A stretch of 64,000 nucleotides of DNA from a virus. The notes beneath the pieces are model-generated. The model saw only the letters and a list, made by a program, of their open reading frames with translations, was not told the origin of the DNA and did no database searches. Shown in pieces: positions 1-64,000 of the stretch. Positions within the stretch are counted from its first letter, which is position 1, and each line of letters begins with the position of its first letter. Location of the stretch: the IMG/VR virus record IMGVR_UViG_3300030329_003041, positions 1 through 64,000 of that record, one strand, 5' to 3'. The translations under genes and the position numbers were made by a program.

Positions 1-58
1 CCGCGATGGTGCATGCCAACGCCGCGAAGAACGGAATGTAGGATAAAATCTTTTTCAT
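1..58 (-). CDS. Partial small protein with signal-peptide or membrane N-terminus
   Basis: Only the first 19 codons are inside the window. The start is the ATG at 58-56 and the frame stays open to base 1. The peptide starts with Met-Lys-Lys and runs into a hydrophobic stretch (ILSYIPFFAALACTIA), so a signal peptide, a lipoprotein signal or a membrane anchor is likely. It follows the stop of the gene at 60-305 by one base, so the two are probably co-transcribed. Function is not recognisable. Confidence 0.5.
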   Translation of the reverse strand, partial: MKKILSYIPFFAALACTIA

Positions 59-59
59 A

Positions 60-305
60 TTATTTCTTTTTATGATTAACCATTTTAGTAGCTCTTGCTG
101 CGAGTTTACGAACAACTTTTCTACCTACATTAGTATCTAAGTCCATAACATACTTCTGAATTTTTTCAGGTGTATTAGTCATCTCGTCGAAACGAGCTTG
201 ACGTTCTTTCGCCTCTGCCTGTTTCTCTCGTTTACGAACAGCAAATTTACCCTCGCCTCTGTAGCGGAATACGATCTTCTTTTCTTTGTCGTCTAGTCTT
301 CTCAT
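60..305 (-). CDS. Small basic hypothetical protein (81 aa)
   Basis: The product is highly charged, rich in Lys, Arg and Glu, with a predicted helical middle (KREKQAEAKERQARFDEM) and a Lys-rich C-terminus ending HKKK. There is no signal peptide or membrane segment. Its composition fits a nucleic-acid-binding or ribosome-associated small phage protein, but no family is recognised. It lies in a run of minus-strand accessory genes, just upstream of the truncated gene at the window edge and downstream of a structured non-coding stretch at 326-474. Confidence 0.6.
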   Translation of the reverse strand: MRRLDDKEKKIVFRYRGEGKFAVRKREKQAEAKERQARFDEMTNTPEKIQKYVMDLDTNVGRKVVRKLAARATKMVNHKKK

Positions 306-325
306 AGTGTTTATTTAATTAATTA

Positions 326-474
326 GTGGAAGCAGTGGAATCGAACCACTATGTTAACTTACTGCTCTTCTGCAGCGTTAGTCGTCGCATACTCTGTAGA
401 GTTGACAACCGATTGTTCTCGCTAACATGTATACCTCTATAATCTTCAAATCTTAGGTAACCAATACACTTCCG
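326..474 (-). ncRNA. Putative structured RNA with a tRNA-like 3' end (T-arm plus acceptor strand)
   Basis: On the minus strand the 3' end has a good T-arm: stem AGTGG/CCACT closing the loop TTCGATT, which fits the TTCRANY consensus. It is followed by GCTTCCA, which can pair in six of seven positions with CGGAAGT about 140 nt upstream. Between them are local hairpins (ACTCT-AC-AGAGT, and CTGC-AGAAGA-GCAG). I could not fit a D-arm or a normal anticodon arm, so this is not a standard tRNA. It could be a decayed tRNA, an interrupted tRNA or a tRNA-mimic RNA. The gap between the flanking genes has no ORF. Confidence 0.35.
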
Positions 475-484
475 GTATTATATT

Positions 485-688
485 TTACTCTTTATCCATA
501 GTCTCGTATAGTAAATAGTGTCGCACTCCATCGGTAATACTCTCGAATACTTTTTCGAAGTCTAGTGCTTCATTATCTATAAGATCACCATATACGTCTT
601 TTAGTAATTTAGTCACGATTACCATCTTCTCGTGATCTATCGCTTCTTTAATTTCCTGAAGCGTTGGTTCTTGTCTTTCCTGTGTCAT
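485..688 (-). CDS. Small acidic hypothetical protein (67 aa)
   Basis: The 67-residue product is mostly predicted helix (motifs EIKEAIDHEKMVIVTKLLKD and FEKVFESITDGVRHYLLYE). It has no cysteines, signal peptide or membrane segment. It is separated from the upstream minus-strand gene (694-936) by five bases, which indicates one transcription unit. No family is recognised. The regular amphipathic helices would suit a small protein-protein interaction factor, but that is inference. Confidence 0.6.
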   Translation of the reverse strand: MTQERQEPTLQEIKEAIDHEKMVIVTKLLKDVYGDLIDNEALDFEKVFESITDGVRHYLLYETMDKE

Positions 689-693
689 AGTAA

Positions 694-936
694 TTATATT
701 AAAATGAATCCATGCTCAAAATGAGTGGGATAAGATTTCTTGTATTTTATACCTTTATCGTCTAACTCTTCCTGTATTCCAGAGAAATTATCGGCATAGT
801 CGTACACTATATATTTATGCTCAGAACCATACTGATCTTTATACTTTGTAAATTCAACGTAGTTATAGTCGCTAAAGGAAATCCGTAACTTATACTTACT
901 AAGTATTTCTTTTATAATATCTTCTTTATACGTCAT
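694..936 (-). CDS. Small hypothetical protein (80 aa)
   Basis: The product is rich in Tyr, Asp and Lys and looks like a compact alpha/beta protein (strand-like stretches such as HKYIVYDYAD and FEHGFILI). It has no signal peptide and no recognisable motif. It is the first gene of a short minus-strand unit (694-936, 485-688 and perhaps 60-305). A 174-base intergenic stretch upstream carries a palindrome at 1044-1088, which may control this unit. Confidence 0.55.
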   Translation of the reverse strand: MTYKEDIIKEILSKYKLRISFSDYNYVEFTKYKDQYGSEHKYIVYDYADNFSGIQEELDDKGIKYKKSYPTHFEHGFILI

Positions 937-1043
937 AGTAAAAGTGGTACTTTTGTTTAGTAAATAATTTTAACTGTGGGGTATAAATCCACATCCCTCA
1001 CTATGTCATGACAAAAAGTCACAGTGGAGCACTTTGAAAAAGT

Positions 1044-1088
1044 GTGACACTAGGCTGTTAAATAAGTAGAATAACAGGCTAATGTCAC
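1044..1088. promoter_or_regulatory. Palindromic operator-like element, copy 1
   Basis: The left arm GTGACACTAGGCTGTTA (1044-1060) and right arm TAACAGGCTAATGTCAC (1072-1088) are reverse complements at 15 of 17 positions, separated by 11 nt. The same arms recur at 2745-2787 and 60972-61015 with nearly the same spacing. The size and near-perfect dyad symmetry suggest a binding site for a dimeric regulator or a conserved RNA hairpin. It sits between the minus-strand genes ending at 1111 and starting at 936. Confidence 0.65.
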
Positions 1089-1110
1089 AGTTTTTGGAAA
1101 GAGAATGAGG

Positions 1111-1329
1111 TTATTTAACCTCAAACTCTCTCGCCCAAGTAGGGAGATTATTAGTATTAGTATAATTCTTGTATTTTCCCCAACAAGGCATCGCTTCAAG
1201 GCGTTCTTTATTTGCCTCATATACTTTGTCGTGACTATACTTTCTTGTCACACCTTTTTTGTTGGTGAACTCAATAATTACTTTTTTGCCGATAAGCGAC
1301 TTTCTTAGAACGAATCTTTTCGTCTTCAT
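1111..1329 (-). CDS. Small basic paralog family protein, copy A (72 aa)
   Basis: This is one of three close paralogs (1111-1329, 1801-2019, 2225-2476). All share a core of KRFVLRKSLIGKK, an FTNKKG turn, EAMPCW, and an ending NYTNTNNLPTWARE. The protein is basic, with one conserved Cys-Trp pair, and is probably a small beta-rich domain. No known family is recognised. It is preceded 42 bases upstream by a copy of the phage promoter at 1371-1402. Tandem copies each behind their own promoter suggest a dosage or host-takeover function, but this is inference. Confidence 0.7.
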   Translation of the reverse strand: MKTKRFVLRKSLIGKKVIIEFTNKKGVTRKYSHDKVYEANKERLEAMPCWGKYKNYTNTNNLPTWAREFEVK

Positions 1330-1370
1330 AGTTTTTAGGTATTTAGTTAATTTAATTTAATTACATGGTT

Positions 1371-1402
1371 ATTATCTTACTCGTGTCGTTTTAAGTTTGT
1401 GA
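1371..1402 (-). promoter_or_regulatory. Phage promoter motif, copy P1
   Basis: Read on the minus strand: TCACAAA, then CTTAAAACGA, nine variable bases, then GATAAT. The spacing of TCACAAA to GATAAT is 19 nt, identical to eight other copies in the window. It lies upstream of the 72-residue paralog that starts at 1329. GATAAT resembles a -10 box. TCACAAA and ACGA would be upstream contacts. Confidence 0.7.
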
Positions 1403-1514
1403 CGAGCAGAACGTGTACTAAATGGTACAAAGTTATTATTAGCGACTTTTTAGTTACGTTGCCGTTTAAGTACTGGTTTAATTCGTCAATAGTAGCAAGT
1501 ATTTCTGTTCGCAT
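1377..1514 (-). CDS. Possible micro-protein (45 aa)
   Basis: An ATG at 1514 opens a 45-codon frame ending at TAA 1379-1377. The peptide begins MRTEILATIDELNQYLNG and has a hydrophobic second half (LIITLYHLVHVLLVTNL) that could be a short membrane helix. It starts 24 bases downstream of the GATAAT of promoter P2, like the larger genes behind other copies. Its last codons run through promoter P1, so the C-terminus is constrained by the promoter sequence. It may be a real micro-protein or only a leader. Confidence 0.35.
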   Translation of the reverse strand: MRTEILATIDELNQYLNGNVTKKSLIITLYHLVHVLLVTNLKRHE

Positions 1515-1538
1515 AGTATATAATTTAAATTCAGTATT

Positions 1539-1570
1539 ATTATCCCACTATATTCGTGCCCAGTTTGTGA
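1539..1570 (-). promoter_or_regulatory. Phage promoter motif, copy P2
   Basis: Minus strand: TCACAAA-CTGGGCACGA-N9-GATAAT, followed by an AT-rich leader containing GAATTTAAATTATATA and then the ATG at 1514. Spacing is identical to the other copies. Confidence 0.7.
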
Positions 1571-1649
1571 TAGCGAAGCATAGTAAAGCTAGTAAATTAG
1601 GTAACAGTATAATTACTTCAAATGGATACGAGTCTATAATTCTTTTCAT
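1548..1649 (-). CDS. Possible membrane micro-protein (33 aa)
   Basis: An ATG at 1649 opens a 33-codon frame with a strongly hydrophobic centre (VIILLPNLLALLCFAITNW), long enough for one membrane span. It begins 26 bases after the GATAAT of promoter P3. The last codons overlap promoter P2. Small single-span peptides are common in early phage regions, but length alone gives weak support. Confidence 0.35.
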   Translation of the reverse strand: MKRIIDSYPFEVIILLPNLLALLCFAITNWARI

Positions 1650-1675
1650 AGTATATAATTTTTAAATTCATAACT

Positions 1676-1707
1676 ATTATCCCACCATGTTCGTGCCCAA
1701 TTTGTGA
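1676..1707 (-). promoter_or_regulatory. Phage promoter motif, copy P3
   Basis: Minus strand: TCACAAA-TTGGGCACGA-N9-GATAAT with the standard 19-nt spacing. It is followed by the AT-rich leader TATGAATTTAAAAATTATA and the start codon at 1649. Confidence 0.7.
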
Positions 1708-1774
1708 CGGTGAAAACCTGCTGGCGAGGCGAGGTGCTATACATGCCATGTGCTCAGTTAGTGCTATACACAAA

Positions 1775-1786
1775 CGCCTTGCGGCG
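1775..1786 (-). terminator. Weak hairpin downstream of paralog copy B
   Basis: CGCC-GCAA-GGCG on the minus strand lies 15 bases past the stop of the gene at 1801-2019 and is followed by GTTTGTG. The GCAA loop is stable but the T-tract is poor, so this is only a possible terminator. Confidence 0.35.
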
Positions 1787-1800
1787 CTTGGTATTATTAA

Positions 1801-2019
1801 TTACTTGATCTCATGCTCGCGAGCCCAAGTAGGAAGATTGTTAGTATTTGTGTAGTTGCCATATTTGTGCCAGCATGGCATAGCTTCTAACTTCTTCTCA
1901 TTAGCTTTGTAGACAACATCATGGTTGTACTTCCTTGTCTCACCTTTCTTGTTAGTGAAAGTTATGACAATGTTCTTGCCAATTAAAGTTTTTCTCAATA
2001 CAAATCTTTTTGATTTCAT
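1801..2019 (-). CDS. Small basic paralog family protein, copy B (72 aa)
   Basis: This is the second of the three paralogs. It begins MKSKRFVLRKTLIGKN and ends with the same NYTNTNNLPTWAREHE signature, differing mostly at charged surface positions. It starts 26 bases downstream of the GATAAT of promoter P4 (2046-2077). The strict conservation of the Pro-Cys-Trp motif and of the C-terminal NTNNLPTWAR stretch, compared with drift elsewhere, suggests that the fold and a binding face are under selection. Function unknown. Confidence 0.7.
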   Translation of the reverse strand: MKSKRFVLRKTLIGKNIVITFTNKKGETRKYNHDVVYKANEKKLEAMPCWHKYGNYTNTNNLPTWAREHEIK

Positions 2020-2045
2020 AGCATATAGTTTTTAAATTCAGAATT

Positions 2046-2077
2046 ATTATCTTATAATGATCGTGCTGACTTTGTGA
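2046..2077 (-). promoter_or_regulatory. Phage promoter motif, copy P4
   Basis: Minus strand: TCACAAA-GTCAGCACGA-N9-GATAAT, standard spacing, upstream of the paralog starting at 2019. A degenerate half copy (TCACAAA with GCACGT but no GATAAT) overlaps it at about 2087-2105. Confidence 0.7.
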
Positions 2078-2119
2078 CGCGGGAAAATACGTGCCCACTT
2101 TGTGAGTGCTATACACGTA

Positions 2120-2143
2120 AAAGAAAAGCCGCTCATTCGAGCG
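2120..2143 (-). terminator. Rho-independent terminator (minus strand)
   Basis: Minus strand stem CGCTC, loop GAAT, stem GAGCG (2143-2130), followed by GCTTTTCTTTT. It ends the unit of 2225-2476 and the micro-ORF at 2133-2216, whose stop codon is inside the stem. Confidence 0.6.
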
Positions 2144-2216
2144 ACTGATCTTGAACCATGATCACACAGATCACCAAGCAGAGGATTACCACTGCACCTA
2201 CAAATATATCGAACAT
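2133..2216 (-). CDS. Possible membrane micro-protein (27 aa)
   Basis: An ATG at 2216 lies eight bases after the stop of the gene at 2225-2476. The peptide is almost entirely one hydrophobic helix (IFVGAVVILCLVICVIMV) with a short charged tail, so it is a plausible single-span membrane peptide. Its frame ends within the terminator hairpin. Nothing beyond membrane insertion can be inferred. Confidence 0.4.
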   Translation of the reverse strand: MFDIFVGAVVILCLVICVIMVQDQSLE

Positions 2217-2224
2217 AAGCGGAG

Positions 2225-2476
2225 TTATTTAGACTCCACTTGATGTTCTCTCGCCCATGTCGGCAAGTTATTAGTGTTGGTGTAGTTTTTATACTTGTTC
2301 CAACACGGCATTGCCTCGAGTTTCTCTTTGTTGGCATTGTACACCGCGTCGTGATCGTAGGTGAACGAGTTGCCTTTCTTGTTAGTGAATGTGATGATCG
2401 CCTTTTTACCGATCAATGTCTTACGCATAACGAATCGATTAGTAGTCATGCTGTTCAATGCTGCCTTCTTAGCCAT
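2225..2476 (-). CDS. Small basic paralog family protein, copy C (83 aa)
   Basis: Third member of the paralog family, with a 9-residue N-terminal extension (MAKKAALNS) before an internal Met that aligns with the start of the other two copies. The core RFVMRKTLIGKKAIITFTNKKG and the C-terminal NTNNLPTWAREH are conserved. Copy C uses more GC-rich codons than copies A and B, which may reflect a separate history or recombination. It is expressed from promoter P6 (2515-2546), possibly helped by P7. Confidence 0.7.
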   Translation of the reverse strand: MAKKAALNSMTTNRFVMRKTLIGKKAIITFTNKKGNSFTYDHDAVYNANKEKLEAMPCWNKYKNYTNTNNLPTWAREHQVESK

Positions 2477-2514
2477 AGCTTTTAAGTATTAGTTAATAAT
2501 TAATTTTCAAGTTT

Positions 2515-2546
2515 ATTATCTAAATATAATCGTGCCCAGTTTGTGA
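2515..2546 (-). promoter_or_regulatory. Phage promoter motif, copy P6
   Basis: Minus strand: TCACAAA-CTGGGCACGA-N9-GATAAT, standard spacing, upstream of the gene starting at 2476. Its TCACAAACTGGGCACGA half is identical to that of P2. Confidence 0.75.
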
Positions 2547-2609
2547 TGCCAAAAATAAATTGCCAAAATAATTTAGCCGAGCAAATATACTTATTTAAAC
2601 TTCAAATAT

Positions 2610-2641
2610 ATTATCTAAAAATATTCGTGCCGACTTTGTGA
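2610..2641 (-). promoter_or_regulatory. Phage promoter motif, copy P7 (tandem)
   Basis: Minus strand: TCACAAA-GTCGGCACGA-N9-GATAAT, standard spacing. There is no start codon between it and P6, so P6 and P7 form a tandem pair at the left edge of the divergent region. A further degenerate copy with TCACAAA and ACGA but no GATAAT is at 2673-2698. The 327-base region 2477-2803 holds these elements, a GC hairpin and a palindrome, and no gene. Confidence 0.7.
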
Positions 2642-2701
2642 CGAAATGGGGGGCTGGGCTAAAATATTTGACTTTTGATAGTCGTTGTCACTTTGTGAGA
2701 A

Positions 2702-2716
2702 GGGGTGCAGCACCCC
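2702..2716. other. GC-rich perfect hairpin in the divergent region
   Basis: GGGGTGC-A-GCACCCC is a perfect 7-bp inverted repeat in otherwise AT-rich DNA. The right side is followed by TATATTTG (2722-2729), which matches the Bacteroidota -7 consensus TAnnTTTG, so a host-type rightward promoter may start here. No convincing -33 TTG was found at the expected distance. Confidence 0.35.
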
Positions 2717-2744
2717 GGTTCTATATTTGTAATAACTTTTTATA

Positions 2745-2787
2745 TGACATTAGGCTGTTAATAAAGAAGAGTAGTAGGCTACTGTCA
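2745..2787. promoter_or_regulatory. Palindromic operator-like element, copy 2
   Basis: TGACATTAGGCTGTTA, an 11-nt spacer, then TAGTAGGCTACTGTCA. It is the least symmetrical copy, but it keeps TAGGCTGTTA on the left, AGGCTA and TGTCA on the right, and the same spacer as copy 1. It sits directly upstream of the plus-strand late block, a suitable place to control it. Confidence 0.6.
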
Positions 2788-2795
2788 CAGTTTTA

Positions 2796-2821
2796 ACTAT
2801 CATGTGTTTTTAAGTGATAGT
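2796..2821. promoter_or_regulatory. Short inverted repeat at the start of the plus-strand block
   Basis: ACTATCA (2796-2802) and TGATAGT (2815-2821) are perfect inverted repeats separated by 12 nt, just before the ATG at 2828. They could be an operator or a hairpin in the leader. An upstream in-frame ATG at 2804 lies inside the loop, which argues against it as the start. Confidence 0.4.
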
Positions 2822-2827
2822 ATACGT

Positions 2828-3082
2828 ATGGCATATGTACAGAAGAATAGTCCGTTTAGAAAGCAGAAGTTATCGGCTAAAGCTGCAAAGGCTAAAGCAG
2901 AGAGAGACTTAGCTTATGCAAACGGTCCTTATAAGAAGAAAAGAGCTGAGAATCAGAGAAAGCGACGTGCTGCTAAAAAGCGTGGAGTTAATCTAGAGGG
3001 CAAGGATTATGACCATACAACGCAATCATTCGTATCGGTTAAAAGTAACCGCGGTGGATTTGGTAATGGAACTAACACTTAA
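2828..3082 (+). CDS. Small very basic protein (84 aa from 2828)
   Basis: First gene of the plus-strand block. I chose the ATG at 2828 (MAYVQKNSPF) over 2804, because the upstream ATG falls in an inverted repeat and would add eight residues that look like leader sequence. The protein is rich in Lys, Arg and Ala (QKLSAKAAKAKAERD; RKRRAAKKRG) with a Gly/Asn-rich tail. It is likely a DNA- or RNA-binding or virion-packaged protein. No family recognised. The next gene begins 11 bases after its stop. Confidence 0.6.
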   Translation: MAYVQKNSPFRKQKLSAKAAKAKAERDLAYANGPYKKKRAENQRKRRAAKKRGVNLEGKDYDHTTQSFVSVKSNRGGFGNGTNT

Positions 3083-3093
3083 TATATAAAAAC

Positions 3094-3753
3094 ATGGCAT
3101 TTAAAATGAAAGGTTGGTCGGGTAATCACGGTAATAGTCCGACTAAAAATTATAAAAAAGGATATTACGGGGATTCTCCAAATAAAAAAACTTGGAAAGA
3201 AGCTTATAAAAGCATGAAGAGTGATCCTAAATTATCGAAAATTTATGGTAACCTAAGTGAAGCTGAATATATAGCTGAAGCTAAGAGACAAAAAGCTAAA
3301 CACGCAGAAACAGGTAAGTGGGATGCTCCTAAAAAACCTATGAAAACTTCTTCTACAAAAACTGAAGTAAAAACTAAAACGGTCCAACAACCATCAAACG
3401 TTTATAAAGAAGGAGAAGTAAAAACTGTACCTGTCACAGAAAAAACGAAAAAACAAACTAAGACAGATAAAAAAATAGCAAAAGCAGTTTCTAAAGGTAA
3501 ATTAAAAAAAGCAGCTAAAATATCTGCTGTAGCTTCTCAACCTGGTACAAGTAAACTAGAGAAAAGACTTAATTACGCTGGAGAGAAAGCTAGAAAACGA
3601 AAAGCTTTAAGACAAGAGAAAAAAGAAAGAAAGCAAAACCTTAAAAAACAAGTATCTAGTTCATCTAGAACCGATAAAGAGAAAAAAGAGTGGTTGAAGA
3701 CAGGTAAAAAGAATATTAGAAAAGATATTAGATCAAGAATGTCAAAAATATAA
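3094..3753 (+). CDS. Lys-rich hypothetical protein (219 aa)
   Basis: The N-terminus (MAFKMKGWSGNHGNSPTKNY) is Gly/Asn/Ser-rich. Residues 25-70 look ordered (WKEAYKSMKSDPKLSKIYG; LSEAEYIAEAKRQKAKHAETGKWD) and the rest is a low-complexity Lys/Thr/Ser tail. The extreme basic charge resembles internal virion proteins that bind packaged DNA, although no homology is claimed. It is co-directional with the preceding basic protein. Confidence 0.6.
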   Translation: MAFKMKGWSGNHGNSPTKNYKKGYYGDSPNKKTWKEAYKSMKSDPKLSKIYGNLSEAEYIAEAKRQKAKHAETGKWDAPKKPMKTSSTKTEVKTKTVQQPSNVYKEGEVKTVPVTEKTKKQTKTDKKIAKAVSKGKLKKAAKISAVASQPGTSKLEKRLNYAGEKARKRKALRQEKKERKQNLKKQVSSSSRTDKEKKEWLKTGKKNIRKDIRSRMSKI

Positions 3754-3806
3754 GATACCTGTAAATATAAAATTACAAACATACGTTTAACCTAAAACCA
3801 ATAAAC

Positions 3807-4094
3807 ATGACGTACCTTTATTACCGGTCCACAAATGGACAACAACAAGTTAACCCAAAAACTAAGAGAGATTGGGAACACCTAGCCAACAAGGCAAATT
3901 GGAGAATTGTTCAATTACCTAACGGCTATTACCAAACTGAAGTTTCTAACCCTGATAATGAGGAAAGTTGGCAAGATGTTACTCGCCGAGAGACATTAGA
4001 AGGTGCTGAAAAGGCTATCGACGGAAGTGTTGATCATTTTTCTAAAAAACTAGAGGCTATCAAAGGACCAAAAGTGGTAAAAACTTTTAATTAA
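3807..4094 (+). CDS. Hypothetical protein (95 aa)
   Basis: A short soluble protein without membrane segments. It starts MTYLYYRSTNGQQQVNPKTK and contains aromatic-rich strand-like stretches (WRIVQLPNGYYQTEV). The second half is a helix (ETLEGAEKAIDGSVDHFSKK). No recognised family. It is the last gene before a strong terminator at 4100-4127, so 2828-4094 appears to be one transcription unit separate from the chaperonin genes. Confidence 0.6.
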   Translation: MTYLYYRSTNGQQQVNPKTKRDWEHLANKANWRIVQLPNGYYQTEVSNPDNEESWQDVTRRETLEGAEKAIDGSVDHFSKKLEAIKGPKVVKTFN

Positions 4095-4099
4095 TGCAT

Positions 4100-4127
4100 G
4101 AGGAGCGCAAGCTCCTCTATTTTTTTT
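4100..4127 (+). terminator. Rho-independent terminator upstream of groEL
   Basis: The perfect stem GAGGAGC/GCTCCTC (4100-4106 and 4111-4117) with loop GCAA is followed by TATTTTTTTT. It lies between the 95-residue gene and groEL. Confidence 0.85.
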
Positions 4128-4143
4128 AATTTAATTTAATAAA

Positions 4144-5706
4144 ATGGAGTACAATAACCCTTCTCAGCTCATAAAAGAGTTGAATTTTGGCCAAAATGCC
4201 AAATCTAAGATTGCAAGTGGCGTAAATAAGCTTGCAAAAGCAGTAAAATCGACGCTTGGAGCGTCGGGAAAGTGTGTGATTTACGAAGATGCACGAGGAA
4301 ATCCAGTAATTACTAAAGATGGTGTGACAGTAGCGGAAAGTGTAGTACTTTTTGATCCAATTGAGAACATCGGAGCAACGATGATCAAGGAAGCTGCTAA
4401 AAATACCGTAAAAGAGGCTGGTGACGGAACTACAACTGCCACTGTTTTAGCTGAAGCTTTGTTAAGTAGTATTTCTAAGCATAGCGATGGACCTATTAGA
4501 GCTCTAAAAAATGGTGTTAATTCAGGTTTAAAGAAGATTAATAAATATTTAGATGAAGTCAAGATCGAAGTAGCAGACGAGAAGCTAGCTAACGTCGCTG
4601 CTATCTCTTGTAACAACGATTCTGAGCTAGGTGATATTATAGCTGAGGCCTACCAGAAAGTTGGTAAAGATGGTGTTGTGCTTATGGAAGAGTCTCCAAC
4701 CGAGGATACTTACGTTGAGGTTGTTGATGGAGTACAATTTGAATGTGGAGTAACATCACCGCACTTCATCACAAATACAGATAAGCAGAAAGTTGAGCTT
4801 GAGCAGCCACTTGTTTTAATATGCATGTCTGAAATACCTAATATACGTAAGATTCAGAACATCTTAGAGTATGTTATTAAAAACAACCGATCTTTACTTA
4901 TTGTAGCGGCAGTAAGTCAGCAAGTAAAATCGGCGCTGCTCATGAATAAAGTAAAAGGTAACATTAAGGTTAATATTGTAGATCTACCTGGTTTTGGTCC
5001 TACTAAGAAAGATACATGTGAAGACTTAGCCATATTAACAGGGGCTACGGTTGTAAATGAGGAGCTAGGAGACGATCTTGACCTTATAGATGTCGAAACA
5101 CTAGGGGAAGCTGAATATGCGACCACAGATGACAGATATACAGTTCTAACGGTTGATTCTGATACTGAAGCTGTAGAAGAAAGAATCAAACAAGTTAGTA
5201 AGCAAATAAAAGATGAAAAGAATCAGTACATTAAGAAAAAGCTTCAAGAGAGGTTATCTATGCTTTCTGGTTCGGTTGGAGTTATCAAGGTTGGCGCAGA
5301 TTCTAAGATTGAACTTAAAGAGAAGAAAGACAGGGTTGAAGATGCGATATACGCTGTTAAAGCTGCTCTTAAAGAAGGGATTGTTCCGGGCGGAGGTATT
5401 GCATTACTTAATGCTTCTCAAAAAATCGAACCCACTAACGTGGGTGAAAGAGCTATTATTGAAGCTATACAATCGCCTTTCAAAACAATAATGTCTAATG
5501 CAGGTCTAGAACCTCAAACTGTATCGGGTGAAGGTTTAGGCGTTGATGTCGTCACAGGTGATATTGTTGACATGGTCAATGCTGGTATTATCGATCCAGT
5601 TCTCGTAACAAAGTCTGCACTCAAGAACGCTGTGAGTGTAGTTACAACTATAGTATCAGCGGACTGTGTAATCTCAAACGCAAGAGCAGATGAAAGCAAT
5701 CAATAA
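4144..5706 (+). CDS. groEL: Phage chaperonin GroEL (Cpn60)
   Basis: A full-length group I chaperonin of 520 residues (about 545 is usual). ATP-site motifs are present: STLGASGK near 36-43, TKDG at 57-60, GDGTTTAT at 93-100 and GIVPGGG near 412-418, with an Asp in DRVEDA before it. The apical domain is recognisable ([26 protein letters not shown]). The Gly-Gly-Met C-terminal tail of cellular GroEL is absent, and the protein ends NARADESNQ. The gene overlaps groES by 17 bases, implying coupled translation and a dedicated folding machine, most plausibly for capsid or other large virion proteins. The start follows a terminator and an AT-rich leader (TTTAATTTAATAAA). Confidence 0.95.
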
Positions 5707-5947
5707 CTATTTAGTAGTAGATAAGATCAAAGAAGAGCAACGTAAGGTTGCAGGTCTTATAATGACAGAGGATTTAGATGATGACAATAGGTACTTAAAG
5801 GCTAAGGTAATATCAGCTGGTAATCTAGTTGAAGCTGTAGCTGAAGGTGATATGGTTTACTATGATAAACATGCTGGTCACGGAATACAATGGCAAGATA
5901 AACTTTATTTTGTCATTAGATCAAGTGATATTGTATTAGTAGATTAA
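5690..5947 (+). CDS. groES: Phage co-chaperonin GroES (Cpn10)
   Basis: 85 residues, short for GroES (about 97). It has the N-terminal beta strand ([10 protein letters not shown]), a mobile loop with the GroEL-contacting hydrophobic triplet (AGLIM at 21-25), AKVISAGN, and the C-terminal strand FVIRSSDIVLVD. The roof hairpin is reduced. The start codon lies inside the end of groEL, so the pair is translationally coupled. It would cap the GroEL ring during folding of phage or host proteins. Confidence 0.85.
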   Translation: MKAINNYLVVDKIKEEQRKVAGLIMTEDLDDDNRYLKAKVISAGNLVEAVAEGDMVYYDKHAGHGIQWQDKLYFVIRSSDIVLVD

Positions 5948-6023
5948 TCATAAACCAAAACCCGTAATCCTTAAACCTGAATTCGTAAACAATTATTAAT
6001 TATTAAACAAAAATTTTTAACAA

Positions 6024-6392
6024 ATGGAAAAATTTCTTTATTTCACTGACGGTACAGCAGGAGCAAATGCAACAACAGAGGCTATATGTGTTCCTGTTAG
6101 TATGATCAAAAGTATGGAACCTGTTAGTGCTTCGGCAATGAACATTTATTTTAAAGAATTACGAGAAGAACAAGGAGCTACACAAGCTGTAGCAACAGCT
6201 AGATATTCTTACGTAGATCTTGAAATAACAGATGGAGGTTTTAAAGATGTATGTGAGGCTATAACTGGAGCTATAAATGACGTTAACAATAGTGGATTCA
6301 TAGTTATAGCTGATACACTAAATAGCAAGTTTATACACCCTAACATTACTGATGCTACTATTAAGTATAGTGATACTGATACTGCTGCATAA
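6024..6392 (+). CDS. Structural-type paralog 1 (122 aa)
   Basis: Shares over half its residues with the next gene. Both begin with L/MYFxDGTAGANATTEAIC and share KSMEP, IYFKELREEQGAT and a GFIVIADxLNxKF stretch. The pattern of alternating hydrophobic residues suggests an all-beta or alpha/beta domain. No signal peptide is present. The location in the late block and tandem duplication suggest capsid decoration or another virion component, but no family is recognised. Confidence 0.65.
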   Translation: MEKFLYFTDGTAGANATTEAICVPVSMIKSMEPVSASAMNIYFKELREEQGATQAVATARYSYVDLEITDGGFKDVCEAITGAINDVNNSGFIVIADTLNSKFIHPNITDATIKYSDTDTAA

Positions 6393-6424
6393 TCTAATTA
6401 TTAACTAATAAAATATAAAACATT

Positions 6425-6805
6425 ATGAAAAATATGCTTTATTTTAGTGATGGTACAGCAGGAGCAAATGCAACAACAGAAGCTATTTGCGTATCATCAG
6501 ACATGATTAAGAGTATGGAGCCTATTAGTGCTAGTTTGATGCACATTTATTTTAAAGAATTAAGAGAGGAACAAGGAGCTACAGCTGCTGTTGGAACTGA
6601 CAGATTTACTTATGTTGTCTTAACAATTGGCGATGGAGATTTTCCAGCTGTTGCTGAAGATATTGTTACTGCGCTTAATTCAAGTAGAAAAAGTAATAAC
6701 GGTTTTATTGTTATTGCAGATGCACTTAACGGTAAATTTTTAAATGGTAAAATCACAGATGCTAAAATAGTGTTTAGCGATGATGATATAGACTCTACTA
6801 ACTAA
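6425..6805 (+). CDS. Structural-type paralog 2 (126 aa)
   Basis: Tandem duplicate of 6024-6392, with the most divergence in the central region between residues 55 and 90 and at the acidic C-terminus. The N-terminal 20 residues and the ELREEQGAT block are nearly invariant, also at DNA level, indicating either recent duplication or strong constraint. Function is unknown. A virion role is inferred from position. Confidence 0.65.
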   Translation: MKNMLYFSDGTAGANATTEAICVSSDMIKSMEPISASLMHIYFKELREEQGATAAVGTDRFTYVVLTIGDGDFPAVAEDIVTALNSSRKSNNGFIVIADALNGKFLNGKITDAKIVFSDDDIDSTN

Positions 6806-6810
6806 TCTCA

Positions 6811-7251
6811 ATGAGATTAACATCTCACGATTTACGTGAATTACAAATCCTTAAGTATTACAGGCTCACTAGAAAGTGGGCTTGTAAGACTTACGGGTTA
6901 ACTGATGCAGATCTAGAGTTATTGATATATCTAGACTGTAAGAAAAGATTTACTCGAGCTGAATTTGAAGCTGGAGAATATACACTTAGCTGGGATAAAC
7001 ACCGCTGGGAAAAACTAAGAAAAGAAGGCTGGATTGAGGTCTGGCGTCATCGAAATCGAACTACGATTAAGTACAGCGTCTTCAAAACCTCGTTTAAATG
7101 CAGCCAACTCATAAGCAGAATATATAGAATATTATTAGGCGAGGAGGATATTCCAACACACGATAAAAGTGTATTTTTTAAAAACAAATCATATACAGAC
7201 AAAGTGTATAACAAAGCTGTAGATGATATGATAAAAGACTCTGAAAGATAA
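6811..7251 (+). CDS. Winged-helix-like DNA-binding protein (146 aa)
   Basis: Predicted helices (LRELQILKYYRLTRKWACKT; TDADLELLIYLDCKK) are followed by a turn and a possible wing (EGWIEVWRHRNRTTIKYSV), which resembles a MarR-type winged helix. The protein is basic. It begins five bases after the preceding stop and abuts the next gene. It may be a late regulator or a packaging factor. The HTH assignment is from pattern only. Confidence 0.5.
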   Translation: MRLTSHDLRELQILKYYRLTRKWACKTYGLTDADLELLIYLDCKKRFTRAEFEAGEYTLSWDKHRWEKLRKEGWIEVWRHRNRTTIKYSVFKTSFKCSQLISRIYRILLGEEDIPTHDKSVFFKNKSYTDKVYNKAVDDMIKDSER

Positions 7252-7610
7252 TGGGATTTAAACTAGGTTCTGAAAAAAGACAAATACGTAATTCAAGTAA
7301 TACACCTATTATTAGAAAAAACTTAGACGATGGTATTTTAGGTGAAGCTAATATGGACGGTAGTATTTACATAGATAAATCAGTACCTAAAGATAGTGCA
7401 CTTGAAAAGAAAGTAATAGCACACGAATCCCAACATCTAAAAGATATGTCTACTGGAGAATTATCCTATACAGATGATTATGTTCGTTATAAAGGTGTAA
7501 CATATCCTAGACGTGATGGTAAAATTAAATATAATGGCAAGTGGAGCGCAGAGGGCTCTAACGTTTTTCCTTGGGAGAAGAAAGCCGTAAAAGCTGAAAA
7601 GAATGCTTAA
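7251..7610 (+). CDS. Small HExxH metallopeptidase-like protein (119 aa)
   Basis: Contains AHESQHLKDM, giving an HExxH zinc motif at His58-Glu59-His62, in a helix after the strand-like GSIYIDKSVP. The C-terminal half is aromatic and basic (KWSAEGSNVFPWEKK). Its length fits a minimal zinc-peptidase-like domain. The start shares a base with the previous gene's stop, and the end overlaps the candidate holin gene by eight bases. Proximity to the holin could mean a role in lysis or particle maturation. The third zinc ligand was not identified. Confidence 0.55.
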   Translation: MGFKLGSEKRQIRNSSNTPIIRKNLDDGILGEANMDGSIYIDKSVPKDSALEKKVIAHESQHLKDMSTGELSYTDDYVRYKGVTYPRRDGKIKYNGKWSAEGSNVFPWEKKAVKAEKNA

Positions 7611-8022
7611 TAAAATGTTAGGTGGTATATTTGGTAAAGTATTAGATAATGCCAAAGGTATACTAGATGAGGTAATAACTACAGACGAAGAAAGAGAAAA
7701 AGTAAAGTTAGAGATCGAGAAAGTAATGCTCGAAGCTGAACGTGAAGCTTTTGCTAAAGAAGTGGAAGATCGTAAGTCAGCTAGAGACATGTATAAAGAT
7801 GATGCTATAATTCAGAAGATATTAGCAACACTGTTTACATTAGCTTATTTTGGTCTAACTTACGTGATGTTTAGATATTTCGTTTTAAAAGACGTTGTAT
7901 TAGGTGATTATGAGATAGGATTCATTTCTACCACATTTGGTGCAATGAGTGCTAAAGTAAATACAATAATAGACTTCTTCTTCGGGGGAAGTTCAAAACA
8001 GAATCAACAAGTAAATAAATAA
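7603..8022 (+). CDS. Candidate holin, 3TM gene-transfer-release type (139 aa)
   Basis: The N-terminal amphipathic charged helix (about 20-65, rich in Glu and Lys) is followed by two clear hydrophobic segments (IIQKILATLFTLAYFGLTYV, and GFISTTFGAMSAKVNTIIDF) and the ending FFFGGSS. This matches the layout and ending typical of the GTA_holin_3TM family. The product would make membrane lesions at lysis. It is far from the M15 endolysin at 42.9 kb, so lysis genes are split. Confidence 0.6.
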   Translation: MLNKMLGGIFGKVLDNAKGILDEVITTDEEREKVKLEIEKVMLEAEREAFAKEVEDRKSARDMYKDDAIIQKILATLFTLAYFGLTYVMFRYFVLKDVVLGDYEIGFISTTFGAMSAKVNTIIDFFFGGSSKQNQQVNK

Positions 8023-8027
8023 AAAAA

Positions 8028-8423
8028 ATGGGATTAAATTCAACAGCAACAGCTTGGAATTTCGGACAGCTTGGTAGTGGACATCTTAAAGCCAATGCTA
8101 CCGATCTTACACCTCCGCATGGTAGAGTAATAGTTGCTATAACAATGTTAGAAGATGTAAAGTTTGATCAACTAGTAGCTGCAACCGACGGTTCGTCTAG
8201 TTTAGTAGATACTGCTGGATCACTAGGTGATGGTGTAGCTTTTATTGGTACTCAGACTCAAACTAGGGCTAATGGTTTAGATCAATCAAATGATACCGCT
8301 GAGAGTGAAGCAATAGCAGATACCGTTATATTTCCAGAGGGCTTAACTATTTACGGTAGATGGAATAGAGTATCTTTACAAACTGACTATACACATGGTG
8401 TAATAGTTTATTACGGCTATTAA
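8028..8423 (+). CDS. Putative virion surface/decoration protein (131 aa)
   Basis: A Gly, Thr, Ser and Asp-rich protein with strand-like segments (GRVIVAITMLEDVKFDQLVA; GLTIYGRWNRVSL) and a C-terminus ending GVIVYYGY. This composition is typical of small beta-sandwich capsid or tail decoration proteins. The next gene starts on its stop codon (TAATGG), so translation is coupled. No specific family is recognised. Confidence 0.55.
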   Translation: MGLNSTATAWNFGQLGSGHLKANATDLTPPHGRVIVAITMLEDVKFDQLVAATDGSSSLVDTAGSLGDGVAFIGTQTQTRANGLDQSNDTAESEAIADTVIFPEGLTIYGRWNRVSLQTDYTHGVIVYYGY

Positions 8424-8770
8424 TGGCGTTGGGTAACGCAAATACATCAGCTCAAGCTAGAGGTAAAAATAAAGCTGTAAAAATTAGAAAACGTACGGAG
8501 GTTAGAAACGCTAGCGGTTGGACCTCTTTCTCCAGCTCTACAGTTCAGAGTAATGGTAGTAATGCTTGTGCTGCAACTATGGACCAAACATATTACCATG
8601 ACGGTAGTAGTTCAGCTCCGACTGCAGGTGATAAAGTTTACTCAAAAGCTAGAGCTAATGATAGGTATTTTCTAGCAGATGGCCACTATAGAATAGATGG
8701 TGGTGGAGGTAGGTTTAAAGCTATGCCTGTAACATCAGGTGTAGTTGGATCAATATCAGATTGTAGATAG
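8423..8770 (+). CDS. Hypothetical protein, possibly structural (115 aa)
   Basis: Begins with an Asn/Ala/Lys-rich segment (NANTSAQARGKNKAVKIRKR) and continues with Ser/Gly/Asp-rich stretches, including YYHDGSSSAPTAGDKVYSKA. The Gly-Asp-x-Val-Tyr and DGHYRIDGGGGRFKA patterns resemble short beta-repeat surface proteins. It overlaps the stop of the preceding gene by one base. The function is unknown. A virion role is inferred from composition and neighbours. Confidence 0.5.
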   Translation: MALGNANTSAQARGKNKAVKIRKRTEVRNASGWTSFSSSTVQSNGSNACAATMDQTYYHDGSSSAPTAGDKVYSKARANDRYFLADGHYRIDGGGGRFKAMPVTSGVVGSISDCR

Positions 8771-8805
8771 TAAATTTATATAAAACAATTAAATTAAATT
8801 AAATT

Positions 8806-9096
8806 ATGAATACAACAAAAGAAAAACTCGTTGACCTTAAACCTAAAGCTAAAAAAATTGAAACTGAAGAACTAACTAAACTTCAGTCTTTAGCTAAAGG
8901 TATCAATCAAGCCCAAAAACAAATAGGTATCATTGAGGTTCAAAAGCACAGCATGCTTCATGACATTTTTGAAATGAGAAGTTATATTATGGAAGTTCAA
9001 AAAGAACTTAAAGAAAAATATGGTTGTGACGATGTGAGTCTAGAAGATGGTACAATAAACTATAATTCAAATGAATCAAACGAAGCTAATTCGTAA
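8806..9096 (+). CDS. Coiled-coil hypothetical protein (96 aa)
   Basis: Almost entirely predicted helix with heptad-like spacing (KLQSLAKGINQAQKQIGIIE; MLHDIFEMRSYIMEVQKELK) and an Asn-rich tail. A leader of repeated AAATT precedes the ATG. Its end overlaps the next gene by 26 bases in another frame. It lies four genes upstream of the large terminase. Function is not recognised. Confidence 0.55.
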   Translation: MNTTKEKLVDLKPKAKKIETEELTKLQSLAKGINQAQKQIGIIEVQKHSMLHDIFEMRSYIMEVQKELKEKYGCDDVSLEDGTINYNSNESNEANS

Positions 9097-9298
9097 GATT
9101 ACAGTTGGAAAAGATTACAAGATAGACGCTATGCACTACTCTGTAGGTCAAGAAGTTTATGGTGGTCATACCATTTGTAATATTATGGAAGAAGAAGAAA
9201 AGTATAGTATTTATATTAAAAAAAACAAAGATATACTGCCTTGGAAAGATTTTAATAAAAACATGGCAATATCAGTTGAGTATAATTTAGAATACTAA
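9071..9298 (+). CDS. Hypothetical protein (75 aa)
   Basis: A small protein with strand-like elements (KITVGKDYKIDAMHYSVGQE; EKYSIYIKKNKDILPW). The start lies within the end of the preceding gene, and the stop overlaps the next start (TAATG), so it is part of a tightly packed unit leading to the terminase. No cysteine cluster, signal peptide or membrane segment. Function unknown. Confidence 0.5.
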   Translation: MNQTKLIRKITVGKDYKIDAMHYSVGQEVYGGHTICNIMEEEEKYSIYIKKNKDILPWKDFNKNMAISVEYNLEY

Positions 9299-9885
9299 TG
9301 AGAAGTATATATGGCTTTGTTATAAAACCAAAAGGTGGTAGATATAACAATACTAAAACAATCGGTGATAAAGAGTTAATAATAAACACTGAAATATATA
9401 ATCATCAATTTGTCAATAGAGAAGCCGAAGTTATATCTTGCCCAATGGTTGGTGATGACTTAGGGATAAAACCAGGTGATACAATAATAGTTCATCATAA
9501 TGTTTTTAGAAGATGGCATGATGTTAAAGGCAAAGAAAGAAATAGTAAATCCTATTTTAATGAAAATACCTATATTGTTTTCAAAGATCAAATATTCTTA
9601 TACAAAAATGATAAAAGTGATTGGAAAGCCCCTGATGGCTTTTCTTTTGTTATGCCCCTAAAATCTATAGACAAGTACGATATAGATCAAGAGAGGCCAC
9701 TTATGGGTGTTATAAAGTACTCTGATGGTTCTTTTGATAAACAAGATTTAGTTGGTGTTAGACCAAACAGTAAGTACGAGTTTATAATTGATGGTCAGAG
9801 ACTATATAGAGTTATGAACCATTTTATAACTATTAAGTATGAATATCAAGGAGACGAAGAAGAGTATAATCCAAGCTGGTCATAG
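9298..9885 (+). CDS. GroES-fold-like protein (195 aa)
   Basis: The first ~110 residues follow the order of a co-chaperonin beta-barrel: FVIKPKGG, a flexible segment (about 14-30), AEVISCPMVGDDLG, then GIKPGDTIIVHHN, and finally NTYIVFKDQIFLYKN, parallel to the last strand of GroES. A second half (KYDIDQERPLMGVIKYSD onward) adds another small beta domain. No clear GroEL-binding hydrophobic triplet is visible. It may be a divergent co-chaperonin or a barrel reused for a structural role. It overlaps the next ORF by 47 bases. Confidence 0.45.
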   Translation: MRSIYGFVIKPKGGRYNNTKTIGDKELIINTEIYNHQFVNREAEVISCPMVGDDLGIKPGDTIIVHHNVFRRWHDVKGKERNSKSYFNENTYIVFKDQIFLYKNDKSDWKAPDGFSFVMPLKSIDKYDIDQERPLMGVIKYSDGSFDKQDLVGVRPNSKYEFIIDGQRLYRVMNHFITIKYEYQGDEEEYNPSWS

Positions 9886-10114
9886 AGCAGTGGAAGAATT
9901 AATTAAAGTAGCTAAAGAAGCTATAGTTGACAGCGGTGATGATATTACTGCTGATAGACTTAAAAATGCTGCTGCTACAAAAAAATTGGCTATCTTTGAT
10001 GCTTTTGAAATACTCAATAGAATACAAGAAGAGCAAGCTATACTAGATGGTAAAACTGAAGATAAAAAAGAAGACAAAGTTTTCAAAGGTTTTGCTGAAG
10101 GTAGATCTAAGTAA
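9839..10114 (+). CDS. Candidate terminase small subunit (91 aa)
   Basis: A mainly helical small protein (AGHRAVEELIKVAKEAIVDS; ADRLKNAAATKKLAIFDAFE) with a charged C-terminus. It sits immediately upstream of the large terminase and shares one base with its start, the usual place of the DNA-recognition subunit of the packaging motor. The assignment rests on position, size and helical content, and no HTH is obvious. The start codon is inside the preceding gene, a 47-base overlap. Confidence 0.45.
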   Translation: MNIKETKKSIIQAGHRAVEELIKVAKEAIVDSGDDITADRLKNAAATKKLAIFDAFEILNRIQEEQAILDGKTEDKKEDKVFKGFAEGRSK

Positions 10115-12330
10115 TGTACGAGCAAACATTATATAAAATAATAGAACCTATAAAGCTTACTACTATTAAAAGACTTAATAAAGGTAAGAAGTGGAAACAA
10201 GGATATGATCCTGACCATGACATTATTATACTTGGTACTACAGGTCAAATAGGTGAAATATATGAAATACAAGGTTTAAAAATAGCTTTGCCAAAACCAC
10301 CTAAAAGTATATATTCTAATGATAAAAAGAAGTGGGAGCAAATACCTAAACCTGATATACTTAAAAAGATAAAAACTATATTTGATTGGCGTGCATATCC
10401 TGAAGAGCAAAAACCTCAATGGTATGATTATATAGATGAAGAATTTAAACGCCGCGAAGATGGTTTTTGGTTTAATAATGATGGAATCCCAACTTATATA
10501 ACAGGTAGTCATTATATGTATTTACAATGGAGTAAGATTGACGTAGGTGCCCCTGATTTTCGTGAAGCAAATAGATTATTCTTTTTATTTTGGGAAGCTT
10601 GTAAATTAGATAAGCGATGCTACGGAATGTGTTATTTGAAAAACAGACGTTCTGGTTTCTCATTTATGAGTTCAGCAGAAGCTGTGAATCAAGCTACAAT
10701 ATCTAGCGACTCAAGATTTGGTATACTATCAAAAAGTGGTAGTGATGCTAAGAAGATGTTTACAGACAAAGTAGTACCAATATCTATAAATTATCCTTTT
10801 TTCTTTAAACCTATCCAAGATGGTATGGATAGACCTAAGTCAGAACTTGCTTATCGTGTTCCTGCTAGTAAATTTACTCGTAAGAAATTAGATACTAACG
10901 AAAAGTTAGAAGATATAAAAGGTCTTGATACAACTATTGACTGGAAGAATACTGGTGATAATAGTTATGATGGTGAAAAGCTTTCTCTATTAGTACATGA
11001 TGAAAGTGGTAAATGGGAGAGACCTGATAATATACTTAATAACTGGCGAGTGACTAAAACTTGTTTAAGGTTAGGTAGTAGAATTATAGGTAAGTGTATG
11101 ATGGGATCAACATCTAATGCTTTAGATAAAGGTGGTGATAACTTTAAAAAATTATATAACGACAGCGATGTCACAAAACGTAATAAAAATGGTCAAACAC
11201 GATCTGGTTTATATTCTTTGTTTATCCCAATGGAATGGAACTTTGAAGGTTTTATTGACGAGTTTGGAAGACCAGTATTCAGTACTCCAACACAAGACGT
11301 TTATGGACCAGACGGTGAACTAATTGATGTTGGTGTAATTGATCACTGGGATAATGAAGTTGAAGGTCTGAAAGAAGATCAAGATGCATTAAATGAATTT
11401 TATCGTCAATTCCCAAGAACTGAAGAGCATGCTTTTAGAGATGAAACAAAAAATAGTTTATTTAATCTTGTAAAAATATACGAGCAAATAGATTATAATG
11501 AAGGTATTAGAAATTCAGCAGTAACGACTACTGGAAGCTTCCAATGGGTTGGTGGTGTAAAAGATACTAGTGTTGTTTTTAATCCAGATCCAACTGGAAG
11601 ATTTAAAATTAGCTGGGTACCGCCTCAAAATCTTCAAAATAGAGTGATAGTTAAAAATGGGGTTAAATATCCTGGAAATGAACATATGGGAGCTTTTGGC
11701 TGTGATAGCTATGATATTAGTGGAACAGTTGATGGACGTGGATCAAACGGTGCTCTTCATGGTTTAACTAAATTCAGCATGGAAGATTCCCCAGCAAACA
11801 CATTCTTTTTAGAATACATTGCTAGACCTCAAACCGCTGAAATATTTTTTGAAGATGTATTGATGGCTTGTGTATTTTATGGCATGCCATTATTAGCAGA
11901 GAATAATAAACCAAGACTTTTATATTATTTTAAACGAAGAGGTTATAGAGGGTTTAGTATGAATAGACCTGATAAAATCTGGAACAAATTGTCCGCAGCT
12001 GAAAAAGAAGTTGGTGGTATACCAAACTCTAGTGAGGATATTAAACAAGCTCACGCCGCGGCAATTGAAATGTATATCAATGATCATATTGGTCATTTAG
12101 GTGAAGGTAATTATGGTACTATGTACTTTAACGAAACACTTAATGACTGGGCAAAATTTGATATAACTAAAAGAACTAAGTTTGATGCGGCTATAAGTTC
12201 AGGATTAGCTATCATGGGTTGTAATAGACATTTGTACTCTCCTAAAGCACCTTCTTATAAACCAAAGTTAAACATAAATATAAGTAAATATAAACAAGAT
12301 GGTTTTACATCTAAAATAATTAAAAGATAA
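10114..12330 (+). CDS. terL: Terminase large subunit
   Basis: 738 residues, in the long range seen in Bacteroidota podovirus-like phages. An unusual Walker-A-like loop (LKNRRSGFSF, near residue 172) is followed by Walker B with LLVHDESGKW (Asp-Glu near 293-294). A GCDSYDISG segment near 528 fits the first acidic residue of the C-terminal RNase H-like nuclease. The protein translocates and cuts concatemeric DNA into the procapsid. The portal gene follows with a two-base gap. Confidence 0.85.
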   Translation: MYEQTLYKIIEPIKLTTIKRLNKGKKWKQGYDPDHDIIILGTTGQIGEIYEIQGLKIALPKPPKSIYSNDKKKWEQIPKPDILKKIKTIFDWRAYPEEQKPQWYDYIDEEFKRREDGFWFNNDGIPTYITGSHYMYLQWSKIDVGAPDFREANRLFFLFWEACKLDKRCYGMCYLKNRRSGFSFMSSAEAVNQATISSDSRFGILSKSGSDAKKMFTDKVVPISINYPFFFKPIQDGMDRPKSELAYRVPASKFTRKKLDTNEKLEDIKGLDTTIDWKNTGDNSYDGEKLSLLVHDESGKWERPDNILNNWRVTKTCLRLGSRIIGKCMMGSTSNALDKGGDNFKKLYNDSDVTKRNKNGQTRSGLYSLFIPMEWNFEGFIDEFGRPVFSTPTQDVYGPDGELIDVGVIDHWDNEVEGLKEDQDALNEFYRQFPRTEEHAFRDETKNSLFNLVKIYEQIDYNEGIRNSAVTTTGSFQWVGGVKDTSVVFNPDPTGRFKISWVPPQNLQNRVIVKNGVKYPGNEHMGAFGCDSYDISGTVDGRGSNGALHGLTKFSMEDSPANTFFLEYIARPQTAEIFFEDVLMACVFYGMPLLAENNKPRLLYYFKRRGYRGFSMNRPDKIWNKLSAAEKEVGGIPNSSEDIKQAHAAAIEMYINDHIGHLGEGNYGTMYFNETLNDWAKFDITKRTKFDAAISSGLAIMGCNRHLYSPKAPSYKPKLNINISKYKQDGFTSKIIKR

Positions 12331-12332
12331 TT

Positions 12333-14750
12333 ATGGCTGAGTCAGTTGTAAAGAGTTTTTTTCCAAGTCAAGCAGTTAGTGATATTGAGAAAATGACTAA
12401 CGAGTACGGTTTAAAAGTAGCAAGAGCTATTGAGCAAGAATGGTTTTCTAGTGATAGAGGATCAAGAGCCGGTAGACATATAAATACTAAAAATGATTTC
12501 CACAACTTAAGATTGTATGCTAGAGGTGAACAATCTATTCAAAAGTATAAAGATGAGTTATCTATAAATGGTGACTTAAGTTACTTAAATTTAGACTGGA
12601 AACCAGTACCTATTATACCTAAGTTCGTCGATATTGTAGTTAATGGCTTAGCTCAAAGAAATTATGATATTAAAGCATACTCACAGGATCCTTATGGAGT
12701 GGAAAAACGTACTGAGTATATGGAAAGCATACTTAGAGATTTAAGATCAAAAGAATATACTGATTTAGTAATGCAAGCAACTGGCGTTGATTTAACAGAA
12801 AATGATATGTCAGATATGCCTGAAAATGAAGAAGAGTTAAAACTACACATGCAAATGACTTATAAGCAAGCTGTAGAGTTAGCTGAAGAACAGGCTATAA
12901 ATGTTTTACTTGAAGGTAGTAATTATGAATTAATTAAACGTAGATTTTTCTACGATTTAACAGTATTAGGAATTGGTGCTGTAAAAACTAGTTTTGATAC
13001 TTCAAGAGGTGTTGTTGTTGAATATGTTGATCCAGCAGATTTAGTTTACTCTAAAACAGAATCCCCCTATTTTGATGATATATATTATGTTGGTGAAGTT
13101 AAACATGTACCTATTAATGAATTAGTAGTTCAATTCCCTGACTTAACTGAAGAACAAATAAAAGAAATATCTGAAACTAATAATTACGATAAAGGTAATT
13201 ACAATACTCAAAGAGATTATGATAATAACCAGGTTCAAGTCTTATACTTCAACTGGAAAACTCACAAAAACGAAACCTACAAAATTAAAGAAGTTGGTTC
13301 AGGTGCTGAGAAAGCCATTGAGAAAGATGATACATTTAATCCTCCAAAAGATTTAGACGGAAACTTTATTAAATTACAAAGACAAATAGAGTGCTTGTAT
13401 GAAGGAGCTTTAATATTAGGTACTGATAAATTACTTAAATGGGAGATAGCTAGAAACATGCTACGCCCTAAAAGTGATTTTACTAAAGTTAAAATGAATT
13501 ATAGTATTGTAGCACCTAGAATGTATAATGGTCGTATTGAATCATTAGTAAAGCGTATAACTGGTTTTGCTGATATGATACAGTTAACACACTTAAAGTT
13601 ACAGCAAGTATTATCTCGCATGGTACCAGATGGTGTTTATTTAGATGCTGATGGTTTAGCCGAAATAGACTTAGGTAACGGTACAAACTATAATCCACAA
13701 GAAGCATTAAATATGTTCTTCCAAACAGGTTCTGTTATTGGTAGATCATTTACTGAAACTGGAGATATGAATCCAGGTAAAGTGCCTATACAGGAAATAT
13801 CAAGTGGATCAGGTGGTCAAAAAATGCAAAGCTTAATTGCTACGTATAATTACTACTTACAAATGATTCGTGATGTCACCGGACTGAATGAAGCTAGAGA
13901 TGGTACAACACCTGATAAAAATGCTTTAGTTGGTGTTCAAAAACTAGCAGCTGCTAATAGTAACACTGCTACAAGACATATATTACAGTCTGGGTTATTC
14001 TTAACTGTTGAAGTGGCTGAGCAATTATCACTTAGAATATCAGACATTATTGAGTACTCTCCAACTAAAGAAGCTTTTATACATGCTTTAGGTGCTCACA
14101 ACGTAGCTACATTAGAAGAAATGTGTAGTTTACATTTGTATGACTTTGGTATATTTATTGATTTAGCACCAGATGAAGAAGAAAAAGCTATGCTTGAAAA
14201 CAATATACAACAAGCTTTAGCTCAAGGTGGTATAGATTTAGAGGATGCAATAGATGTGAGAGATATTAAAAATATCAAATTGGCTAATCAAGTATTAAAG
14301 ATTAGACGTAAGAAAAAACAAGAGCGTGATCAATTAGTTCAACAGCAAAATATTAAAGCACAAGCTGACGCTAATGCCCAAGCACAACAAGTTGCAGCTC
14401 AAGCAGAGATGCAGAAAGATCAAGCAAAGATGCAAGGTCAAGCTCAATTAGAGCAAGTTAAAGCTCAATTTGAAGCTGAAAAATTAAAACAAGAATTAGC
14501 TGGTAAAAAAGAGTTAATGATGTTAGAGTTTCAAATAAACCAACAATTAAAAAGTATGGATCAAAGCACTGTAAATGCTAAAGAAAAGATGAAAGAAGAT
14601 CGTAAAGATGAGAGAACTAGAATCCAAGCGTCACAGCAAAGTGAACTTATAGAGCAAAGAAAAACAGGTAATCCACCTAAAAACTTTGAATCATCAGGTA
14701 ATGATATACTTGGTGGTGGTATGGGATTAGAAGATTTTAATCCTAGATAA
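12333..14750 (+). CDS. Portal protein
   Basis: 805 residues directly downstream of the large terminase. The N-terminal half holds the portal-like helices and strands. The fragment YNYYLQMIRDVTGLNEARDG (near 505-525), followed by KNALVGVQKLAAANS, is typical of portal proteins of podovirus-like marine phages. Residues about 660-770 form a Gln/Ala/Lys-rich coiled coil (NAQAQQVAAQAEMQKDQAKM), expected for a portal barrel. It forms the dodecameric vertex through which DNA enters. Confidence 0.8.
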   Translation: MAESVVKSFFPSQAVSDIEKMTNEYGLKVARAIEQEWFSSDRGSRAGRHINTKNDFHNLRLYARGEQSIQKYKDELSINGDLSYLNLDWKPVPIIPKFVDIVVNGLAQRNYDIKAYSQDPYGVEKRTEYMESILRDLRSKEYTDLVMQATGVDLTENDMSDMPENEEELKLHMQMTYKQAVELAEEQAINVLLEGSNYELIKRRFFYDLTVLGIGAVKTSFDTSRGVVVEYVDPADLVYSKTESPYFDDIYYVGEVKHVPINELVVQFPDLTEEQIKEISETNNYDKGNYNTQRDYDNNQVQVLYFNWKTHKNETYKIKEVGSGAEKAIEKDDTFNPPKDLDGNFIKLQRQIECLYEGALILGTDKLLKWEIARNMLRPKSDFTKVKMNYSIVAPRMYNGRIESLVKRITGFADMIQLTHLKLQQVLSRMVPDGVYLDADGLAEIDLGNGTNYNPQEALNMFFQTGSVIGRSFTETGDMNPGKVPIQEISSGSGGQKMQSLIATYNYYLQMIRDVTGLNEARDGTTPDKNALVGVQKLAAANSNTATRHILQSGLFLTVEVAEQLSLRISDIIEYSPTKEAFIHALGAHNVATLEEMCSLHLYDFGIFIDLAPDEEEKAMLENNIQQALAQGGIDLEDAIDVRDIKNIKLANQVLKIRRKKKQERDQLVQQQNIKAQADANAQAQQVAAQAEMQKDQAKMQGQAQLEQVKAQFEAEKLKQELAGKKELMMLEFQINQQLKSMDQSTVNAKEKMKEDRKDERTRIQASQQSELIEQRKTGNPPKNFESSGNDILGGGMGLEDFNPR

Positions 14751-14772
14751 TTACTAATTTTTATTTTATATT

Positions 14773-15954
14773 ATGGAAGAAAACAAAGAAGTAGTTGAAG
14801 AAACTACACAAGAAACCACTCAACCTCAGATCGATGAATCTAAGTTTGAGTCCGCTGGAGATGATTCAGTGTACAAAGTTGATTTAAGTAAACCAATAGT
14901 TAATGAAGAACCAACAGAAACTGAAGAAGACACAACTGACACAGCAGGAGTGGTGGGAAGCGATGAAGACTCCGGATCCACAGAAGAGCAAGAAGAAGTA
15001 CAGTCGGAAACAGAAGTACAAGAAACAGAAATACCAGTATTAGAAGAGGTAACCAATGAAGAAGTTGAAGAAGTAGCTGAAAAAGTTGAAGAAGCTATTG
15101 CTAAAGCAGAGGAGACTGGGGAGCCTATACCTGAAGATGTTCAGAAGTTATTAGACTTTATGAATGAAACTGGTGGTACTTTAGAGGATTATGTAGAGTT
15201 AAATAAAGATTATAGTGATCTTGATAATAAAACAGCTTTACTTGAGTATTATAAAAGAACTAAACCGCACTTAGATGCGGAAGAAATAGATTTCTTAATA
15301 GAAGATTCATTTAGCTACGATGAAGAGTTAGATGATGAAAGAGAAGTTAGAAGAAAAAAATTAGCGCTTAAAGAGCAAGTTGCCAGCGCGAAAGCCTACT
15401 TAGACGGGCAAAAGTCTAAATATTACAATGAAATTAAAGCAGGAAGTAGATTAACGCCTGAAGCGCAGAAAGCTATGGACTTCTTTAATAGATACAATAA
15501 AGAATCAGAGACGAATAAACAGTTAGCTGAGAAACAAAAGTCTGTATTTGACAAGAAGACTAATCAAGTCTTTAACGACAATTTCAAAGGTTTTGAATAC
15601 AACGTCGGAGATAAGAAATACAGATTTAATGTTAAAAACGCAGATGACGTAAAGTCTACTCAAAGTGACATCAACAACTTCATTAACAAGTTTGTTAATA
15701 GCGACGGTGTAATAGATGATGCTAAGAGTTATCATAAAGCTTTATATTCTGCAATGAATGCTGACGCTATCGCTCAACACTTTTATGAACAAGGTAAAGC
15801 TGATGCTTTGAAAGACAGTGTTGCTAAAAGCAAAAATGTCAATATGAATCCTCGTCAAGAACGTGGAGGTCAAGTAGAAGGCGGAGGCATAAAGTTTAAA
15901 GTGCTAGGTGATAATTCTTCTGATTTTAAATTTAAAATTAAAAATAAAAAATAA
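14773..15954 (+). CDS. Scaffold-like protein (393 aa)
   Basis: The first ~115 residues are extremely acidic and low-complexity (Glu, Thr, Val), followed by helical regions and a basic C-terminus ending FKIKNKK. An acidic disordered N-terminus with a basic C-terminal capsid-binding tail, placed between portal and major capsid, is the typical arrangement of a scaffolding protein. No protease motif was found. A scaffold role is inferred from layout and charge. Confidence 0.6.
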   Translation: MEENKEVVEETTQETTQPQIDESKFESAGDDSVYKVDLSKPIVNEEPTETEEDTTDTAGVVGSDEDSGSTEEQEEVQSETEVQETEIPVLEEVTNEEVEEVAEKVEEAIAKAEETGEPIPEDVQKLLDFMNETGGTLEDYVELNKDYSDLDNKTALLEYYKRTKPHLDAEEIDFLIEDSFSYDEELDDEREVRRKKLALKEQVASAKAYLDGQKSKYYNEIKAGSRLTPEAQKAMDFFNRYNKESETNKQLAEKQKSVFDKKTNQVFNDNFKGFEYNVGDKKYRFNVKNADDVKSTQSDINNFINKFVNSDGVIDDAKSYHKALYSAMNADAIAQHFYEQGKADALKDSVAKSKNVNMNPRQERGGQVEGGGIKFKVLGDNSSDFKFKIKNKK

Positions 15955-15976
15955 CTTAATTTAAAAACATTTAATT

Positions 15977-17419
15977 ATGGCAATTACAAGTTTTAACGGA
16001 GGGGCTGGTCCTGATGCGGCTCCACGTAAACAAACGCTTGCTTCTAACTACGTAGATTTTTTATCTGCTGATACTGAAGGTTGGGCGCAACAATACTTAC
16101 CAGATCTTATGGAAAAAGAAGCTGAGATCTATGGTAAAAGAACTATTTCTGGCTTCTTATCTCAAATTGGTGCTGAAGAAGCTTCTGCGTCTGACCGAGT
16201 AGTTTGGTCTGAACAAGGTCGTCTTCACTTAGCGTATACTTGTAAGTATAAAGATTCTAATAATGTTTATACTATTGAAAACGATATTGATGGTAATACT
16301 GTAGGTGCTGATCACGGTATTCGCGTAGGTGATATGGTAGTTATGTCTAATGCTTCAGCTACTGCTAAAGGTTATGTATCTGCTGTTTCTAGTGCTGATG
16401 TAACAGTATTAGCTTATGCAGATGGTAACATGGTTGATGCAGACGCATTAAATTCTAATACTGTATCTTCTGAAGATACTAGAATTTTAGTTATTGGTTC
16501 TGAATTTGAAAAAGGGTCTAACGCTCGTTCAGGTGCTAATGCTCCTAAATTCAAATCTTACCAACAAAAACACATAATCCTAAGAGATTACTACGAAATA
16601 TCAGGTTCTGATGCTTCTCAAATCGGTTGGGTTGAAGTTTCTGGTGAAGAAGGACAAAATGGTTACTTGTGGTATTTAAAAGCTGAAGGTGATACTCGTG
16701 CTCGTTTCGCTGATTACTTAGAAATGACTATGCTAGAAGCTGAGACTGCTCACGCTGATGCTGGTGCAATTGGTGGTACTGACGGTGATGCACTACAAGA
16801 TGGTATGGAAGGTTTATTCCAATCTATTACATCTCGAGGTCACTCTTCAACTGGTATTACTGGTGTAAATGCTGCTACTGACTTAGCTGAATTTGACGCT
16901 ATGTTAGCTGTATTTGACCAAAACGGTGCTATTGAAGAAAACATGTTGTTTGTAGATCGTTCTACTAGCTTAGCTATAGATGATATGCTTGCTTCTATGA
17001 ATTCTTATGGTACTGGTGGTACTTCTTATGGGGTATTTAACAACAGCGAGAACATGGCACTTAATTTAGGTTTCACTGGTTTCCGAAGAGGTTCTTATGA
17101 TTTCTACAAGTCTGACTTTAAATATTTGAATGACAAAGGAACTCGTGGTGGTCTTAACGATACTGTTAATAATATTCGTGGTGTAGTTGTACCTGCTGGT
17201 GTATCTTCAGTTTATGATGAAGTGTTAGGTAGAAACTTAAAACGTCCATTCTTACATGTACGTTATAGAGCTTCTCAAACTGAATCTCGTAAGTTGAAAA
17301 CTTGGGTTACTGGTTCTGTAGGAGCTACTACTTCAGGTGTTGATGCGATGCAAGTTCACTACTTATCAGAAAGATGTTTAGTTACTCAAGGTGCTAACAA
17401 CTTTATGTTATTGAACTAA
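15977..17419 (+). CDS. Major capsid protein
   Basis: 480 residues directly after the scaffold-like gene, followed by a strong terminator, as is usual for the most highly expressed late gene. The order portal-scaffold-capsid and the size support an HK97-type major capsid. Features include an N-terminal segment (KQTLASNYVDFLSADTEGWA), a long central region with an inserted Ala/Asp/Thr-rich beta domain, and a C-terminal RPFLHVRYRASQTES stretch. Codon use is biased toward GCT, GGT and TCT compared with neighbours, consistent with high expression. Confidence 0.75.
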   Translation: MAITSFNGGAGPDAAPRKQTLASNYVDFLSADTEGWAQQYLPDLMEKEAEIYGKRTISGFLSQIGAEEASASDRVVWSEQGRLHLAYTCKYKDSNNVYTIENDIDGNTVGADHGIRVGDMVVMSNASATAKGYVSAVSSADVTVLAYADGNMVDADALNSNTVSSEDTRILVIGSEFEKGSNARSGANAPKFKSYQQKHIILRDYYEISGSDASQIGWVEVSGEEGQNGYLWYLKAEGDTRARFADYLEMTMLEAETAHADAGAIGGTDGDALQDGMEGLFQSITSRGHSSTGITGVNAATDLAEFDAMLAVFDQNGAIEENMLFVDRSTSLAIDDMLASMNSYGTGGTSYGVFNNSENMALNLGFTGFRRGSYDFYKSDFKYLNDKGTRGGLNDTVNNIRGVVVPAGVSSVYDEVLGRNLKRPFLHVRYRASQTESRKLKTWVTGSVGATTSGVDAMQVHYLSERCLVTQGANNFMLLN

Positions 17420-17426
17420 TATAGGA

Positions 17427-17456
17427 TGGGGCTTCGGCCCCACCTTATTTTTTTTA
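17427..17456 (+). terminator. Rho-independent terminator after the capsid gene
   Basis: Stem TGGGGC/GCCCCA closed by a TTCG tetraloop (17427-17442), followed by CCTTATTTTTTTT. The strong hairpin isolates the capsid transcript from the next gene. Confidence 0.85.
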
Positions 17457-17475
17457 ATTTTTATTTTATTATATT

Positions 17476-18321
17476 ATGGCAAAGAAGAAAACTACGGCGA
17501 AAGCCCAAACTGTAGCAACCGCTCCAGTACAAGAAACTTTAGCTACCAATGAGATGGTAGAAGCTAAAGTTGAAATTAAAGAACAACCAAAAAAAGACAC
17601 TTGGGAGATTAAAGATAGAATGTATTACTTAACAGGTAATAAAACTCCTTTAACAAAGTTAATAAGAGGAAGTAATATATTTTATTTTGATGAAGAAGCG
17701 GGTTATGAAAGAGAGTTGAAGTACACTTCAAATCAAAGAACTTGTTTTGTAGATGAAATGAAAGGTGAGCAAAGATTAGAGCATATTATATTTCAAAATG
17801 GTGCTTTAATGGTTCCTAAAACTAAAACTGTTTTACAAAAACTACTCTCATTATATCACCCTCATAGAGATAAAGTGTATAAAGAACACAAACCTCAGCA
17901 AATAGCCGCTAATCAAATTGACATGTTAGAGCTTGAAATAGAAGCATTAACAACTGCTCAAAATTTAGATATTGATATAGCTGAAGCTGTTATGCGTGTA
18001 GAGATTGGTTCTGAAGTTAATAGGATGAGTTCTAAGGAGCTTAAAAGAGATTTACTATTATATGCTAAGAGAAATCCAGGTTTGTTCTTAGAATTGGTGA
18101 ATGATGATAACGTACAATTACGTAACTTTGGTATTAAAGCTACTGAGTTAGGTATTATTAAACTATCAAATGACCAACGCACATTTATGTGGGGTACAAA
18201 TGATAGAAAATTATGTACTGTTCCTTTCGATGAACACCCGTACTCTGCTTTAGCCGCATGGTTTAAAACAGATGAAGGTATGGAGATATATTCTAACATT
18301 GAAAAACGTTTAAACGCGTAA
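17476..18321 (+). CDS. Hypothetical late protein downstream of capsid (281 aa)
   Basis: The N-terminal ~50 residues are Lys/Thr/Glu-rich and disordered (MAKKKTTAKAQTVATAPVQE). The rest looks globular and mixed alpha/beta, with the C-terminus AWFKTDEGMEIYSNIEKR. It has its own AT-rich leader and is bracketed by terminators at 17427 and 18336, so it is transcribed on its own or by read-through. Location suggests a head or head-completion role. No family recognised. Confidence 0.6.
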   Translation: MAKKKTTAKAQTVATAPVQETLATNEMVEAKVEIKEQPKKDTWEIKDRMYYLTGNKTPLTKLIRGSNIFYFDEEAGYERELKYTSNQRTCFVDEMKGEQRLEHIIFQNGALMVPKTKTVLQKLLSLYHPHRDKVYKEHKPQQIAANQIDMLELEIEALTTAQNLDIDIAEAVMRVEIGSEVNRMSSKELKRDLLLYAKRNPGLFLELVNDDNVQLRNFGIKATELGIIKLSNDQRTFMWGTNDRKLCTVPFDEHPYSALAAWFKTDEGMEIYSNIEKRLNA

Positions 18322-18335
18322 CTATCTTATAGTAG

Positions 18336-18368
18336 AGTAGCCACTCTAAGGTAGGGTGGCTACTTTAA
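18336..18368 (+). terminator. Terminator hairpin between 281-aa gene and neck genes
   Basis: Long stem AGTAGCCACTCTA / TAGGGTGGCTACT (13 bp with one G-T pair) and loop AGG at 18336-18364, followed by TTTAACT. The T-tract is short, so it may act as an attenuator or an RNA processing site. Confidence 0.6.
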
Positions 18369-18384
18369 CTATAAAATAATAGCG

Positions 18385-19578
18385 ATGTCAGTAAGCATAA
18401 ACAATGTATACCAAAAGGTATTGGCAATAGCCAATAAAGAACAAAGAGGTTATATCACACCTCAAGAATTCAATTTATTTGCAGATCAAGCACAAAAAGA
18501 AATATTTGAACAGTATTTCTACGATATAAATCAGTTTAACCGCATTCCTGGTAATCAAACTGAGTTTTCAGATCAATTATACATGTTGGAAGAGAAAATA
18601 GCTCCGTTTAGAGTTAATGGAGCTTCAATGGTATCTTCTACTGAGTTGCTCACTAGATCTACTTTTGAAGATGGAGTTACAACAGGTTGGACAGATGCTA
18701 CTAATAATAATTCTGCACCCTCAGTAGTAGCTAATGCTAGCAATAATTATGTATCTAGTTTAAAGTTAATAAATGATGGTTCTGATGTTGATCCAGGTGT
18801 TTATCAAGACGTAACACTTTCAACTTCTAAAAAGTATAGACTTAAAGTTAAAGTGTCTTATGCTAATGATCCTAGTGGAGCTGGAGATATTGTTGGTTTA
18901 AAACTTTTAGCATTTGCTATTGCTGGCGCTGATGATGGTTACTATATTTTACAAACTAAAGCAGTTACTAATGGTGAGTATTTTTTAGATATTGAACCAT
19001 TAGATTATGCAGGCGGTGGAGGAGCAACTGAATCATATAGATTATACGTCCAACTTGAAGAAAATACTTTAGATAGTACTGAAATACATTTTTCTGAAAT
19101 AAGTCTTAAAGAATTAGATAACACAACTTTAGCCACTGACATATATAGATTAGGAGAGGTTTTATATAAAGATACTGGTTCTTCGTATGCAACACAAGTA
19201 AGTGAAGTTAATACTAATGAATTAACAAATTACAATTTATCTCCTTTAACTAGACCAACAGTTAGTAATCCTCTATACGTTAGATCGAGTAGTACATCTA
19301 TAACTATATATCCAACAATATTAACTAGTGGATCTTCTATCACTTATAATTATATTAAAAATCCAGTTAGTCCTAAATGGACTTATAATGTTGTTTTAGG
19401 TAAAGCTGTTTATAATAGCTCATCAAGTGATGCTAAAGACTTTGAATTACATGAATCTGAGGAAAATAATTTGGTTTATAAAATATTACAATTAGCAGGT
19501 ATATCAATGAGAGATGCTGATATTGCTCAAGCTGGTTCAAATAAAGAAGTACAAGAAGTTCAACAACAAAAATCTTAG
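18385..19578 (+). CDS. Neck/adaptor-type protein with inserted carbohydrate-binding-like domain (397 aa)
   Basis: Residues 1-80 and 245-397 look like one protein interrupted by a domain at about 85-245. The insert starts ELLTRSTFEDGVTTGWTDAT, continues with KYRLKVKVSYAND and ends EIHFSEISLKEL, the layout of a family 4/9-type jelly-roll module ('FE-G-TGW'). The outer part starts with helices like head-tail connectors (ANKEQRGYITPQEFNLFADQ). Position after the capsid and before the next adaptor supports a collar role. The insert could decorate the neck and bind glycans. Confidence 0.55.
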   Translation: MSVSINNVYQKVLAIANKEQRGYITPQEFNLFADQAQKEIFEQYFYDINQFNRIPGNQTEFSDQLYMLEEKIAPFRVNGASMVSSTELLTRSTFEDGVTTGWTDATNNNSAPSVVANASNNYVSSLKLINDGSDVDPGVYQDVTLSTSKKYRLKVKVSYANDPSGAGDIVGLKLLAFAIAGADDGYYILQTKAVTNGEYFLDIEPLDYAGGGGATESYRLYVQLEENTLDSTEIHFSEISLKELDNTTLATDIYRLGEVLYKDTGSSYATQVSEVNTNELTNYNLSPLTRPTVSNPLYVRSSSTSITIYPTILTSGSSITYNYIKNPVSPKWTYNVVLGKAVYNSSSSDAKDFELHESEENNLVYKILQLAGISMRDADIAQAGSNKEVQEVQQQKS

Positions 19579-19581
19579 TAA

Positions 19582-20469
19582 ATGGGACTGATAAATCAAA
19601 CGGGTAATGCATATTATAATTCTAATGATCTTGGTAGTTATCAATTTACATCCTTACAAGATATAGTAGATCAATTTATGATTGCATATGTAGGCGAGGA
19701 TAAAATTATTAGTAAAATTAAAAAACCTGATATTTTATTTCATGCTAAAAGAGCTCTACAAGAGTTTAGTTTTGATACTTTTAAATCTATTAAAGCTTAC
19801 GAGATAGTAGTGCCAGCTACTCTTGCTATGCCTTTACCTCAAGATTATGTTAATTATACAAAACTTTGTTGGGTAGATGCTTCAGGTATAGAACATAGAA
19901 TATATCCGACTTCAGACACTAGTAACCCTTCAAATATAGCTCAAACAGGTACACCAGGAACAGCTCCATATTATGAATTTACTGATAATGAGTTAGTTTT
20001 AGATACTGAATCTGATACATTGTCAAACTTTAAAGCTAATAATCCTTCAGAAAATAAAGTAAATGATTTTAACTATGATGATGAGCTTTATGACCCTAAT
20101 ATTGGCCAACGTTTTGGTTTAGATCCTCAAAGAGCTCAAATAAATGGTAGTTTTTATATAGATGAAACAAGGGGATTTATTAGATTTAGTTCGAATTTGT
20201 CAAGTAAAACTTTAATATTAAAGTATATTAGTGATAGTTTAGGCACTGATGCTGAAATGCAAGTACATAAATTTGCAGAAGAAGCTATGTATAAACAAAT
20301 AGCTTATGCTGTAGTTTCAACAAGATCTAACACACCTGAATACATAGTAAATAGATTTAGAAAAGAAGCTTTCGCGACTAAACGTAAAGCTAAACTTAGA
20401 TTATCAAACATTAAAATAGAAGAAATAACTCAAGTTTTAAGAGGTAAATCTAAACACATCAAACACTAA
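19582..20469 (+). CDS. Head-tail adaptor / tail tubular-like protein (295 aa)
   Basis: Contains ILFHAKRALQEFSFDTFKSI followed by AYEIVVPATLAMPLPQDYVN, a pattern I associate with adaptor proteins of podovirus-like marine phages. The C-terminal helix (EEAMYKQIAYAVVSTRSNTP) and basic end (KRKAKLRL) would face the portal. It begins three bases after the preceding stop and is followed three bases later by the giant stabilization protein, so the three form one neck/tail operon. Confidence 0.6.
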   Translation: MGLINQTGNAYYNSNDLGSYQFTSLQDIVDQFMIAYVGEDKIISKIKKPDILFHAKRALQEFSFDTFKSIKAYEIVVPATLAMPLPQDYVNYTKLCWVDASGIEHRIYPTSDTSNPSNIAQTGTPGTAPYYEFTDNELVLDTESDTLSNFKANNPSENKVNDFNYDDELYDPNIGQRFGLDPQRAQINGSFYIDETRGFIRFSSNLSSKTLILKYISDSLGTDAEMQVHKFAEEAMYKQIAYAVVSTRSNTPEYIVNRFRKEAFATKRKAKLRLSNIKIEEITQVLRGKSKHIKH

Positions 20470-20472
20470 GAT

Positions 20473-23400
20473 ATGCCAGAGTTAAATAATACTTTTGTAA
20501 AAGGTCGAATGAATAAAGACCTTGATGATAGATTAGTACCACAGGGTGAATATCGAGACGCATTAAATATAGAAGTGTCAACTTCTGAGAATTCAGATGT
20601 TGGTACAGTACAAAATTTAAAAGGTAATAAAAACATATCTAATGATATATTATCCTCTTTTAGTCATGAAAATATATTTAATCTTGTAGGTAATGTTGAA
20701 ATAAATACTCAAGATTCTTACACTTCATTTACAACAGGACCTAATACTGATGATGCTTTAGTTAATTTTGCTGGAAATAACGAATTAAAATTTAGTTATC
20801 AAAATTCAAGTAATACCACATATAGGGTAGTTAAAAATGAGTTATTAGAAGTAGACAAAGAGTATACTATTTATTTTGATTTTGAATTAAATTTACGCTC
20901 TTACGCACCTGGTACTTATGATTATACAATTGGTTTAATAGGTTTAGATTCTATTTTTACAGATGAAATTATTGTAGATAAAAATACTATAATTAATGAT
21001 GGTGTTGCCTCTGGTTTTATAAGTAAAACTTTTTATTGTGATAATGTAAACTTAGGAATATTTGCATCATCAAGTTTTAGTGGGTTTATAAAAAATATAA
21101 CTCTAACAGAGTCATCTACTTTAGTTAGTGATACTAATAATGCTATTACAGTTGGTTCAAAAGTAGATACAACTAGTGATACAATATATAATTTTGTTCA
21201 TAAAGCTTCTGATTTTAAAATTAATACTTTTATAACATCAACTGGCGAAGTTAAATCTAGAATGCTTGGTATACAGAGTGATGCTATAATACAACATAAA
21301 CCAAATAATTTTGAAGAAAGTTCTGTAAATAAAGTTGTTTTAACTGATGTTTACAAGGTTAGAATGGGACCTAAATTAGGGTTAAATGGAAAAGTTCCAA
21401 TGCTTTCGTTAGGTGGAGTAATTGAAAATAATTACATTACTGGTTTACCTTTTATAACAGACTCTAATGGTAATAAAGTTGTTCAAGGTATAAGACCAGG
21501 TATGAAAGTGTCACTTTTAAACGAACAAGGTCAAGACGCTTGGAGAGGTTTAGATATTTCAGTTATAGAAACTAGATATGATAGTAGTAGTAAAAGTGGT
21601 TCAGCTTGGGTAACTCCAGTACCTAGTCAATTAATTTATAATCAAGACGCTATAGATAAAAATTTTATATTAGAATTTAATTCTGAAAGAGTTTTAAAAT
21701 TTTCACCTGGAACTAATGAAGAAGAATCTAATACTGATAATGGTAATTCTCCAACTCCAGTTAACTCTTTAATCACAGCTATAAACATTATAGATAATTT
21801 TTTATACTACACAGATAATAGTACAGAACCTAAAAAGATAAATATTAAAAGAGCTATAGAATCTACAGAAAGTATATTTAAACACACTGAATATACTGAA
21901 GTAAATACTTCACTGAGCGAAAGTGAGCCAACAAAGTACTTTTTAGAAGAAAAATATATATCAGTAATTAAACAAAAACCAACTTACCCACCTAAGTTAA
22001 GAATGTCTAATAGTAATAGAAAAGGTGGGAGTTTAGTCTTTGATGCTAATGTAGAAACCGGGAGAATTTTCTATGTAGATTCTACTACTGCTATAATTGG
22101 TGAGTATAATAATAACACTTCAAGTCAATTTCATTTTTTTAAAATAATAGATGGTGCTGTATCTGATGATGTAGAACAATTAGGTACTATATATAGAATA
22201 GTATCCAATATAAAGAAAGTTAATTGGAGAGAAGGAGATACTTTATTATTAACAGGTGTAGAGAGTCAAAAAACTTTAGATGTTATAATAACTAAAGCAT
22301 ATTCTGGTGATTATGATAATTTTGATATTAAAATAATTGGTTATTCAAATCAATATAGTGATATGGATCCTGTAATTAGTGAGAATTTTATAGCAGAATT
22401 ACGATCTAGTAAAACTATATTTGAAGATAATTTTGTTTCTTTTGCTTTAAGATATAAATATAATGATAATGAATATTCTGCTATTGGACCTTATTCAGAA
22501 CCTGCTTTTATACCTGGTAGATATTTATATAAATCTTCAGTAGGTTTAAATGAATCTATGGTTAATAATTTAAAATCTTTAGATCTTTATGATATTATAG
22601 GAACTGATATTAATAAAGATGTTAAATCAATAGATATAATATTAAAAGATCATTTATCAACGAATGCTTATTTGATAAAAAATATAGAGAAAAATTCTCA
22701 GGAATGGAATTTAAATAGTTTTGAAATTTTATCTGAATTAAGAGGTACTACAATACCTAGTTTGCAATTATCGAGAGTTTACGATGCTGTACCAATCAAG
22801 GCTAAAGCTCAAGAATTTATAGCTTCAAGATTAATGTATGGTAACTATAGTGAATCATATGATATGATTGATGATAATATGACTAAAATAGATTTTTCCT
22901 GTAAAACTAGTTTTGAAACTATAAATGTTCTTTATGATGAGTTTTTAACAGCCTCTGTTAATAGTGGGGATGATAATGATTTAATAGCTATTAACGAACC
23001 ATTTTTTAATCCAGAAGATTCACACTCCGGAAATAGTGGGTATATACATAATTTCTATAAATTACATCTTGGGTTTGATTGGAGTAATGATCATTCTATT
23101 GATAGTTACGGTACTGAGGAGCTTAATGGTCAATCCAACATTTTACATTGCCCTCAAGATATAGATCAAATGTTTAGGAGTAAAGACGAACCTGGTACAG
23201 GACCTGAATTTAATAGTTTTTTAATACCTATTTTTCCAGTAAATAGTCATCAAGATGGTAATAATTCTACAACTTTAGTTATGCCTAATATTGTTGATCA
23301 AACAGGTTATGATTGGAATATGGGAGCGACTGGTAACTATCAAGTTTTTAACACAACACATTCAGATCATTATAATTCTACAGCTTACCCTAATTATGAA

Positions 23401-26286
23401 GATGCAAATTTACCTAGTAATGTAAAACCATTAATATATAAAGCCCCTATCACTGGTACTTATAAAGTTAAAGCTTCAACAGAGGCTATTGTTAGATATT
23501 ATTATGGCAGCTATGCTCCCAGTTTATTTAATCAAACTCATCCGAGAGTATATAAAAGTATGCGTTTTAGAATAGAGTTACATAAAGTTAATATAAATGG
23601 TATATCTACAGGTATTATAAATAATTCAATAGATTTAATAGGTAATGAAGATGGTTTAGCTGTATCCTCTCTTCGCTCTTCGCAACCTTCTGGTTGGAAG
23701 GGATGGATTGGTAGTAGTTTTGGTCCTGATACTTTAGAACAAATACGTAGTGGTACTATGCAATATGGATATGCTAATGTTGTAGGTGGTCTTGCAAACG
23801 TAAATACAACCGCTCCAACTACTCAAGAAGTAGAATTACATAGAGAAATTACTTTAACTGCTGGTGAATATATAGCTATATTTTTTAGTTATCAAAAAAG
23901 TTATGATGACAATCAAAATACAAATACTACTACTGTAGAACATTCGTATTATAATTATATTGACAGTTCTACTACTACATTTGAAAAAAATATTAATGAA
24001 AAAAATTCTGTTAAATTTTTATTAGATGCTAGTAAAACTAAATTAGAAATTAATGCCCCTCAAGTAGTTCAGGGTATTAATGTTGTATCACCATCTAAAT
24101 CTGTTAGAAGTAATAGATTTTATGAAACTGGTGTTGTTTATAGTGATATGTATGGAAGAGATACTACGGTTATGATTAGTAGAGACTCCAAAGTAGAAAT
24201 ACCTATAACTTATAGTGATAAAAAAAATGCCATAAGTTGTGAAATAAAATCTAAAGCTCCTTATTGGGCAACTCACTATAAATACTATATTAAAGAATCT
24301 TCAAATAAATTTTATAATATAGTGTTAGATGCTGCTTATAGTAATGAAGGTAATGAAACTAATTCTATTTACTACTGGTTGAGTTTCAATAGTTCTGATA
24401 TAAGCAAAGTAAAAGTTGATGATAATTTAATTCTTAAAAAGCAACATGGTACTAATAAAGCTGTTAATTCAATAGTAAATAAAATAAAAGTTTTAGATAT
24501 TTCTAACGAAGTACCGACAAATATTCAAGCTAACACAACTGCTGATCAAGTCGAAGGTAAGTTTTTTGTGAAAGTTAAAACTTCAGAAATATCTAACATA
24601 ACTGATATAGCAACAACTTCTGATGCATTTAGCGCTGCTTTACTTGATTATGACACGACAGTAAATTCAGATAATGGAGCTATTTTTGAAGTTGAACCTG
24701 AATCTACAGTTCGCGAAGGTTTTTATTGGGAATCTTCTAAAGCTTATCCTATAGTTCTTAATAAAGAAAATGCTGGCCAATATATTGAAATTGGAGATAA
24801 TATACAATTATTATATATATATGATAGTGATACAGACTCTATTAATAAAAGAACAGTTGATAGTTGGAATCAATTCAATAGTAATGCTAAAGTTATTGAA
24901 GTAGTTGGCGCTAAAAGTTTCCCTAACAAACCTGAACAATATTATGAAATAGATTCTACTTGTAATATTACTACTAATGTGGATTTACAATCATATAATC
25001 ATCCTGGTGCAACATCAATTAGTGTGCCTCATGTTGGAACTAATAAACACTTAATTGCTAAATTTACAAAAAAAGATGGTTCTTATGTTACTGGTAGAGT
25101 AGTCAAAATTGATATTAATTCAATTAGAATAGTTCCTTATACACATCCTAATGATAAATCTTTTGTGAAAGTATTAAATAAAGTTGTGTTACCTTGGTTT
25201 AATTGCTATCAGTGGTTTAATGGTGTTGAGACTGATATTATAAGAGATGATTTTGGTGGATCAACAATATATGCTTACACTCCAGAATCTGGTAAACAAA
25301 GTGGTTTTAACGCTAGTGATTATTATCCTGATTATAGTAGAGTAAATAATACTTCTGGTATAATATGGTCGCAAATATATAATGAAGCTTCAAATATAGA
25401 CGCTAGTAATCAATTTATTTTAGCAGATAAAACAACTAAACGATTAAATAGATCGCATGGTCAAATAAACGCTCTCATAGCTAGAAATAACGATATAATA
25501 GCTCTCTGCGAAGATAAAGTATTAAAAATACTTAGTTCTGGAAAAGATGCTTTATTTAACGCTGATGGAAATATTCAATTAACTGCATCTTCAAAAGTGC
25601 TTGGGCAATCAATACCTTTTGTTGGAGATTTTGGCTGTCAACATCCAGAATCAATAGCTTTAGATGAATATAGAATATATTTTGTGGATAAAGCTAGAGG
25701 GGCAGTTTTAAGATTGTCTAGAGATGGTATAACTGAAATATCTAATAATGGTATGGATAATTGGTTTGATGAACAATTAGAGCGTGCGCAATCAATTGTA
25801 GGTAGTTTTGATGATAATAAATCTGAATATAATATAACAATACACGAAGTAACCTCTCCTAGAGTTAGTAAAAATGTATATACATTGAGTTTTGATGAAA
25901 CAACAAAAGGTTGGACTAGTTTCAAGTCATTTATAAAAGAAAGTGGTTTAAGTTTAAATAATAAATATTATACATTTAAGAAAGGTAGATTATATAGACA
26001 TCATAGTGATGATACTTTAAGAAATTATTTTTATGATACTCAATATGAATCTAGTGTAACTACAGTAATCAATATGCAACCTAATATAGTGAAATCTTTT
26101 CATACAATAAATTACGAAGGTTCTCAAGCTGAGATTGTGAAAGACTTAGAAGATGAAAATTATACTAATATAAAAGCTATTAGTGGTTGGTCTGTAGAAA
26201 ATATAAAAACAGATCAACAAGAAGGAGAAGTAGACGAGTTTGTAGAAAAAGAAGGTAAATGGTTTAATAATATTAAGGGTAAATAG
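20473..26286 (+). CDS. Giant tail stabilization/hub protein (1937 aa)
   Basis: The N-terminus (LNNTFVKGRMNKDLDDRLVP, then GEYRDALNI and VGTVQNLKGN) matches the opening of the 'stabilization protein' found in crAss-like and other podovirus-like phages. Residues about 70-215 resemble an inserted jelly-roll domain, as in the neck protein. The C-terminal third contains beta-propeller-like segments (ALIARNNDIIALCEDKVLKI; LDEYRIYFVDKARGAVLRLS). The length suggests a central tail hub bearing spikes. It is followed five bases later by the spike gene. Confidence 0.7.
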   Translation: MPELNNTFVKGRMNKDLDDRLVPQGEYRDALNIEVSTSENSDVGTVQNLKGNKNISNDILSSFSHENIFNLVGNVEINTQDSYTSFTTGPNTDDALVNFAGNNELKFSYQNSSNTTYRVVKNELLEVDKEYTIYFDFELNLRSYAPGTYDYTIGLIGLDSIFTDEIIVDKNTIINDGVASGFISKTFYCDNVNLGIFASSSFSGFIKNITLTESSTLVSDTNNAITVGSKVDTTSDTIYNFVHKASDFKINTFITSTGEVKSRMLGIQSDAIIQHKPNNFEESSVNKVVLTDVYKVRMGPKLGLNGKVPMLSLGGVIENNYITGLPFITDSNGNKVVQGIRPGMKVSLLNEQGQDAWRGLDISVIETRYDSSSKSGSAWVTPVPSQLIYNQDAIDKNFILEFNSERVLKFSPGTNEEESNTDNGNSPTPVNSLITAINIIDNFLYYTDNSTEPKKINIKRAIESTESIFKHTEYTEVNTSLSESEPTKYFLEEKYISVIKQKPTYPPKLRMSNSNRKGGSLVFDANVETGRIFYVDSTTAIIGEYNNNTSSQFHFFKIIDGAVSDDVEQLGTIYRIVSNIKKVNWREGDTLLLTGVESQKTLDVIITKAYSGDYDNFDIKIIGYSNQYSDMDPVISENFIAELRSSKTIFEDNFVSFALRYKYNDNEYSAIGPYSEPAFIPGRYLYKSSVGLNESMVNNLKSLDLYDIIGTDINKDVKSIDIILKDHLSTNAYLIKNIEKNSQEWNLNSFEILSELRGTTIPSLQLSRVYDAVPIKAKAQEFIASRLMYGNYSESYDMIDDNMTKIDFSCKTSFETINVLYDEFLTASVNSGDDNDLIAINEPFFNPEDSHSGNSGYIHNFYKLHLGFDWSNDHSIDSYGTEELNGQSNILHCPQDIDQMFRSKDEPGTGPEFNSFLIPIFPVNSHQDGNNSTTLVMPNIVDQTGYDWNMGATGNYQVFNTTHSDHYNSTAYPNYEDANLPSNVKPLIYKAPITGTYKVKASTEAIVRYYYGSYAPSLFNQTHPRVYKSMRFRIELHKVNINGISTGIINNSIDLIGNEDGLAVSSLRSSQPSGWKGWIGSSFGPDTLEQIRSGTMQYGYANVVGGLANVNTTAPTTQEVELHREITLTAGEYIAIFFSYQKSYDDNQNTNTTTVEHSYYNYIDSSTTTFEKNINEKNSVKFLLDASKTKLEINAPQVVQGINVVSPSKSVRSNRFYETGVVYSDMYGRDTTVMISRDSKVEIPITYSDKKNAISCEIKSKAPYWATHYKYYIKESSNKFYNIVLDAAYSNEGNETNSIYYWLSFNSSDISKVKVDDNLILKKQHGTNKAVNSIVNKIKVLDISNEVPTNIQANTTADQVEGKFFVKVKTSEISNITDIATTSDAFSAALLDYDTTVNSDNGAIFEVEPESTVREGFYWESSKAYPIVLNKENAGQYIEIGDNIQLLYIYDSDTDSINKRTVDSWNQFNSNAKVIEVVGAKSFPNKPEQYYEIDSTCNITTNVDLQSYNHPGATSISVPHVGTNKHLIAKFTKKDGSYVTGRVVKIDINSIRIVPYTHPNDKSFVKVLNKVVLPWFNCYQWFNGVETDIIRDDFGGSTIYAYTPESGKQSGFNASDYYPDYSRVNNTSGIIWSQIYNEASNIDASNQFILADKTTKRLNRSHGQINALIARNNDIIALCEDKVLKILSSGKDALFNADGNIQLTASSKVLGQSIPFVGDFGCQHPESIALDEYRIYFVDKARGAVLRLSRDGITEISNNGMDNWFDEQLERAQSIVGSFDDNKSEYNITIHEVTSPRVSKNVYTLSFDETTKGWTSFKSFIKESGLSLNNKYYTFKKGRLYRHHSDDTLRNYFYDTQYESSVTTVINMQPNIVKSFHTINYEGSQAEIVKDLEDENYTNIKAISGWSVENIKTDQQEGEVDEFVEKEGKWFNNIKGK

Positions 26287-26291
26287 TAGTA

Positions 26292-29200
26292 ATGAGTTTA
26301 GATACTTCAAAATTAAATTTACAAGGTGTTGGTACCTTAAAGTCTAATGCTTCTATGGTTAGTGGTGTTGATCCTGGTAGGACTTTTAATCTCACTATTA
26401 AAGCTGATGATACTAATCATAATTGGTCTAGTACAACAACAACTCTTTCTAATATTACTAGTATTAGTGGAACATCGACATTTACTATAAAATCAAATCC
26501 TGGTTTTCAAGTTCATTCTTCTATGTTTACTTATAGTGACATTTTTGGTGATGGAACTTTAAATACATATTATTATGATTTAACTTTTTCTAATACATTA
26601 AGTAATGTAGATCCTTTAAATGAAGTTGAAGTTACTGTTCATTGGCGTCAGCAGAGTATTTCAAGCGATATTGATATTATAATTTTAAACATTGCTACAG
26701 GAGAAGAACTTGATGGAAATGTTTATCATAAAAATGAAATTATTATTGATAATCCTAATTCAAATTATTACCAACTTACTATAACTCCATACGAAAATGT
26801 TCAAGTTAATGAAAATATTTGTGATGCTTTAATTATCCCAGGTGAAGAAAAGCAATTATTTGAAATATCCTTAGTTATTAAAGAAGAATTTCGACATCTT
26901 GTTGCTTTTAATAATCTTGGTATTATCTTTAATACTTTCACTGGAGCAGAAATATCAAATTATTCTATAGAATATACTAACTCCGAATTTGCTTCTGAAA
27001 ATCCTTTTACAGTTAGAGAATTTATTGTTTCATTTACACCTGAACTAGATTATTTTAATTCATTTAATTATAGCGATATAATTATATTAAATCCTATTAC
27101 TGTACAACCTTCTATATATGTAAATGAATCAGTTGTAGTTTTTGAAGCTACTGGAGATACCAATTCACAAAGTTATACTATTAATTTAACACGAAATTAT
27201 ACTAAATTAAGAAATTTTGCAGCCTATAAAGCTCACCATCTTCCTCCTTGGCCTGCTACCGATGAGCAAGCCAATTGGATACAGTTTAATAATAGTTCTT
27301 ACGATCCAATAGCAGACACTTTGTCTTTTACTGTTTCAAATCAACCACCTACAGGTGCGGAATTGAGAAGAGCTTACATATATCTTTGGAATACTATAAA
27401 TAGTAGTGATTTTAGTAAAGCTTTAAACAGTATTGCCGTTGTCCAAGCAAGTGGTGATACTTTAGAAGTAAGTTTAATTAACGCTACTAGTGATTATCAA
27501 GGTATTTTAGGTGATGATAATTTATCTGTTACTAAGATACATCAAGATGGAGGTGTGCTAAATTATCAAGCAGTTATAAATTCCGAAGATAATTGGGTAT
27601 ATGTGGATTCCCCGCCACTTAATGATTTTATTACATTTTCTGTAGATAGTTCAACTATACTAGATGGGCAATCTACTTCTGTAAATTGGTTAGAAGATAG
27701 TATGACTGTAAGTCAAGATGCTACTTTTTCAAATATATTAAATTTTGCATTCAATATACCATCTAATCCAGATTCTGCTACAAGAGCAGTAAATGTACTT
27801 GTACAAAGACCAAATTCAATATTAACTGTGGAATTTACATTAAGTCAAAAGAGAGCATGGAACTATAATTTAGATGACTTTACTTTATACACTGGTGATC
27901 AATCAAATTATGTTGAGGAAGATAATTATTTTGATTTACCATTAAATAATGAAATTTACGAAGTTGCTCATGAAAATGTATCCGGTATATTTTTTGGTAT
28001 ACAATTAAGTGATTTTGATATTGGACTTTTATCACCAACTGATTTCACTATTACTATAGATGATAGTTCAGATATAACCGATTTTGCATTTTTAGATGTA
28101 ACAGATACTTATGATACTACTCAAGTTCCTTATGATTTTCTCTGGGCACTTTATGTACCAAATAATACCACCTTCAATAATAGAGTTGGTATGATTAATA
28201 TAAAACATCCATATTACGGAAATAGTGATCCTGCTAAAACTATTACAATATCTCAAGAAGCTTCACCAGCGGCTTTCTTTGTGAATCCTGGTGGATTTTA
28301 TATAACGCCTGAATTTTTATACCAAGATGTAGATTTGGGAAATATTGAATCAAGCGTGTTTCAATATCATGAAATAGAAAATGGTGGAACTATTACGACT
28401 TCGATATTTTCCTCTGAAGGAAATACTCCAGTGCTTGCTTTAGTTGGTTGTAAAGAATTTTCATATCCCGAAGGAAATATGCAACCAGTATGGAATGCAA
28501 CTAATGAGCAAAATCTAGATTACAGTTGGATAAGTGGAATGGCTTGGGAAAGTGGTTATAGTAGCTTTGGTATAACAGAAGCACCTACAATTACAATGTC
28601 ACCTACTGATACTGCTAGTAATGGTACAATACAGTTTACTTTTAATGATTCTGATCAAGAAGGTGTATATCAACATCATACTTATAGACAATGGTTTTTT
28701 TATTTATATCCTTCTGGTACTGAATTTACTGGTAATGATTCACAGTCAAATGGATTAATAACCCCAGTGACAAATAACGATGTGCTACCTAGTGCACTTA
28801 TAGTAACCCAAAGAGTTAATTTTGTAGTTGAAGATTCACTTAAATTTAATGGTATAATGACTACTACAACACCATTTAATTTTGGTCAAAGTCTTACGCA
28901 TTTGCCAATACTTTCTGCTAGTGGAGGAATATCACCATTAATTCTCGTAGATTCAGGTTTAACTAATCCAACTGATTATTTGCAACCAAGCGTTGGCATA
29001 CCTCAGATTATACTTAATGAAAGTGGAGCCGCAGGTATAGGTGATTCATTTCAGTTTACTGCCAATCCTGCTGTAACTTTAGATGATCTTTCTTATAACG
29101 CTGTAGATTGTATAGTAGGTTTTAATAAATCTCACGCTGATTTAGAAATTTATTTTTCAGATATTAGTCCGGTATATCAAGTTTTTGGTGGTAATAACAA

Positions 29201-31154
29201 TGCTGATCTTGGCAACATTTCAGCAGCTGTTCATAATTCGAATCCTCAAGGTGTTACTCTTCCTGAGGCTACTATTCATAGTGATGGTGCTGCTTTGGGT
29301 TATCCAATAGGTTTTGAAAATTATATAAAATTTCACATACCTTCAGTACCAAATACTTACATAATTGACAGTGTAACTCACTCTGTTTCGTGGATAACTT
29401 TTAAACTTAGATTCCACGTAGGAATATCTAGCTGGTATTTGAGAGTACAACGAAGACCTCATAGTGCTGATTATATTACTCAAGGTCCAGCTGTATTTTT
29501 ATTAGCTGGTCAATCAAATATGGTTGGTAGGGATGATGATGATGGAGTTTCTTATCCTATTCAATTCTCAGGAATTAAACAATATAAATATACAACTTAT
29601 AATGCTGATAATACAGATACAACACTGCACGATGCTTCATCTCCTTTAGATCACGTAGATGAGAATGCTGGTGACATGGGATTAGCTAAGAATTTTGTAA
29701 TTAAACTTAGAGAAAATAATCTTTACGATAATAGACAAATAATACTTATACCAACAGCTGAAGGTGGAACTGGTTTTACTGATGATAAATGGGGAGTTGG
29801 ACAAGTTAGATATACCACAGCTGTAAATATGGTTAATGTATTAATGGCTTCCTTAGCTGATGATGCTACATTTGAAGGTATTTTATGGCATCAAGGTGAA
29901 AAAGATTATCAAAATAATGATTTTATAAAAGATTTCTACTATATGGCGCAGAAAATGCGACATGATATTAATGCTGCAGATAGTACTACACCTTTTGTTA
30001 TTGGTGATTTAATAGAAGGAGGCGATAATACTAATACCTGGACTAGTTTTGTACATCAGTCGTTTGTTGATTTATTTTATAGAGTAAAAAAATGCACTAC
30101 AACTTCATTATCTGCAATAGGTGGTGGAGATAATGTTCATTTTAGTACGGCATCTTTAAATTCTTTAGGAGAAAAATATTATAATGAATTTTTAAACTTA
30201 AAATCGTACTTAAGTCCAGATGCATATCCTAATATAAGCAGCTGGGGTAACTCTTCATTGCAATGGATATTTGGTTTAGATAATCAGTTAATGATACCTG
30301 TAGATTCAGATGGAGAGTGGGATGTTGATAATGCTATGACTTTCAGTTGTTTCAGTCCAAGCGCAAGTCTACAGGCTAATCCGTTTCTTTCAGCTGGAAA
30401 TCCAGTTACACAAAGTGACCCTGGTATCACTTATGATACTTTTACATATAATAATACCGCCACGCATGTTAAACAAAATATTTCACACGTAAATATTTTA
30501 AATGATTTGTTTTTTCATGGATTAAATACAGGGATTCCAGATCAGCAAGAACTTACGTTTGCTATAGTATTTAAAGCTCAAGGTTATAATGCAAGTGCAT
30601 CTGATAGACATAGTATAATTTTTGGTAATTTTACGGTAGAATACCAAACTCAAATGAGTGCAGATCTACCCGACCCCCACCAATTTGGTGTAGCGTACAC
30701 CCCACCTAATCTTTACAGTTCTTATGGTTTTGGATTGTTTACAAACGCCACAGGTCAAGTGAGAATAATGTGTAGAAGTGGAATAGCTGGTGAAAGCGTG
30801 TCAACTACTCTTATAGATCAACCAGTTGCAGATAAATGGTACTTTGTAGTTTTAGAAGCTACACCTGAAGGAGTTACCGCTCGATACCAGTATACGATGA
30901 ATGCCATGTTTGATCCCAAACACGCTAATCCAGCTGGTGGAAGAGGTGTTGCTATGTTAGAGGAGGATACACACCATTCAAATATATATTTAGGTAATCA
31001 ATTATATGCTAGTGCAACTTTTGAGGGAGGTCCACCTACTCAAATAGCTTATTTCGCAGCAGCCTTAAATGGTGCAAGTGGGGGTATCAATTACGGTAAA
31101 TGGTGCCAAGATGTTGCGCATATAATGGGTGCAAGAGGTATAACAATTGATTAA
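26292..31154 (+). CDS. Tail spike with BACON-like and SASA-type esterase domains (1620 aa)
   Basis: The N-terminal ~1000 residues are repeated beta domains. The stretch 300-385 (ANWIQFNNSSYD ... IAVVQAS) has the W-to-VxQ pattern of BACON-like domains. Residues ~1065-1290 form a SASA/DUF303-type carbohydrate esterase: LLAGQSNMVG (nucleophile Ser1075), LWHQGEKD (1198-1205) and GDNVHFS (His1283). The C-terminal ~250 residues resemble a LamG/concanavalin-like sheet. The protein probably binds and de-O-acetylates host surface polysaccharide. Confidence 0.75.
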   Translation: MSLDTSKLNLQGVGTLKSNASMVSGVDPGRTFNLTIKADDTNHNWSSTTTTLSNITSISGTSTFTIKSNPGFQVHSSMFTYSDIFGDGTLNTYYYDLTFSNTLSNVDPLNEVEVTVHWRQQSISSDIDIIILNIATGEELDGNVYHKNEIIIDNPNSNYYQLTITPYENVQVNENICDALIIPGEEKQLFEISLVIKEEFRHLVAFNNLGIIFNTFTGAEISNYSIEYTNSEFASENPFTVREFIVSFTPELDYFNSFNYSDIIILNPITVQPSIYVNESVVVFEATGDTNSQSYTINLTRNYTKLRNFAAYKAHHLPPWPATDEQANWIQFNNSSYDPIADTLSFTVSNQPPTGAELRRAYIYLWNTINSSDFSKALNSIAVVQASGDTLEVSLINATSDYQGILGDDNLSVTKIHQDGGVLNYQAVINSEDNWVYVDSPPLNDFITFSVDSSTILDGQSTSVNWLEDSMTVSQDATFSNILNFAFNIPSNPDSATRAVNVLVQRPNSILTVEFTLSQKRAWNYNLDDFTLYTGDQSNYVEEDNYFDLPLNNEIYEVAHENVSGIFFGIQLSDFDIGLLSPTDFTITIDDSSDITDFAFLDVTDTYDTTQVPYDFLWALYVPNNTTFNNRVGMINIKHPYYGNSDPAKTITISQEASPAAFFVNPGGFYITPEFLYQDVDLGNIESSVFQYHEIENGGTITTSIFSSEGNTPVLALVGCKEFSYPEGNMQPVWNATNEQNLDYSWISGMAWESGYSSFGITEAPTITMSPTDTASNGTIQFTFNDSDQEGVYQHHTYRQWFFYLYPSGTEFTGNDSQSNGLITPVTNNDVLPSALIVTQRVNFVVEDSLKFNGIMTTTTPFNFGQSLTHLPILSASGGISPLILVDSGLTNPTDYLQPSVGIPQIILNESGAAGIGDSFQFTANPAVTLDDLSYNAVDCIVGFNKSHADLEIYFSDISPVYQVFGGNNNADLGNISAAVHNSNPQGVTLPEATIHSDGAALGYPIGFENYIKFHIPSVPNTYIIDSVTHSVSWITFKLRFHVGISSWYLRVQRRPHSADYITQGPAVFLLAGQSNMVGRDDDDGVSYPIQFSGIKQYKYTTYNADNTDTTLHDASSPLDHVDENAGDMGLAKNFVIKLRENNLYDNRQIILIPTAEGGTGFTDDKWGVGQVRYTTAVNMVNVLMASLADDATFEGILWHQGEKDYQNNDFIKDFYYMAQKMRHDINAADSTTPFVIGDLIEGGDNTNTWTSFVHQSFVDLFYRVKKCTTTSLSAIGGGDNVHFSTASLNSLGEKYYNEFLNLKSYLSPDAYPNISSWGNSSLQWIFGLDNQLMIPVDSDGEWDVDNAMTFSCFSPSASLQANPFLSAGNPVTQSDPGITYDTFTYNNTATHVKQNISHVNILNDLFFHGLNTGIPDQQELTFAIVFKAQGYNASASDRHSIIFGNFTVEYQTQMSADLPDPHQFGVAYTPPNLYSSYGFGLFTNATGQVRIMCRSGIAGESVSTTLIDQPVADKWYFVVLEATPEGVTARYQYTMNAMFDPKHANPAGGRGVAMLEEDTHHSNIYLGNQLYASATFEGGPPTQIAYFAAALNGASGGINYGKWCQDVAHIMGARGITID

Positions 31155-31173
31155 TAAATTTTAACTGTATAAT

Positions 31174-31527
31174 ATGAATATAACTAGATTAATATTAGAC
31201 GAAAGTATAGATTCTACTATTAGTAATAATGATATTATATATTACTGTGCAGTAGAAGCACTTGGCGGTTTTAATACCCAATTAGATGAAACTAAAATTA
31301 AAAAGCTAGGTAAAGTGTTAAGTGTTCACTCTAATGTTTTAGTTGTTGAAGTAACTGAAAACAATCCTATACCCTCACAAAATGATTTTATTTTTTGTGT
31401 AAAAGATGACGAAGTAAATCTTAGTTCACTAACTGGTTATTTTGCTGAGGTTAAAATGAAAAACACATCTACTGAAAAAGCTGAACTTTTTAGATTATCT
31501 TTAGGCTTCGCTAACAGTAGTCAATAA
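31174..31527 (+). CDS. Small tail-associated hypothetical protein (117 aa)
   Basis: A small soluble protein, rich in strand-like segments (NITRLILDESIDSTISNNDI; VLSVHSNVLVVEVTENNPIP) and with a C-terminal NSSQ. It lies 19 bases after the spike gene. The repeated valine-rich strands and late position suggest a spike- or fibre-associated component. No family recognised. Confidence 0.5.
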   Translation: MNITRLILDESIDSTISNNDIIYYCAVEALGGFNTQLDETKIKKLGKVLSVHSNVLVVEVTENNPIPSQNDFIFCVKDDEVNLSSLTGYFAEVKMKNTSTEKAELFRLSLGFANSSQ

Positions 31528-31559
31528 ACTGTGATTATAAAAATGATAAATTAAACACT

Positions 31560-32513
31560 ATGGCATACGGAAAAAAAGCTTCACCACTAAAATTATTTGG
31601 TAGTAGAAGAAGAAAAAGAGAACAAAGACAGGCTAATGCAGCTTTTAATGCACAAATGGCCGCGTATGGTGCGATGGATGTAGGTCAAAATGTATATGCT
31701 GACTTTCAAAACGTATATGCTGGCGCTGAAAATGTATACGCTGACGCTAAGAATGTGTATGAAGGTATGGAAAATACTTTCGAAGATCTTCGTATAGACA
31801 CTACAGCGGCGGAGTTAGCAGGTGCTCAATTCGCTCAATCACAAGCTGATCAATTAGCTGCTTTAGGTGGCGGAGCTGGAGGTTCTGGTTTTGGTGCATT
31901 AACTACAACGATGAGTCGACAAGCGGCTCAGCAATCCGCAGCGAACACTGCTGATATAAGACAGCAAGCAATAGAAAATGAAAGATTGGCACGTGGAGAA
32001 GCTTCTAAAATACAAACTTTAGAAAGAACTGGTGCTGAAAAGCAACAACAGATGATATTGAGTGGTGCTGATATGCAGCAACAATTAATATTAGGTGGTG
32101 AACAATATGCTCAAACGCTTCAATTCCAAGGTGCTAGTGATGCACTTGGTAGACAAATATCTCAACAAGAGACTATGTTGGGTATAGCTGCTGGTAGAAA
32201 AGAAGCCGCGGATCTTGCAAGACAGCAAAATACTCAAATGTGGATGAATTTAGCTGGTGATGTTATAAAAGCTATCCCCTCATACGCTGCCTTATCAGAC
32301 AGAAGGTTGAAGAAAAATATAGAATTGATTGGTAAATCTCCTAGTGGTATTAATATATATACGTTTGAGTATATTGATGAAAAATTAGGTAAAGGTAGAT
32401 TCCAAGGAGTAATGTCTGACGATATTCCTAAAAATGCTATTGTAAGAAACGATAGTGGATTTGACATAGTAGATTACTCTAAGATAGATATTGAATTTAA
32501 AAGTGTTATATAA
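31560..32513 (+). CDS. Internal virion/fibre-type protein with NVYA repeats and S74-like C-terminus (317 aa)
   Basis: A basic start is followed at about 41-80 by four repeats of Asn-Val-Tyr-(Ala/Glu) spaced eight, eight and eight residues (QNVYADFQNVYAGAENVYAD). A long Gln/Ala-rich helical region follows, and the C-terminus contains LSDRRLKKNIELIGKSPSGI and NIYTFEYIDE, the signature start of a peptidase S74 (intramolecular chaperone) domain. This S74 region is only ~70 residues and ends early, so it may be inactive or a capping form. Role: internal core or ejection protein, or fibre assembly factor. Confidence 0.6.
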   Translation: MAYGKKASPLKLFGSRRRKREQRQANAAFNAQMAAYGAMDVGQNVYADFQNVYAGAENVYADAKNVYEGMENTFEDLRIDTTAAELAGAQFAQSQADQLAALGGGAGGSGFGALTTTMSRQAAQQSAANTADIRQQAIENERLARGEASKIQTLERTGAEKQQQMILSGADMQQQLILGGEQYAQTLQFQGASDALGRQISQQETMLGIAAGRKEAADLARQQNTQMWMNLAGDVIKAIPSYAALSDRRLKKNIELIGKSPSGINIYTFEYIDEKLGKGRFQGVMSDDIPKNAIVRNDSGFDIVDYSKIDIEFKSVI

Positions 32514-33847
32514 TGAATGCAGAATTAGTAAAAGCGGTAACAGCGGCATACCATGCTCAAGCAGCTCAAGCAGATTTCGCTACTCCTATTAGTAATGTTC
32601 TAAGTAGCATACAAAAATCATTTGAGAAGAGAGCTCAAGAATCACTTGCTAAGAATAGGGCTAATCAAGCTAAGATTACTGGTTTTAATCAAAAAGAGAT
32701 AGATCAACTAACTATATATAAAGATGAGTACGATTCTTTAGCTAGAAAGCTAGCTAACCCATTACTTGGTAGAGAAAAGAAAAAAGAATTAAATGCTCAG
32801 TTAAATGCTGTCAATGAGAAAACTACTAACTTTATAACCGGAGTTAATAGAAATATGGCATTACAAAATAACGCTATTGACGTAGCTGACTCAAGAAGTG
32901 GACAGTATAATATGCAACAAAAGATGTTTATTGATAGAGCTCAAGTCGGAGATTATAGAATTGATTGGACCGTTGATGAGAATGGTAATGTGATGATACA
33001 AGATCCAATGGGTGAAGAAGGTAGTTTTAAGAACGTTCTTGATTTTGAACCTATTAAAGGTGTTAATATAGATTTTTTAAATGCGGATACAGATTTGATA
33101 AATACTACAACAAGTTTAGCTGTCGACTTAACAAGATCAAAAAGTCAAGTTGAAAGTCAAATAAAAAACTTAATATCAAATAACTACATGTCTGATCCTA
33201 CAGCTATATTTGATACTGAAGCTGTAGCTAGTGGTGATTTTGCAAACTACTTAGCTAATAATGAAAAGTTTCAAGCTATTGTAGATTTTCTACCTGAAAA
33301 TGATGATTTTGATCAAATGCTTGCTGATGGAAGTGCGGATGAAGATTTTCATAATTTAATATATGAAATAGCAAAAACTAAAGTTGATGTTAAAGAGTTC
33401 TGGATAGACTTTAATACTAAAAAGCACATGGGTGAGTTCGATAGAACTAGAGCTAGAAAATTGAATGAACTTGAAGGAAGTGAAGAAGCAAAAGGTAAGA
33501 ACGATAAAGTATATAGCTATCACAAAGGTCAATATACATTTAGACCTTCAGAGATAACATCGGAATATAAATCTTTATCCAACATGAAAGTTGGTGATAC
33601 TAGAGCTTGGCCTTTTGGAGATGCTGGAACAAAAGTTTCTGTAGTACCAAAATATTCAGGAGACATTTTAATAGAAGATGGTGTTCAATATGCATTAGAA
33701 AAAAGTAAATATCCTGGTGATACTGATCCTGAGTTCCGATCACAAACAACAGTAGAGTATTATGATTCTTTAGAAGAATTATGGATGGCTAATTTAGGAA
33801 TGGCTGCACCAGAACAGTATATGATTTCTAAGAGCAAACTGCCTTAG
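32513..33847 (+). CDS. Putative internal virion protein (444 aa)
   Basis: The first ~120 residues are Ala/Gln/Lys-rich helices (NAELVKAVTAAYHAQAAQAD; RAQESLAKNRANQAKITGFN) and the rest is mixed. It shares one base with the preceding gene and precedes the 2864-residue protein, the usual place of podovirus internal core proteins. No catalytic motif was found. A role in the DNA-ejection conduit is inferred from position and helical content. Confidence 0.55.
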   Translation: MNAELVKAVTAAYHAQAAQADFATPISNVLSSIQKSFEKRAQESLAKNRANQAKITGFNQKEIDQLTIYKDEYDSLARKLANPLLGREKKKELNAQLNAVNEKTTNFITGVNRNMALQNNAIDVADSRSGQYNMQQKMFIDRAQVGDYRIDWTVDENGNVMIQDPMGEEGSFKNVLDFEPIKGVNIDFLNADTDLINTTTSLAVDLTRSKSQVESQIKNLISNNYMSDPTAIFDTEAVASGDFANYLANNEKFQAIVDFLPENDDFDQMLADGSADEDFHNLIYEIAKTKVDVKEFWIDFNTKKHMGEFDRTRARKLNELEGSEEAKGKNDKVYSYHKGQYTFRPSEITSEYKSLSNMKVGDTRAWPFGDAGTKVSVVPKYSGDILIEDGVQYALEKSKYPGDTDPEFRSQTTVEYYDSLEELWMANLGMAAPEQYMISKSKLP

Positions 33848-33885
33848 TACGTGTAATACTATAATCACAACTTAAATAAACAAGC

Positions 33886-36800
33886 ATGCCAGAATATTTA
33901 TTTGGAACTGACGTTTTTACTGAAGAAGAAGTAAAGCAAAGAGCAGATCAATTAGGTGTTACATTAGATGAATACCTAAAACTAAATCCTGAAGTTAAAT
34001 TATCTGATGCGGGAAAGCAGAAAGGCACCGCAGTTACAGGACCAGTAGCGGTGTCAGGTACGGGGTCCAAATCGGTAAGTGGTTCTTCGGAGCCACCAAA
34101 GATTCATAGTTGGCTAGATGATGAATTCGCTGTTAAATCATTTTTTGATCAAGAAGATGAAAGAGCAGTTGAAGAATTAAGAGTTAGGTATCCAGATTTT
34201 GAGTTCTCAGAAGTAATCTTTATGGCTACAGATAGAGGTGGATCTTTTGCTGGAGTTAAAATAACTTCTCCAGACGGTGAAGATTCTATAGAAATAGAAC
34301 TTAACCTTGATGGTATGGCTTCGCTAAAGGGTGAAGTTCCTTATGACGGTGAAACAGCTAAACTAAAATCATTCATTGATAAACATCGTACTGAAGAATT
34401 TGACAAAAAGTACGAAATCAAAAGACAACAAATATCTGATTTTACTAGTAGACTAAATAAAGCTGTTAGTTTAACTACTGAAGAGAGAGAGGAAGTTGAT
34501 GGTAAATTTCCATCTACAGATATATTCGATCCAATAACTCCTGATAGAACGGAAGGTAAGTACAAACATTACGGTAGTCCTGATCTTATATATCCTCATA
34601 GAAAACTTCTTGATGACATTTACAAAGAGTTATTAAAAAGCAATGATAAAGATATTGCTGATCTAATGAAAGATCCAACTCGTAGAGAACAGGCTCGAGA
34701 ATATGTTGAAGAAGTGGCTCTTATTAGATTAAGATCTGAAGAAGAGCTAAAAATAAAGAAGAATAAAGTTAAAGGCTTATACATTGAAGCTAAAAATAAT
34801 GCTGGCCGAAAAAGAGGAGTAGAAGGTAATGAGTGGGTGTTAGGAGTTAAAATGTCTGAATTACTTAAAAGTGTTTGGGACCCAAAAGTTGATCCTAAAG
34901 AGTTAGAAGGATTTTTAACTGTTGGTAGTCAAAACTTTTTAAGTGATTATACTGAAAAAATAACTTTATCTGAAGTACAACATAATGATGTTTTAAATTT
35001 AAAAAGCAAACTAGATGCTTTTACAGAGAAATTACAAGATCCAAAACACAAGTTTGAGTTAACTGAAGATGATGTTCAATTACAATTGAATAATGGTAAT
35101 ATAATATCAGAAAGAGAGTTTAACCAGTACAATAATAACGTAAACGTATTTAATCAAGAACTATCTAATTTTAAGCAAACATTAGTAGAGTTAGCTGAAG
35201 AAGGATCTAACGTAAAAGATGTAAATCAAAGATTAGCTCTTGCTAGAAAGAACTACGGTATTTTAAATAAAATGGCTGTAAAAACTGGTGCTGCTTTTAT
35301 AGACTTTTACGCTAACATGTCGATGGGAACTTCTGAAAATCCTGAACAGCAAAAAGTATTGACCGAAATTAAAGCTATGACAGCTGGGTTAAGAGCTAAC
35401 TACAGAGATGCTGTAGAATTTAATGACGCATTTAGTAGTGTAAGTAACTTCTTTGAATGGACTATGACTGACATGCTTACAGAGCAAGCTCCAATAATAG
35501 CAGCTTTAGCTTCAGGACCTGTTGGTTATGTTAGTTTAGGTGGTAGTGTGTTTGGAGAGAAATACTCTAGAATGACTATAGAAGATATTGAAGCCGAGGT
35601 AGCTGCTGAAGCATTTGGTATTGAATCTAAGAAACGATCTATATTAGAAAAAGTTGTTGTTGCCGGAGCTTATACAGCCCCTGAACTAATATTAGACTAC
35701 TACTTTACAGGTGCTAGAATTAGAGGTATACAATCTATGTCTAAGGTTAAAGGAGCGCCTAGAACAATTGAAAACATAAGAGATCCTAAGCATCTAAAAA
35801 GAATAGTAGGTGCTATAGGTTATAATACTGTAATTGACGCTTGGGGTGGTGGTTCATCTGAAGCTGTTACTCAAATAATACAAAACGCTATTGATGGTGT
35901 GCCACTGAGTTCACATTTAGCAGAGGCTTTTGTTAGTGGTGTTTTATTAGATGCTGGATTAGGTAGTATACCTTCTATAAAAGGAGTTTACTTAGCCACA
36001 ATGTCTGATAACGTTGCGTATGAATTTATTAACGAGCAACAAGCTATTATAGAAAAGTATGCTGGTTATACTAATAGTATAAGCCCTGCTTTGCGTGAAA
36101 TTGCTATTCCAAAAGTAGAAGAAGCTGTTAAGAAGAGAAATGAGGCTATTGAAGAGTTGGAATCAAAAATATTTGGTACTGGTAAGCATAGAGGTTTGAG
36201 TCAAGAAGGCGCACGAAAGTTTTACAACATAAGAGGTAAAATGGAGACTTTACGTACTAAATATGACAACTTACTAAAAGATAATAACTTAGGACTATCT
36301 GAAGATGCAAAGACTGAAGAGCTTAATAAATTAAAGTTGGAATTTGAAGCTTGGCAATCTTATGAACAAGATATGTTAAAAAATAATTTTTCCCATAAAG
36401 CTCAATGGAAAATTTTCTTACATGAAAATCCTAAAAAAGCTCAAAAATATATAGATGCAGCAGCTAAAAAGTTGAAACTTAAAAAAGCTGTAGTAACAGA
36501 TGAGCAAATAAAAGAGGAGGCTAGGATAATCTATAATCTAGAGCAAATAGAAAAAGATATTAAACGTGCTAAGAAGCATAATTTACTTGGTGATCTGAAA
36601 GTTATAAGATCAAGAGAAGAGTGGGAAGTTTGGGTAAAAGAAAAAATACTTCCTGATGTTAGAAGAATTGGTCTCAAAGAAGTTAAAAGCGATGCTGATA
36701 TGCAGAAATTAGCAGATTATCAAGAGATCGTAAAAGCCTATGATAGAGGAGATCACGGTTTCAATCTTGGTGAAGGAAGATATAGTCAAAGTATTATTAT

Positions 36801-39800
36801 CACTGATAACATGGCTAAAGATAATAAACTCGAGGTTAGAACTCACGAGTTAGGTCATGCATTCGCTGCAGAAGCGTTTAAACAAAATCCAGAATTATTT
36901 AGTGGTATGGCTCAAGCTATATTAGATTGGGCAGAAGTAAATGATCAAGCATTGTATAATAGATTAACTACTAGAGTTGATGGTATTGAAGTTGAAAGGG
37001 ATGCACAAGGTAGATTATTAGCTGAAGAAGTTTTTACAAACTTCTTAGAAGAAGTTGCTGGTAATAGAATAGACTTTAGTAAAACAAGTAATAGAGGTTT
37101 ACGTTCTATATTTGGATTTGGTGTTAGTCAAACAATGCAAGATAAATTTGGTATCGACATTGATTTAGCTGGTGTTAATGACGTAGTAGGTATGGCTGTC
37201 GCTATAGCACAGAAAATTAAACAAGGTAAAATAACTCAAACTGATATTAACAAAGCTAGTGAGTCAGAAGCTGCTAAGTTAGCTAAAAAAAGAGGTGAAC
37301 AGTTAGTTAGAGCTGGTGTATTTGCTGTGTCAGATAAAATACAGAAGTCAGCTAAAATTCAAAAGAAAATTGATGCGCTACCTGATAACTACAATTTAGA
37401 ATCTTGGCAGAAGGAAGGAGCGGATGCTGCTATAGTAGAAAGTTATGGTAACTTAGAATCTTTAATACGTAGTGAAATATATAGATTTAAAAATCTACCA
37501 AATTTCTCTGAAGAAGATTTTGTTTCCACATCTTTAATAGGATTGATGCAACATATGCGTAGATTTAACCCTTGGAAAGAGAAATTTAAAAACGGTAATC
37601 CTAATCCAATATTCGCAGCTTTAGTTGAAGCTGGTGTTAAAAAAGATGAAATACCTAAAATGACTTGGGGTGAAATTAAATCTAAGTTAAGTCCTAGTTT
37701 GTTAGGTAAGTATGGTCTTTCAGGTTGGACTAACAGTCAACTAAATAATAAAATTTTAGATGCACTTAAAAGCAAAGAAGTAACTACACAGACTTATTCT
37801 ATAGATGAAAGTGCTGATACATTCAAAGAGCAAGTTGCAGAAGAAGATGTGCTTGAAACTTTTGAAGAAGAAAATATATCTATACAAGCTCAAATACGTG
37901 AAAGAAACTTATCACAAAGAGAAGGTGGTGAACATGAATACTCTAAATTTAGAAGAGAAATAGAGTTTAATGGTGAGAAAGGTATTAGCGATAAAATGAA
38001 ACAAGCCATTGAAGCTAAAACTCTTGAAATATTATCGTCCCCTAAGTATATAGATTTACCATTTGATATTATTTCTAAAAACCTACAAAAAGATCTTGAA
38101 GTCGCTTTAAAAAACATTGTACAGAAAGAAATGGGTACTGAGAGTGACTATTTGGATTTCTTAATGAAAAACAAAAATATCATACTCAAAAACTTAGATA
38201 TTAAGTCTCTAGTGGCTATGGAGCGTCAGATTGATTCTAAGGACAAAATAATGACTGAGTTTGTAAAACGCTTAACAACTCAAAAGGATGTACAGGACGC
38301 TATCGATAATGGCTGGTTAGCGCATGTAGATAATCCTGCTCAAGGTCCTAACTTATACAAAGTATTAGATCCTAGTACATCTGACTACTTAAAGTTCTAC
38401 AATCCACCTCCAACGATTGAAAGTACAAAAAGAGTTAAGCAGTGGGATGCTATGTCTGATGCTGCAAAGCAACAACTTGCAGATGCGACAGGTAAAACTT
38501 TAGAGCAAGCTAGAAAACAATTTGTTGAGGTTAGAAACATGAAGAAGGGTGAGAGAAAGAAAACTTTAGCAGAACGTATTGCTGGGCAGTTAGCTTTTGA
38601 CGCTACGATGCAAGTAGTACAAAGTAAGGCTTTTGCGGCAATGAGAGAGAAGGCTGGTAAACCAGTGTTGGCTCAAGCTAAAATAGCAGAACTTGCAAGA
38701 CGTATAGATAGAGGTATTGATGTTAAGTTCTCTAAAAAGATTGTATCACAAGGTACTGCAGCTATGGCAGCTGATCTTATTAACGATGCTATCAAGAAGA
38801 ACTCTATAACATCTGATATTAATCTTACAAGAAAACCAATATATAAATTATTCAGTAAAGAAGATAAACAACTTGCTGTTGATTTGGCTGATCTTTTACT
38901 TAAGAATGCTAAGATTGAATCTGAGTTAGTAAAACTTGAAAAGTTTGCTGATAAACCTAATGTAAAAAGATTATTAGAGCTTCATAACATGAACATCGAT
39001 GAAGCTATTGATAGTCCAAATAAAGATGCTTATCTATCTATAAAATACTCTAAAAAGAATAGAGATCAATACATTGCTAGACTTAAAAAGAAAAGACCTG
39101 ACATAGCCGCTGAAGCGGAAAAGCAAGTTGACGCTGTTTTTGATTTTGTAGATGTAGGTGTTGAAACTGGTCAAATACCACCGAAAAAAAAGAGTAAGTT
39201 TGAAAAACTAGCTTTTCACTATTTATTAAGTGGTTATGTTAAACTTCCTGAAGATAGTTATAAAATTATAGAGGCTGAAAGATTGGCTACTGTAAAAAAA
39301 GAAGATCCGTTTTCTTATAGAAATCCTAATGAGATAATAGAGAGGTTTGCTGATGAGGTTAAAACTAAAGTTGAAAGAACTAATCCTGATAAAGTAAAAG
39401 AACTATCTAATAAAAAGTTAGTTGAAGGTAAGGTTAAAGGAGTTACTGTTTATGATATAGAAAATTCTAAAGCAGGTCAAATAGCTCTTAGAAAAATAGT
39501 AGATACTCATTGGGGTGAGAAATCAAACCCGTGGTGTATAGTTGCTAGAGCCATGCCTCCATCTATAGCAGAGGAAATAGATGCTGAGTTTGGTGAACAA
39601 ATTGATGATATTTTTGAACAAATAGTAGAGTCTGAGACATTTCAAGAAGAACAACAATTTGGTGAATTAACAGCTTCATTTGATCACTGGAAAACCTATA
39701 ACTACGCTGGTAATGGTTTCAAATTATCATTTGTGGATGGTAAACTAAATAGTTTTAGAGATGGAAACAATAAGCAATGGTGGAATAGAATGGATCAACC

Positions 39801-42480
39801 TAGTGATAATTTAGTTGCTACTACAACAAAAAGAATAGGTAAATCCTTACATGTATATGAAACCGACGTAAAAACTGGGGATAAAAAATTAGTTCAAGAG
39901 CAGCTTGGAACTAGTGCTAATGAAGGACCTGTTATAAATTATGAGTACTTTGCAAATACGGTTGATAAATATTACATGACCATGAAAAATGGTGAAATTG
40001 ATTCTAAAGTTACTAGAGTTACAGAAGGACATAGACCGGATGAAATGAAATCGATTGAGATAATTGAAACTGAAGGTAGACCAGGAATGATAGTTTTAAG
40101 TAACATAAAGTTAGATAAAAGATCTGAAATGTTAGGAATCACTACTTTACAACAAGAGAACTTATCAAAAGATCAAGCTCGTAGAGCTCAAGAAAATGAT
40201 GCAGGTATATCAAGTGAAACTGAAATTACAGGAATTGCTGAAATAGCAACTGGTCCTTTTGAAGCTTATCTAGGAAAAGAAGTTACAGTGAAAAAAACTG
40301 TTTATAGAGATATGGTTCATTCAAGAAAAGTAACCGTAGATGGTGTAAATATTAAATACTCTAAAAACCTTAATCAGTCTATAAATGAAATGATCGAAAG
40401 ATCAAAAGGTATATCTGCTGATGAAGTTATATCTGAGGCTAAAGCTAAGAAAAGAGGTAAAGGTAAAAATAGATTCCTAACATTTATACCGCCTTCAGCA
40501 GATGACTTTGTTGGACTTATGTATTATATGTTAGGCAAAGGAAAACAAGGTGATGCTGATATGCAGTTCTTTAAAGAAAACTTAATTGATCCTTTCTCTA
40601 AAGCGTATACAGAGCTTGATGCAATGAGAATATCAATATTAAATGGTATTGATAAATTAAATAAATCTGAACTTTCTAGACCTGTATTTAAAAAGTTGAA
40701 GAAGAAAATGCCTAATAGTGATTATACTTATGAAGATGCTATTAGAGTTTATTTATTTGATAAACATAATCATAATATACCTGGTTTATCGAACGAAGAA
40801 GTGGCTAACTTAGTAGGTAGAGTAAATGCAGATCAAGAACTTGTTTTGTACGCGGAATCTCTAGATGCTATAACACAATCAGATGCTTATATAGACCCAA
40901 AAGATTATTGGACTGCTGGTAGCATAGCCGGTGACGTTAATAGAATTGTTGAAGGTGTACATAGAAAAAACTTATTAAGTAATTGGAAAGCCAATAAAGA
41001 TGAGATATTTTCTAAAGACAATTTAAACAAACTAGAAGCTGCTTATGGAACTGAATACAGAGAAGCTCTTGAAGATATGTTACATCGTATGGAAACTGGT
41101 GTTAGTAGAACAACTGTTCAAGGTAAGGATAATCTTACAAGACGTGCTGTTAATTTTATAAATGGATCTATTGGTGCTATAATGTTCTATAACACTAAAT
41201 CAGCAGTACTTCAAACAATATCTATGGTGAATTACATAAATTGGGAAGAGAACAATATGTATGCTATTGGTAAAGCTTTTGCAGATCAAAAGCAGTTTTG
41301 GGAAGACTTTTCTATGATATGGAATTCTGATTATCTAAAATCAAGAAGAGCTGGATTGAAAACAGATATACAGCATGAAGAATTAGCTTCAGTAGTTGGT
41401 AATGCAACTAATAAAGCACAAGCCGCTTTGGCTTACTTACTTAAAAAAGGTTTCGCACCTACACAGGCAGCAGATAGTTTTGCTATTGCAATAGGTGGTG
41501 CTGCTTTTTATAGAAATAGAGTTAATAAACTCATGAAGGAAGGTATGACTAAAGCTGAAGCTGAAGCTCAGGCTTTTATAGATTTTAGAGAAATTAGTGA
41601 AGAGACTCAACAATCTGCTAGACCAGATAGAGTATCTCAACAACAAACATCTACAGCAGGTAGACTTATATTAGCTTTTCAAAACGCACCAATGCAATTT
41701 AACAGGTTAATGAAAAAAGCTGTTTTAGACTTGCAAGCAGGTAGAGGTAATTGGAAAACTAACGTTAGTAGAATAGCTTATTATGGGGCTATACAAAACA
41801 TAATATTCTTAAGTTTACAACAAGCCGTATTTGCTTTAGCATTTGAAGATGATGATGAAAATTTAACTGTTGAAGAATTAGAGAAAAGAAGAAAGTTCGA
41901 AGAGAATAAAAAAATTCGTTTGCTAAATGGTATGTTTGATACTCTAGCTAGAGGTTCTGGTATAAGAGGAGCTACGCTTGCTTGGATGAAGAATGTTGGT
42001 CGTTCTTGGTATAGAAGAGATGATGATATAGATTTTTTAGTTGAAGTAGCACAAATCTCGCCTCAAATAGGTTCTAGAGCTAGAAAAATACGAAGAGGTC
42101 ATAGGTCAAGAGAGTGGGATGAAGATGCTATAGGTCAAATGTCTTTATTAGATACTAAGAATCCTATATATTCAATATATGCACCATTAGTGGAAGGATT
42201 TACTAATATACCTTTAAGTAGATTGTTAACCAAAACAAACAATTTAAGAGAGGCAGCTAATTCCCAGCATGATCCTTGGCAAAGAGCAGTTATGGCTTTA
42301 GGTTGGAGTCCTTGGGACGTAGGAGTAGATACTAGTGAAGCTGTTGACGAAGCTAAAAAAGAGCATAGAGCAAAGGAAAGAGCTAAAAGAGTTGGATGTT
42401 CTGCTCGTACTGTTAGCGGAGCTAAATGTAGAAACTTAGCTAAACCTGGTACTAAGCGCTGTACTGTACATACTAGGTAG
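33886..42480 (+). CDS. Giant ejection/internal virion protein with HELGH motif and C-terminal zinc knuckle (2864 aa)
   Basis: A very large helical protein. It contains RTHELGHAFAAEAF, a metallopeptidase-like HExxH at His987-Glu988-His991. Residues ~1890-1990 have a conserved-looking block (NPWCIVARAMPP; FDHWKTYNYAGNGFKLSF). The last 29 residues carry Cys2838, Cys2848, Cys2859 and His2862 in a DUF5763-like spacing (GAKCRNL; KRCTVH), a likely zinc knuckle. The region ~2280-2560 has hydrophobic helices that could insert in a membrane (GAIQNIIFLSLQQAVFALAF). Such giants in podovirus-like phages are core proteins ejected with DNA. Confidence 0.65.
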   Translation: MPEYLFGTDVFTEEEVKQRADQLGVTLDEYLKLNPEVKLSDAGKQKGTAVTGPVAVSGTGSKSVSGSSEPPKIHSWLDDEFAVKSFFDQEDERAVEELRVRYPDFEFSEVIFMATDRGGSFAGVKITSPDGEDSIEIELNLDGMASLKGEVPYDGETAKLKSFIDKHRTEEFDKKYEIKRQQISDFTSRLNKAVSLTTEEREEVDGKFPSTDIFDPITPDRTEGKYKHYGSPDLIYPHRKLLDDIYKELLKSNDKDIADLMKDPTRREQAREYVEEVALIRLRSEEELKIKKNKVKGLYIEAKNNAGRKRGVEGNEWVLGVKMSELLKSVWDPKVDPKELEGFLTVGSQNFLSDYTEKITLSEVQHNDVLNLKSKLDAFTEKLQDPKHKFELTEDDVQLQLNNGNIISEREFNQYNNNVNVFNQELSNFKQTLVELAEEGSNVKDVNQRLALARKNYGILNKMAVKTGAAFIDFYANMSMGTSENPEQQKVLTEIKAMTAGLRANYRDAVEFNDAFSSVSNFFEWTMTDMLTEQAPIIAALASGPVGYVSLGGSVFGEKYSRMTIEDIEAEVAAEAFGIESKKRSILEKVVVAGAYTAPELILDYYFTGARIRGIQSMSKVKGAPRTIENIRDPKHLKRIVGAIGYNTVIDAWGGGSSEAVTQIIQNAIDGVPLSSHLAEAFVSGVLLDAGLGSIPSIKGVYLATMSDNVAYEFINEQQAIIEKYAGYTNSISPALREIAIPKVEEAVKKRNEAIEELESKIFGTGKHRGLSQEGARKFYNIRGKMETLRTKYDNLLKDNNLGLSEDAKTEELNKLKLEFEAWQSYEQDMLKNNFSHKAQWKIFLHENPKKAQKYIDAAAKKLKLKKAVVTDEQIKEEARIIYNLEQIEKDIKRAKKHNLLGDLKVIRSREEWEVWVKEKILPDVRRIGLKEVKSDADMQKLADYQEIVKAYDRGDHGFNLGEGRYSQSIIITDNMAKDNKLEVRTHELGHAFAAEAFKQNPELFSGMAQAILDWAEVNDQALYNRLTTRVDGIEVERDAQGRLLAEEVFTNFLEEVAGNRIDFSKTSNRGLRSIFGFGVSQTMQDKFGIDIDLAGVNDVVGMAVAIAQKIKQGKITQTDINKASESEAAKLAKKRGEQLVRAGVFAVSDKIQKSAKIQKKIDALPDNYNLESWQKEGADAAIVESYGNLESLIRSEIYRFKNLPNFSEEDFVSTSLIGLMQHMRRFNPWKEKFKNGNPNPIFAALVEAGVKKDEIPKMTWGEIKSKLSPSLLGKYGLSGWTNSQLNNKILDALKSKEVTTQTYSIDESADTFKEQVAEEDVLETFEEENISIQAQIRERNLSQREGGEHEYSKFRREIEFNGEKGISDKMKQAIEAKTLEILSSPKYIDLPFDIISKNLQKDLEVALKNIVQKEMGTESDYLDFLMKNKNIILKNLDIKSLVAMERQIDSKDKIMTEFVKRLTTQKDVQDAIDNGWLAHVDNPAQGPNLYKVLDPSTSDYLKFYNPPPTIESTKRVKQWDAMSDAAKQQLADATGKTLEQARKQFVEVRNMKKGERKKTLAERIAGQLAFDATMQVVQSKAFAAMREKAGKPVLAQAKIAELARRIDRGIDVKFSKKIVSQGTAAMAADLINDAIKKNSITSDINLTRKPIYKLFSKEDKQLAVDLADLLLKNAKIESELVKLEKFADKPNVKRLLELHNMNIDEAIDSPNKDAYLSIKYSKKNRDQYIARLKKKRPDIAAEAEKQVDAVFDFVDVGVETGQIPPKKKSKFEKLAFHYLLSGYVKLPEDSYKIIEAERLATVKKEDPFSYRNPNEIIERFADEVKTKVERTNPDKVKELSNKKLVEGKVKGVTVYDIENSKAGQIALRKIVDTHWGEKSNPWCIVARAMPPSIAEEIDAEFGEQIDDIFEQIVESETFQEEQQFGELTASFDHWKTYNYAGNGFKLSFVDGKLNSFRDGNNKQWWNRMDQPSDNLVATTTKRIGKSLHVYETDVKTGDKKLVQEQLGTSANEGPVINYEYFANTVDKYYMTMKNGEIDSKVTRVTEGHRPDEMKSIEIIETEGRPGMIVLSNIKLDKRSEMLGITTLQQENLSKDQARRAQENDAGISSETEITGIAEIATGPFEAYLGKEVTVKKTVYRDMVHSRKVTVDGVNIKYSKNLNQSINEMIERSKGISADEVISEAKAKKRGKGKNRFLTFIPPSADDFVGLMYYMLGKGKQGDADMQFFKENLIDPFSKAYTELDAMRISILNGIDKLNKSELSRPVFKKLKKKMPNSDYTYEDAIRVYLFDKHNHNIPGLSNEEVANLVGRVNADQELVLYAESLDAITQSDAYIDPKDYWTAGSIAGDVNRIVEGVHRKNLLSNWKANKDEIFSKDNLNKLEAAYGTEYREALEDMLHRMETGVSRTTVQGKDNLTRRAVNFINGSIGAIMFYNTKSAVLQTISMVNYINWEENNMYAIGKAFADQKQFWEDFSMIWNSDYLKSRRAGLKTDIQHEELASVVGNATNKAQAALAYLLKKGFAPTQAADSFAIAIGGAAFYRNRVNKLMKEGMTKAEAEAQAFIDFREISEETQQSARPDRVSQQQTSTAGRLILAFQNAPMQFNRLMKKAVLDLQAGRGNWKTNVSRIAYYGAIQNIIFLSLQQAVFALAFEDDDENLTVEELEKRRKFEENKKIRLLNGMFDTLARGSGIRGATLAWMKNVGRSWYRRDDDIDFLVEVAQISPQIGSRARKIRRGHRSREWDEDAIGQMSLLDTKNPIYSIYAPLVEGFTNIPLSRLLTKTNNLREAANSQHDPWQRAVMALGWSPWDVGVDTSEAVDEAKKEHRAKERAKRVGCSARTVSGAKCRNLAKPGTKRCTVHTR

Positions 42481-42553
42481 TTAGCAAATCACTATAAACG
42501 TGTAAATATATATACGTAGAATAAAGAAGAATTTTATTAATAAATAAACAATT

Positions 42554-42916
42554 ATGGCAACATTAAAACCAACATTGACTCTGACAAGCTCTGACGCTTC
42601 TTCAGACTCATTAAATTTTACAGTAACTGACAGTTTAACTGTGACAGCACCTAGTGTTAACTTATCAAGATTATCTATAGGTACAAGTTCTCCTACAGTT
42701 ATTATTGCTAGTTCTGTAAGTTCACATCAATTCACTTATTTGATGAACACTGATAGTTCTAATATCATAACAGTAAGCACTGATGCTGGAGCTGCATATT
42801 GTACGTTAAATCCTGGTGAATTTGCGTTTTTACCTGTTAAAGGTACTGTAGGTTTAGAGGTTCAAGCTAACGGATCTGCTTGTGTTTTAGAATACGCATA
42901 TTGGGCTAGATCATAA
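42554..42916 (+). CDS. Putative structural beta protein (120 aa)
   Basis: Thr/Ser/Val-rich and almost free of charged residues, with repeated strand patterns (TLTLTSSDASSDSLNFTVTD; FAFLPVKGTVGLEVQANGSA). This is typical of small virion surface proteins. It has its own leader 74 bases after the giant gene and is followed three bases later by the endolysin. No family recognised. Confidence 0.5.
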   Translation: MATLKPTLTLTSSDASSDSLNFTVTDSLTVTAPSVNLSRLSIGTSSPTVIIASSVSSHQFTYLMNTDSSNIITVSTDAGAAYCTLNPGEFAFLPVKGTVGLEVQANGSACVLEYAYWARS

Positions 42917-42919
42917 TAT

Positions 42920-43375
42920 ATGAGACTTAGTAAGAATTTTACTTTACGAGAAATTACTCGTAGTAATACTGCTAAAAGGTTAGGTATAGATAATGAGCCG
43001 ACTAAATTACATATGGAGAATATGCAAAGGCTTGTATCTAATCTTATTCAACCTATGCGTGACGAGTTGGGTCCTATTAGGATTACTAGCGGTTATCGTT
43101 CCCCGTCACTTAATCGTGCTATTGGTGGTAGCACTAAATCGCAACATTGTAAAGGTGAAGCACTTGATCTTCAGTTTTGGAAAGAAGGTCGAATGTGTAA
43201 TGAAAAAATATATGAATGGATTTTAAAGTCAGGATTAGATTTTGATCAGATGATTAATGAATTTGATTTTGCCTGGATACATATATCTTTGAAGAAAAAA
43301 AATAATAGAAAGCAAGTATTAGAAGCATATAAAGATGATGATGGTGATACTGCTTATAAACATGCTCAAGTGTAG
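42920..43375 (+). CDS. Endolysin, peptidase M15-type (151 aa)
   Basis: Contains SGYRSPSLNRAIGGSTKSQH, then CKGEALDLQF, and AWIHIS near 118-123. His76, Asp83 and His121 are the zinc ligands expected in the SxHxxGxAxD...H pattern of the M15 (VanY/D-Ala-D-Ala carboxypeptidase and endolysin) family. It would cleave peptidoglycan cross-links at lysis. There is no signal peptide, so release depends on a holin (candidates at 7603 and 46176). The next gene starts with GTG on its stop. Confidence 0.85.
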   Translation: MRLSKNFTLREITRSNTAKRLGIDNEPTKLHMENMQRLVSNLIQPMRDELGPIRITSGYRSPSLNRAIGGSTKSQHCKGEALDLQFWKEGRMCNEKIYEWILKSGLDFDQMINEFDFAWIHISLKKKNNRKQVLEAYKDDDGDTAYKHAQV

Positions 43376-45066
43376 TGAAATGGATAGGTCAACATATATG
43401 GAGTTTTATATCTAGGTTTAGAAGTGATGTTTACTTAGAAAGTATAACCGATCCTGGTTCTGATACTGATAAATTTTTAGTAATTGATGCGAATAAAAAA
43501 ATTGGTTATAGAACAGGATCAGAGGTATTATCTGATATTGGGGGTACACCTTTAACAACAGAGCAAGTACAAGATATAGCAGGAGCATTAGTAGCAACTG
43601 GTGGTACTAAAACAGGTATCTCTGTAACATACCAAGATAGTACAGGAGATATGGATTTTGTTGTAGATGATCTTCATAATGTTGGTGTAGATGGTTCTGC
43701 TAATCAATTACTAACTGATGACGGTGATGGTTCAATTACTTCTGAATCTACTTTAACTTATGATTCTGAAACACTAACTATAGGTGCTGATGATGAGGGG
43801 GAAGTTATTATAGCAAGAAAAACTCACTCTGATAATTTTGGTGGGGTTATGAGTGTAAAAGGAGGTTCAGCTACAGGTACTGATAAAAGCGGAGGAAATT
43901 GTAATCTTTATGGAGGTCAAGGAACAGGAACGGGAGTTGGTGGAACTATTAACTTAACCGTTTACAAGCCTGCGGGTAGTACTGGCTCATCTAATAATAC
44001 TACAGAATCTACATTAACTTTTAGTGGTGTTGATGCAAGTCTTCAAATACCAGGGGATTTATTAGGTCCTAGAGATACTGATATGTACCTTAAGTCTGAC
44101 GGTAATATGGTATTTGGTCTTGATACTGATAATGATGAAACAAGTCAGAGTTTTTCTTTTAGAAATAATAACAGTGTAGAAATAGCAAACTTAGACGAAT
44201 CAGGTAATCTTCAAATAGATGGAGATTTAACGGTATCAGGAAATGATATTAAAGATGATGATGGTACTACTTGTATAACTTTTGACTCTAGTGGTAATAC
44301 AACTATAGCAGGAACTCTAGCTGTAGGAGATATAGATGTAACATCTGTAGCAGGACAATCATTAACTCTTACTGCAGGTGAATATGATAATCCTATGGAT
44401 GTAGTTGGTGGTGATTCTAAAGTTTTTATAAGATATAGAGATAATTCTACTGCAGGTACAAACGTGATTGGTTTTGGTGCTCTTGGAGATGATGCTTATT
44501 TTAGAAATGATGAAGGTAGTTTTAAATTTTATGTAGCTAATGATGCCACGGTAGGTGCTGAATTAGATCAATCAGGTAATCTTGAAGTGAGTGGTAAAAT
44601 TACAACAACTCATGATTATCATGCAACAACATTTGAAAATCAAATTGCAGATGATGTAGGAACTGGAAAAATTCTGAAATATTCGCCTGGTGCAAATGAT
44701 ACTTTAAACGGTTCAGAAATATATTTTCTGCATACAGATGGTACTTGGGATCAAGCTGATGCTGATAATGTTGCTACTGGAGCTTCACAAATATTAGGTG
44801 TTGGACTAGGAGGATCGTCACAGACTGTGGGAGTGTTAATTGAAGGTTTTATTAGAATAGCATCTACAGAAATATTAAATACACCTGGTTCTGGAGCAGT
44901 AGATGGACTACCCCTTTATGTTTCAACAACACCTGGTCACTTTGATTTTACAGCTCCATCTGGTACTGCTGATTTTGTAAGGATAGTAGGGTATGCAATT
45001 GATGATAATGGTGGTGATGTTTTAGTTTATTTTAATCCAGATAAAACTTGGGTAGAAGTATCATAG
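43375..45066 (+). CDS. Tail fibre protein (563 aa, GTG start)
   Basis: The start is GTG at 43375, sharing a base with the endolysin TAG, because this gives the N-terminus MKWIGQHIWSFISRFRSDVY, a recurring opening of fibre proteins in marine phages. The remainder is a Gly/Asp/Thr-rich repetitive beta structure (SGNLQIDGDLTVSGNDIKDD; SGNTTIAGTLAVGDIDVTS) like trimeric fibre shafts. The C-terminal domain (GVGLGGSSQTVGVLIEGFIR) resembles a fibre knob. Likely a host-recognition fibre. Confidence 0.65.
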   Translation: MKWIGQHIWSFISRFRSDVYLESITDPGSDTDKFLVIDANKKIGYRTGSEVLSDIGGTPLTTEQVQDIAGALVATGGTKTGISVTYQDSTGDMDFVVDDLHNVGVDGSANQLLTDDGDGSITSESTLTYDSETLTIGADDEGEVIIARKTHSDNFGGVMSVKGGSATGTDKSGGNCNLYGGQGTGTGVGGTINLTVYKPAGSTGSSNNTTESTLTFSGVDASLQIPGDLLGPRDTDMYLKSDGNMVFGLDTDNDETSQSFSFRNNNSVEIANLDESGNLQIDGDLTVSGNDIKDDDGTTCITFDSSGNTTIAGTLAVGDIDVTSVAGQSLTLTAGEYDNPMDVVGGDSKVFIRYRDNSTAGTNVIGFGALGDDAYFRNDEGSFKFYVANDATVGAELDQSGNLEVSGKITTTHDYHATTFENQIADDVGTGKILKYSPGANDTLNGSEIYFLHTDGTWDQADADNVATGASQILGVGLGGSSQTVGVLIEGFIRIASTEILNTPGSGAVDGLPLYVSTTPGHFDFTAPSGTADFVRIVGYAIDDNGGDVLVYFNPDKTWVEVS

Positions 45067-45067
45067 T

Positions 45068-45775
45068 ATGGCAACAGTATATGCAAATAGTAACGATGGA
45101 GCGGTTTACTCATCTAATCAAAGTAGTTGGTCTGATGCTCATAGTATAAGTTCTGGTACAGCAGATAGTAATGATACTTATTCTGGTATTAATACTGTTG
45201 CTGGAGTATACAGAAATGTTGGAGGTAGAGGATCTGCGTATAGAGTTCATAGATTATTCTTTTATTTCGATACCTCTGGGATCTCAGGAACAGTAAGTGC
45301 GGCAACATTAAAATTATACGGTGTAAACCCGTCAGGAGTTGAGACCACTAAAAATGTTATAGCAGTTAAAAGTACAGCTCATGGTGGAGATGGAGGTACA
45401 GCCCTACATAACGATGATATAAACAATATAGATGTTAGTACTCCTTACTCGTCTCAAACGTCATCATGGACTACTAGTGGCTATAATGACATAACATTAA
45501 ACGCTACAGCTAGAGGACATATGGCCTCTCAAGACTATCTTTTGGTGGCTATAATAAACTACGAGTATGATTACTCTAATACAGATCCAGGTGTTAATGC
45601 TTCATACTCTAACGGTGTATACTTTACAGATTATTCAAGTACAAGTAGAGACCCTTATATAGACTATACTGTAGTAACAGGATACGGTAATAAAGTGATA
45701 AATGTTGCCTCAGCTAATATTGGTAAAGTAAAAGGAGTAGCAACAGCAAGTATTGATAAAGTAATAGGAGTTTAG
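45068..45775 (+). CDS. DNRLRE/CBM96-like surface protein (235 aa)
   Basis: Tyr/Ser/Asn-rich, with a single beta-sandwich-like domain (YRVHRLFFYFDTSGISGTVS, then AATLKLYGV) similar in layout to DNRLRE/CBM96 domains: FFxFDTSGI, then AATLKLY, then ITLNA. The C-terminus has three short repeats (NKVINVASA, GKVKGVATA, DKVIGV). Likely a fibre tip or virion surface glycan-binding module. It begins one base after the fibre stop. Confidence 0.55.
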   Translation: MATVYANSNDGAVYSSNQSSWSDAHSISSGTADSNDTYSGINTVAGVYRNVGGRGSAYRVHRLFFYFDTSGISGTVSAATLKLYGVNPSGVETTKNVIAVKSTAHGGDGGTALHNDDINNIDVSTPYSSQTSSWTTSGYNDITLNATARGHMASQDYLLVAIINYEYDYSNTDPGVNASYSNGVYFTDYSSTSRDPYIDYTVVTGYGNKVINVASANIGKVKGVATASIDKVIGV

Positions 45776-45777
45776 AT

Positions 45778-46170
45778 ATGAGTGGTAAAATAGATACAGT
45801 TACAATAGATACTCATAGATTATGGGTTAATATAGGTCAGAAAAATATAAAAGAATTAAGTATTAGTAACACTGGTGGTGTCCAATGTACTTTTGATCTC
45901 GTTTTAGGTCCAAATAGTTTAGCTGGTCAAGGAGCTTCTGATACAGGTGCAATTTATTTTTTGCAAAATATGGTAATACCTGTAGCAGCTACTTTAGTAT
46001 TAGATGAGCAATGGTTTGAAAATGTTTTTAGTGCTGGTATGACTATATATACTAATAGTATATCAAGTGGACAATTGACTAGAACAGCTATGAGTGATCC
46101 TAGATTTTTAGTAAGATGTGGGGAAGCAAGTGCTGCTGAAGAGGTTGCTTTAATTATACTTAGAAAATAA
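45778..46170 (+). CDS. Putative virion surface protein (130 aa)
   Basis: A small beta-rich protein (KELSISNTGGVQCTFDLVLG; MVIPVAATLVLDEQWFENVF) lying two bases after the CBM-like gene. The VIPVAATLVL-DE phrase is like small head or fibre-associated proteins of podovirus-like phages. No signal peptide. Function inferred from neighbours only. Confidence 0.5.
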   Translation: MSGKIDTVTIDTHRLWVNIGQKNIKELSISNTGGVQCTFDLVLGPNSLAGQGASDTGAIYFLQNMVIPVAATLVLDEQWFENVFSAGMTIYTNSISSGQLTRTAMSDPRFLVRCGEASAAEEVALIILRK

Positions 46171-46175
46171 AAATT

Positions 46176-46388
46176 ATGGAAATATTTAAAAACGATAATG
46201 CATGGAACGAAAAAGCTGTAGTTGGATTTATAGCTTTTGCTGTTATGTGTATGATTATGGTAGCTGACTTAGTCACAGGATGGGTTGGACAAGATTTAGT
46301 TATAAACGAATATGTATACAACTCGTTTGTTTGGGTTGTTCTTGGTTGCTTTGGTATATCAGGTGTTGAAAAATTTGCTAAGAAATGA
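46176..46388 (+). CDS. Holin-like membrane protein (70 aa)
   Basis: Two hydrophobic segments (AVVGFIAFAVMCMIMVADLV at 14-33; YNSFVWVVLGCFGISGVEKF at 48-67) separated by a short polar linker with WVGQDLVIN. A 70-residue two-span protein just after the tail-fibre genes is a typical holin layout. It overlaps the T9SS-cargo gene by four bases (ATGA), placing it in the secreted cassette. Confidence 0.55.
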   Translation: MEIFKNDNAWNEKAVVGFIAFAVMCMIMVADLVTGWVGQDLVINEYVYNSFVWVVLGCFGISGVEKFAKK

Positions 46389-48862
46389 GAAAGTTTATTT
46401 ATATATTTTTATTATTTAGTTTAACAGCAAACGCTCAAGATACTATCTTGGATTGCTTTGGAACAGTAGCGCCTACCTCTTGGCTAGGCGACGGTTTTTG
46501 CGATGACGGTTCTTACACATGGAACGGAAATGTGATAGATTTTAACTGTGAGGAGTTTGGGTATGATGCAGAAGATTGTCCATTACCTATAGATACTATA
46601 CCAGGTTGTATGGATATGTTAGCGTTGAACTATGTGCCTGAAGCCAACTTTAATGATGGCTCATGTGAATATCCTGTATTTGGGTGTATAGATCCAGCAT
46701 CTGTAAACTACAATCCATTAGCTGAAGTAGATGATGGTAGTTGTGCTAATGTTGCTTGTGCTGATGGAGAAGCTAAAATGCTTTTTGAGGTTACATTAGA
46801 TCAATATCCTGGAGAAACAGGATGGATACTAACAGATATATCTAATGGTCAGCCAGTAGCAAGCGTAATGCCAGGTGAATATTCTTATGACCAAGCTAAT
46901 ACAACAATACCTTATGAATTTTGTGTACCTGAAACTGGTGTGGAACTTATATTAAGTGATACATATGGTGATGGTATGGCTGGTTCCTTATGGGGTGGCT
47001 CAGATGGTAATTTTATAATACTAGCTGATTTAGAACCTTGTGGTAGTCCTGATGTTATTTGGGAACTGCCAGATCCTAATTTTGGTGGTGCTGCTTACTC
47101 TGGACCTATATGGCTAGAGCATTGTGATATACCTATTGAGTATGGATGTACAGATAGTGGCTATATAGAGTTTAATCCTAACGCTCAGGTTGACGATGGT
47201 AGTTGTGAAACCGAACACATTGTAGGTTGTATTAATTGGACAGCTTATAATTACAACCCTGAAGCTACACTTAATCATATAGTGCCTGTATGTGAATACC
47301 GACTTGTTATTGAAGATGATGCTGCTGATGGGTGGGGTGATTCGCACATAGCTGTAACTCAAGGAGACAGTTTAATTGGAATTTATTCAATGGAGCCTGG
47401 AGAATATGACACAGTATTTTTTATAAATTTACGAACAGATATTCCTGTTCAAATTAGATATTTTGAAACTGGTCCTCCGCAAGTACCTCAAGAAGAACTT
47501 GAGTTTCAAACAATGCATAATTCGTTTTTCTTATTCAATGAAAATGTAGATTTATTAATATCAGGCGGAGCAGTTCCTTTTGCTAATAATGGAGCTGGAG
47601 CTTTACAACCTTTTGAGCCGCCATTTTGGCATGTTTATAATGCAATGCCTTATTGTGGTGATTATTGTATACCAACAGTTGAAGGTTGTATGAATCAAAG
47701 CGCTTTTAATTACAATCCTGAAGCTAATACAGATATTGGCAATTGTATACCAATAATAGAGGGCTGCACAAATGAATTAGCATTTAATTATGATTCGTCT
47801 GCAAATGTAGATGATGGAAGCTGTGACCCATATATTTATGGTTGTATGGATATAGAGGCATGGAATTACAACTCTTTAGCTAATGTCGCAGATGAATCTT
47901 GCTTGTATTTTGGTTGTACTGATGAGCTAGCTCTTAACTACGATAGTACTGCGAATGTAAACAATGATAACTGTATATATCCTATTCCTGGATGTACAAA
48001 CCCAGACGCATTTAATTTTGAAGTAGATGCTAATGTTGATGACGGTAGTTGCATTCCCGTCTTAATAGGATGCATGGATCCTACAATGTTTAATTATAAT
48101 GATGAAGCAAATACAGCGAGCGATAATTGTATTCCTTTTATATTTGGGTGTACTGATACTACTGCATTTAATTATGACCCTGTTGCTAATACCGATAATG
48201 GATCGTGTATAGCATTTTACTACGGTTGCACTGATCCTAGTGCATTTAATTATAACCCAGAGGCAAACACAGAAGATTTTTCCTGTGTTGATATAGTATA
48301 TGGCTGTACTGACAATACAGCATTTAATTATGATTCCTTGGCTAATACTGATAATGGAGGATGTATAGATGTCTTAGAAGGCTGCATGGATCCTTTAGCA
48401 TATAATTATGATGCAGTATATAATACAGACGATGGAAGTTGCTTGTATGATGCAGGATGTATTGATGGTCCTGGTATACCATATTGGTTGAATGATACAT
48501 GCTACGCTTGGGTTATTATGATAGATCCTTATTGTTGTAATGATCAATGGGATGATAAATGTCAAGAACTTTATTGGAGCTGTGGTGGAAATAGTTCTTT
48601 AAATATAAATGAGTTAATGGAAGATAATGCAATTATTTTATATCCTAATCCTACTGAAGATATTATAAACATTACTAGTAAAGAAACTTTTGAATTACAA
48701 GTTTTTGATATACTAGGAAATAGGGTTATTTATTGGAAAGTAGAATCTAATGGGTCTACAAAAACAATTAAAGTAGATATTAGTTTATTAGCAAGTGGTA
48801 TATATAATTTTAATATAATTTATAACAATAATGTTATAACTAAAAAAGTAATCAAAAAATGA
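46385..48862 (+). CDS. Secreted Cys-rich repeat protein with type IX secretion C-terminal sorting domain (825 aa)
   Basis: An N-terminal Sec signal peptide (MRKFIYIFLLFSLTANAQD) is followed by an LNR-like Cys-rich unit (LGDGFCDDGSYTW; CEEFGYDAEDC) and 14 repeats of ~25 residues of the type GC(T/M)D-AxNYN-A(N)-DDGSC. The last ~75 residues (from about 749) are a type A T9SS sorting domain: ILYPNPTEDIINI, LQVFDILGNRVI, LASGIYNFNI, ending ITKKVIKK. In the family, this tail directs export through the outer membrane and attachment to the cell surface. The host must therefore supply the T9SS. Possible roles are surface shielding, adhesion or superinfection exclusion. Confidence 0.85.
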   Translation: MRKFIYIFLLFSLTANAQDTILDCFGTVAPTSWLGDGFCDDGSYTWNGNVIDFNCEEFGYDAEDCPLPIDTIPGCMDMLALNYVPEANFNDGSCEYPVFGCIDPASVNYNPLAEVDDGSCANVACADGEAKMLFEVTLDQYPGETGWILTDISNGQPVASVMPGEYSYDQANTTIPYEFCVPETGVELILSDTYGDGMAGSLWGGSDGNFIILADLEPCGSPDVIWELPDPNFGGAAYSGPIWLEHCDIPIEYGCTDSGYIEFNPNAQVDDGSCETEHIVGCINWTAYNYNPEATLNHIVPVCEYRLVIEDDAADGWGDSHIAVTQGDSLIGIYSMEPGEYDTVFFINLRTDIPVQIRYFETGPPQVPQEELEFQTMHNSFFLFNENVDLLISGGAVPFANNGAGALQPFEPPFWHVYNAMPYCGDYCIPTVEGCMNQSAFNYNPEANTDIGNCIPIIEGCTNELAFNYDSSANVDDGSCDPYIYGCMDIEAWNYNSLANVADESCLYFGCTDELALNYDSTANVNNDNCIYPIPGCTNPDAFNFEVDANVDDGSCIPVLIGCMDPTMFNYNDEANTASDNCIPFIFGCTDTTAFNYDPVANTDNGSCIAFYYGCTDPSAFNYNPEANTEDFSCVDIVYGCTDNTAFNYDSLANTDNGGCIDVLEGCMDPLAYNYDAVYNTDDGSCLYDAGCIDGPGIPYWLNDTCYAWVIMIDPYCCNDQWDDKCQELYWSCGGNSSLNINELMEDNAIILYPNPTEDIINITSKETFELQVFDILGNRVIYWKVESNGSTKTIKVDISLLASGIYNFNIIYNNNVITKKVIKK

Positions 48863-49893
48863 AAAAGTTATTAGTAATATTATTGTTAATTCCTTTTTTA
48901 GGGAATGCTCAAGGACTTAAAAGTATATTTAAGTACTCTACTATGTATGCCGCTGTTAATGGTGGTACATCATTAGGTGATGATCAAATATGGTCTGTAA
49001 CATCAGGTACGTTAGAAGAGCAAGTAGTTGAAACACCTTTTGATTATACTCTATCTGTAGGTATCAGAAAAATAAAACGATTTGGATATGAGAACAGAGC
49101 CAACACTTTTTATAATGGTACGGAGAATTCTTATTCTGATGCCGCGACCATCGGTAGAGTTGATGGCTTTGAGTATTTGTTCGAAGCTGATTTTGTGCGT
49201 CGTTTAGGTGTTAATTTTACTAACCAGCATCACTTTGTAAGATATGTTGCTGATAAGTGGGTTAGTAAAGTAGAATATTTAGCAGATGGGTTTGCAGATA
49301 TAAAATACTTTGAAGCATCAGAAAGATTTAGATTACAAATTAAAGAAGGTAAATTATCTTTTAACGTAGGAGCTGTTCAGCGTCTTGCAGAGCCATATGG
49401 TTTTGACCCCCTGGCAGATTGGGTGCTGGACAATGGGACATTACATTATACATATTTGGCACTACAGGAGGGATACAATATAACATTAGATGGACAATAC
49501 TCAGCACCCAATGGAGAGGTAGTAGCAACTAGTCAAGAAGTATGGGAAGAAGTTATTATACCACAAGTAATAGATGACTATGTAGAAAAACAAAGAAGTG
49601 CAATTTCTAGTATAGTAGAATATTCTGCAGTATTAGGATTTGACTATTACCACTTTACAAAAGACTTTTGGTTTCATTCTTGGGGTAATTTAATGCCTTA
49701 TCACTTAGATACAGATAATACATATTCCTACCATAAATACAATGGTGGTCAGTGGTTAGACTACTCAGCTGGACTTATATATGGATATAGATTTAATAAA
49801 AGCTTAGGTATATTTGTAGAAGGTAGATATAATAAGTATTGGAACCGACAATGGCACAATTTTAGTGTTGGTGTAAACTATGTAATATTTTAA
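48859..49893 (+). CDS. Outer-membrane beta-barrel protein (344 aa)
   Basis: Signal peptide MKKLLVILLLIPFLGNAQG, then a series of amphipathic strands with aromatic girdles (FDYTLSVGIRKIKRFGYENR; YDYHF-type segments) and a C-terminal strand ending with Phe (WHNFSVGVNYVIF), the signal read by the BAM complex. The gene overlaps the preceding T9SS-cargo gene by four bases, so the two are translated together. A phage-encoded barrel could alter the host receptor surface or assist release. No pore function is proven. Confidence 0.75.
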   Translation: MKKLLVILLLIPFLGNAQGLKSIFKYSTMYAAVNGGTSLGDDQIWSVTSGTLEEQVVETPFDYTLSVGIRKIKRFGYENRANTFYNGTENSYSDAATIGRVDGFEYLFEADFVRRLGVNFTNQHHFVRYVADKWVSKVEYLADGFADIKYFEASERFRLQIKEGKLSFNVGAVQRLAEPYGFDPLADWVLDNGTLHYTYLALQEGYNITLDGQYSAPNGEVVATSQEVWEEVIIPQVIDDYVEKQRSAISSIVEYSAVLGFDYYHFTKDFWFHSWGNLMPYHLDTDNTYSYHKYNGGQWLDYSAGLIYGYRFNKSLGIFVEGRYNKYWNRQWHNFSVGVNYVIF

Positions 49894-49895
49894 TC

Positions 49896-50180
49896 ATGGC
49901 AAAAGAATTAAACGAAGACACAACATTGCAGCTTAGTATAAAGACACTAGCTGGCATAGCAGTTTTAATATTCACCCTGGTGGGTATGTGGTTCACACTG
50001 CAAGCAGATATAACTGAAGCTAAAGAGTTACCTCTTCCTCCTGATCCTGAAATTACTCGTATGGAATACGATATGAAAGATCAACTTATAAGGCAGACGA
50101 TAATGTCAACTCAGGAGGATGTTAAAGAGATTAAAGATCAAATGATAAGGGTAGAAGAAAAAATTGATAAACTAAAATAA
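49896..50180 (+). CDS. Membrane-anchored coiled-coil protein (94 aa)
   Basis: One membrane segment (LAGIAVLIFTLVGMWFTLQA at 18-37) is preceded by an acidic cytoplasmic stretch and followed by a Pro-rich linker (ELPLPPDPEITR) and a coiled coil (TQEDVKEIKDQMIRVEEKID). There is no cleavable signal. A TM plus coiled coil is typical of spanin-like or holin-antiholin components, so it may link inner membrane and envelope during lysis. Confidence 0.55.
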   Translation: MAKELNEDTTLQLSIKTLAGIAVLIFTLVGMWFTLQADITEAKELPLPPDPEITRMEYDMKDQLIRQTIMSTQEDVKEIKDQMIRVEEKIDKLK

Positions 50181-50186
50181 ACAAGT

Positions 50187-50489
50187 ATGTATAAAGCACT
50201 CATTATATTTTTTATGATAACAAATATAGTAAGTGCTCAAGCTCTACGGAAAGATAGAATTATACATACAAGTAGTGTATATTTACTTAGTGCTACTACT
50301 ACTGCATTAGTTTTAGATAGGACTAAAAGTAAAAGAAAAGCTGCAGTATATGGATTTATACTACCTATGATGGTTGGTGTGGCTAAAGAGATGCGTGATA
50401 TAAAACATGGTAATCCAGATATAAATGATATATTATCAAATGCTGTTGGAGCTAGTTTAGGTATCATAACTATTAGAATAACATTATGA
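50187..50489 (+). CDS. Signal-peptide membrane protein, YfiM/DUF2279-like (100 aa)
   Basis: Signal-like N-terminus MYKALIIFFMITNIVSAQA, then KDRIIHTSSVYLLSATTTAL and a further hydrophobic segment (YGFILPMMVGVAKEMRDIKH), ending with NAVGASLGIITIRITL. The DKxxH-xxx and KE-D-K pattern resembles small YfiM/DUF2279-type envelope proteins. It overlaps the following gene by four bases. Role is probably in the host envelope. I hold the family match loosely. Confidence 0.5.
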   Translation: MYKALIIFFMITNIVSAQALRKDRIIHTSSVYLLSATTTALVLDRTKSKRKAAVYGFILPMMVGVAKEMRDIKHGNPDINDILSNAVGASLGIITIRITL

Positions 50490-50824
50490 AGAAATTATTT
50501 CTATTACTATCAATACTAACTACTACTTGTATTGCTCAAGATTTTCCTGACGGAATGGTAGCTGTAGAATTTAATGCTAGTTTTAATGCTGCTAATCAAG
50601 TAGAATGGTTGCCTAAATTAACAGATTGTGAAACAGAACGAGTTGATATAACATCTGATTCTAGGTGGGCTAGTGAATATAAAATAGTAGTTGTACCTAC
50701 TATCGTTATATTCAACAACAATGAAGAAGTTAAAAGATTTCAAGCAAATATAATGATGACTATGGAGGTTACTAAGAATGAAGTACAAAACTCTATAGAC
50801 GAAATAGTAATGGAAGCATTCTGA
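50486..50824 (+). CDS. Periplasmic thioredoxin-like protein lacking the CxxC motif (112 aa)
   Basis: Signal peptide MKKLFLLLSILTTTCIAQD, then a thioredoxin-like start (MVAVEFNASFNAANQVEWL) where the usual WCxxC is replaced by FNAAN, and a canonical cis-Pro strand (IVVVPTIVIFNNNEEVKRFQ). The fold is suggested by both elements, but redox activity is unlikely. It may act as a chaperone or a decoy. The next gene overlaps by one base. Confidence 0.6.
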   Translation: MKKLFLLLSILTTTCIAQDFPDGMVAVEFNASFNAANQVEWLPKLTDCETERVDITSDSRWASEYKIVVVPTIVIFNNNEEVKRFQANIMMTMEVTKNEVQNSIDEIVMEAF

Positions 50825-51018
50825 TGCCACATAAAGTATTCATACGGCACACTTACATATATAAATGCGGAGAACAAGCTTGTTCTGAAGAGTGGAAAAT
50901 AAATGAAGCATCTAAACTAGATAAGCTTAGATGCCCTCATTGTGGTAAATATGATAGTGTTGAATACGTTGATACAGATCAAAGAACTAAATACAATAGA
51001 AGAGGTATTGGATTATAA
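50824..51018 (+). CDS. Zinc-ribbon protein (64 aa)
   Basis: Four cysteines in a zinc-ribbon arrangement: YKCGEQAC (residues 14 and 19), and RCPHCGKYD later. A basic tail follows (KYNRRGIGL). It is the last gene of the plus-strand block; its stop is two bases from the stop of the convergent nrdA gene. Small zinc ribbons in phages often bind RNA polymerase or DNA, but no such role can be read here. Confidence 0.65.
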   Translation: MPHKVFIRHTYIYKCGEQACSEEWKINEASKLDKLRCPHCGKYDSVEYVDTDQRTKYNRRGIGL

Positions 51019-51020
51019 AA

Positions 51021-52646
51021 CTAACCTTCGCAACTACTACACTCTAATATATTTCTACTAAATGCCTGAGCAGAGCTTTGACTAAACTGATAGTATAAAG
51101 TCTTAACTCCTTCCTCCCAAGCGTATAGGTAAAGCTTATTAATATCTTTAGCTGATATACTAGGATCAATCATAAGGTTTAAACTCTGTGACTGATCTAT
51201 ATACTTCTGTCTTTGAGCAGCTTGTAATACTATTTCCTTTGGAGATATTTCAATGAAAGATTTAAACACTCCTTTAGTAGGAAAATCTAAATGTTGAACA
51301 GAGCCATCTTTCTTTAAAATACTATCCCAAGTCTTCTTACTATCTAATTTATACTTTTCTAATTCTGCTTTTAAAAACGGATTTTGATAAACAGTTTTCG
51401 TTTTAGCCAGATCTTTAATAAAGTAATTAGACTTAATAGGTTCAATCCCCATACTGACAGCACCGTGAATAAAGGAGCTAGATTTTGTTGGTGCAATAGC
51501 CATGAGAGTTGTGTTAGCAAACCCGTCACGTAAAGACTTGTACCCTTTGTATTCAGAGAGCCATTTAGACGCGTTCTCTGATCGTTCTTTAATAGTTTTG
51601 AATATTTCATCATTTAATGATTTTGCGTGCAGAGAATCAAACTCTATGAGCTTAGATTGAAATAAAGAATGATAACCTAAAACTCCTAATCCAATAGCTC
51701 TATGTTGTGATGCAAATCTATGTGCTCGAGCTAAACCAGGTAGTGTTGCTGATTTTACTACAAACTCATCCATAACTGCGTTCAAGAAGTGTGTATAGCA
51801 CTCAATAGCATCTGTATTTTTGATCTCATCCCAGTGTAATAAATTAATTGAACCTAAGCAACAAACAAAAGAGTTATAGCTATCAGTTGGTAATTGAATT
51901 TCAGAACATAAATTAGAAGCTGTTATTTCTAATCCTAGTTCTTTATATGGTGAATTGTCATTAGAATTATCTTTAAACATAATGTATGGAAAACCAAACT
52001 CAGATCTACGCTGTATTACTTTAGCCCATATTTTACGCTTAGCTTTATCACCTTCTTTCATAGACTGCATCCATTCACTTGTTACTGTAACTCCATATTG
52101 AAGATTTTGAATTGGGTTTCCTTCGGTTCCAATATCTAAAAACTCTTCAATATCGCTATGTTCTACAGGTAGATAAACTGCACAAGCTCCTCTTCTGGCT
52201 TCCGACTGCTTACAAACATCAACAGTAGTATCATACATACGAGCATAATGAACAGGGCCATCAGCTTTACCACCTGTTGATATAACACTACCTCTTGGTC
52301 GTATATTACCAAGATAAGCAGATGTACCACCACCATATTTAGACATCATACCTATTTCACGCGATGCATTTAATATACTATCTAAGTTATCATCTATATT
52401 ACTACCGTAACAACTAATAGGTAAACCTTTTTGTTTACCAAAATTAATCCATACCGGAGTAGAAAGAGAATAAAAGCCTCTTGCCATATAATCTTCAAAC
52501 TTCTGAGCAAAATCTTCCATTTTCAAGATCTTTTCGGCTGTATTAGCTATATCTTTTATCCTTTGTTCTGGGGTCTCTGTTATATATCCTCTAGATAAAA
52601 ACAATCTTGACTCTTCATTGAGCCAGTAATACTTCTTATACTCCAT
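51021..52646 (-). CDS. nrdA: Ribonucleotide reductase class I large subunit, short form
   Basis: 541 residues. Active-site motifs are intact: Cys79 (GLPISCYGSN), NLCSEIQL at 245-252 with the radical Cys247 and Glu249, Cys262/263, the Tyr pair at 518-519 and the C-terminal swivel cysteines ECSSCEG (536 and 539). Compared with E. coli NrdA it lacks about 150 N-terminal residues, including the ATP-cone, so dATP feedback inhibition is likely lost. It reduces ribonucleotides to dNTPs for replication. The start codon directly follows the nrdB stop. Confidence 0.9.
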   Translation of the reverse strand: MEYKKYYWLNEESRLFLSRGYITETPEQRIKDIANTAEKILKMEDFAQKFEDYMARGFYSLSTPVWINFGKQKGLPISCYGSNIDDNLDSILNASREIGMMSKYGGGTSAYLGNIRPRGSVISTGGKADGPVHYARMYDTTVDVCKQSEARRGACAVYLPVEHSDIEEFLDIGTEGNPIQNLQYGVTVTSEWMQSMKEGDKAKRKIWAKVIQRRSEFGFPYIMFKDNSNDNSPYKELGLEITASNLCSEIQLPTDSYNSFVCCLGSINLLHWDEIKNTDAIECYTHFLNAVMDEFVVKSATLPGLARAHRFASQHRAIGLGVLGYHSLFQSKLIEFDSLHAKSLNDEIFKTIKERSENASKWLSEYKGYKSLRDGFANTTLMAIAPTKSSSFIHGAVSMGIEPIKSNYFIKDLAKTKTVYQNPFLKAELEKYKLDSKKTWDSILKKDGSVQHLDFPTKGVFKSFIEISPKEIVLQAAQRQKYIDQSQSLNLMIDPSISAKDINKLYLYAWEEGVKTLYYQFSQSSAQAFSRNILECSSCEG

Positions 52647-53626
52647 TAAAATAAATCGTCTATTGTTATACTTTTGCTTTTCTTATTGTAATCAATCTGT
52701 TTTTTATAAAAGAAATCTCCCTCTTTAGTTGCTGTAATTTCAACATCGAACCACTTGGTATTATCGAGGATTTCTTCATTGATCTCGAATACAGAGTCAT
52801 AACCTATTTTATTTAGTGAATTGTTAAATCTATTTTTAATAAATTCTTGTATTGTTTCTTTGGGTAAAAAACTTAATTCTCCGTTTTCAAATATCCAATC
52901 TAAAACTTTACACTCAGCTTTATAAGCTTTTTCACAAGCAGATATTATTAGTATTTTAAAGTCTTCATCAAACCACTCAGGGTTTTCTATTCTAATAATA
53001 TTTATTATCTCAGCTCCGAAATTACCATGTATATCTTCCTCTTTAGAGGTCGCTTCTACAACGTTAGATATACCTTTAAGTAAGTTTTTATTCTTATTAA
53101 AAGACATCATTATTAAGAACTGACTAAATAAACTAACGTGCTCTATAAATAAAGAAAATAATAGTACTGATTTAGTATACATTTTATTATCTCTTGATCT
53201 AGTACCATCTAAATACTTAGTTAAATACTTTATTCTAGCTTCTATAGCTGGTACTTCTACTACAGTTTCAAATTCTTTTTCTAAACCAAGAATACGTAAC
53301 AGTCTAGCGTAAGCATCTTTATGTCTAACTTCAGATTCAGCAAATGTCATACCTACATCACCAATCTCACTTATAGGCATTCTTTTATACATATCAGCCC
53401 AGAAAGTTTTAACGTTGACTTCTATTTGAGCTATTGATAACATAGTTTTCTTAATTACATCTCTTTCATGATCTGTTATATTTACCTTAAAATCCTGAAT
53501 GTCATCAGTAAAATTGAACTCTGTATCTATCCAGTATGAATGCCTTATAGCATCTTTATATTCTAATAACTGTGGGTATTTATAAGGTAGTATATTCAAC
53601 CTTTTTTCAAATATATTATTCTTCAT
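52646..53626 (-). CDS. nrdB: Ribonucleotide reductase class I small subunit
   Basis: 326 residues. The diiron and tyrosyl-radical pattern is present: E99xxH102xxxY106 (SEVRHKDAY), E162 (IEH) and E197xxH200 (KEEDIHG). This subunit makes the radical used by NrdA. The stop of nrdB overlaps the nrdA start. The small gene at 53616-53768 overlaps its start by 11 bases. The Tyr106 suggests a Tyr-radical subtype. Confidence 0.9.
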   Translation of the reverse strand: MKNNIFEKRLNILPYKYPQLLEYKDAIRHSYWIDTEFNFTDDIQDFKVNITDHERDVIKKTMLSIAQIEVNVKTFWADMYKRMPISEIGDVGMTFAESEVRHKDAYARLLRILGLEKEFETVVEVPAIEARIKYLTKYLDGTRSRDNKMYTKSVLLFSLFIEHVSLFSQFLIMMSFNKNKNLLKGISNVVEATSKEEDIHGNFGAEIINIIRIENPEWFDEDFKILIISACEKAYKAECKVLDWIFENGELSFLPKETIQEFIKNRFNNSLNKIGYDSVFEINEEILDNTKWFDVEITATKEGDFFYKKQIDYNKKSKSITIDDLF

Positions 53627-53768
53627 CTTTTATCTTATCTTCAAGTGTTAATGCTAAGTCAAAACAACCGATATAAAGTACGTGTATAGCAAAACCATCA
53701 TTAAGATAAGTTCTAACACCAAATAAAAAACCAGGAATAAATCCTAGTTCTAAATGCCAATTTTTCAT
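53616..53768 (-). CDS. Small hypothetical protein between nuclease and nrdB (50 aa)
   Basis: An ATG at 53768 overlaps the TGA of the nuclease gene (ATGA), and the frame runs 50 codons into nrdB. The peptide (KNWHLELGFIPGFLFGVRTY) is moderately hydrophobic with an acidic end (LEDKIKDEE). The double overlap strongly suggests a real, translationally coupled gene. It contains one copy of the TGCTATACAC motif. Function unknown. Confidence 0.6.
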   Translation of the reverse strand: MKNWHLELGFIPGFLFGVRTYLNDGFAIHVLYIGCFDLALTLEDKIKDEE

Positions 53769-54211
53769 TTTCTTTTATTTAAAATTAATTCAACAACTTT
53801 GTCACACTCTTTTTGATTTTGAGGCTTATATAAAGTTACATTAGGGAACTGATTCATAACTAATCTTTTGAATAACTTCCATCGCATAGGAAATGACTCA
53901 TTAGCTCTACCTTTTGTCTCTATTATAAAATCATTACCAATAAAATCAGGCGTATATTTTATAGGTAGTATACGCTTACAACCTCTATTAACCATTTCGC
54001 CTTTACCATTAGATTGACGTTCATATGCTTCATTTTCAAAATGAAAACCATCTAATAAAACGAAAGTCTCTCCTTCATATTTAGATTTTATTTTAGCATT
54101 TTTCAATGCTACATACATATATTTTTCTAAACCTGAAGCAAACTCTATACCATCAAACGTTACTTTTTTAGATCGTACAGGTCCTTTATTACGCTTGATC
54201 TTTTTTCTCAT
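53765..54211 (-). CDS. DUF1064/PD-(D/E)XK-type nuclease (148 aa)
   Basis: Contains KYTPDFIGND followed by FIIETKGRA, the PD...(D/E)xK active-site layout, and the preceding VTFDGIEFASGLEKYMYVAL helix with a conserved Glu typical of DUF1064-like phage nucleases. A basic N-terminus (MRKKIKRNKGPVRSKK) would bind DNA. A Holliday-junction or other structure-specific nuclease role in replication or packaging is likely. It overlaps the MazG-like gene by 23 bases. Confidence 0.65.
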   Translation of the reverse strand: MRKKIKRNKGPVRSKKVTFDGIEFASGLEKYMYVALKNAKIKSKYEGETFVLLDGFHFENEAYERQSNGKGEMVNRGCKRILPIKYTPDFIGNDFIIETKGRANESFPMRWKLFKRLVMNQFPNVTLYKPQNQKECDKVVELILNKRK

Positions 54212-54488
54212 GATTTCTAAGATCTATTAAATCAATTAACTCTTCACGAGCTGATTGAATATAAAGTATTGCGTCCATTAATTCTTCTTGTATATCGTTT
54301 AGATAACCTAATAAGTCTTTATGACCTTCGATACGTTCACTATGTAATGTTCTACCATATTTAGCAAAGCCTGTATTAGACCTATCTACAAACTTATCTA
54401 CAACTCTTTTAACTACTGGGTCTCTAAAGCCATATGATTCTCTATCTTCATAACCATTTTTTGAATCCATTATTTCTCTACTACTCAT
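54189..54488 (-). CDS. MazG-like all-alpha nucleotide pyrophosphohydrolase (99 aa)
   Basis: The stretch DRSNTGFAKYGRTLHSERIE with LGYLNDIQEELMDAILYIQS carries the EELxDA metal-binding motif and the KYG-TL segment found in phage dATP/dGTP-type pyrophosphohydrolases. This would hydrolyse NTPs or dNTPs to the monophosphate. The gene begins four bases after the stop of the larger MazG fusion. Confidence 0.65.
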   Translation of the reverse strand: MSSREIMDSKNGYEDRESYGFRDPVVKRVVDKFVDRSNTGFAKYGRTLHSERIEGHKDLLGYLNDIQEELMDAILYIQSAREELIDLIDLRNHEKKDQA

Positions 54489-54492
54489 AATA

Positions 54493-55260
54493 TTAATCTT
54501 TTACAAATGTTCCATTAACCATTTTACCTGTACGCTTCGATATAGTTGCATAAGCATTTTCTATACAGTCTTCTATATCTAATTTTTCTAGCTTAGCCAA
54601 GTTTGTAAGTACCACAACCATATCACCAATAGCATCTATAACTTCTGGCTTATCGTTTTTAAGTAATGCTTGAGCTAGTTCACCGGCTTCTTCCATCAAC
54701 TTAACATACTGCGTGTGTGAATTACCTTTATCATATATACCTCTTACCATAGCCCAACTACGTATATTATCAAATATATTACGATTAGGTTTTTCTTCAT
54801 CATTTAAATATTCATTTGACCATTCAGCGTAAGCCTTGTTATATATATAGCATCTGTTTTTGTCAAACTGTGAAGTTATAGCATGATCCATTATCCATGC
54901 AATAACATCATGATTTAATACTATATCAGCGTGTTCTGTTTCAATAACTGTGTCTGCAATATCCATTAACCTGCCTCTCAACTTATTAAGTGGGACAGGA
55001 AATGTAGTTGTTTGTTCTGTTACATTTACTTTCATTTTTTTCTTTTTATTAACGTTTAAATTTTCATATAAGATTTGATCTACTTTATAACCATAAGCTA
55101 GTTGTAGTTCTTTTTCCATAATGGATGCAACACTTATATCTTCTGTTGAATATACTATATAATATTCTCCAGATTTATAACCTTGTTGTTCTTCTACTCT
55201 TTTTTTAGGGTTTTTAGTAACTCCTACTTTTTTACCTGGTATATGATATACGTGATACAT
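54493..55260 (-). CDS. GIY-YIG-like / MazG fusion protein (255 aa)
   Basis: Residues 1-65 (YHVYHIPGKKVGVTKNPKKR; then A.IMEKELQLAYGYKVD) resemble a GIY-YIG endonuclease domain. Residues ~170-250 (YVKLMEEAGELAQALLKND; EVIDAIGDMVVVLTNLAKLE) are a MazG pyrophosphohydrolase domain with EExxE and D-x-x-D. A middle region of ~100 residues is not assigned. The combination links nucleotide sanitation with DNA cleavage. The GIY-YIG assignment is from pattern only. Confidence 0.6.
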   Translation of the reverse strand: MYHVYHIPGKKVGVTKNPKKRVEEQQGYKSGEYYIVYSTEDISVASIMEKELQLAYGYKVDQILYENLNVNKKKKMKVNVTEQTTTFPVPLNKLRGRLMDIADTVIETEHADIVLNHDVIAWIMDHAITSQFDKNRCYIYNKAYAEWSNEYLNDEEKPNRNIFDNIRSWAMVRGIYDKGNSHTQYVKLMEEAGELAQALLKNDKPEVIDAIGDMVVVLTNLAKLEKLDIEDCIENAYATISKRTGKMVNGTFVKD

Positions 55261-55261
55261 T

Positions 55262-55924
55262 TTATTTTTGTTTTAGTAATTTATCTTTATATAAATGCAT
55301 GTTATGAGCGTAATGATAATAAGTACCAACTTCATAACCTGTCTTTTGAGCAACTAACATTTGTAAGTTTGAGAATTGATATTGATCATTACAGAAGCCA
55401 TACCAGAGATCGTTAGATCGCATTACAACAGACATATTTAGATAATCATCTATAACTGTGAATTGCACTGCATATGTGCATGGGGTGTCATTGTCGTACT
55501 CGTGTATTTCTTTACCGTCGTATATACTTATTGCTGCTTGTCGTGTATTTGGATCTTTTTTTAGCATCTCAATAACTTTATTTAATTGAGAATTACGACT
55601 CCATTGATGACCGTAATTAGAATTAACTTTACCTTTATCATCTGCCATGCGTTTCCATATTTCAGGTACTTTACCATATATATGACCTAACTCAGAAATA
55701 TAAGGATGAGCGGTTAAATACCATTCCCATTCAGCTTGAGCATACTCTAACGACCATTTACGATCAACATGACCTTCATGTATAATGTTAAAAGTAGGAT
55801 GGCTCATTAATATACTAACGTCAAATAAAGTTTTAGTATCTCCAAACTCTATACCCTCATCAGAAATAAGATCATATAGTTTGTAGAAAGCTTCAGATGC
55901 GTAAGCAACTTCTATGTGTTTCAT
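55262..55924 (-). CDS. Thymidylate synthase / pyrimidine hydroxymethylase family (220 aa)
   Basis: The family motifs are clear: NYGHQW (103-108), NDTPCTYAVQF with catalytic Cys149, RSNDLWYGFCND (169-180) and YAHNMHLY. Aligned without gaps to thymidylate synthase (RSCDVFLGLPFN), the pyrimidine-selecting Asn is Asp180 here. In T4-type dCMP hydroxymethylase this position is Asp, so the enzyme may act on dCMP and could make a modified cytosine. The gene is shorter than the usual ~260. It overlaps the upstream gene by four bases. Confidence 0.75.
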   Translation of the reverse strand: MKHIEVAYASEAFYKLYDLISDEGIEFGDTKTLFDVSILMSHPTFNIIHEGHVDRKWSLEYAQAEWEWYLTAHPYISELGHIYGKVPEIWKRMADDKGKVNSNYGHQWSRNSQLNKVIEMLKKDPNTRQAAISIYDGKEIHEYDNDTPCTYAVQFTVIDDYLNMSVVMRSNDLWYGFCNDQYQFSNLQMLVAQKTGYEVGTYYHYAHNMHLYKDKLLKQK

Positions 55925-56184
55925 TTTTTATACTTTTTATAATAATACTCATAATATTCCCAACGTTTAGCGTCAGCTTCAGAAGCTGTATAATTTTTAG
56001 GATCTTTAGTGGTATTATCTTTAATAATAATTTCTACTATCCAAGCATCACTATCATTCCAATTAGGAACAACAGCAATACCGATACCGTTTTTTAAACA
56101 CCAAGCCATATGCTTCATGTTTGTTTCAGTAAATTTGTGATAACCGGGACGTCTTGATATAACCTTTTTAGGCATTATTCCCAA
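55921..56184 (-). CDS. Hypothetical protein (87 aa)
   Basis: Begins MGIMPKKVISRRPGYHKFTE and contains HMAWCLKNGIGIAVVPNW with a Tyr-rich helical tail (WEYYEYYYKKYKK). I recognise the overall look as a widespread small protein of marine phages but know no function. Its start lies inside the primase-helicase end, and its stop overlaps the thymidylate-synthase-family start. Confidence 0.55.
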   Translation of the reverse strand: MGIMPKKVISRRPGYHKFTETNMKHMAWCLKNGIGIAVVPNWNDSDAWIVEIIIKDNTTKDPKNYTASEADAKRWEYYEYYYKKYKK

Positions 56185-57887
56185 GGCATTTTCTCATCTT
56201 CTATCAAATCAGATGCTAAAGGTAGGAAACTACCAGACTTGTGCTCCCATGTAAAATGGGCTTCAGCTCCGTTTTCACCTAAGTTTTGAAATTTAACTTT
56301 CAATACTTTAGCTTTAACAGTTTTAGCTTCATAATCTCTATGCACAAGTAAGCCATGATAACTAGCGTCATACCACTCACCGCCACCCTTAATGTTATAC
56401 ATAGTCGGCTCTTCGATTTTACCGTCTTTGTCTTTATACATTTTAGTAGGATGAGCTACTATAATAACTAGCACATCATATTTTTTAGCAAACACTTCTA
56501 TTTTTTGCAAATACTCTAGTGTATAACGATTTACATCATCTGAGTTAGCATTAATATCTCTAATTTTATTAAATGGATCAACAACTAAGCATTTAATACC
56601 TTTACGTTTAACAAGCTCAGCACCTTTACGTAATACAGCTTCAAGACTATATTTATCCATGTCGATAAAGAAAAAGTTATCATTAACGTGGTCAGTTACT
56701 GTGTTCCATTTGTCATTACCTATATCGTTTGCTCTTGGCATGTCTTGCCAAACTTTACGCATAAGTTTATGAGCATGTAAAAATGTAGGTTGATTTTCAG
56801 GACTAGCAAAAGCAGTTTTCCAACCATAGTTTTTATTATAACCTACACACATTTGATCTACAAAATCTGATTTACCAGAAGATGGTATACCAGTAACAGT
56901 TATAAACTGCCCTGTATATGTACTAAATATTTTGTCAAAATTTTCTATACCTATTTGATAACCAGGTTTAAAACCATTTTTAACAAAGTCTTTTAGTTCA
57001 TCTTCAATATCTCTTAGTGTTGATACACCTTCAAGAGGTACTGGTTGGCATTTATCTATAACATTACGTAACTGTTCTTTACTATACTTAAGCAAATAAT
57101 CGTTTGCGTCTTTACAATCTTGAAAGTCGACTAAATAACAAGTTTCAGCACCAAGACGTCTAATAAACTCTTGTTTAAGAGCTTGACCAGGTTCATCAGC
57201 ATCAACAGCTAATATAATCTTAGTTTTGTCTTCTAAATAGTCAATGCAATTATCTAAGTATTCAAGGTTGTTTGAATTTAATGTAGCACCGTTAGGTACT
57301 GATATTACATTTTTAATTCCCGCTTCGTGCATTGCAAGCACATCCATTTCGCCTTCAACAATAATACAAAAGTCATAACCAACTATACTGTTAATGTTAT
57401 AAAATATTTTTTCTGCTCCTTTAAACAGTTTAAAATTCTTACGACCATCACGGTATTTAACATTGATTAATTGATCACCCATGTAGTAGTTAAACTGTAT
57501 AGTATTCTCTGACTTGCCTGTTTGAGGCATAAACTCAGCACCCTCGCTAACGCGAAGGTCACTGAGAGTTTGCTTCGATATACCTCTAGCTTCAAACCAC
57601 TGTTCAACTTTAGTAGATGTTGGTTTAAACTCTACTTGAGGTCTAACGTAAACTTTTTCGCTAGCACCTTTTCGTTGATAAGTGTGTAATTGAAAACTAG
57701 TATTACAATTGTGACAAGTACCAAGACCACGTTCCCAATCATAAGAAGCGCATTTAGCTTTCTTATTCTTAGGTTTTCTATCAGCAGAACACAAAGGACA
57801 AATCCCTTGTGTTTTACCTGCTTCAAGCTCATATTGATTGAACTTGTCAATCAAGAATCCATTGATCTCTCTACTCTCTATATTCAT
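56175..57887 (-). CDS. DNA primase-helicase (T7 gp4-like)
   Basis: 570 residues with three parts. First is a zinc finger (C30PLC33 and C58HNC61). Second is a TOPRIM domain (IIVEGEMDVLA with E178/E180; AVDADEPGQA with D229 and D231). Third is a RecA-like DnaB-family helicase with Walker A GIPSSGKS at 333-340. The protein primes and unwinds at the fork. The start is at 57887, one base from the SSB stop, so it belongs to the operon driven from P9 (58231-58262). Confidence 0.9.
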   Translation of the reverse strand: MNIESREINGFLIDKFNQYELEAGKTQGICPLCSADRKPKNKKAKCASYDWERGLGTCHNCNTSFQLHTYQRKGASEKVYVRPQVEFKPTSTKVEQWFEARGISKQTLSDLRVSEGAEFMPQTGKSENTIQFNYYMGDQLINVKYRDGRKNFKLFKGAEKIFYNINSIVGYDFCIIVEGEMDVLAMHEAGIKNVISVPNGATLNSNNLEYLDNCIDYLEDKTKIILAVDADEPGQALKQEFIRRLGAETCYLVDFQDCKDANDYLLKYSKEQLRNVIDKCQPVPLEGVSTLRDIEDELKDFVKNGFKPGYQIGIENFDKIFSTYTGQFITVTGIPSSGKSDFVDQMCVGYNKNYGWKTAFASPENQPTFLHAHKLMRKVWQDMPRANDIGNDKWNTVTDHVNDNFFFIDMDKYSLEAVLRKGAELVKRKGIKCLVVDPFNKIRDINANSDDVNRYTLEYLQKIEVFAKKYDVLVIIVAHPTKMYKDKDGKIEEPTMYNIKGGGEWYDASYHGLLVHRDYEAKTVKAKVLKVKFQNLGENGAEAHFTWEHKSGSFLPLASDLIEDEKMPWE

Positions 57888-57888
57888 A

Positions 57889-58197
57889 CTAGAAAGGTAA
57901 ATCGTCGTCAGCTACAGCTGCTTTTTGCTCTTCATGTGGCATTGTGTCACGAGGAGCAGCATCAACATTATCGCCGTTAGTCCAAACTACTTTAACATTA
58001 CCTAAGTAAGTTTTAGCAGTTTTAGCTTCACGTTCTTCTTTCGTCTGATCTACACAGATCGGACCTTGATTACCGAACTGATCAGGTTCGTCATTGATGG
58101 TAATAATAATAGGTAAATACTTACCTTTTTTACCTTCAATGATTTTATCCTTAGGGACTTCACTAAGATTGATCGAGGCTTTAATAATACTTGCCAT
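57889..58197 (-). CDS. Single-stranded DNA-binding protein (102 aa)
   Basis: A short beta-rich domain (IIKASINLSEVPKDKIIEGK; YLPIIITINDEPDQFGNQGP) is followed by a disordered acidic tail ending DDDLPF, the hallmark tip by which SSBs recruit replication proteins. It lies directly upstream of the primase-helicase and is the first gene after promoter P9, 34 bases away. Confidence 0.8.
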   Translation of the reverse strand: MASIIKASINLSEVPKDKIIEGKKGKYLPIIITINDEPDQFGNQGPICVDQTKEEREAKTAKTYLGNVKVVWTNGDNVDAAPRDTMPHEEQKAAVADDDLPF

Positions 58198-58230
58198 AAT
58201 AAAATAAATAAGGGTTAATAATTACAATTT

Positions 58231-58262
58231 ATTATCTGCTACTGGTCGTATTTAGTTTGTGA
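58231..58262 (-). promoter_or_regulatory. Phage promoter motif, copy P9
   Basis: Minus strand: TCACAAA-CTAAATACGA-N9-GATAAT at standard spacing. It lies between the exonuclease gene (stop at 58266) and the SSB start at 58197, driving the SSB-primase operon. Confidence 0.75.
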
Positions 58263-58265
58263 CAA

Positions 58266-58991
58266 CTATAAAGTCTCAGTTTGCAAATACTGTTTTGGGT
58301 CGAAGTTGCTGTTTTTATAAAACAAGTCATATTGTTCACTTGCTTGTTTAACTTTAGCTTCACCCTTTTCATAAAACTGTGGTGAGCAGTCGAATAAACC
58401 AATCTGTTGAGTATTTTTGTCAATGACCATAAATATCATCTCATAACCAAATAACTTACTATAAATATAAGATTGACTGTCATAGTTGTACTTAGATGCT
58501 GACCATCTAAATTTACTTATGTCAGACGTAGTTTTAAGATCAATAACAAGTTTCTCTTCATGATTGATTATATCCGCCTTGCCCTTCCACATATTACCAA
58601 ACAGTTCAATAATGTTAGGCTCTTCAAACACATTTCCTTTACAATGAATAAGTGATCTGCATACATCGTTTTCCAATATAACTTCAGTCAACATATTTGC
58701 TGTATCAGCTTCATGTTTCAATAAACACATTTCACCGCCTGATATTTCTTTATACGCTTTAGTATTTCTACTACTAGAGTCTATTATTCTAAAACTTTTA
58801 AGTTTTTCAGGCTCTAATATTGCTGTATGAAAATAACCACCGACAAGAAATGCAGGGATTTTCTTTTGAGGCTCTTTCAACATGAGGGGATTATTAATTA
58901 GAGTTGCGATGTTGGAGTTACTCAAATACTGTTGTCCAAACTCTCCATAGTAATCCTCGTCATTTCTTAGCCGGTCGATTATTTTTTTCAT
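58266..58991 (-). CDS. PD-(D/E)XK exonuclease, RecE/DUF3799-like (241 aa)
   Basis: Contains YLSNSNIATLINNPLM, HTAILEPEK, then MWKGKADIINHEEKLVIDLK, giving Asp140, Asp151 and Lys153 of the nuclease core, and the glutamine-rich YNYDSQSYIYSKLF helix. This is the lambda-exonuclease-like family that resects ends for single-strand annealing. The next gene, ERF, overlaps its start, forming an exonuclease-annealase pair. Confidence 0.8.
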   Translation of the reverse strand: MKKIIDRLRNDEDYYGEFGQQYLSNSNIATLINNPLMLKEPQKKIPAFLVGGYFHTAILEPEKLKSFRIIDSSSRNTKAYKEISGGEMCLLKHEADTANMLTEVILENDVCRSLIHCKGNVFEEPNIIELFGNMWKGKADIINHEEKLVIDLKTTSDISKFRWSASKYNYDSQSYIYSKLFGYEMIFMVIDKNTQQIGLFDCSPQFYEKGEAKVKQASEQYDLFYKNSNFDPKQYLQTETL

Positions 58992-59554
58992 TATAGTGTA
59001 CTAATTAGTTTCTTAAGTTCTTGATCTTGCTTAACAGTTATAGTATATTTGGATTCAATAGCAGTCATACTACCACCGCCAGATATAAACTCTTTAGCTT
59101 TAGTAAATTGATCTTTATTCATCTTAGGTTTCTTAGCGGCTAAAGTTTTAGCTGTAGTATTACCATGAGTATTAGTAGCATCAGCATCTTCTGTATCATC
59201 AATTAAGAATAAATTACCAAGAGCATACTTTTTACCATATGTAGACGCAGCTCCAAATTGCTGTGAGGTCTGCATACCTTTTTGACCTAGATCAACTCCA
59301 ACTATAGCCGTCGCGTGTATAGCACTTGTGCCATCGCTAATGGTAGCAGTAGTCTTCATCATAGGTACAGGTTCAGTGCCTATAATCTCTTCAGTCGTTA
59401 CTACATATACTTTATGTTCTAATAGAAATGGCTTTACAGCCTCTAAGATGTCTTCTGCTTTACGGAAATAGTATTTTCCGAACGAGTTATACGAAGACTT
59501 TTTCGCTTTTAACTTGGTCTGAATATCAGCCAATTTAGTAGTTAATTCTGCCAT
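58991..59554 (-). CDS. ERF-family single-strand annealing protein (187 aa)
   Basis: Residues 20-130 contain the ERF pattern: SFGKYYFRKAEDILEAVKPF, ATATIVG-type strands, then QQFGAASTYGKKYALGNLFL and IDDTEDAD. The C-terminal ~50 residues are Lys-rich with a helix. ERF proteins anneal complementary ssDNA in phage recombination. The neighbour exonuclease supports this. One TGCTATACAC motif lies within it. Confidence 0.85.
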   Translation of the reverse strand: MAELTTKLADIQTKLKAKKSSYNSFGKYYFRKAEDILEAVKPFLLEHKVYVVTTEEIIGTEPVPMMKTTATISDGTSAIHATAIVGVDLGQKGMQTSQQFGAASTYGKKYALGNLFLIDDTEDADATNTHGNTTAKTLAAKKPKMNKDQFTKAKEFISGGGSMTAIESKYTITVKQDQELKKLISTL

Positions 59555-59571
59555 AGGTTTAAGGTTTAAAT

Positions 59572-60324
59572 TTAACTTAGATACTCCGACAGTTTAGAGT
59601 AATCCATTACTTGCTTTAATTTTTCAATAGCTTGCTTTTTTAATTGCGATACTCTAACATAAGAACTTGCTCCTCCTATATTTAATATCTCAGCTATTTG
59701 TTTTGCAGACTTTTTTTTACAGCCAAGTCCAAAGCTATATCTTATAATGTGAAATTCTTTATCAGTAAGATGCTTCATCATTATTTTTAATATTTTCTGG
59801 TGTAAGACTTCTATTTTTAATGGATCTGTAGATTTATCTTCAATCTGCATATACATATTGTCTCCAACCTTTTCATCTATACTAATAAACATAGAGTTGT
59901 AAAACATTGCTTGTTTCTCTTTATCATGCTCAAATCCTTTTCGTATATCATTCAACTTATGTTCTGGTATACGCATTGCAGAGCGATTAATATCTGTACC
60001 TCTTCGTATTGCACCTCTTATACGTTTAGCGAAAAATGATTTAATAGTTTTTTCTGGGTCGTCAGACTCAGTTATTATTTTACTATCCCATCTGTCCACA
60101 GCTTTTATAAGACCAGCATTACCAATGCTAATTAAATCGTCTATATTCATTATTCCAGACGCAGCATCAGAAGTTGAGAATTTTCTAGCAATATTTTCAA
60201 CTAACGGTAAAAACTTTATTATTAATTCATCACGAGTATATTCATCCCAAAATTTACCTTCAGGTTGATTTGATCGTATGTCTTTTTTATACCTACGATA
60301 ATTTTTACTGTTGTGATTTCTCAT
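59572..60324 (-). CDS. Phage sigma-70-family sigma factor (250 aa)
   Basis: Region 2: FLPLVENIARKFSTSDA with IMNIDDLISIGNAGLIKAVD and RWDSK. Region 3-like segment: RGTDINRSAMRIPEHKLNDI. Region 4: LTDKEFHIIRYSFGLGCKKK with SAKQIAEILNIGGASSYVRV as HTH. At 250 residues this is a small sigma factor. It could direct host RNA polymerase to the phage-specific TCACAAA/ACGA/GATAAT promoters. It lies 25 bases downstream of the HTH gene stop, in the operon from P10. Confidence 0.85.
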   Translation of the reverse strand: MRNHNSKNYRRYKKDIRSNQPEGKFWDEYTRDELIIKFLPLVENIARKFSTSDAASGIMNIDDLISIGNAGLIKAVDRWDSKIITESDDPEKTIKSFFAKRIRGAIRRGTDINRSAMRIPEHKLNDIRKGFEHDKEKQAMFYNSMFISIDEKVGDNMYMQIEDKSTDPLKIEVLHQKILKIMMKHLTDKEFHIIRYSFGLGCKKKSAKQIAEILNIGGASSYVRVSQLKKQAIEKLKQVMDYSKLSEYLS

Positions 60325-60348
60325 CGCGTCAACGAATATATAAAAAAT

Positions 60349-60978
60349 TTACAATAATAGTTGCTGATTTAATAATTCTTTTTCTTTTTTAAGTTCGTTA
60401 CACATTCGTCTATGCACAGTTCGAGTTGTGACGTTTAATATATCAGAGATGCGTTGTATCGTGATCTTTTTGTTATCGTGATTAAGTTGTATCATAATAT
60501 CATAAACGTCATCAGAACTGATCTTTTGAGACCGCCCAATTAATTTACCTACAATACTTAACTTCTCTTCTTTAGTTAAAATACTATGCCATTTAAAAAT
60601 AACTTTACGAGACTTATTAACAGGTGGTTGATCAAGGTCGCACATGCTAACATCGTACACTATATTTTCTAAAGTGTTTTTAGGTATTTTAAAACTAACA
60701 AATCCATATTCCATCTTAACGATGTCTTCTGCTAAATATCTAAAATCATCCATAGTTAGTTGAGGGTTTAAATACCATATAACTAATAGATGCCATTTTA
60801 AAGACTTGTAAGTATTTATTTTAGCTTTAGATTGAAACAGTGAATAACATTGATGAGTACCATTTTGGTAATACATGTAATCATGTGTATCTATGTCAGG
60901 TACATCAGTTATTGGATTTCTTTTATAAACGATGCGCCTATCATCTAACAGCTTTAATCTTCTTTCAAACTGTGACAT
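60349..60978 (-). CDS. HTH transcription regulator (209 aa)
   Basis: The C-terminal ~40 residues (ITIQRISDILNVTTRTVHRR with KEKELL) form a helix-turn-helix. The N-terminal 130 residues have no recognised domain (aromatic- and Cys-containing). Its ATG (60978-60976) sits inside a palindrome (60972-61015) that recurs at two other control regions, so it is a strong candidate for the protein that binds the palindrome and represses its own synthesis. The sigma-factor gene follows. Confidence 0.6.
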   Translation of the reverse strand: MSQFERRLKLLDDRRIVYKRNPITDVPDIDTHDYMYYQNGTHQCYSLFQSKAKINTYKSLKWHLLVIWYLNPQLTMDDFRYLAEDIVKMEYGFVSFKIPKNTLENIVYDVSMCDLDQPPVNKSRKVIFKWHSILTKEEKLSIVGKLIGRSQKISSDDVYDIMIQLNHDNKKITIQRISDILNVTTRTVHRRMCNELKKEKELLNQQLLL

Positions 60979-61015
60979 AAGCCTGTTATTATTATAGCTA
61001 ACTAGCTATTGTCAC
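60972..61015. promoter_or_regulatory. Palindromic operator-like element, copy 3, over the HTH start codon
   Basis: GTGACATAAGCCTGTTA (60972-60988) and TAACTAGCTATTGTCAC (60999-61015), complementary at 13 of 17 positions with a 10-nt spacer. On the minus strand the right half reads TAACAGGCTTATGTCACAG, almost identical to copy 1, and its ATG is the HTH start. Binding here would block translation and transcription. Confidence 0.7.
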
Positions 61016-61123
61016 ACTGTTGGTAGCTGGTTTTAATGTATAAAGGATGATCCTTTTTCCTTTATCATTCTTGAATTTAATTTTATTAAATTCTTTGATT
61101 CGGTTTTTTAAATTTGGTTTCAT
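60998..61123 (-). CDS. Possible basic leader peptide (41 aa)
   Basis: An ATG at 61123, seven bases after the GATAAT of P10, opens a 41-codon Lys-rich frame (MKPNLKNRIKEFNKIKFKND) ending at TAG in the palindrome spacer. If the transcript starts at P10 it would be nearly leaderless. It may be a regulatory leader ORF or chance. Confidence 0.3.
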   Translation of the reverse strand: MKPNLKNRIKEFNKIKFKNDKGKRIILYTLKPATNSVTIAS

Positions 61124-61129
61124 ACTGGT

Positions 61130-61161
61130 ATTATCTATTGGTGTTCGTATTTAGTTTGTGT
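61130..61161 (-). promoter_or_regulatory. Phage promoter motif, copy P10
   Basis: Minus strand: ACACAAA-CTAAATACGA-N9-GATAAT at standard spacing; the first base is the only deviation. It is upstream of the HTH-sigma-ERF-exonuclease operon. Confidence 0.7.
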
Positions 61162-61826
61162 TAGTGTTTATTTAATAGCTCTAATACATCAAATAAAGCT
61201 TTATGTCTATGGTTGTCTTCTAGTACAACTTTATATACGTGCTCAGAAGATGTTATTTTAGACACTTCATGTATCGCGGAATAATTCTTATCGCTTAAAT
61301 CTATTTGTTGTCTATCACCACAGAATATCATTATAGAATCTTTACCTAAACGACTAAGAGCCATTTGGAACTGTGATCTAGTTAAGTTTTGGAATTCATC
61401 TACAATAACTACTGAAGAGTCAAACGTACGACCTCTAAAATGCGCAAGAGATACTAATTCTATATCCTCATCATTAGTCATAGATTCAAGCTTATCAGGT
61501 TTGTTGTACACTTTACGCATGTTAGACATGATAGGTACAAGCCAAGGTTCCATCTTCTCTTTTTCAGATCCAGGTAAAAACCCATTATCTTCAGTTGATA
61601 CAGTTGGTCTAGTAATTATTATCTTGTTATATTGTCTTTTAAAGAACATATCAAGAGCTATTTGTACTGCCAATAGCGTTTTACCGCTACCAGCATTACC
61701 AACTATAAAACTAAATGGGTGATTTATTATTTCTGCTTTAGCAGCTTTTTGTTCATCTGATAAAGTAATAGAGAACCTAATGTTATTTTTAGGTGGCTTC
61801 TTACTTTTATTATCTGTTTTACTCAA
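61161..61826 (-). CDS. phoH: PhoH-like ATPase (221 aa)
   Basis: Walker A GNAGSGKT at 43-50, then KIIITRPTVSTEDNGFLPGS, Walker B VVIVDEFQNLTRSQF (about 137-151) and the sensor-like IMIFCGDRQQIDL. This is the PhoH family, common in marine phages, an ATPase related to nucleic-acid helicases. The reason for its presence in phages is unsettled. The stop is next to promoter P10, and the start overlaps the upstream gene. Confidence 0.85.
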   Translation of the reverse strand: MSKTDNKSKKPPKNNIRFSITLSDEQKAAKAEIINHPFSFIVGNAGSGKTLLAVQIALDMFFKRQYNKIIITRPTVSTEDNGFLPGSEKEKMEPWLVPIMSNMRKVYNKPDKLESMTNDEDIELVSLAHFRGRTFDSSVVIVDEFQNLTRSQFQMALSRLGKDSIMIFCGDRQQIDLSDKNYSAIHEVSKITSSEHVYKVVLEDNHRHKALFDVLELLNKH

Positions 61827-62112
61827 GATTTTCTACAATTTTACTTAATCTTTCTATATGAGCTTTTATTAAGTGACACTTTTCATACTCTTCTCTTTCC
61901 TCATACAGATTGTTTAGTGTCATAAGTCTAGCTAATTCACCAATAACATGATCATCATCTCTATCGGCATACCATATCATGTCTTCACCTTCATAAGGTT
62001 TAGTATCCTTTTTAGGATTTTGTATACCATATATTCTTTTTACTATTTGATCTGCTAATTTTGAAGCTAACTTGTCTAATTTTTCATCAGTCATACTCTC
62101 AGTCCTATTCAT
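61819..62112 (-). CDS. Small hypothetical protein with UVR-like helical hairpin (97 aa)
   Basis: The C-terminal half (ELARLMTLNNLYEEREEYEK, then CHLIKAHIERLSKI) has the pattern of a UvrB/UvrC-type helical hairpin. The N-terminus is a helix (DEKLDKLASKLADQIVKRIY). It overlaps both PhoH (8 bases) and the upstream gene (8 bases). Function unclear. Confidence 0.5.
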   Translation of the reverse strand: MNRTESMTDEKLDKLASKLADQIVKRIYGIQNPKKDTKPYEGEDMIWYADRDDDHVIGELARLMTLNNLYEEREEYEKCHLIKAHIERLSKIVENLE

Positions 62113-62497
62113 TGTACCTATCTATAAGATCACGTGCAGTACCTACGAATATACATGAATACATTGGATCACCACCATCTGGTTCTGGATGACCACAGCA
62201 TGGACAATTAGCTTCTGTCCTCTCCCATATACTTATATTTGTCTCTTTATCAGGATGTTGCCATATATAGTATATAAATTCAAGATTTTTTCTTTCTATA
62301 GGTTTATCATCAAACTCTAAATAATTAATAGAGTAATTACCTATTGACATAGACTTAGCAATGTCTAGACCTAAACTACCCGGGTTACCATCGTAATGCC
62401 TGTAGAGACGCGCGTGTATAGCATCGAGCGGTGGATGCTGTGAAAATGACTGACCTTTTTGTCTAGTCACGAATCTAATTTGTGCTGGAGTACTCAT
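62105..62497 (-). CDS. Hypothetical protein with CPCC zinc-like motif (130 aa)
   Basis: Starts MSTPAQIRFVTRQKGQSFSQ and contains DAIHARLYRHYDGNPGSLG, then a Cys-rich turn (ANCPCCGHPEPDGGDPMYSC) that could bind a metal. I recognise a widespread phage protein of unknown function with the 'LYRHxDGxP' phrase. It overlaps the upstream gene by 23 bases. One TGCTATACAC motif lies in the codons for DAIHAR. Confidence 0.6.
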   Translation of the reverse strand: MSTPAQIRFVTRQKGQSFSQHPPLDAIHARLYRHYDGNPGSLGLDIAKSMSIGNYSINYLEFDDKPIERKNLEFIYYIWQHPDKETNISIWERTEANCPCCGHPEPDGGDPMYSCIFVGTARDLIDRYNE

Positions 62498-62735
62498 AAT
62501 ATTTATCTTGCATTAAGTTTATTAATTCTCTACCGTCTCTAGTATGGAAGCCATAACTATGTGACATACCATCAGAAGTTGGTCTATTAGCTAGTAACAA
62601 CTCCATTAGTTCACGAGCTGCTATTTCTGTATGATTAGATACATATGTAATAGCTTCAGCCATAGCAGTCATATTATGACGTGGTTCCTCGTTTAACTCT
62701 TCAACTATATAGTCTCTTACCTCTTGTGCTTTCAT
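62475..62735 (-). CDS. Hypothetical protein (86 aa)
   Basis: A helical N-terminal half (VRDYIVEELNEEPRHNMTAM with AEAITYVSNH) and a polar C-terminus (GMSHSYGFHTRDGRELINLM). It has no recognisable motif. It overlaps the downstream and upstream genes by 23 and 4 bases, so it is part of a tightly packed operon. Confidence 0.55.
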   Translation of the reverse strand: MKAQEVRDYIVEELNEEPRHNMTAMAEAITYVSNHTEIAARELMELLLANRPTSDGMSHSYGFHTRDGRELINLMQDKYYEYSSTN

Positions 62736-63052
62736 TCAAATAAATCTATTTTATTTAATAATTCTTTTGTTTTCTTCTCAACCATAGACTCTAAGAAAGT
62801 TTCTTTCATGTTTCTTACTATCAATTGTTTAAGTTCATCCCAATCAAAGTGATTCCACGGATCTTTTATTTCCTCACCATCAAATCTTGATTGTGGTTTT
62901 ACACGTTTATGATACCATTGCACACCATTGCGATTTAAATCAGTGTTATGTATACCGAAACTACGCATTTCATCTACAACTTTTTCAGCATGCTCGCGTA
63001 TTTGTGCGATTGCTTTAGATTTTAATTGCTTTTCAATTTCGTTTGTTGTCAT
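62732..63052 (-). CDS. Hypothetical protein (106 aa)
   Basis: Charged helical protein (NEIEKQLKSKAIAQIREHAE) with a central aromatic segment (NGVQWYHKRVKPQSRFDGEE). Its start overlaps the stop of a micro-gene at 63049-63141 (ATGA). Function is not recognised. Confidence 0.55.
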   Translation of the reverse strand: MTTNEIEKQLKSKAIAQIREHAEKVVDEMRSFGIHNTDLNRNGVQWYHKRVKPQSRFDGEEIKDPWNHFDWDELKQLIVRNMKETFLESMVEKKTKELLNKIDLFE

Positions 63053-63141
63053 AACTTTTCTTTTATTTGTTTAATACATTCAAAAGCGTTAATGCTTCCG
63101 ATTTCATATTCTTCAATAATAAATAGTATTTCTTCTTTCAT
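63049..63141 (-). CDS. Small hypothetical protein (30 aa)
   Basis: The ATG at 63141 opens a 30-codon frame (MKEEILFIIEEYEIGSINAF) whose TGA overlaps the next ATG, the same ATGA coupling used elsewhere in this operon. It fills the gap between the flanking genes exactly. Function unknown. Confidence 0.5.
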   Translation of the reverse strand: MKEEILFIIEEYEIGSINAFECIKQIKEKL

Positions 63142-63146
63142 GATTT

Positions 63147-63428
63147 CTAGTCTAATAAAATATAATATGCTTCTACGTTATTATGTCTAAACCAATCTAA
63201 ACCTTTACGCATTTCTTTTTGAAATGGTATAGTACGAGGATCAAACATGTCACCTCTATACTTAGTATCAATAACTAGTTGCGCACCCATCAGCATATCA
63301 TATATAGATAGCTCAAGTGCATTTAGTTCATACTTAACCCCACTGTAAGGGTTTGTTACTGTGGCTCCTCGATCATATACGTCTCCCATGAACCATTTAG
63401 GAACCTTTTGTTCTTTAGTTTTACTCAT
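63147..63428 (-). CDS. Hypothetical protein (93 aa)
   Basis: Contains VPKWFMGDVYDRGATVTNPY, LNALELSIYDMLMGAQLV, and a C-terminal DWFRHNNVEAYYILLD. Mixed alpha/beta without cysteine clusters. I recall the 'P-Y-SG' phrase and WF/YY ending from small phage proteins without known function. It overlaps the upstream gene by four bases. Confidence 0.55.
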   Translation of the reverse strand: MSKTKEQKVPKWFMGDVYDRGATVTNPYSGVKYELNALELSIYDMLMGAQLVIDTKYRGDMFDPRTIPFQKEMRKGLDWFRHNNVEAYYILLD

Positions 63429-63661
63429 TTGTTTTCATTTAAAAATTTATCACCGTGTATAAAATCCCATAAAGATACTTCTAGTAAAGTAATATGGGTG
63501 AAACCAATAATTCTAGTAACTGTTTCAATCTTTAAATCATTCCAGAATTTATTAGCTTTTAGTTCTTCAACTATCATGTTGCCAGTAGTTGGGTATCTAT
63601 CTATTTCATCTAAAATACCTTGTTTTACTTCAGGCTTTAGCCTTTCAAATAGTGTTTTCAT
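63425..63661 (-). CDS. Hypothetical protein (78 aa)
   Basis: Helical, with the phrase LKPEVKQGILDEIDRYPTTG and IGFTHITLLEVSLWDFIHGD. It is the first gene behind promoter P11, 27 bases from its GATAAT. No family recognised. Confidence 0.55.
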   Translation of the reverse strand: MKTLFERLKPEVKQGILDEIDRYPTTGNMIVEELKANKFWNDLKIETVTRIIGFTHITLLEVSLWDFIHGDKFLNENK

Positions 63662-63687
63662 ACTTTATTTAATTTAAATTCATAGTT

Positions 63688-63719
63688 ATTATCTGTTAGT
63701 AGTCGTGTTCAATTTGTGA
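63688..63719 (-). promoter_or_regulatory. Phage promoter motif, copy P11
   Basis: Minus strand: TCACAAA-TTGAACACGA-N9-GATAAT, standard spacing, followed by the conserved TATGAATTTAAA leader seen at other copies. It overlaps the end of the gene at 63709-63882 and drives the operon starting at 63661. Confidence 0.7.
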
Positions 63720-63882
63720 TAGGTTTTACATCATCTACACCATCATCAAATGATTGATAAAACTCTTGTTCTTCCATTTTACTATTCACTGTTTTTGTGT
63801 ATACAAACCTAACTTCTCCTGTACTTCTACCTGAGAAGTCTCTTTTATATACAGTTATTTTATAAGTTATAGGATATTCCAT
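63709..63882 (-). CDS. Small hypothetical protein (57 aa)
   Basis: The ATG at 63882 gives a 57-residue protein (MEYPITYKITVYKRDFSGRS), alternating strand-like residues and an acidic C-terminus (SFDDGVDDVKPITN). Its last codons lie within promoter P11. It is six bases from the truncated upstream gene. Function unknown. Confidence 0.55.
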   Translation of the reverse strand: MEYPITYKITVYKRDFSGRSTGEVRFVYTKTVNSKMEEQEFYQSFDDGVDDVKPITN

Positions 63883-63887
63883 TTTAA

Positions 63888-64000
63888 TTAGTGCATTACT
63901 AAACCAATTTTATTGTTTTTACTAAACCATTTAGTAGCATAGAGATCGTACTTACTAGCATCTGAGTAACCAGCTTGTTTAAGATCATCTATGCTTTTAA
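63888..64000 (-). CDS. Truncated gene at window end (C-terminal 36 residues)
   Basis: The minus frame is open from base 64000 to a TAA at 63890-63888. The visible part (KSIDDLKQAGYSDASKYDLY, ending NKIGLVMH) is hydrophilic and helical. The gene's start is outside the window and its function cannot be judged. Confidence 0.5.
   Translation of the reverse strand, partial: KSIDDLKQAGYSDASKYDLYATKWFSKNNKIGLVMH

Follow-up and report, generated by a model that had tools for sequence, protein, structure and literature searches.

The window, a stretch of 64,000 nucleotides (positions 1 to 64,000) of the virus record IMGVR_UViG_3300030329_003041, carries late structural genes on the plus strand from position 2804 on and small early genes on the minus strand at 60-2476 and from 61161 on. 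The full record has a length of 65,794 b and may be incomplete. A replication operon on the minus strand is headed by a gene for an HTH protein, which is followed by the genes for a sigma factor, an Erf-like annealing protein, an exonuclease, and a primase-helicase. A GroEL gene (4144-5706, phrog_5725) and, after it, a likely GroES gene (5690-5947) lie at the start of the late operon. The terminase places the record among the tailed phages, as kin of MW202828, of Flavobacterium elemo and Cellulophaga phages, and of Tenacibaculum phage Gundel_1, and the host of the virus is probably to be sought among flavobacteria. The palindromes and the genes around them are as follows:

1045-1087, plus strand: copy 1 of the palindrome, between the minus-strand genes 694-936 and 1111-1329
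1111-1329, 1801-2019, and 2225-2476, minus strand: three paralogous genes encoding proteins of 72-83 aa, each preceded by a promoter-like motif
2745-2787, plus strand: copy 2 of the palindrome, at the early/late divergence, ahead of the first late gene (2804/2830)
59572-60324, minus strand: sigma-70-like factor, the next gene in the HTH operon, with the genes for the Erf-like annealing protein and the exonuclease after it
60349-60978, minus strand: HTH protein of 209 aa with HTH_11 near its C-terminus (residues 160-191), the candidate cognate regulator
60973-61014, minus strand: copy 3, an operator-like imperfect palindrome over the ATG of the HTH gene (60976-60978) and the stop codon of the upstream small ORF
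60998-61123, minus strand: small ORF of 41 aa that precedes the HTH gene and ends within copy 3, its stop codon being 19 nt ahead of the HTH ATG

The three imperfect palindromes, 42-43 bp in length, have the form TGACANNAGNC ... GNCTNNTGTCA. The pattern used to search the window, TGACANNAGN{22,28}CTNNTGTCA, has exactly three matches there, compared with a mean of 0 and a largest number of 0 in 100 dinucleotide-preserving shuffles, and a fourth copy of the palindrome was not found in the whole 65,794-b record. Copy 1 is the top-ranking inverted repeat of the window. All three palindromes had been proposed in the original prediction at 1044-1088, 2745-2787, and 60972-61015, the slightly longer limits being explained by G/A and C flanks, and the ATG of the HTH gene does lie, as had been proposed, within copy 3. 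Copies 1 and 2 had also been described as the two ends of a left control region; their positions are correct, but the DNA between them is not empty control DNA and contains the three minus-strand paralogous genes. The first of these paralogs (1111-1329) has no match in Pfam or PHROGs.

The HTH protein matches the Pfam domain HTH_11 with an E-value of 4.4e-6 (26.9 bits against a cut-off of 25), and its predicted structure is confident (pLDDT 91). No significant sequence or fold match was found for the protein in PDB, where its conserved N-terminal domain is likewise unmatched. A fold search with the model of the protein gave one viral match. No PHROGs family matches it, and no homology to known antitermination proteins and no fold match to Rep proteins were found. 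Among 50,697 phage records, no relative from an isolated phage was detected at E<=1e-5, and looser searches gave chance-like matches only, save for the N-terminal domain of a protein from the elemo phages. At least 454 relatives were found in one scan of environmental contigs, and a literature search revealed nothing on this HTH regulator. A TGA was reported inside the homologs G010, G014, G016, G025, and G030; their local alignments have no internal stop, and the TGA may be the terminal stop codon.

The palindrome and the HTH gene are paired across relatives. The palindrome was found at the same place in four of the first four relatives with full flanks, then in 55 of 55, and finally at the gene start in all 114 distinct HTH homologs having upstream DNA (42-100% identity). 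At the 18 fixed positions, 82 of these 114 sites have no mismatch and none has more than three; the ATG usually lies within the right arm. Conversely, a scan of viral contigs for the palindrome alone yielded at least 120 stretches, nearly all of 41-45 bp, and 35 of the 37 records fetched solely for the palindrome encode the HTH protein. A gapped pattern was used in place of a strict one (GGCT and fixed spacing), which matched none of six records. One to four sites each are present in 46 of 48 near-complete related records, whereas the reversed control pattern gave no match. The pair of palindrome and HTH protein is present in a large uncultivated phage group. In six sister isolates (MW202828 and five others) that lack a close HTH homolog, no palindrome was found. 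Some site-bearing records have no visible HTH gene (e.g., G017 and G040, of 50.5 and 50.7 kb), and all of these may be fragments. Because all site-bearing genomes belong to one phage group, the co-occurrence of the site and the HTH gene partly reflects shared descent; in the fetched loci, the sigma-factor gene co-occurs with the site nearly as tightly. An origin of the motif in host chromosomes was ruled out by an exhaustive scan of bacterial genomes (one genome for each of 84,980 species): real copies were found only in seven MAG contigs, all with phage-type sites and four of them with the HTH gene as well, and the other matches appear to be GC-rich, terminator-like chance hairpins.

Two promoter-like motifs accompany these sites. 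The first is a 33-bp repeat, TCACAAA-N6-ACGA-N2-A-N5-AGATAATA, that occurs on the minus strand only, in ten close copies and a weak one, and is a candidate for the early promoter of the phage. The second is found next to copy 2:

1370-1402, 1538-1570, 1675-1707, 2045-2077, 2514-2546, 2609-2641, 58230-58262, 61129-61161, 63687-63719, and 64870-64902 of the record, minus strand: close copies of the early promoter-like repeat, before early genes
2666-2698, minus strand: weak copy of the same repeat
61129-61161, minus strand: the close copy upstream of the 41-aa ORF and the HTH gene, the probable early promoter of the operon that comprises the small ORF, HTH, and sigma-factor genes
2709-2731, plus strand: late promoter-like motif with the consensus AACACNATACTCCTATATATCTA (score 22), ending 13 bp before copy 2

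The late motif at copy 2 includes TATATTTG, which resembles the Bacteroidetes -7 element with the consensus TANNTTTG (PMC6847099). A AACACNATACTCCTATATATCTA motif precedes 67% of 55 oriented non-HTH sites and 0-4% of control flanks, although it was trained on the very flanks where it was scored; it mostly ends 9-30 bp ahead of the site. When the sites are oriented by their TTAC arm, most non-HTH sites lie between early minus-strand genes on the upstream side and the late operon on the downstream side, as copy 2 does. Kin of the three paralogs at 1111-1329, 1801-2019, and 2225-2476 adjoin most of the early/late junction sites in relatives. Copy 1 belongs to a second group of sites, which are found among the early paralogs and have no comparably strong promoter-like motif; copy 1 itself forms the strongest predicted hairpin and is flanked by A/T runs. 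The third group has no member in the window and is located, in some relatives, between the major capsid gene with its terminator and the next gene. This capsid-side site is cleanly present in 23 of 78 relatives and cleanly absent in 55, and its distribution requires at least six changes on the gene tree, three of them forced by well-supported branches. Thus, sites come and go, with the one at the HTH gene as the exception, and three related phages that have the HTH gene and lack the capsid-side site indicate that not every site is needed. We considered whether the contigs with a site after the capsid gene represent a different phage lacking the HTH gene and rejected this possibility; the structural genes are common to both, and three long relatives of these contigs have the HTH gene. 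In those of the loci L328-L407 that carry it, the capsid-side palindrome lies about 30-80 bp before position 1501.

The palindrome has two inverted half-sites with the consensus RTGACAWTAGCCTNTTA, which together span about 42-44 bp. Across 160 non-redundant sites, 90 at HTH genes and 70 elsewhere, both arms keep TGACA, A8, and G9 with few or no exceptions and strongly prefer C10 and C11, followed by TTA further in. The spacing between the half-sites varies by 1-3 bp, which is awkward for a rigid dimer. All 86 genes with the ATG in the arm have TCA as their second codon, compared with 23% of 1066 other serine codons of the same genes; as start codons were chosen with a preference for ATGTCA, the former count is slightly circular, and its unconditional floor is 86 of 97 genes. 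Small ORFs resembling the 41-aa one precede the HTH gene in relatives, and the left arm falls into differing reading frames of these ORFs (L011 among them). The invariant TCA at codon 2 and the differing frames of the left arm together show that the constraint acts on the nucleotides and not on the protein. The covariation between the recognition helix and the arms, proposed earlier as a check, is uninformative: TGACA and G9 on one side and R186, T187, and R190 of the putative recognition helix on the other hardly vary, if at all, among homologs with identities as low as 42%.

The same sites reveal no selection for RNA pairing. In the conserved arms of the 160 sites, no compensatory change between arm positions was found, and a slight excess of pairing is seen only at positions -6 and -7, within the A/T flank. 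Complementarity of the arms falls below the shuffled expectation at position -3 (both classes of sites, p<=0.001), at position 13 (p<=0.007), and, among the non-HTH sites, at position 17 (p<=0.007), where the effect is partly due to the fact that the sites have a real direction, with the TTAC arm on the side away from the promoter. The arms hardly ever pair at position 6, where the mismatch is A.A, U.U, or C.A. When right halves were exchanged between sites, the native RNA folded more weakly than the resulting chimeras in 60 of 60 resamplings, both for the HTH sites (-14.6 vs -15.6 kcal/mol) and for the non-HTH sites (-16.0 vs -18.1 kcal/mol); shared ancestry weakens these fold counts as well as those of complementarity, which are strong but not final. 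Since the arms lack compensatory pairing and the native folds are the weaker ones, the functional form of the palindrome is most likely duplex DNA and not an RNA hairpin or terminator. Selection against self-pairing would have a simple reason, in that an operator in transcribed DNA must neither become a terminator nor mask a start codon; translation in Flavobacterium is reduced when the start codon is part of a structure (PMC6847099). Operators located in transcribed DNA can bear a signature of selection against self-pairing, by which DNA operators can be told from RNA hairpins from sequence alone.

These data bear directly on an alternative in which the palindrome acts as RNA, that is, as a 5'-terminal hairpin of the late and HTH transcripts serving as a terminator, an antitermination element, a processing site, or a translational switch. 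As regards a switch, the HTH start codon lies within the 3' arm, and the hairpin could be opened when the small ORF is translated. The site is probably within the transcript, with the TTAC arm distal to the promoter-like motif in most sites; T runs often follow the right arm, the three copies fold at -10 to -24 kcal/mol, and start-codon structure is known to tune translation in Flavobacterium (PMC6847099). Nevertheless, we regard this alternative as unlikely. Besides the missing compensatory changes, the mismatches favored at several positions, and the weaker native folds, the varied type of the mismatch at position 6 argues against a fixed internal loop, and at the sites downstream of the capsid gene the TTAC arm is on the opposite side relative to the gene.

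The explanation that we consider probable, judging from sequence comparisons, is that the palindrome is a duplex-DNA operator of the HTH protein, which would autoregulate the replication operon and act on the late operon as well. The phage very likely encodes a regulator protein with a control site of its own and a further control site at the transition to the structural genes. Autoregulation appears well supported: the protein has a DNA-binding domain, and a conserved operator-like site marks its gene and recurs at other control points. The HTH protein itself is likely to be a repressor. The operator would be bound by this protein, presumably as a dimer or as two dimers. Binding at copy 3 would curb expression of the HTH gene itself and of the downstream sigma-factor and replication genes, in the simplest way as a roadblock to RNA polymerase that has initiated at the early promoter, some 130 bp upstream. 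Bound to copy 2, the protein would occupy the beginning of the late transcription unit, past the promoter-like motif, and would hold back the structural operon until the right time. Copy 1 may be an auxiliary site, e.g., for DNA looping. We infer both repression as the direction of the effect and its timing; the location of the late site downstream of a promoter-like motif fits repression and allows other modes of action.

The original prediction had taken the shared palindrome as a sign of an autoregulated phage repressor. The presence of the palindrome at all 114 starts strongly supports its link to the HTH gene, and the sites at late-operon starts in relatives fit an autoregulated phage DNA-binding protein with other targets. 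In contrast, the role of a lysogeny (CI-type) repressor is not supported: no integrase and no match to tyrosine or serine recombinases (PF00589, PF00239) were found in the 65,794 b of the possibly incomplete record, the gene heads a replication operon beside a sigma-factor gene, and the protein has neither a PHROGs family nor a significant PDB match. The lambda CI/Cro class comprises autoregulated phage repressors with several operators. The system described here shares with this class an HTH DNA-binding protein, an operator both at its own gene and in another promoter region, and inverted half-sites. It differs in that (i) the site covers a start codon in a transcribed region instead of lying between the divergent promoters of a lysogeny switch, (ii) the operator is much longer (42-44 bp) and no recombinase was found, and (iii) the protein combines an HTH_11-type domain with an N-terminal domain that has no PDB match.

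Two further alternatives retain DNA as the functional form. The operator could be bound by a protein other than the HTH protein, of host or phage origin, with the HTH gene as just one of its targets; the nearly equal co-occurrence of the sigma-factor gene with the site would be in line with such a binder. We find this quite improbable, as the restriction of real copies to seven MAG contigs in the scan of 84,980 species makes a host regulator unlikely and the invariance of the site at the start of the HTH gene itself is typical for autoregulation. Even less probable is that the HTH protein binds the site without being a plain repressor, either loading on or modifying RNA polymerase in the initially transcribed region or activating late transcription together with the phage sigma factor. 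The late site does lie close downstream of a conserved promoter-like motif, and the HTH and sigma-factor genes adjoin; however, no homology to known antitermination proteins was found, and the copy over the protein's own start codon fits simple autorepression. Lambda Q acts on RNA polymerase in the initially transcribed region near its late promoter. Late regulators of this type resemble the HTH protein in having a site beside a late promoter and in acting on the late operon, whereas no relation in sequence or fold was found, and the palindrome described here is present at the regulator's own start codon as well. Finally, that the palindrome is a REP-like small mobile element spreading in these genomes mostly without a regulatory role can practically be dismissed: the patchy capsid-side site (23 present, 55 absent, at least six changes on the gene tree) would suit such an element, but its position at the HTH start is constant in all 114 homologs, copies are few (1-4 per genome in 46 of 48 records), and none occurs outside this phage group.

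The Rep class of plasmid and phage replication initiators, which bind an inverted repeat at their own gene, offers a further comparison. An inverted repeat at the gene, autoregulation, and a gene heading the replication operon are common to both, whereas this phage has a primase-helicase of its own and the HTH protein has no match to a Rep fold. No iterons were noticed. The regulator family and its operator are new; the kind of system is known. A more far-reaching proposal, which is possible though doubtful, is that the protein belongs to a novel family of phage timing regulators whose N-terminal domain has not been described before. Such a regulator would read a 42-44-bp operator inside transcribed DNA, over its own start codon and directly past the late promoter; selection would keep the DNA site and break the RNA hairpin, so that the transcript would neither terminate nor conceal the start codon. 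Its target may be moving RNA polymerase, with the neighboring phage sigma factor as a partner. The transcription programs of Bacteroidota podophages are little described, and a regulator-operator pair combined with candidate early and late promoter motifs makes the early-to-late switch directly testable.

The one similarity to a protein of an isolated phage concerns the Flavobacterium elemo phages (MT497078.1, 30004-30870; L317:8866-9732). A divergent, regulator-like protein of about 289 aa is weakly similar there to the N-terminal domain of the HTH protein (E 7.5e-4, hhalign probability 83%) and shows no similarity to its C-terminal domain. The gene for the elemo protein is located at the early/late junction of these phages, and the MT497078 genome lacks the palindrome.
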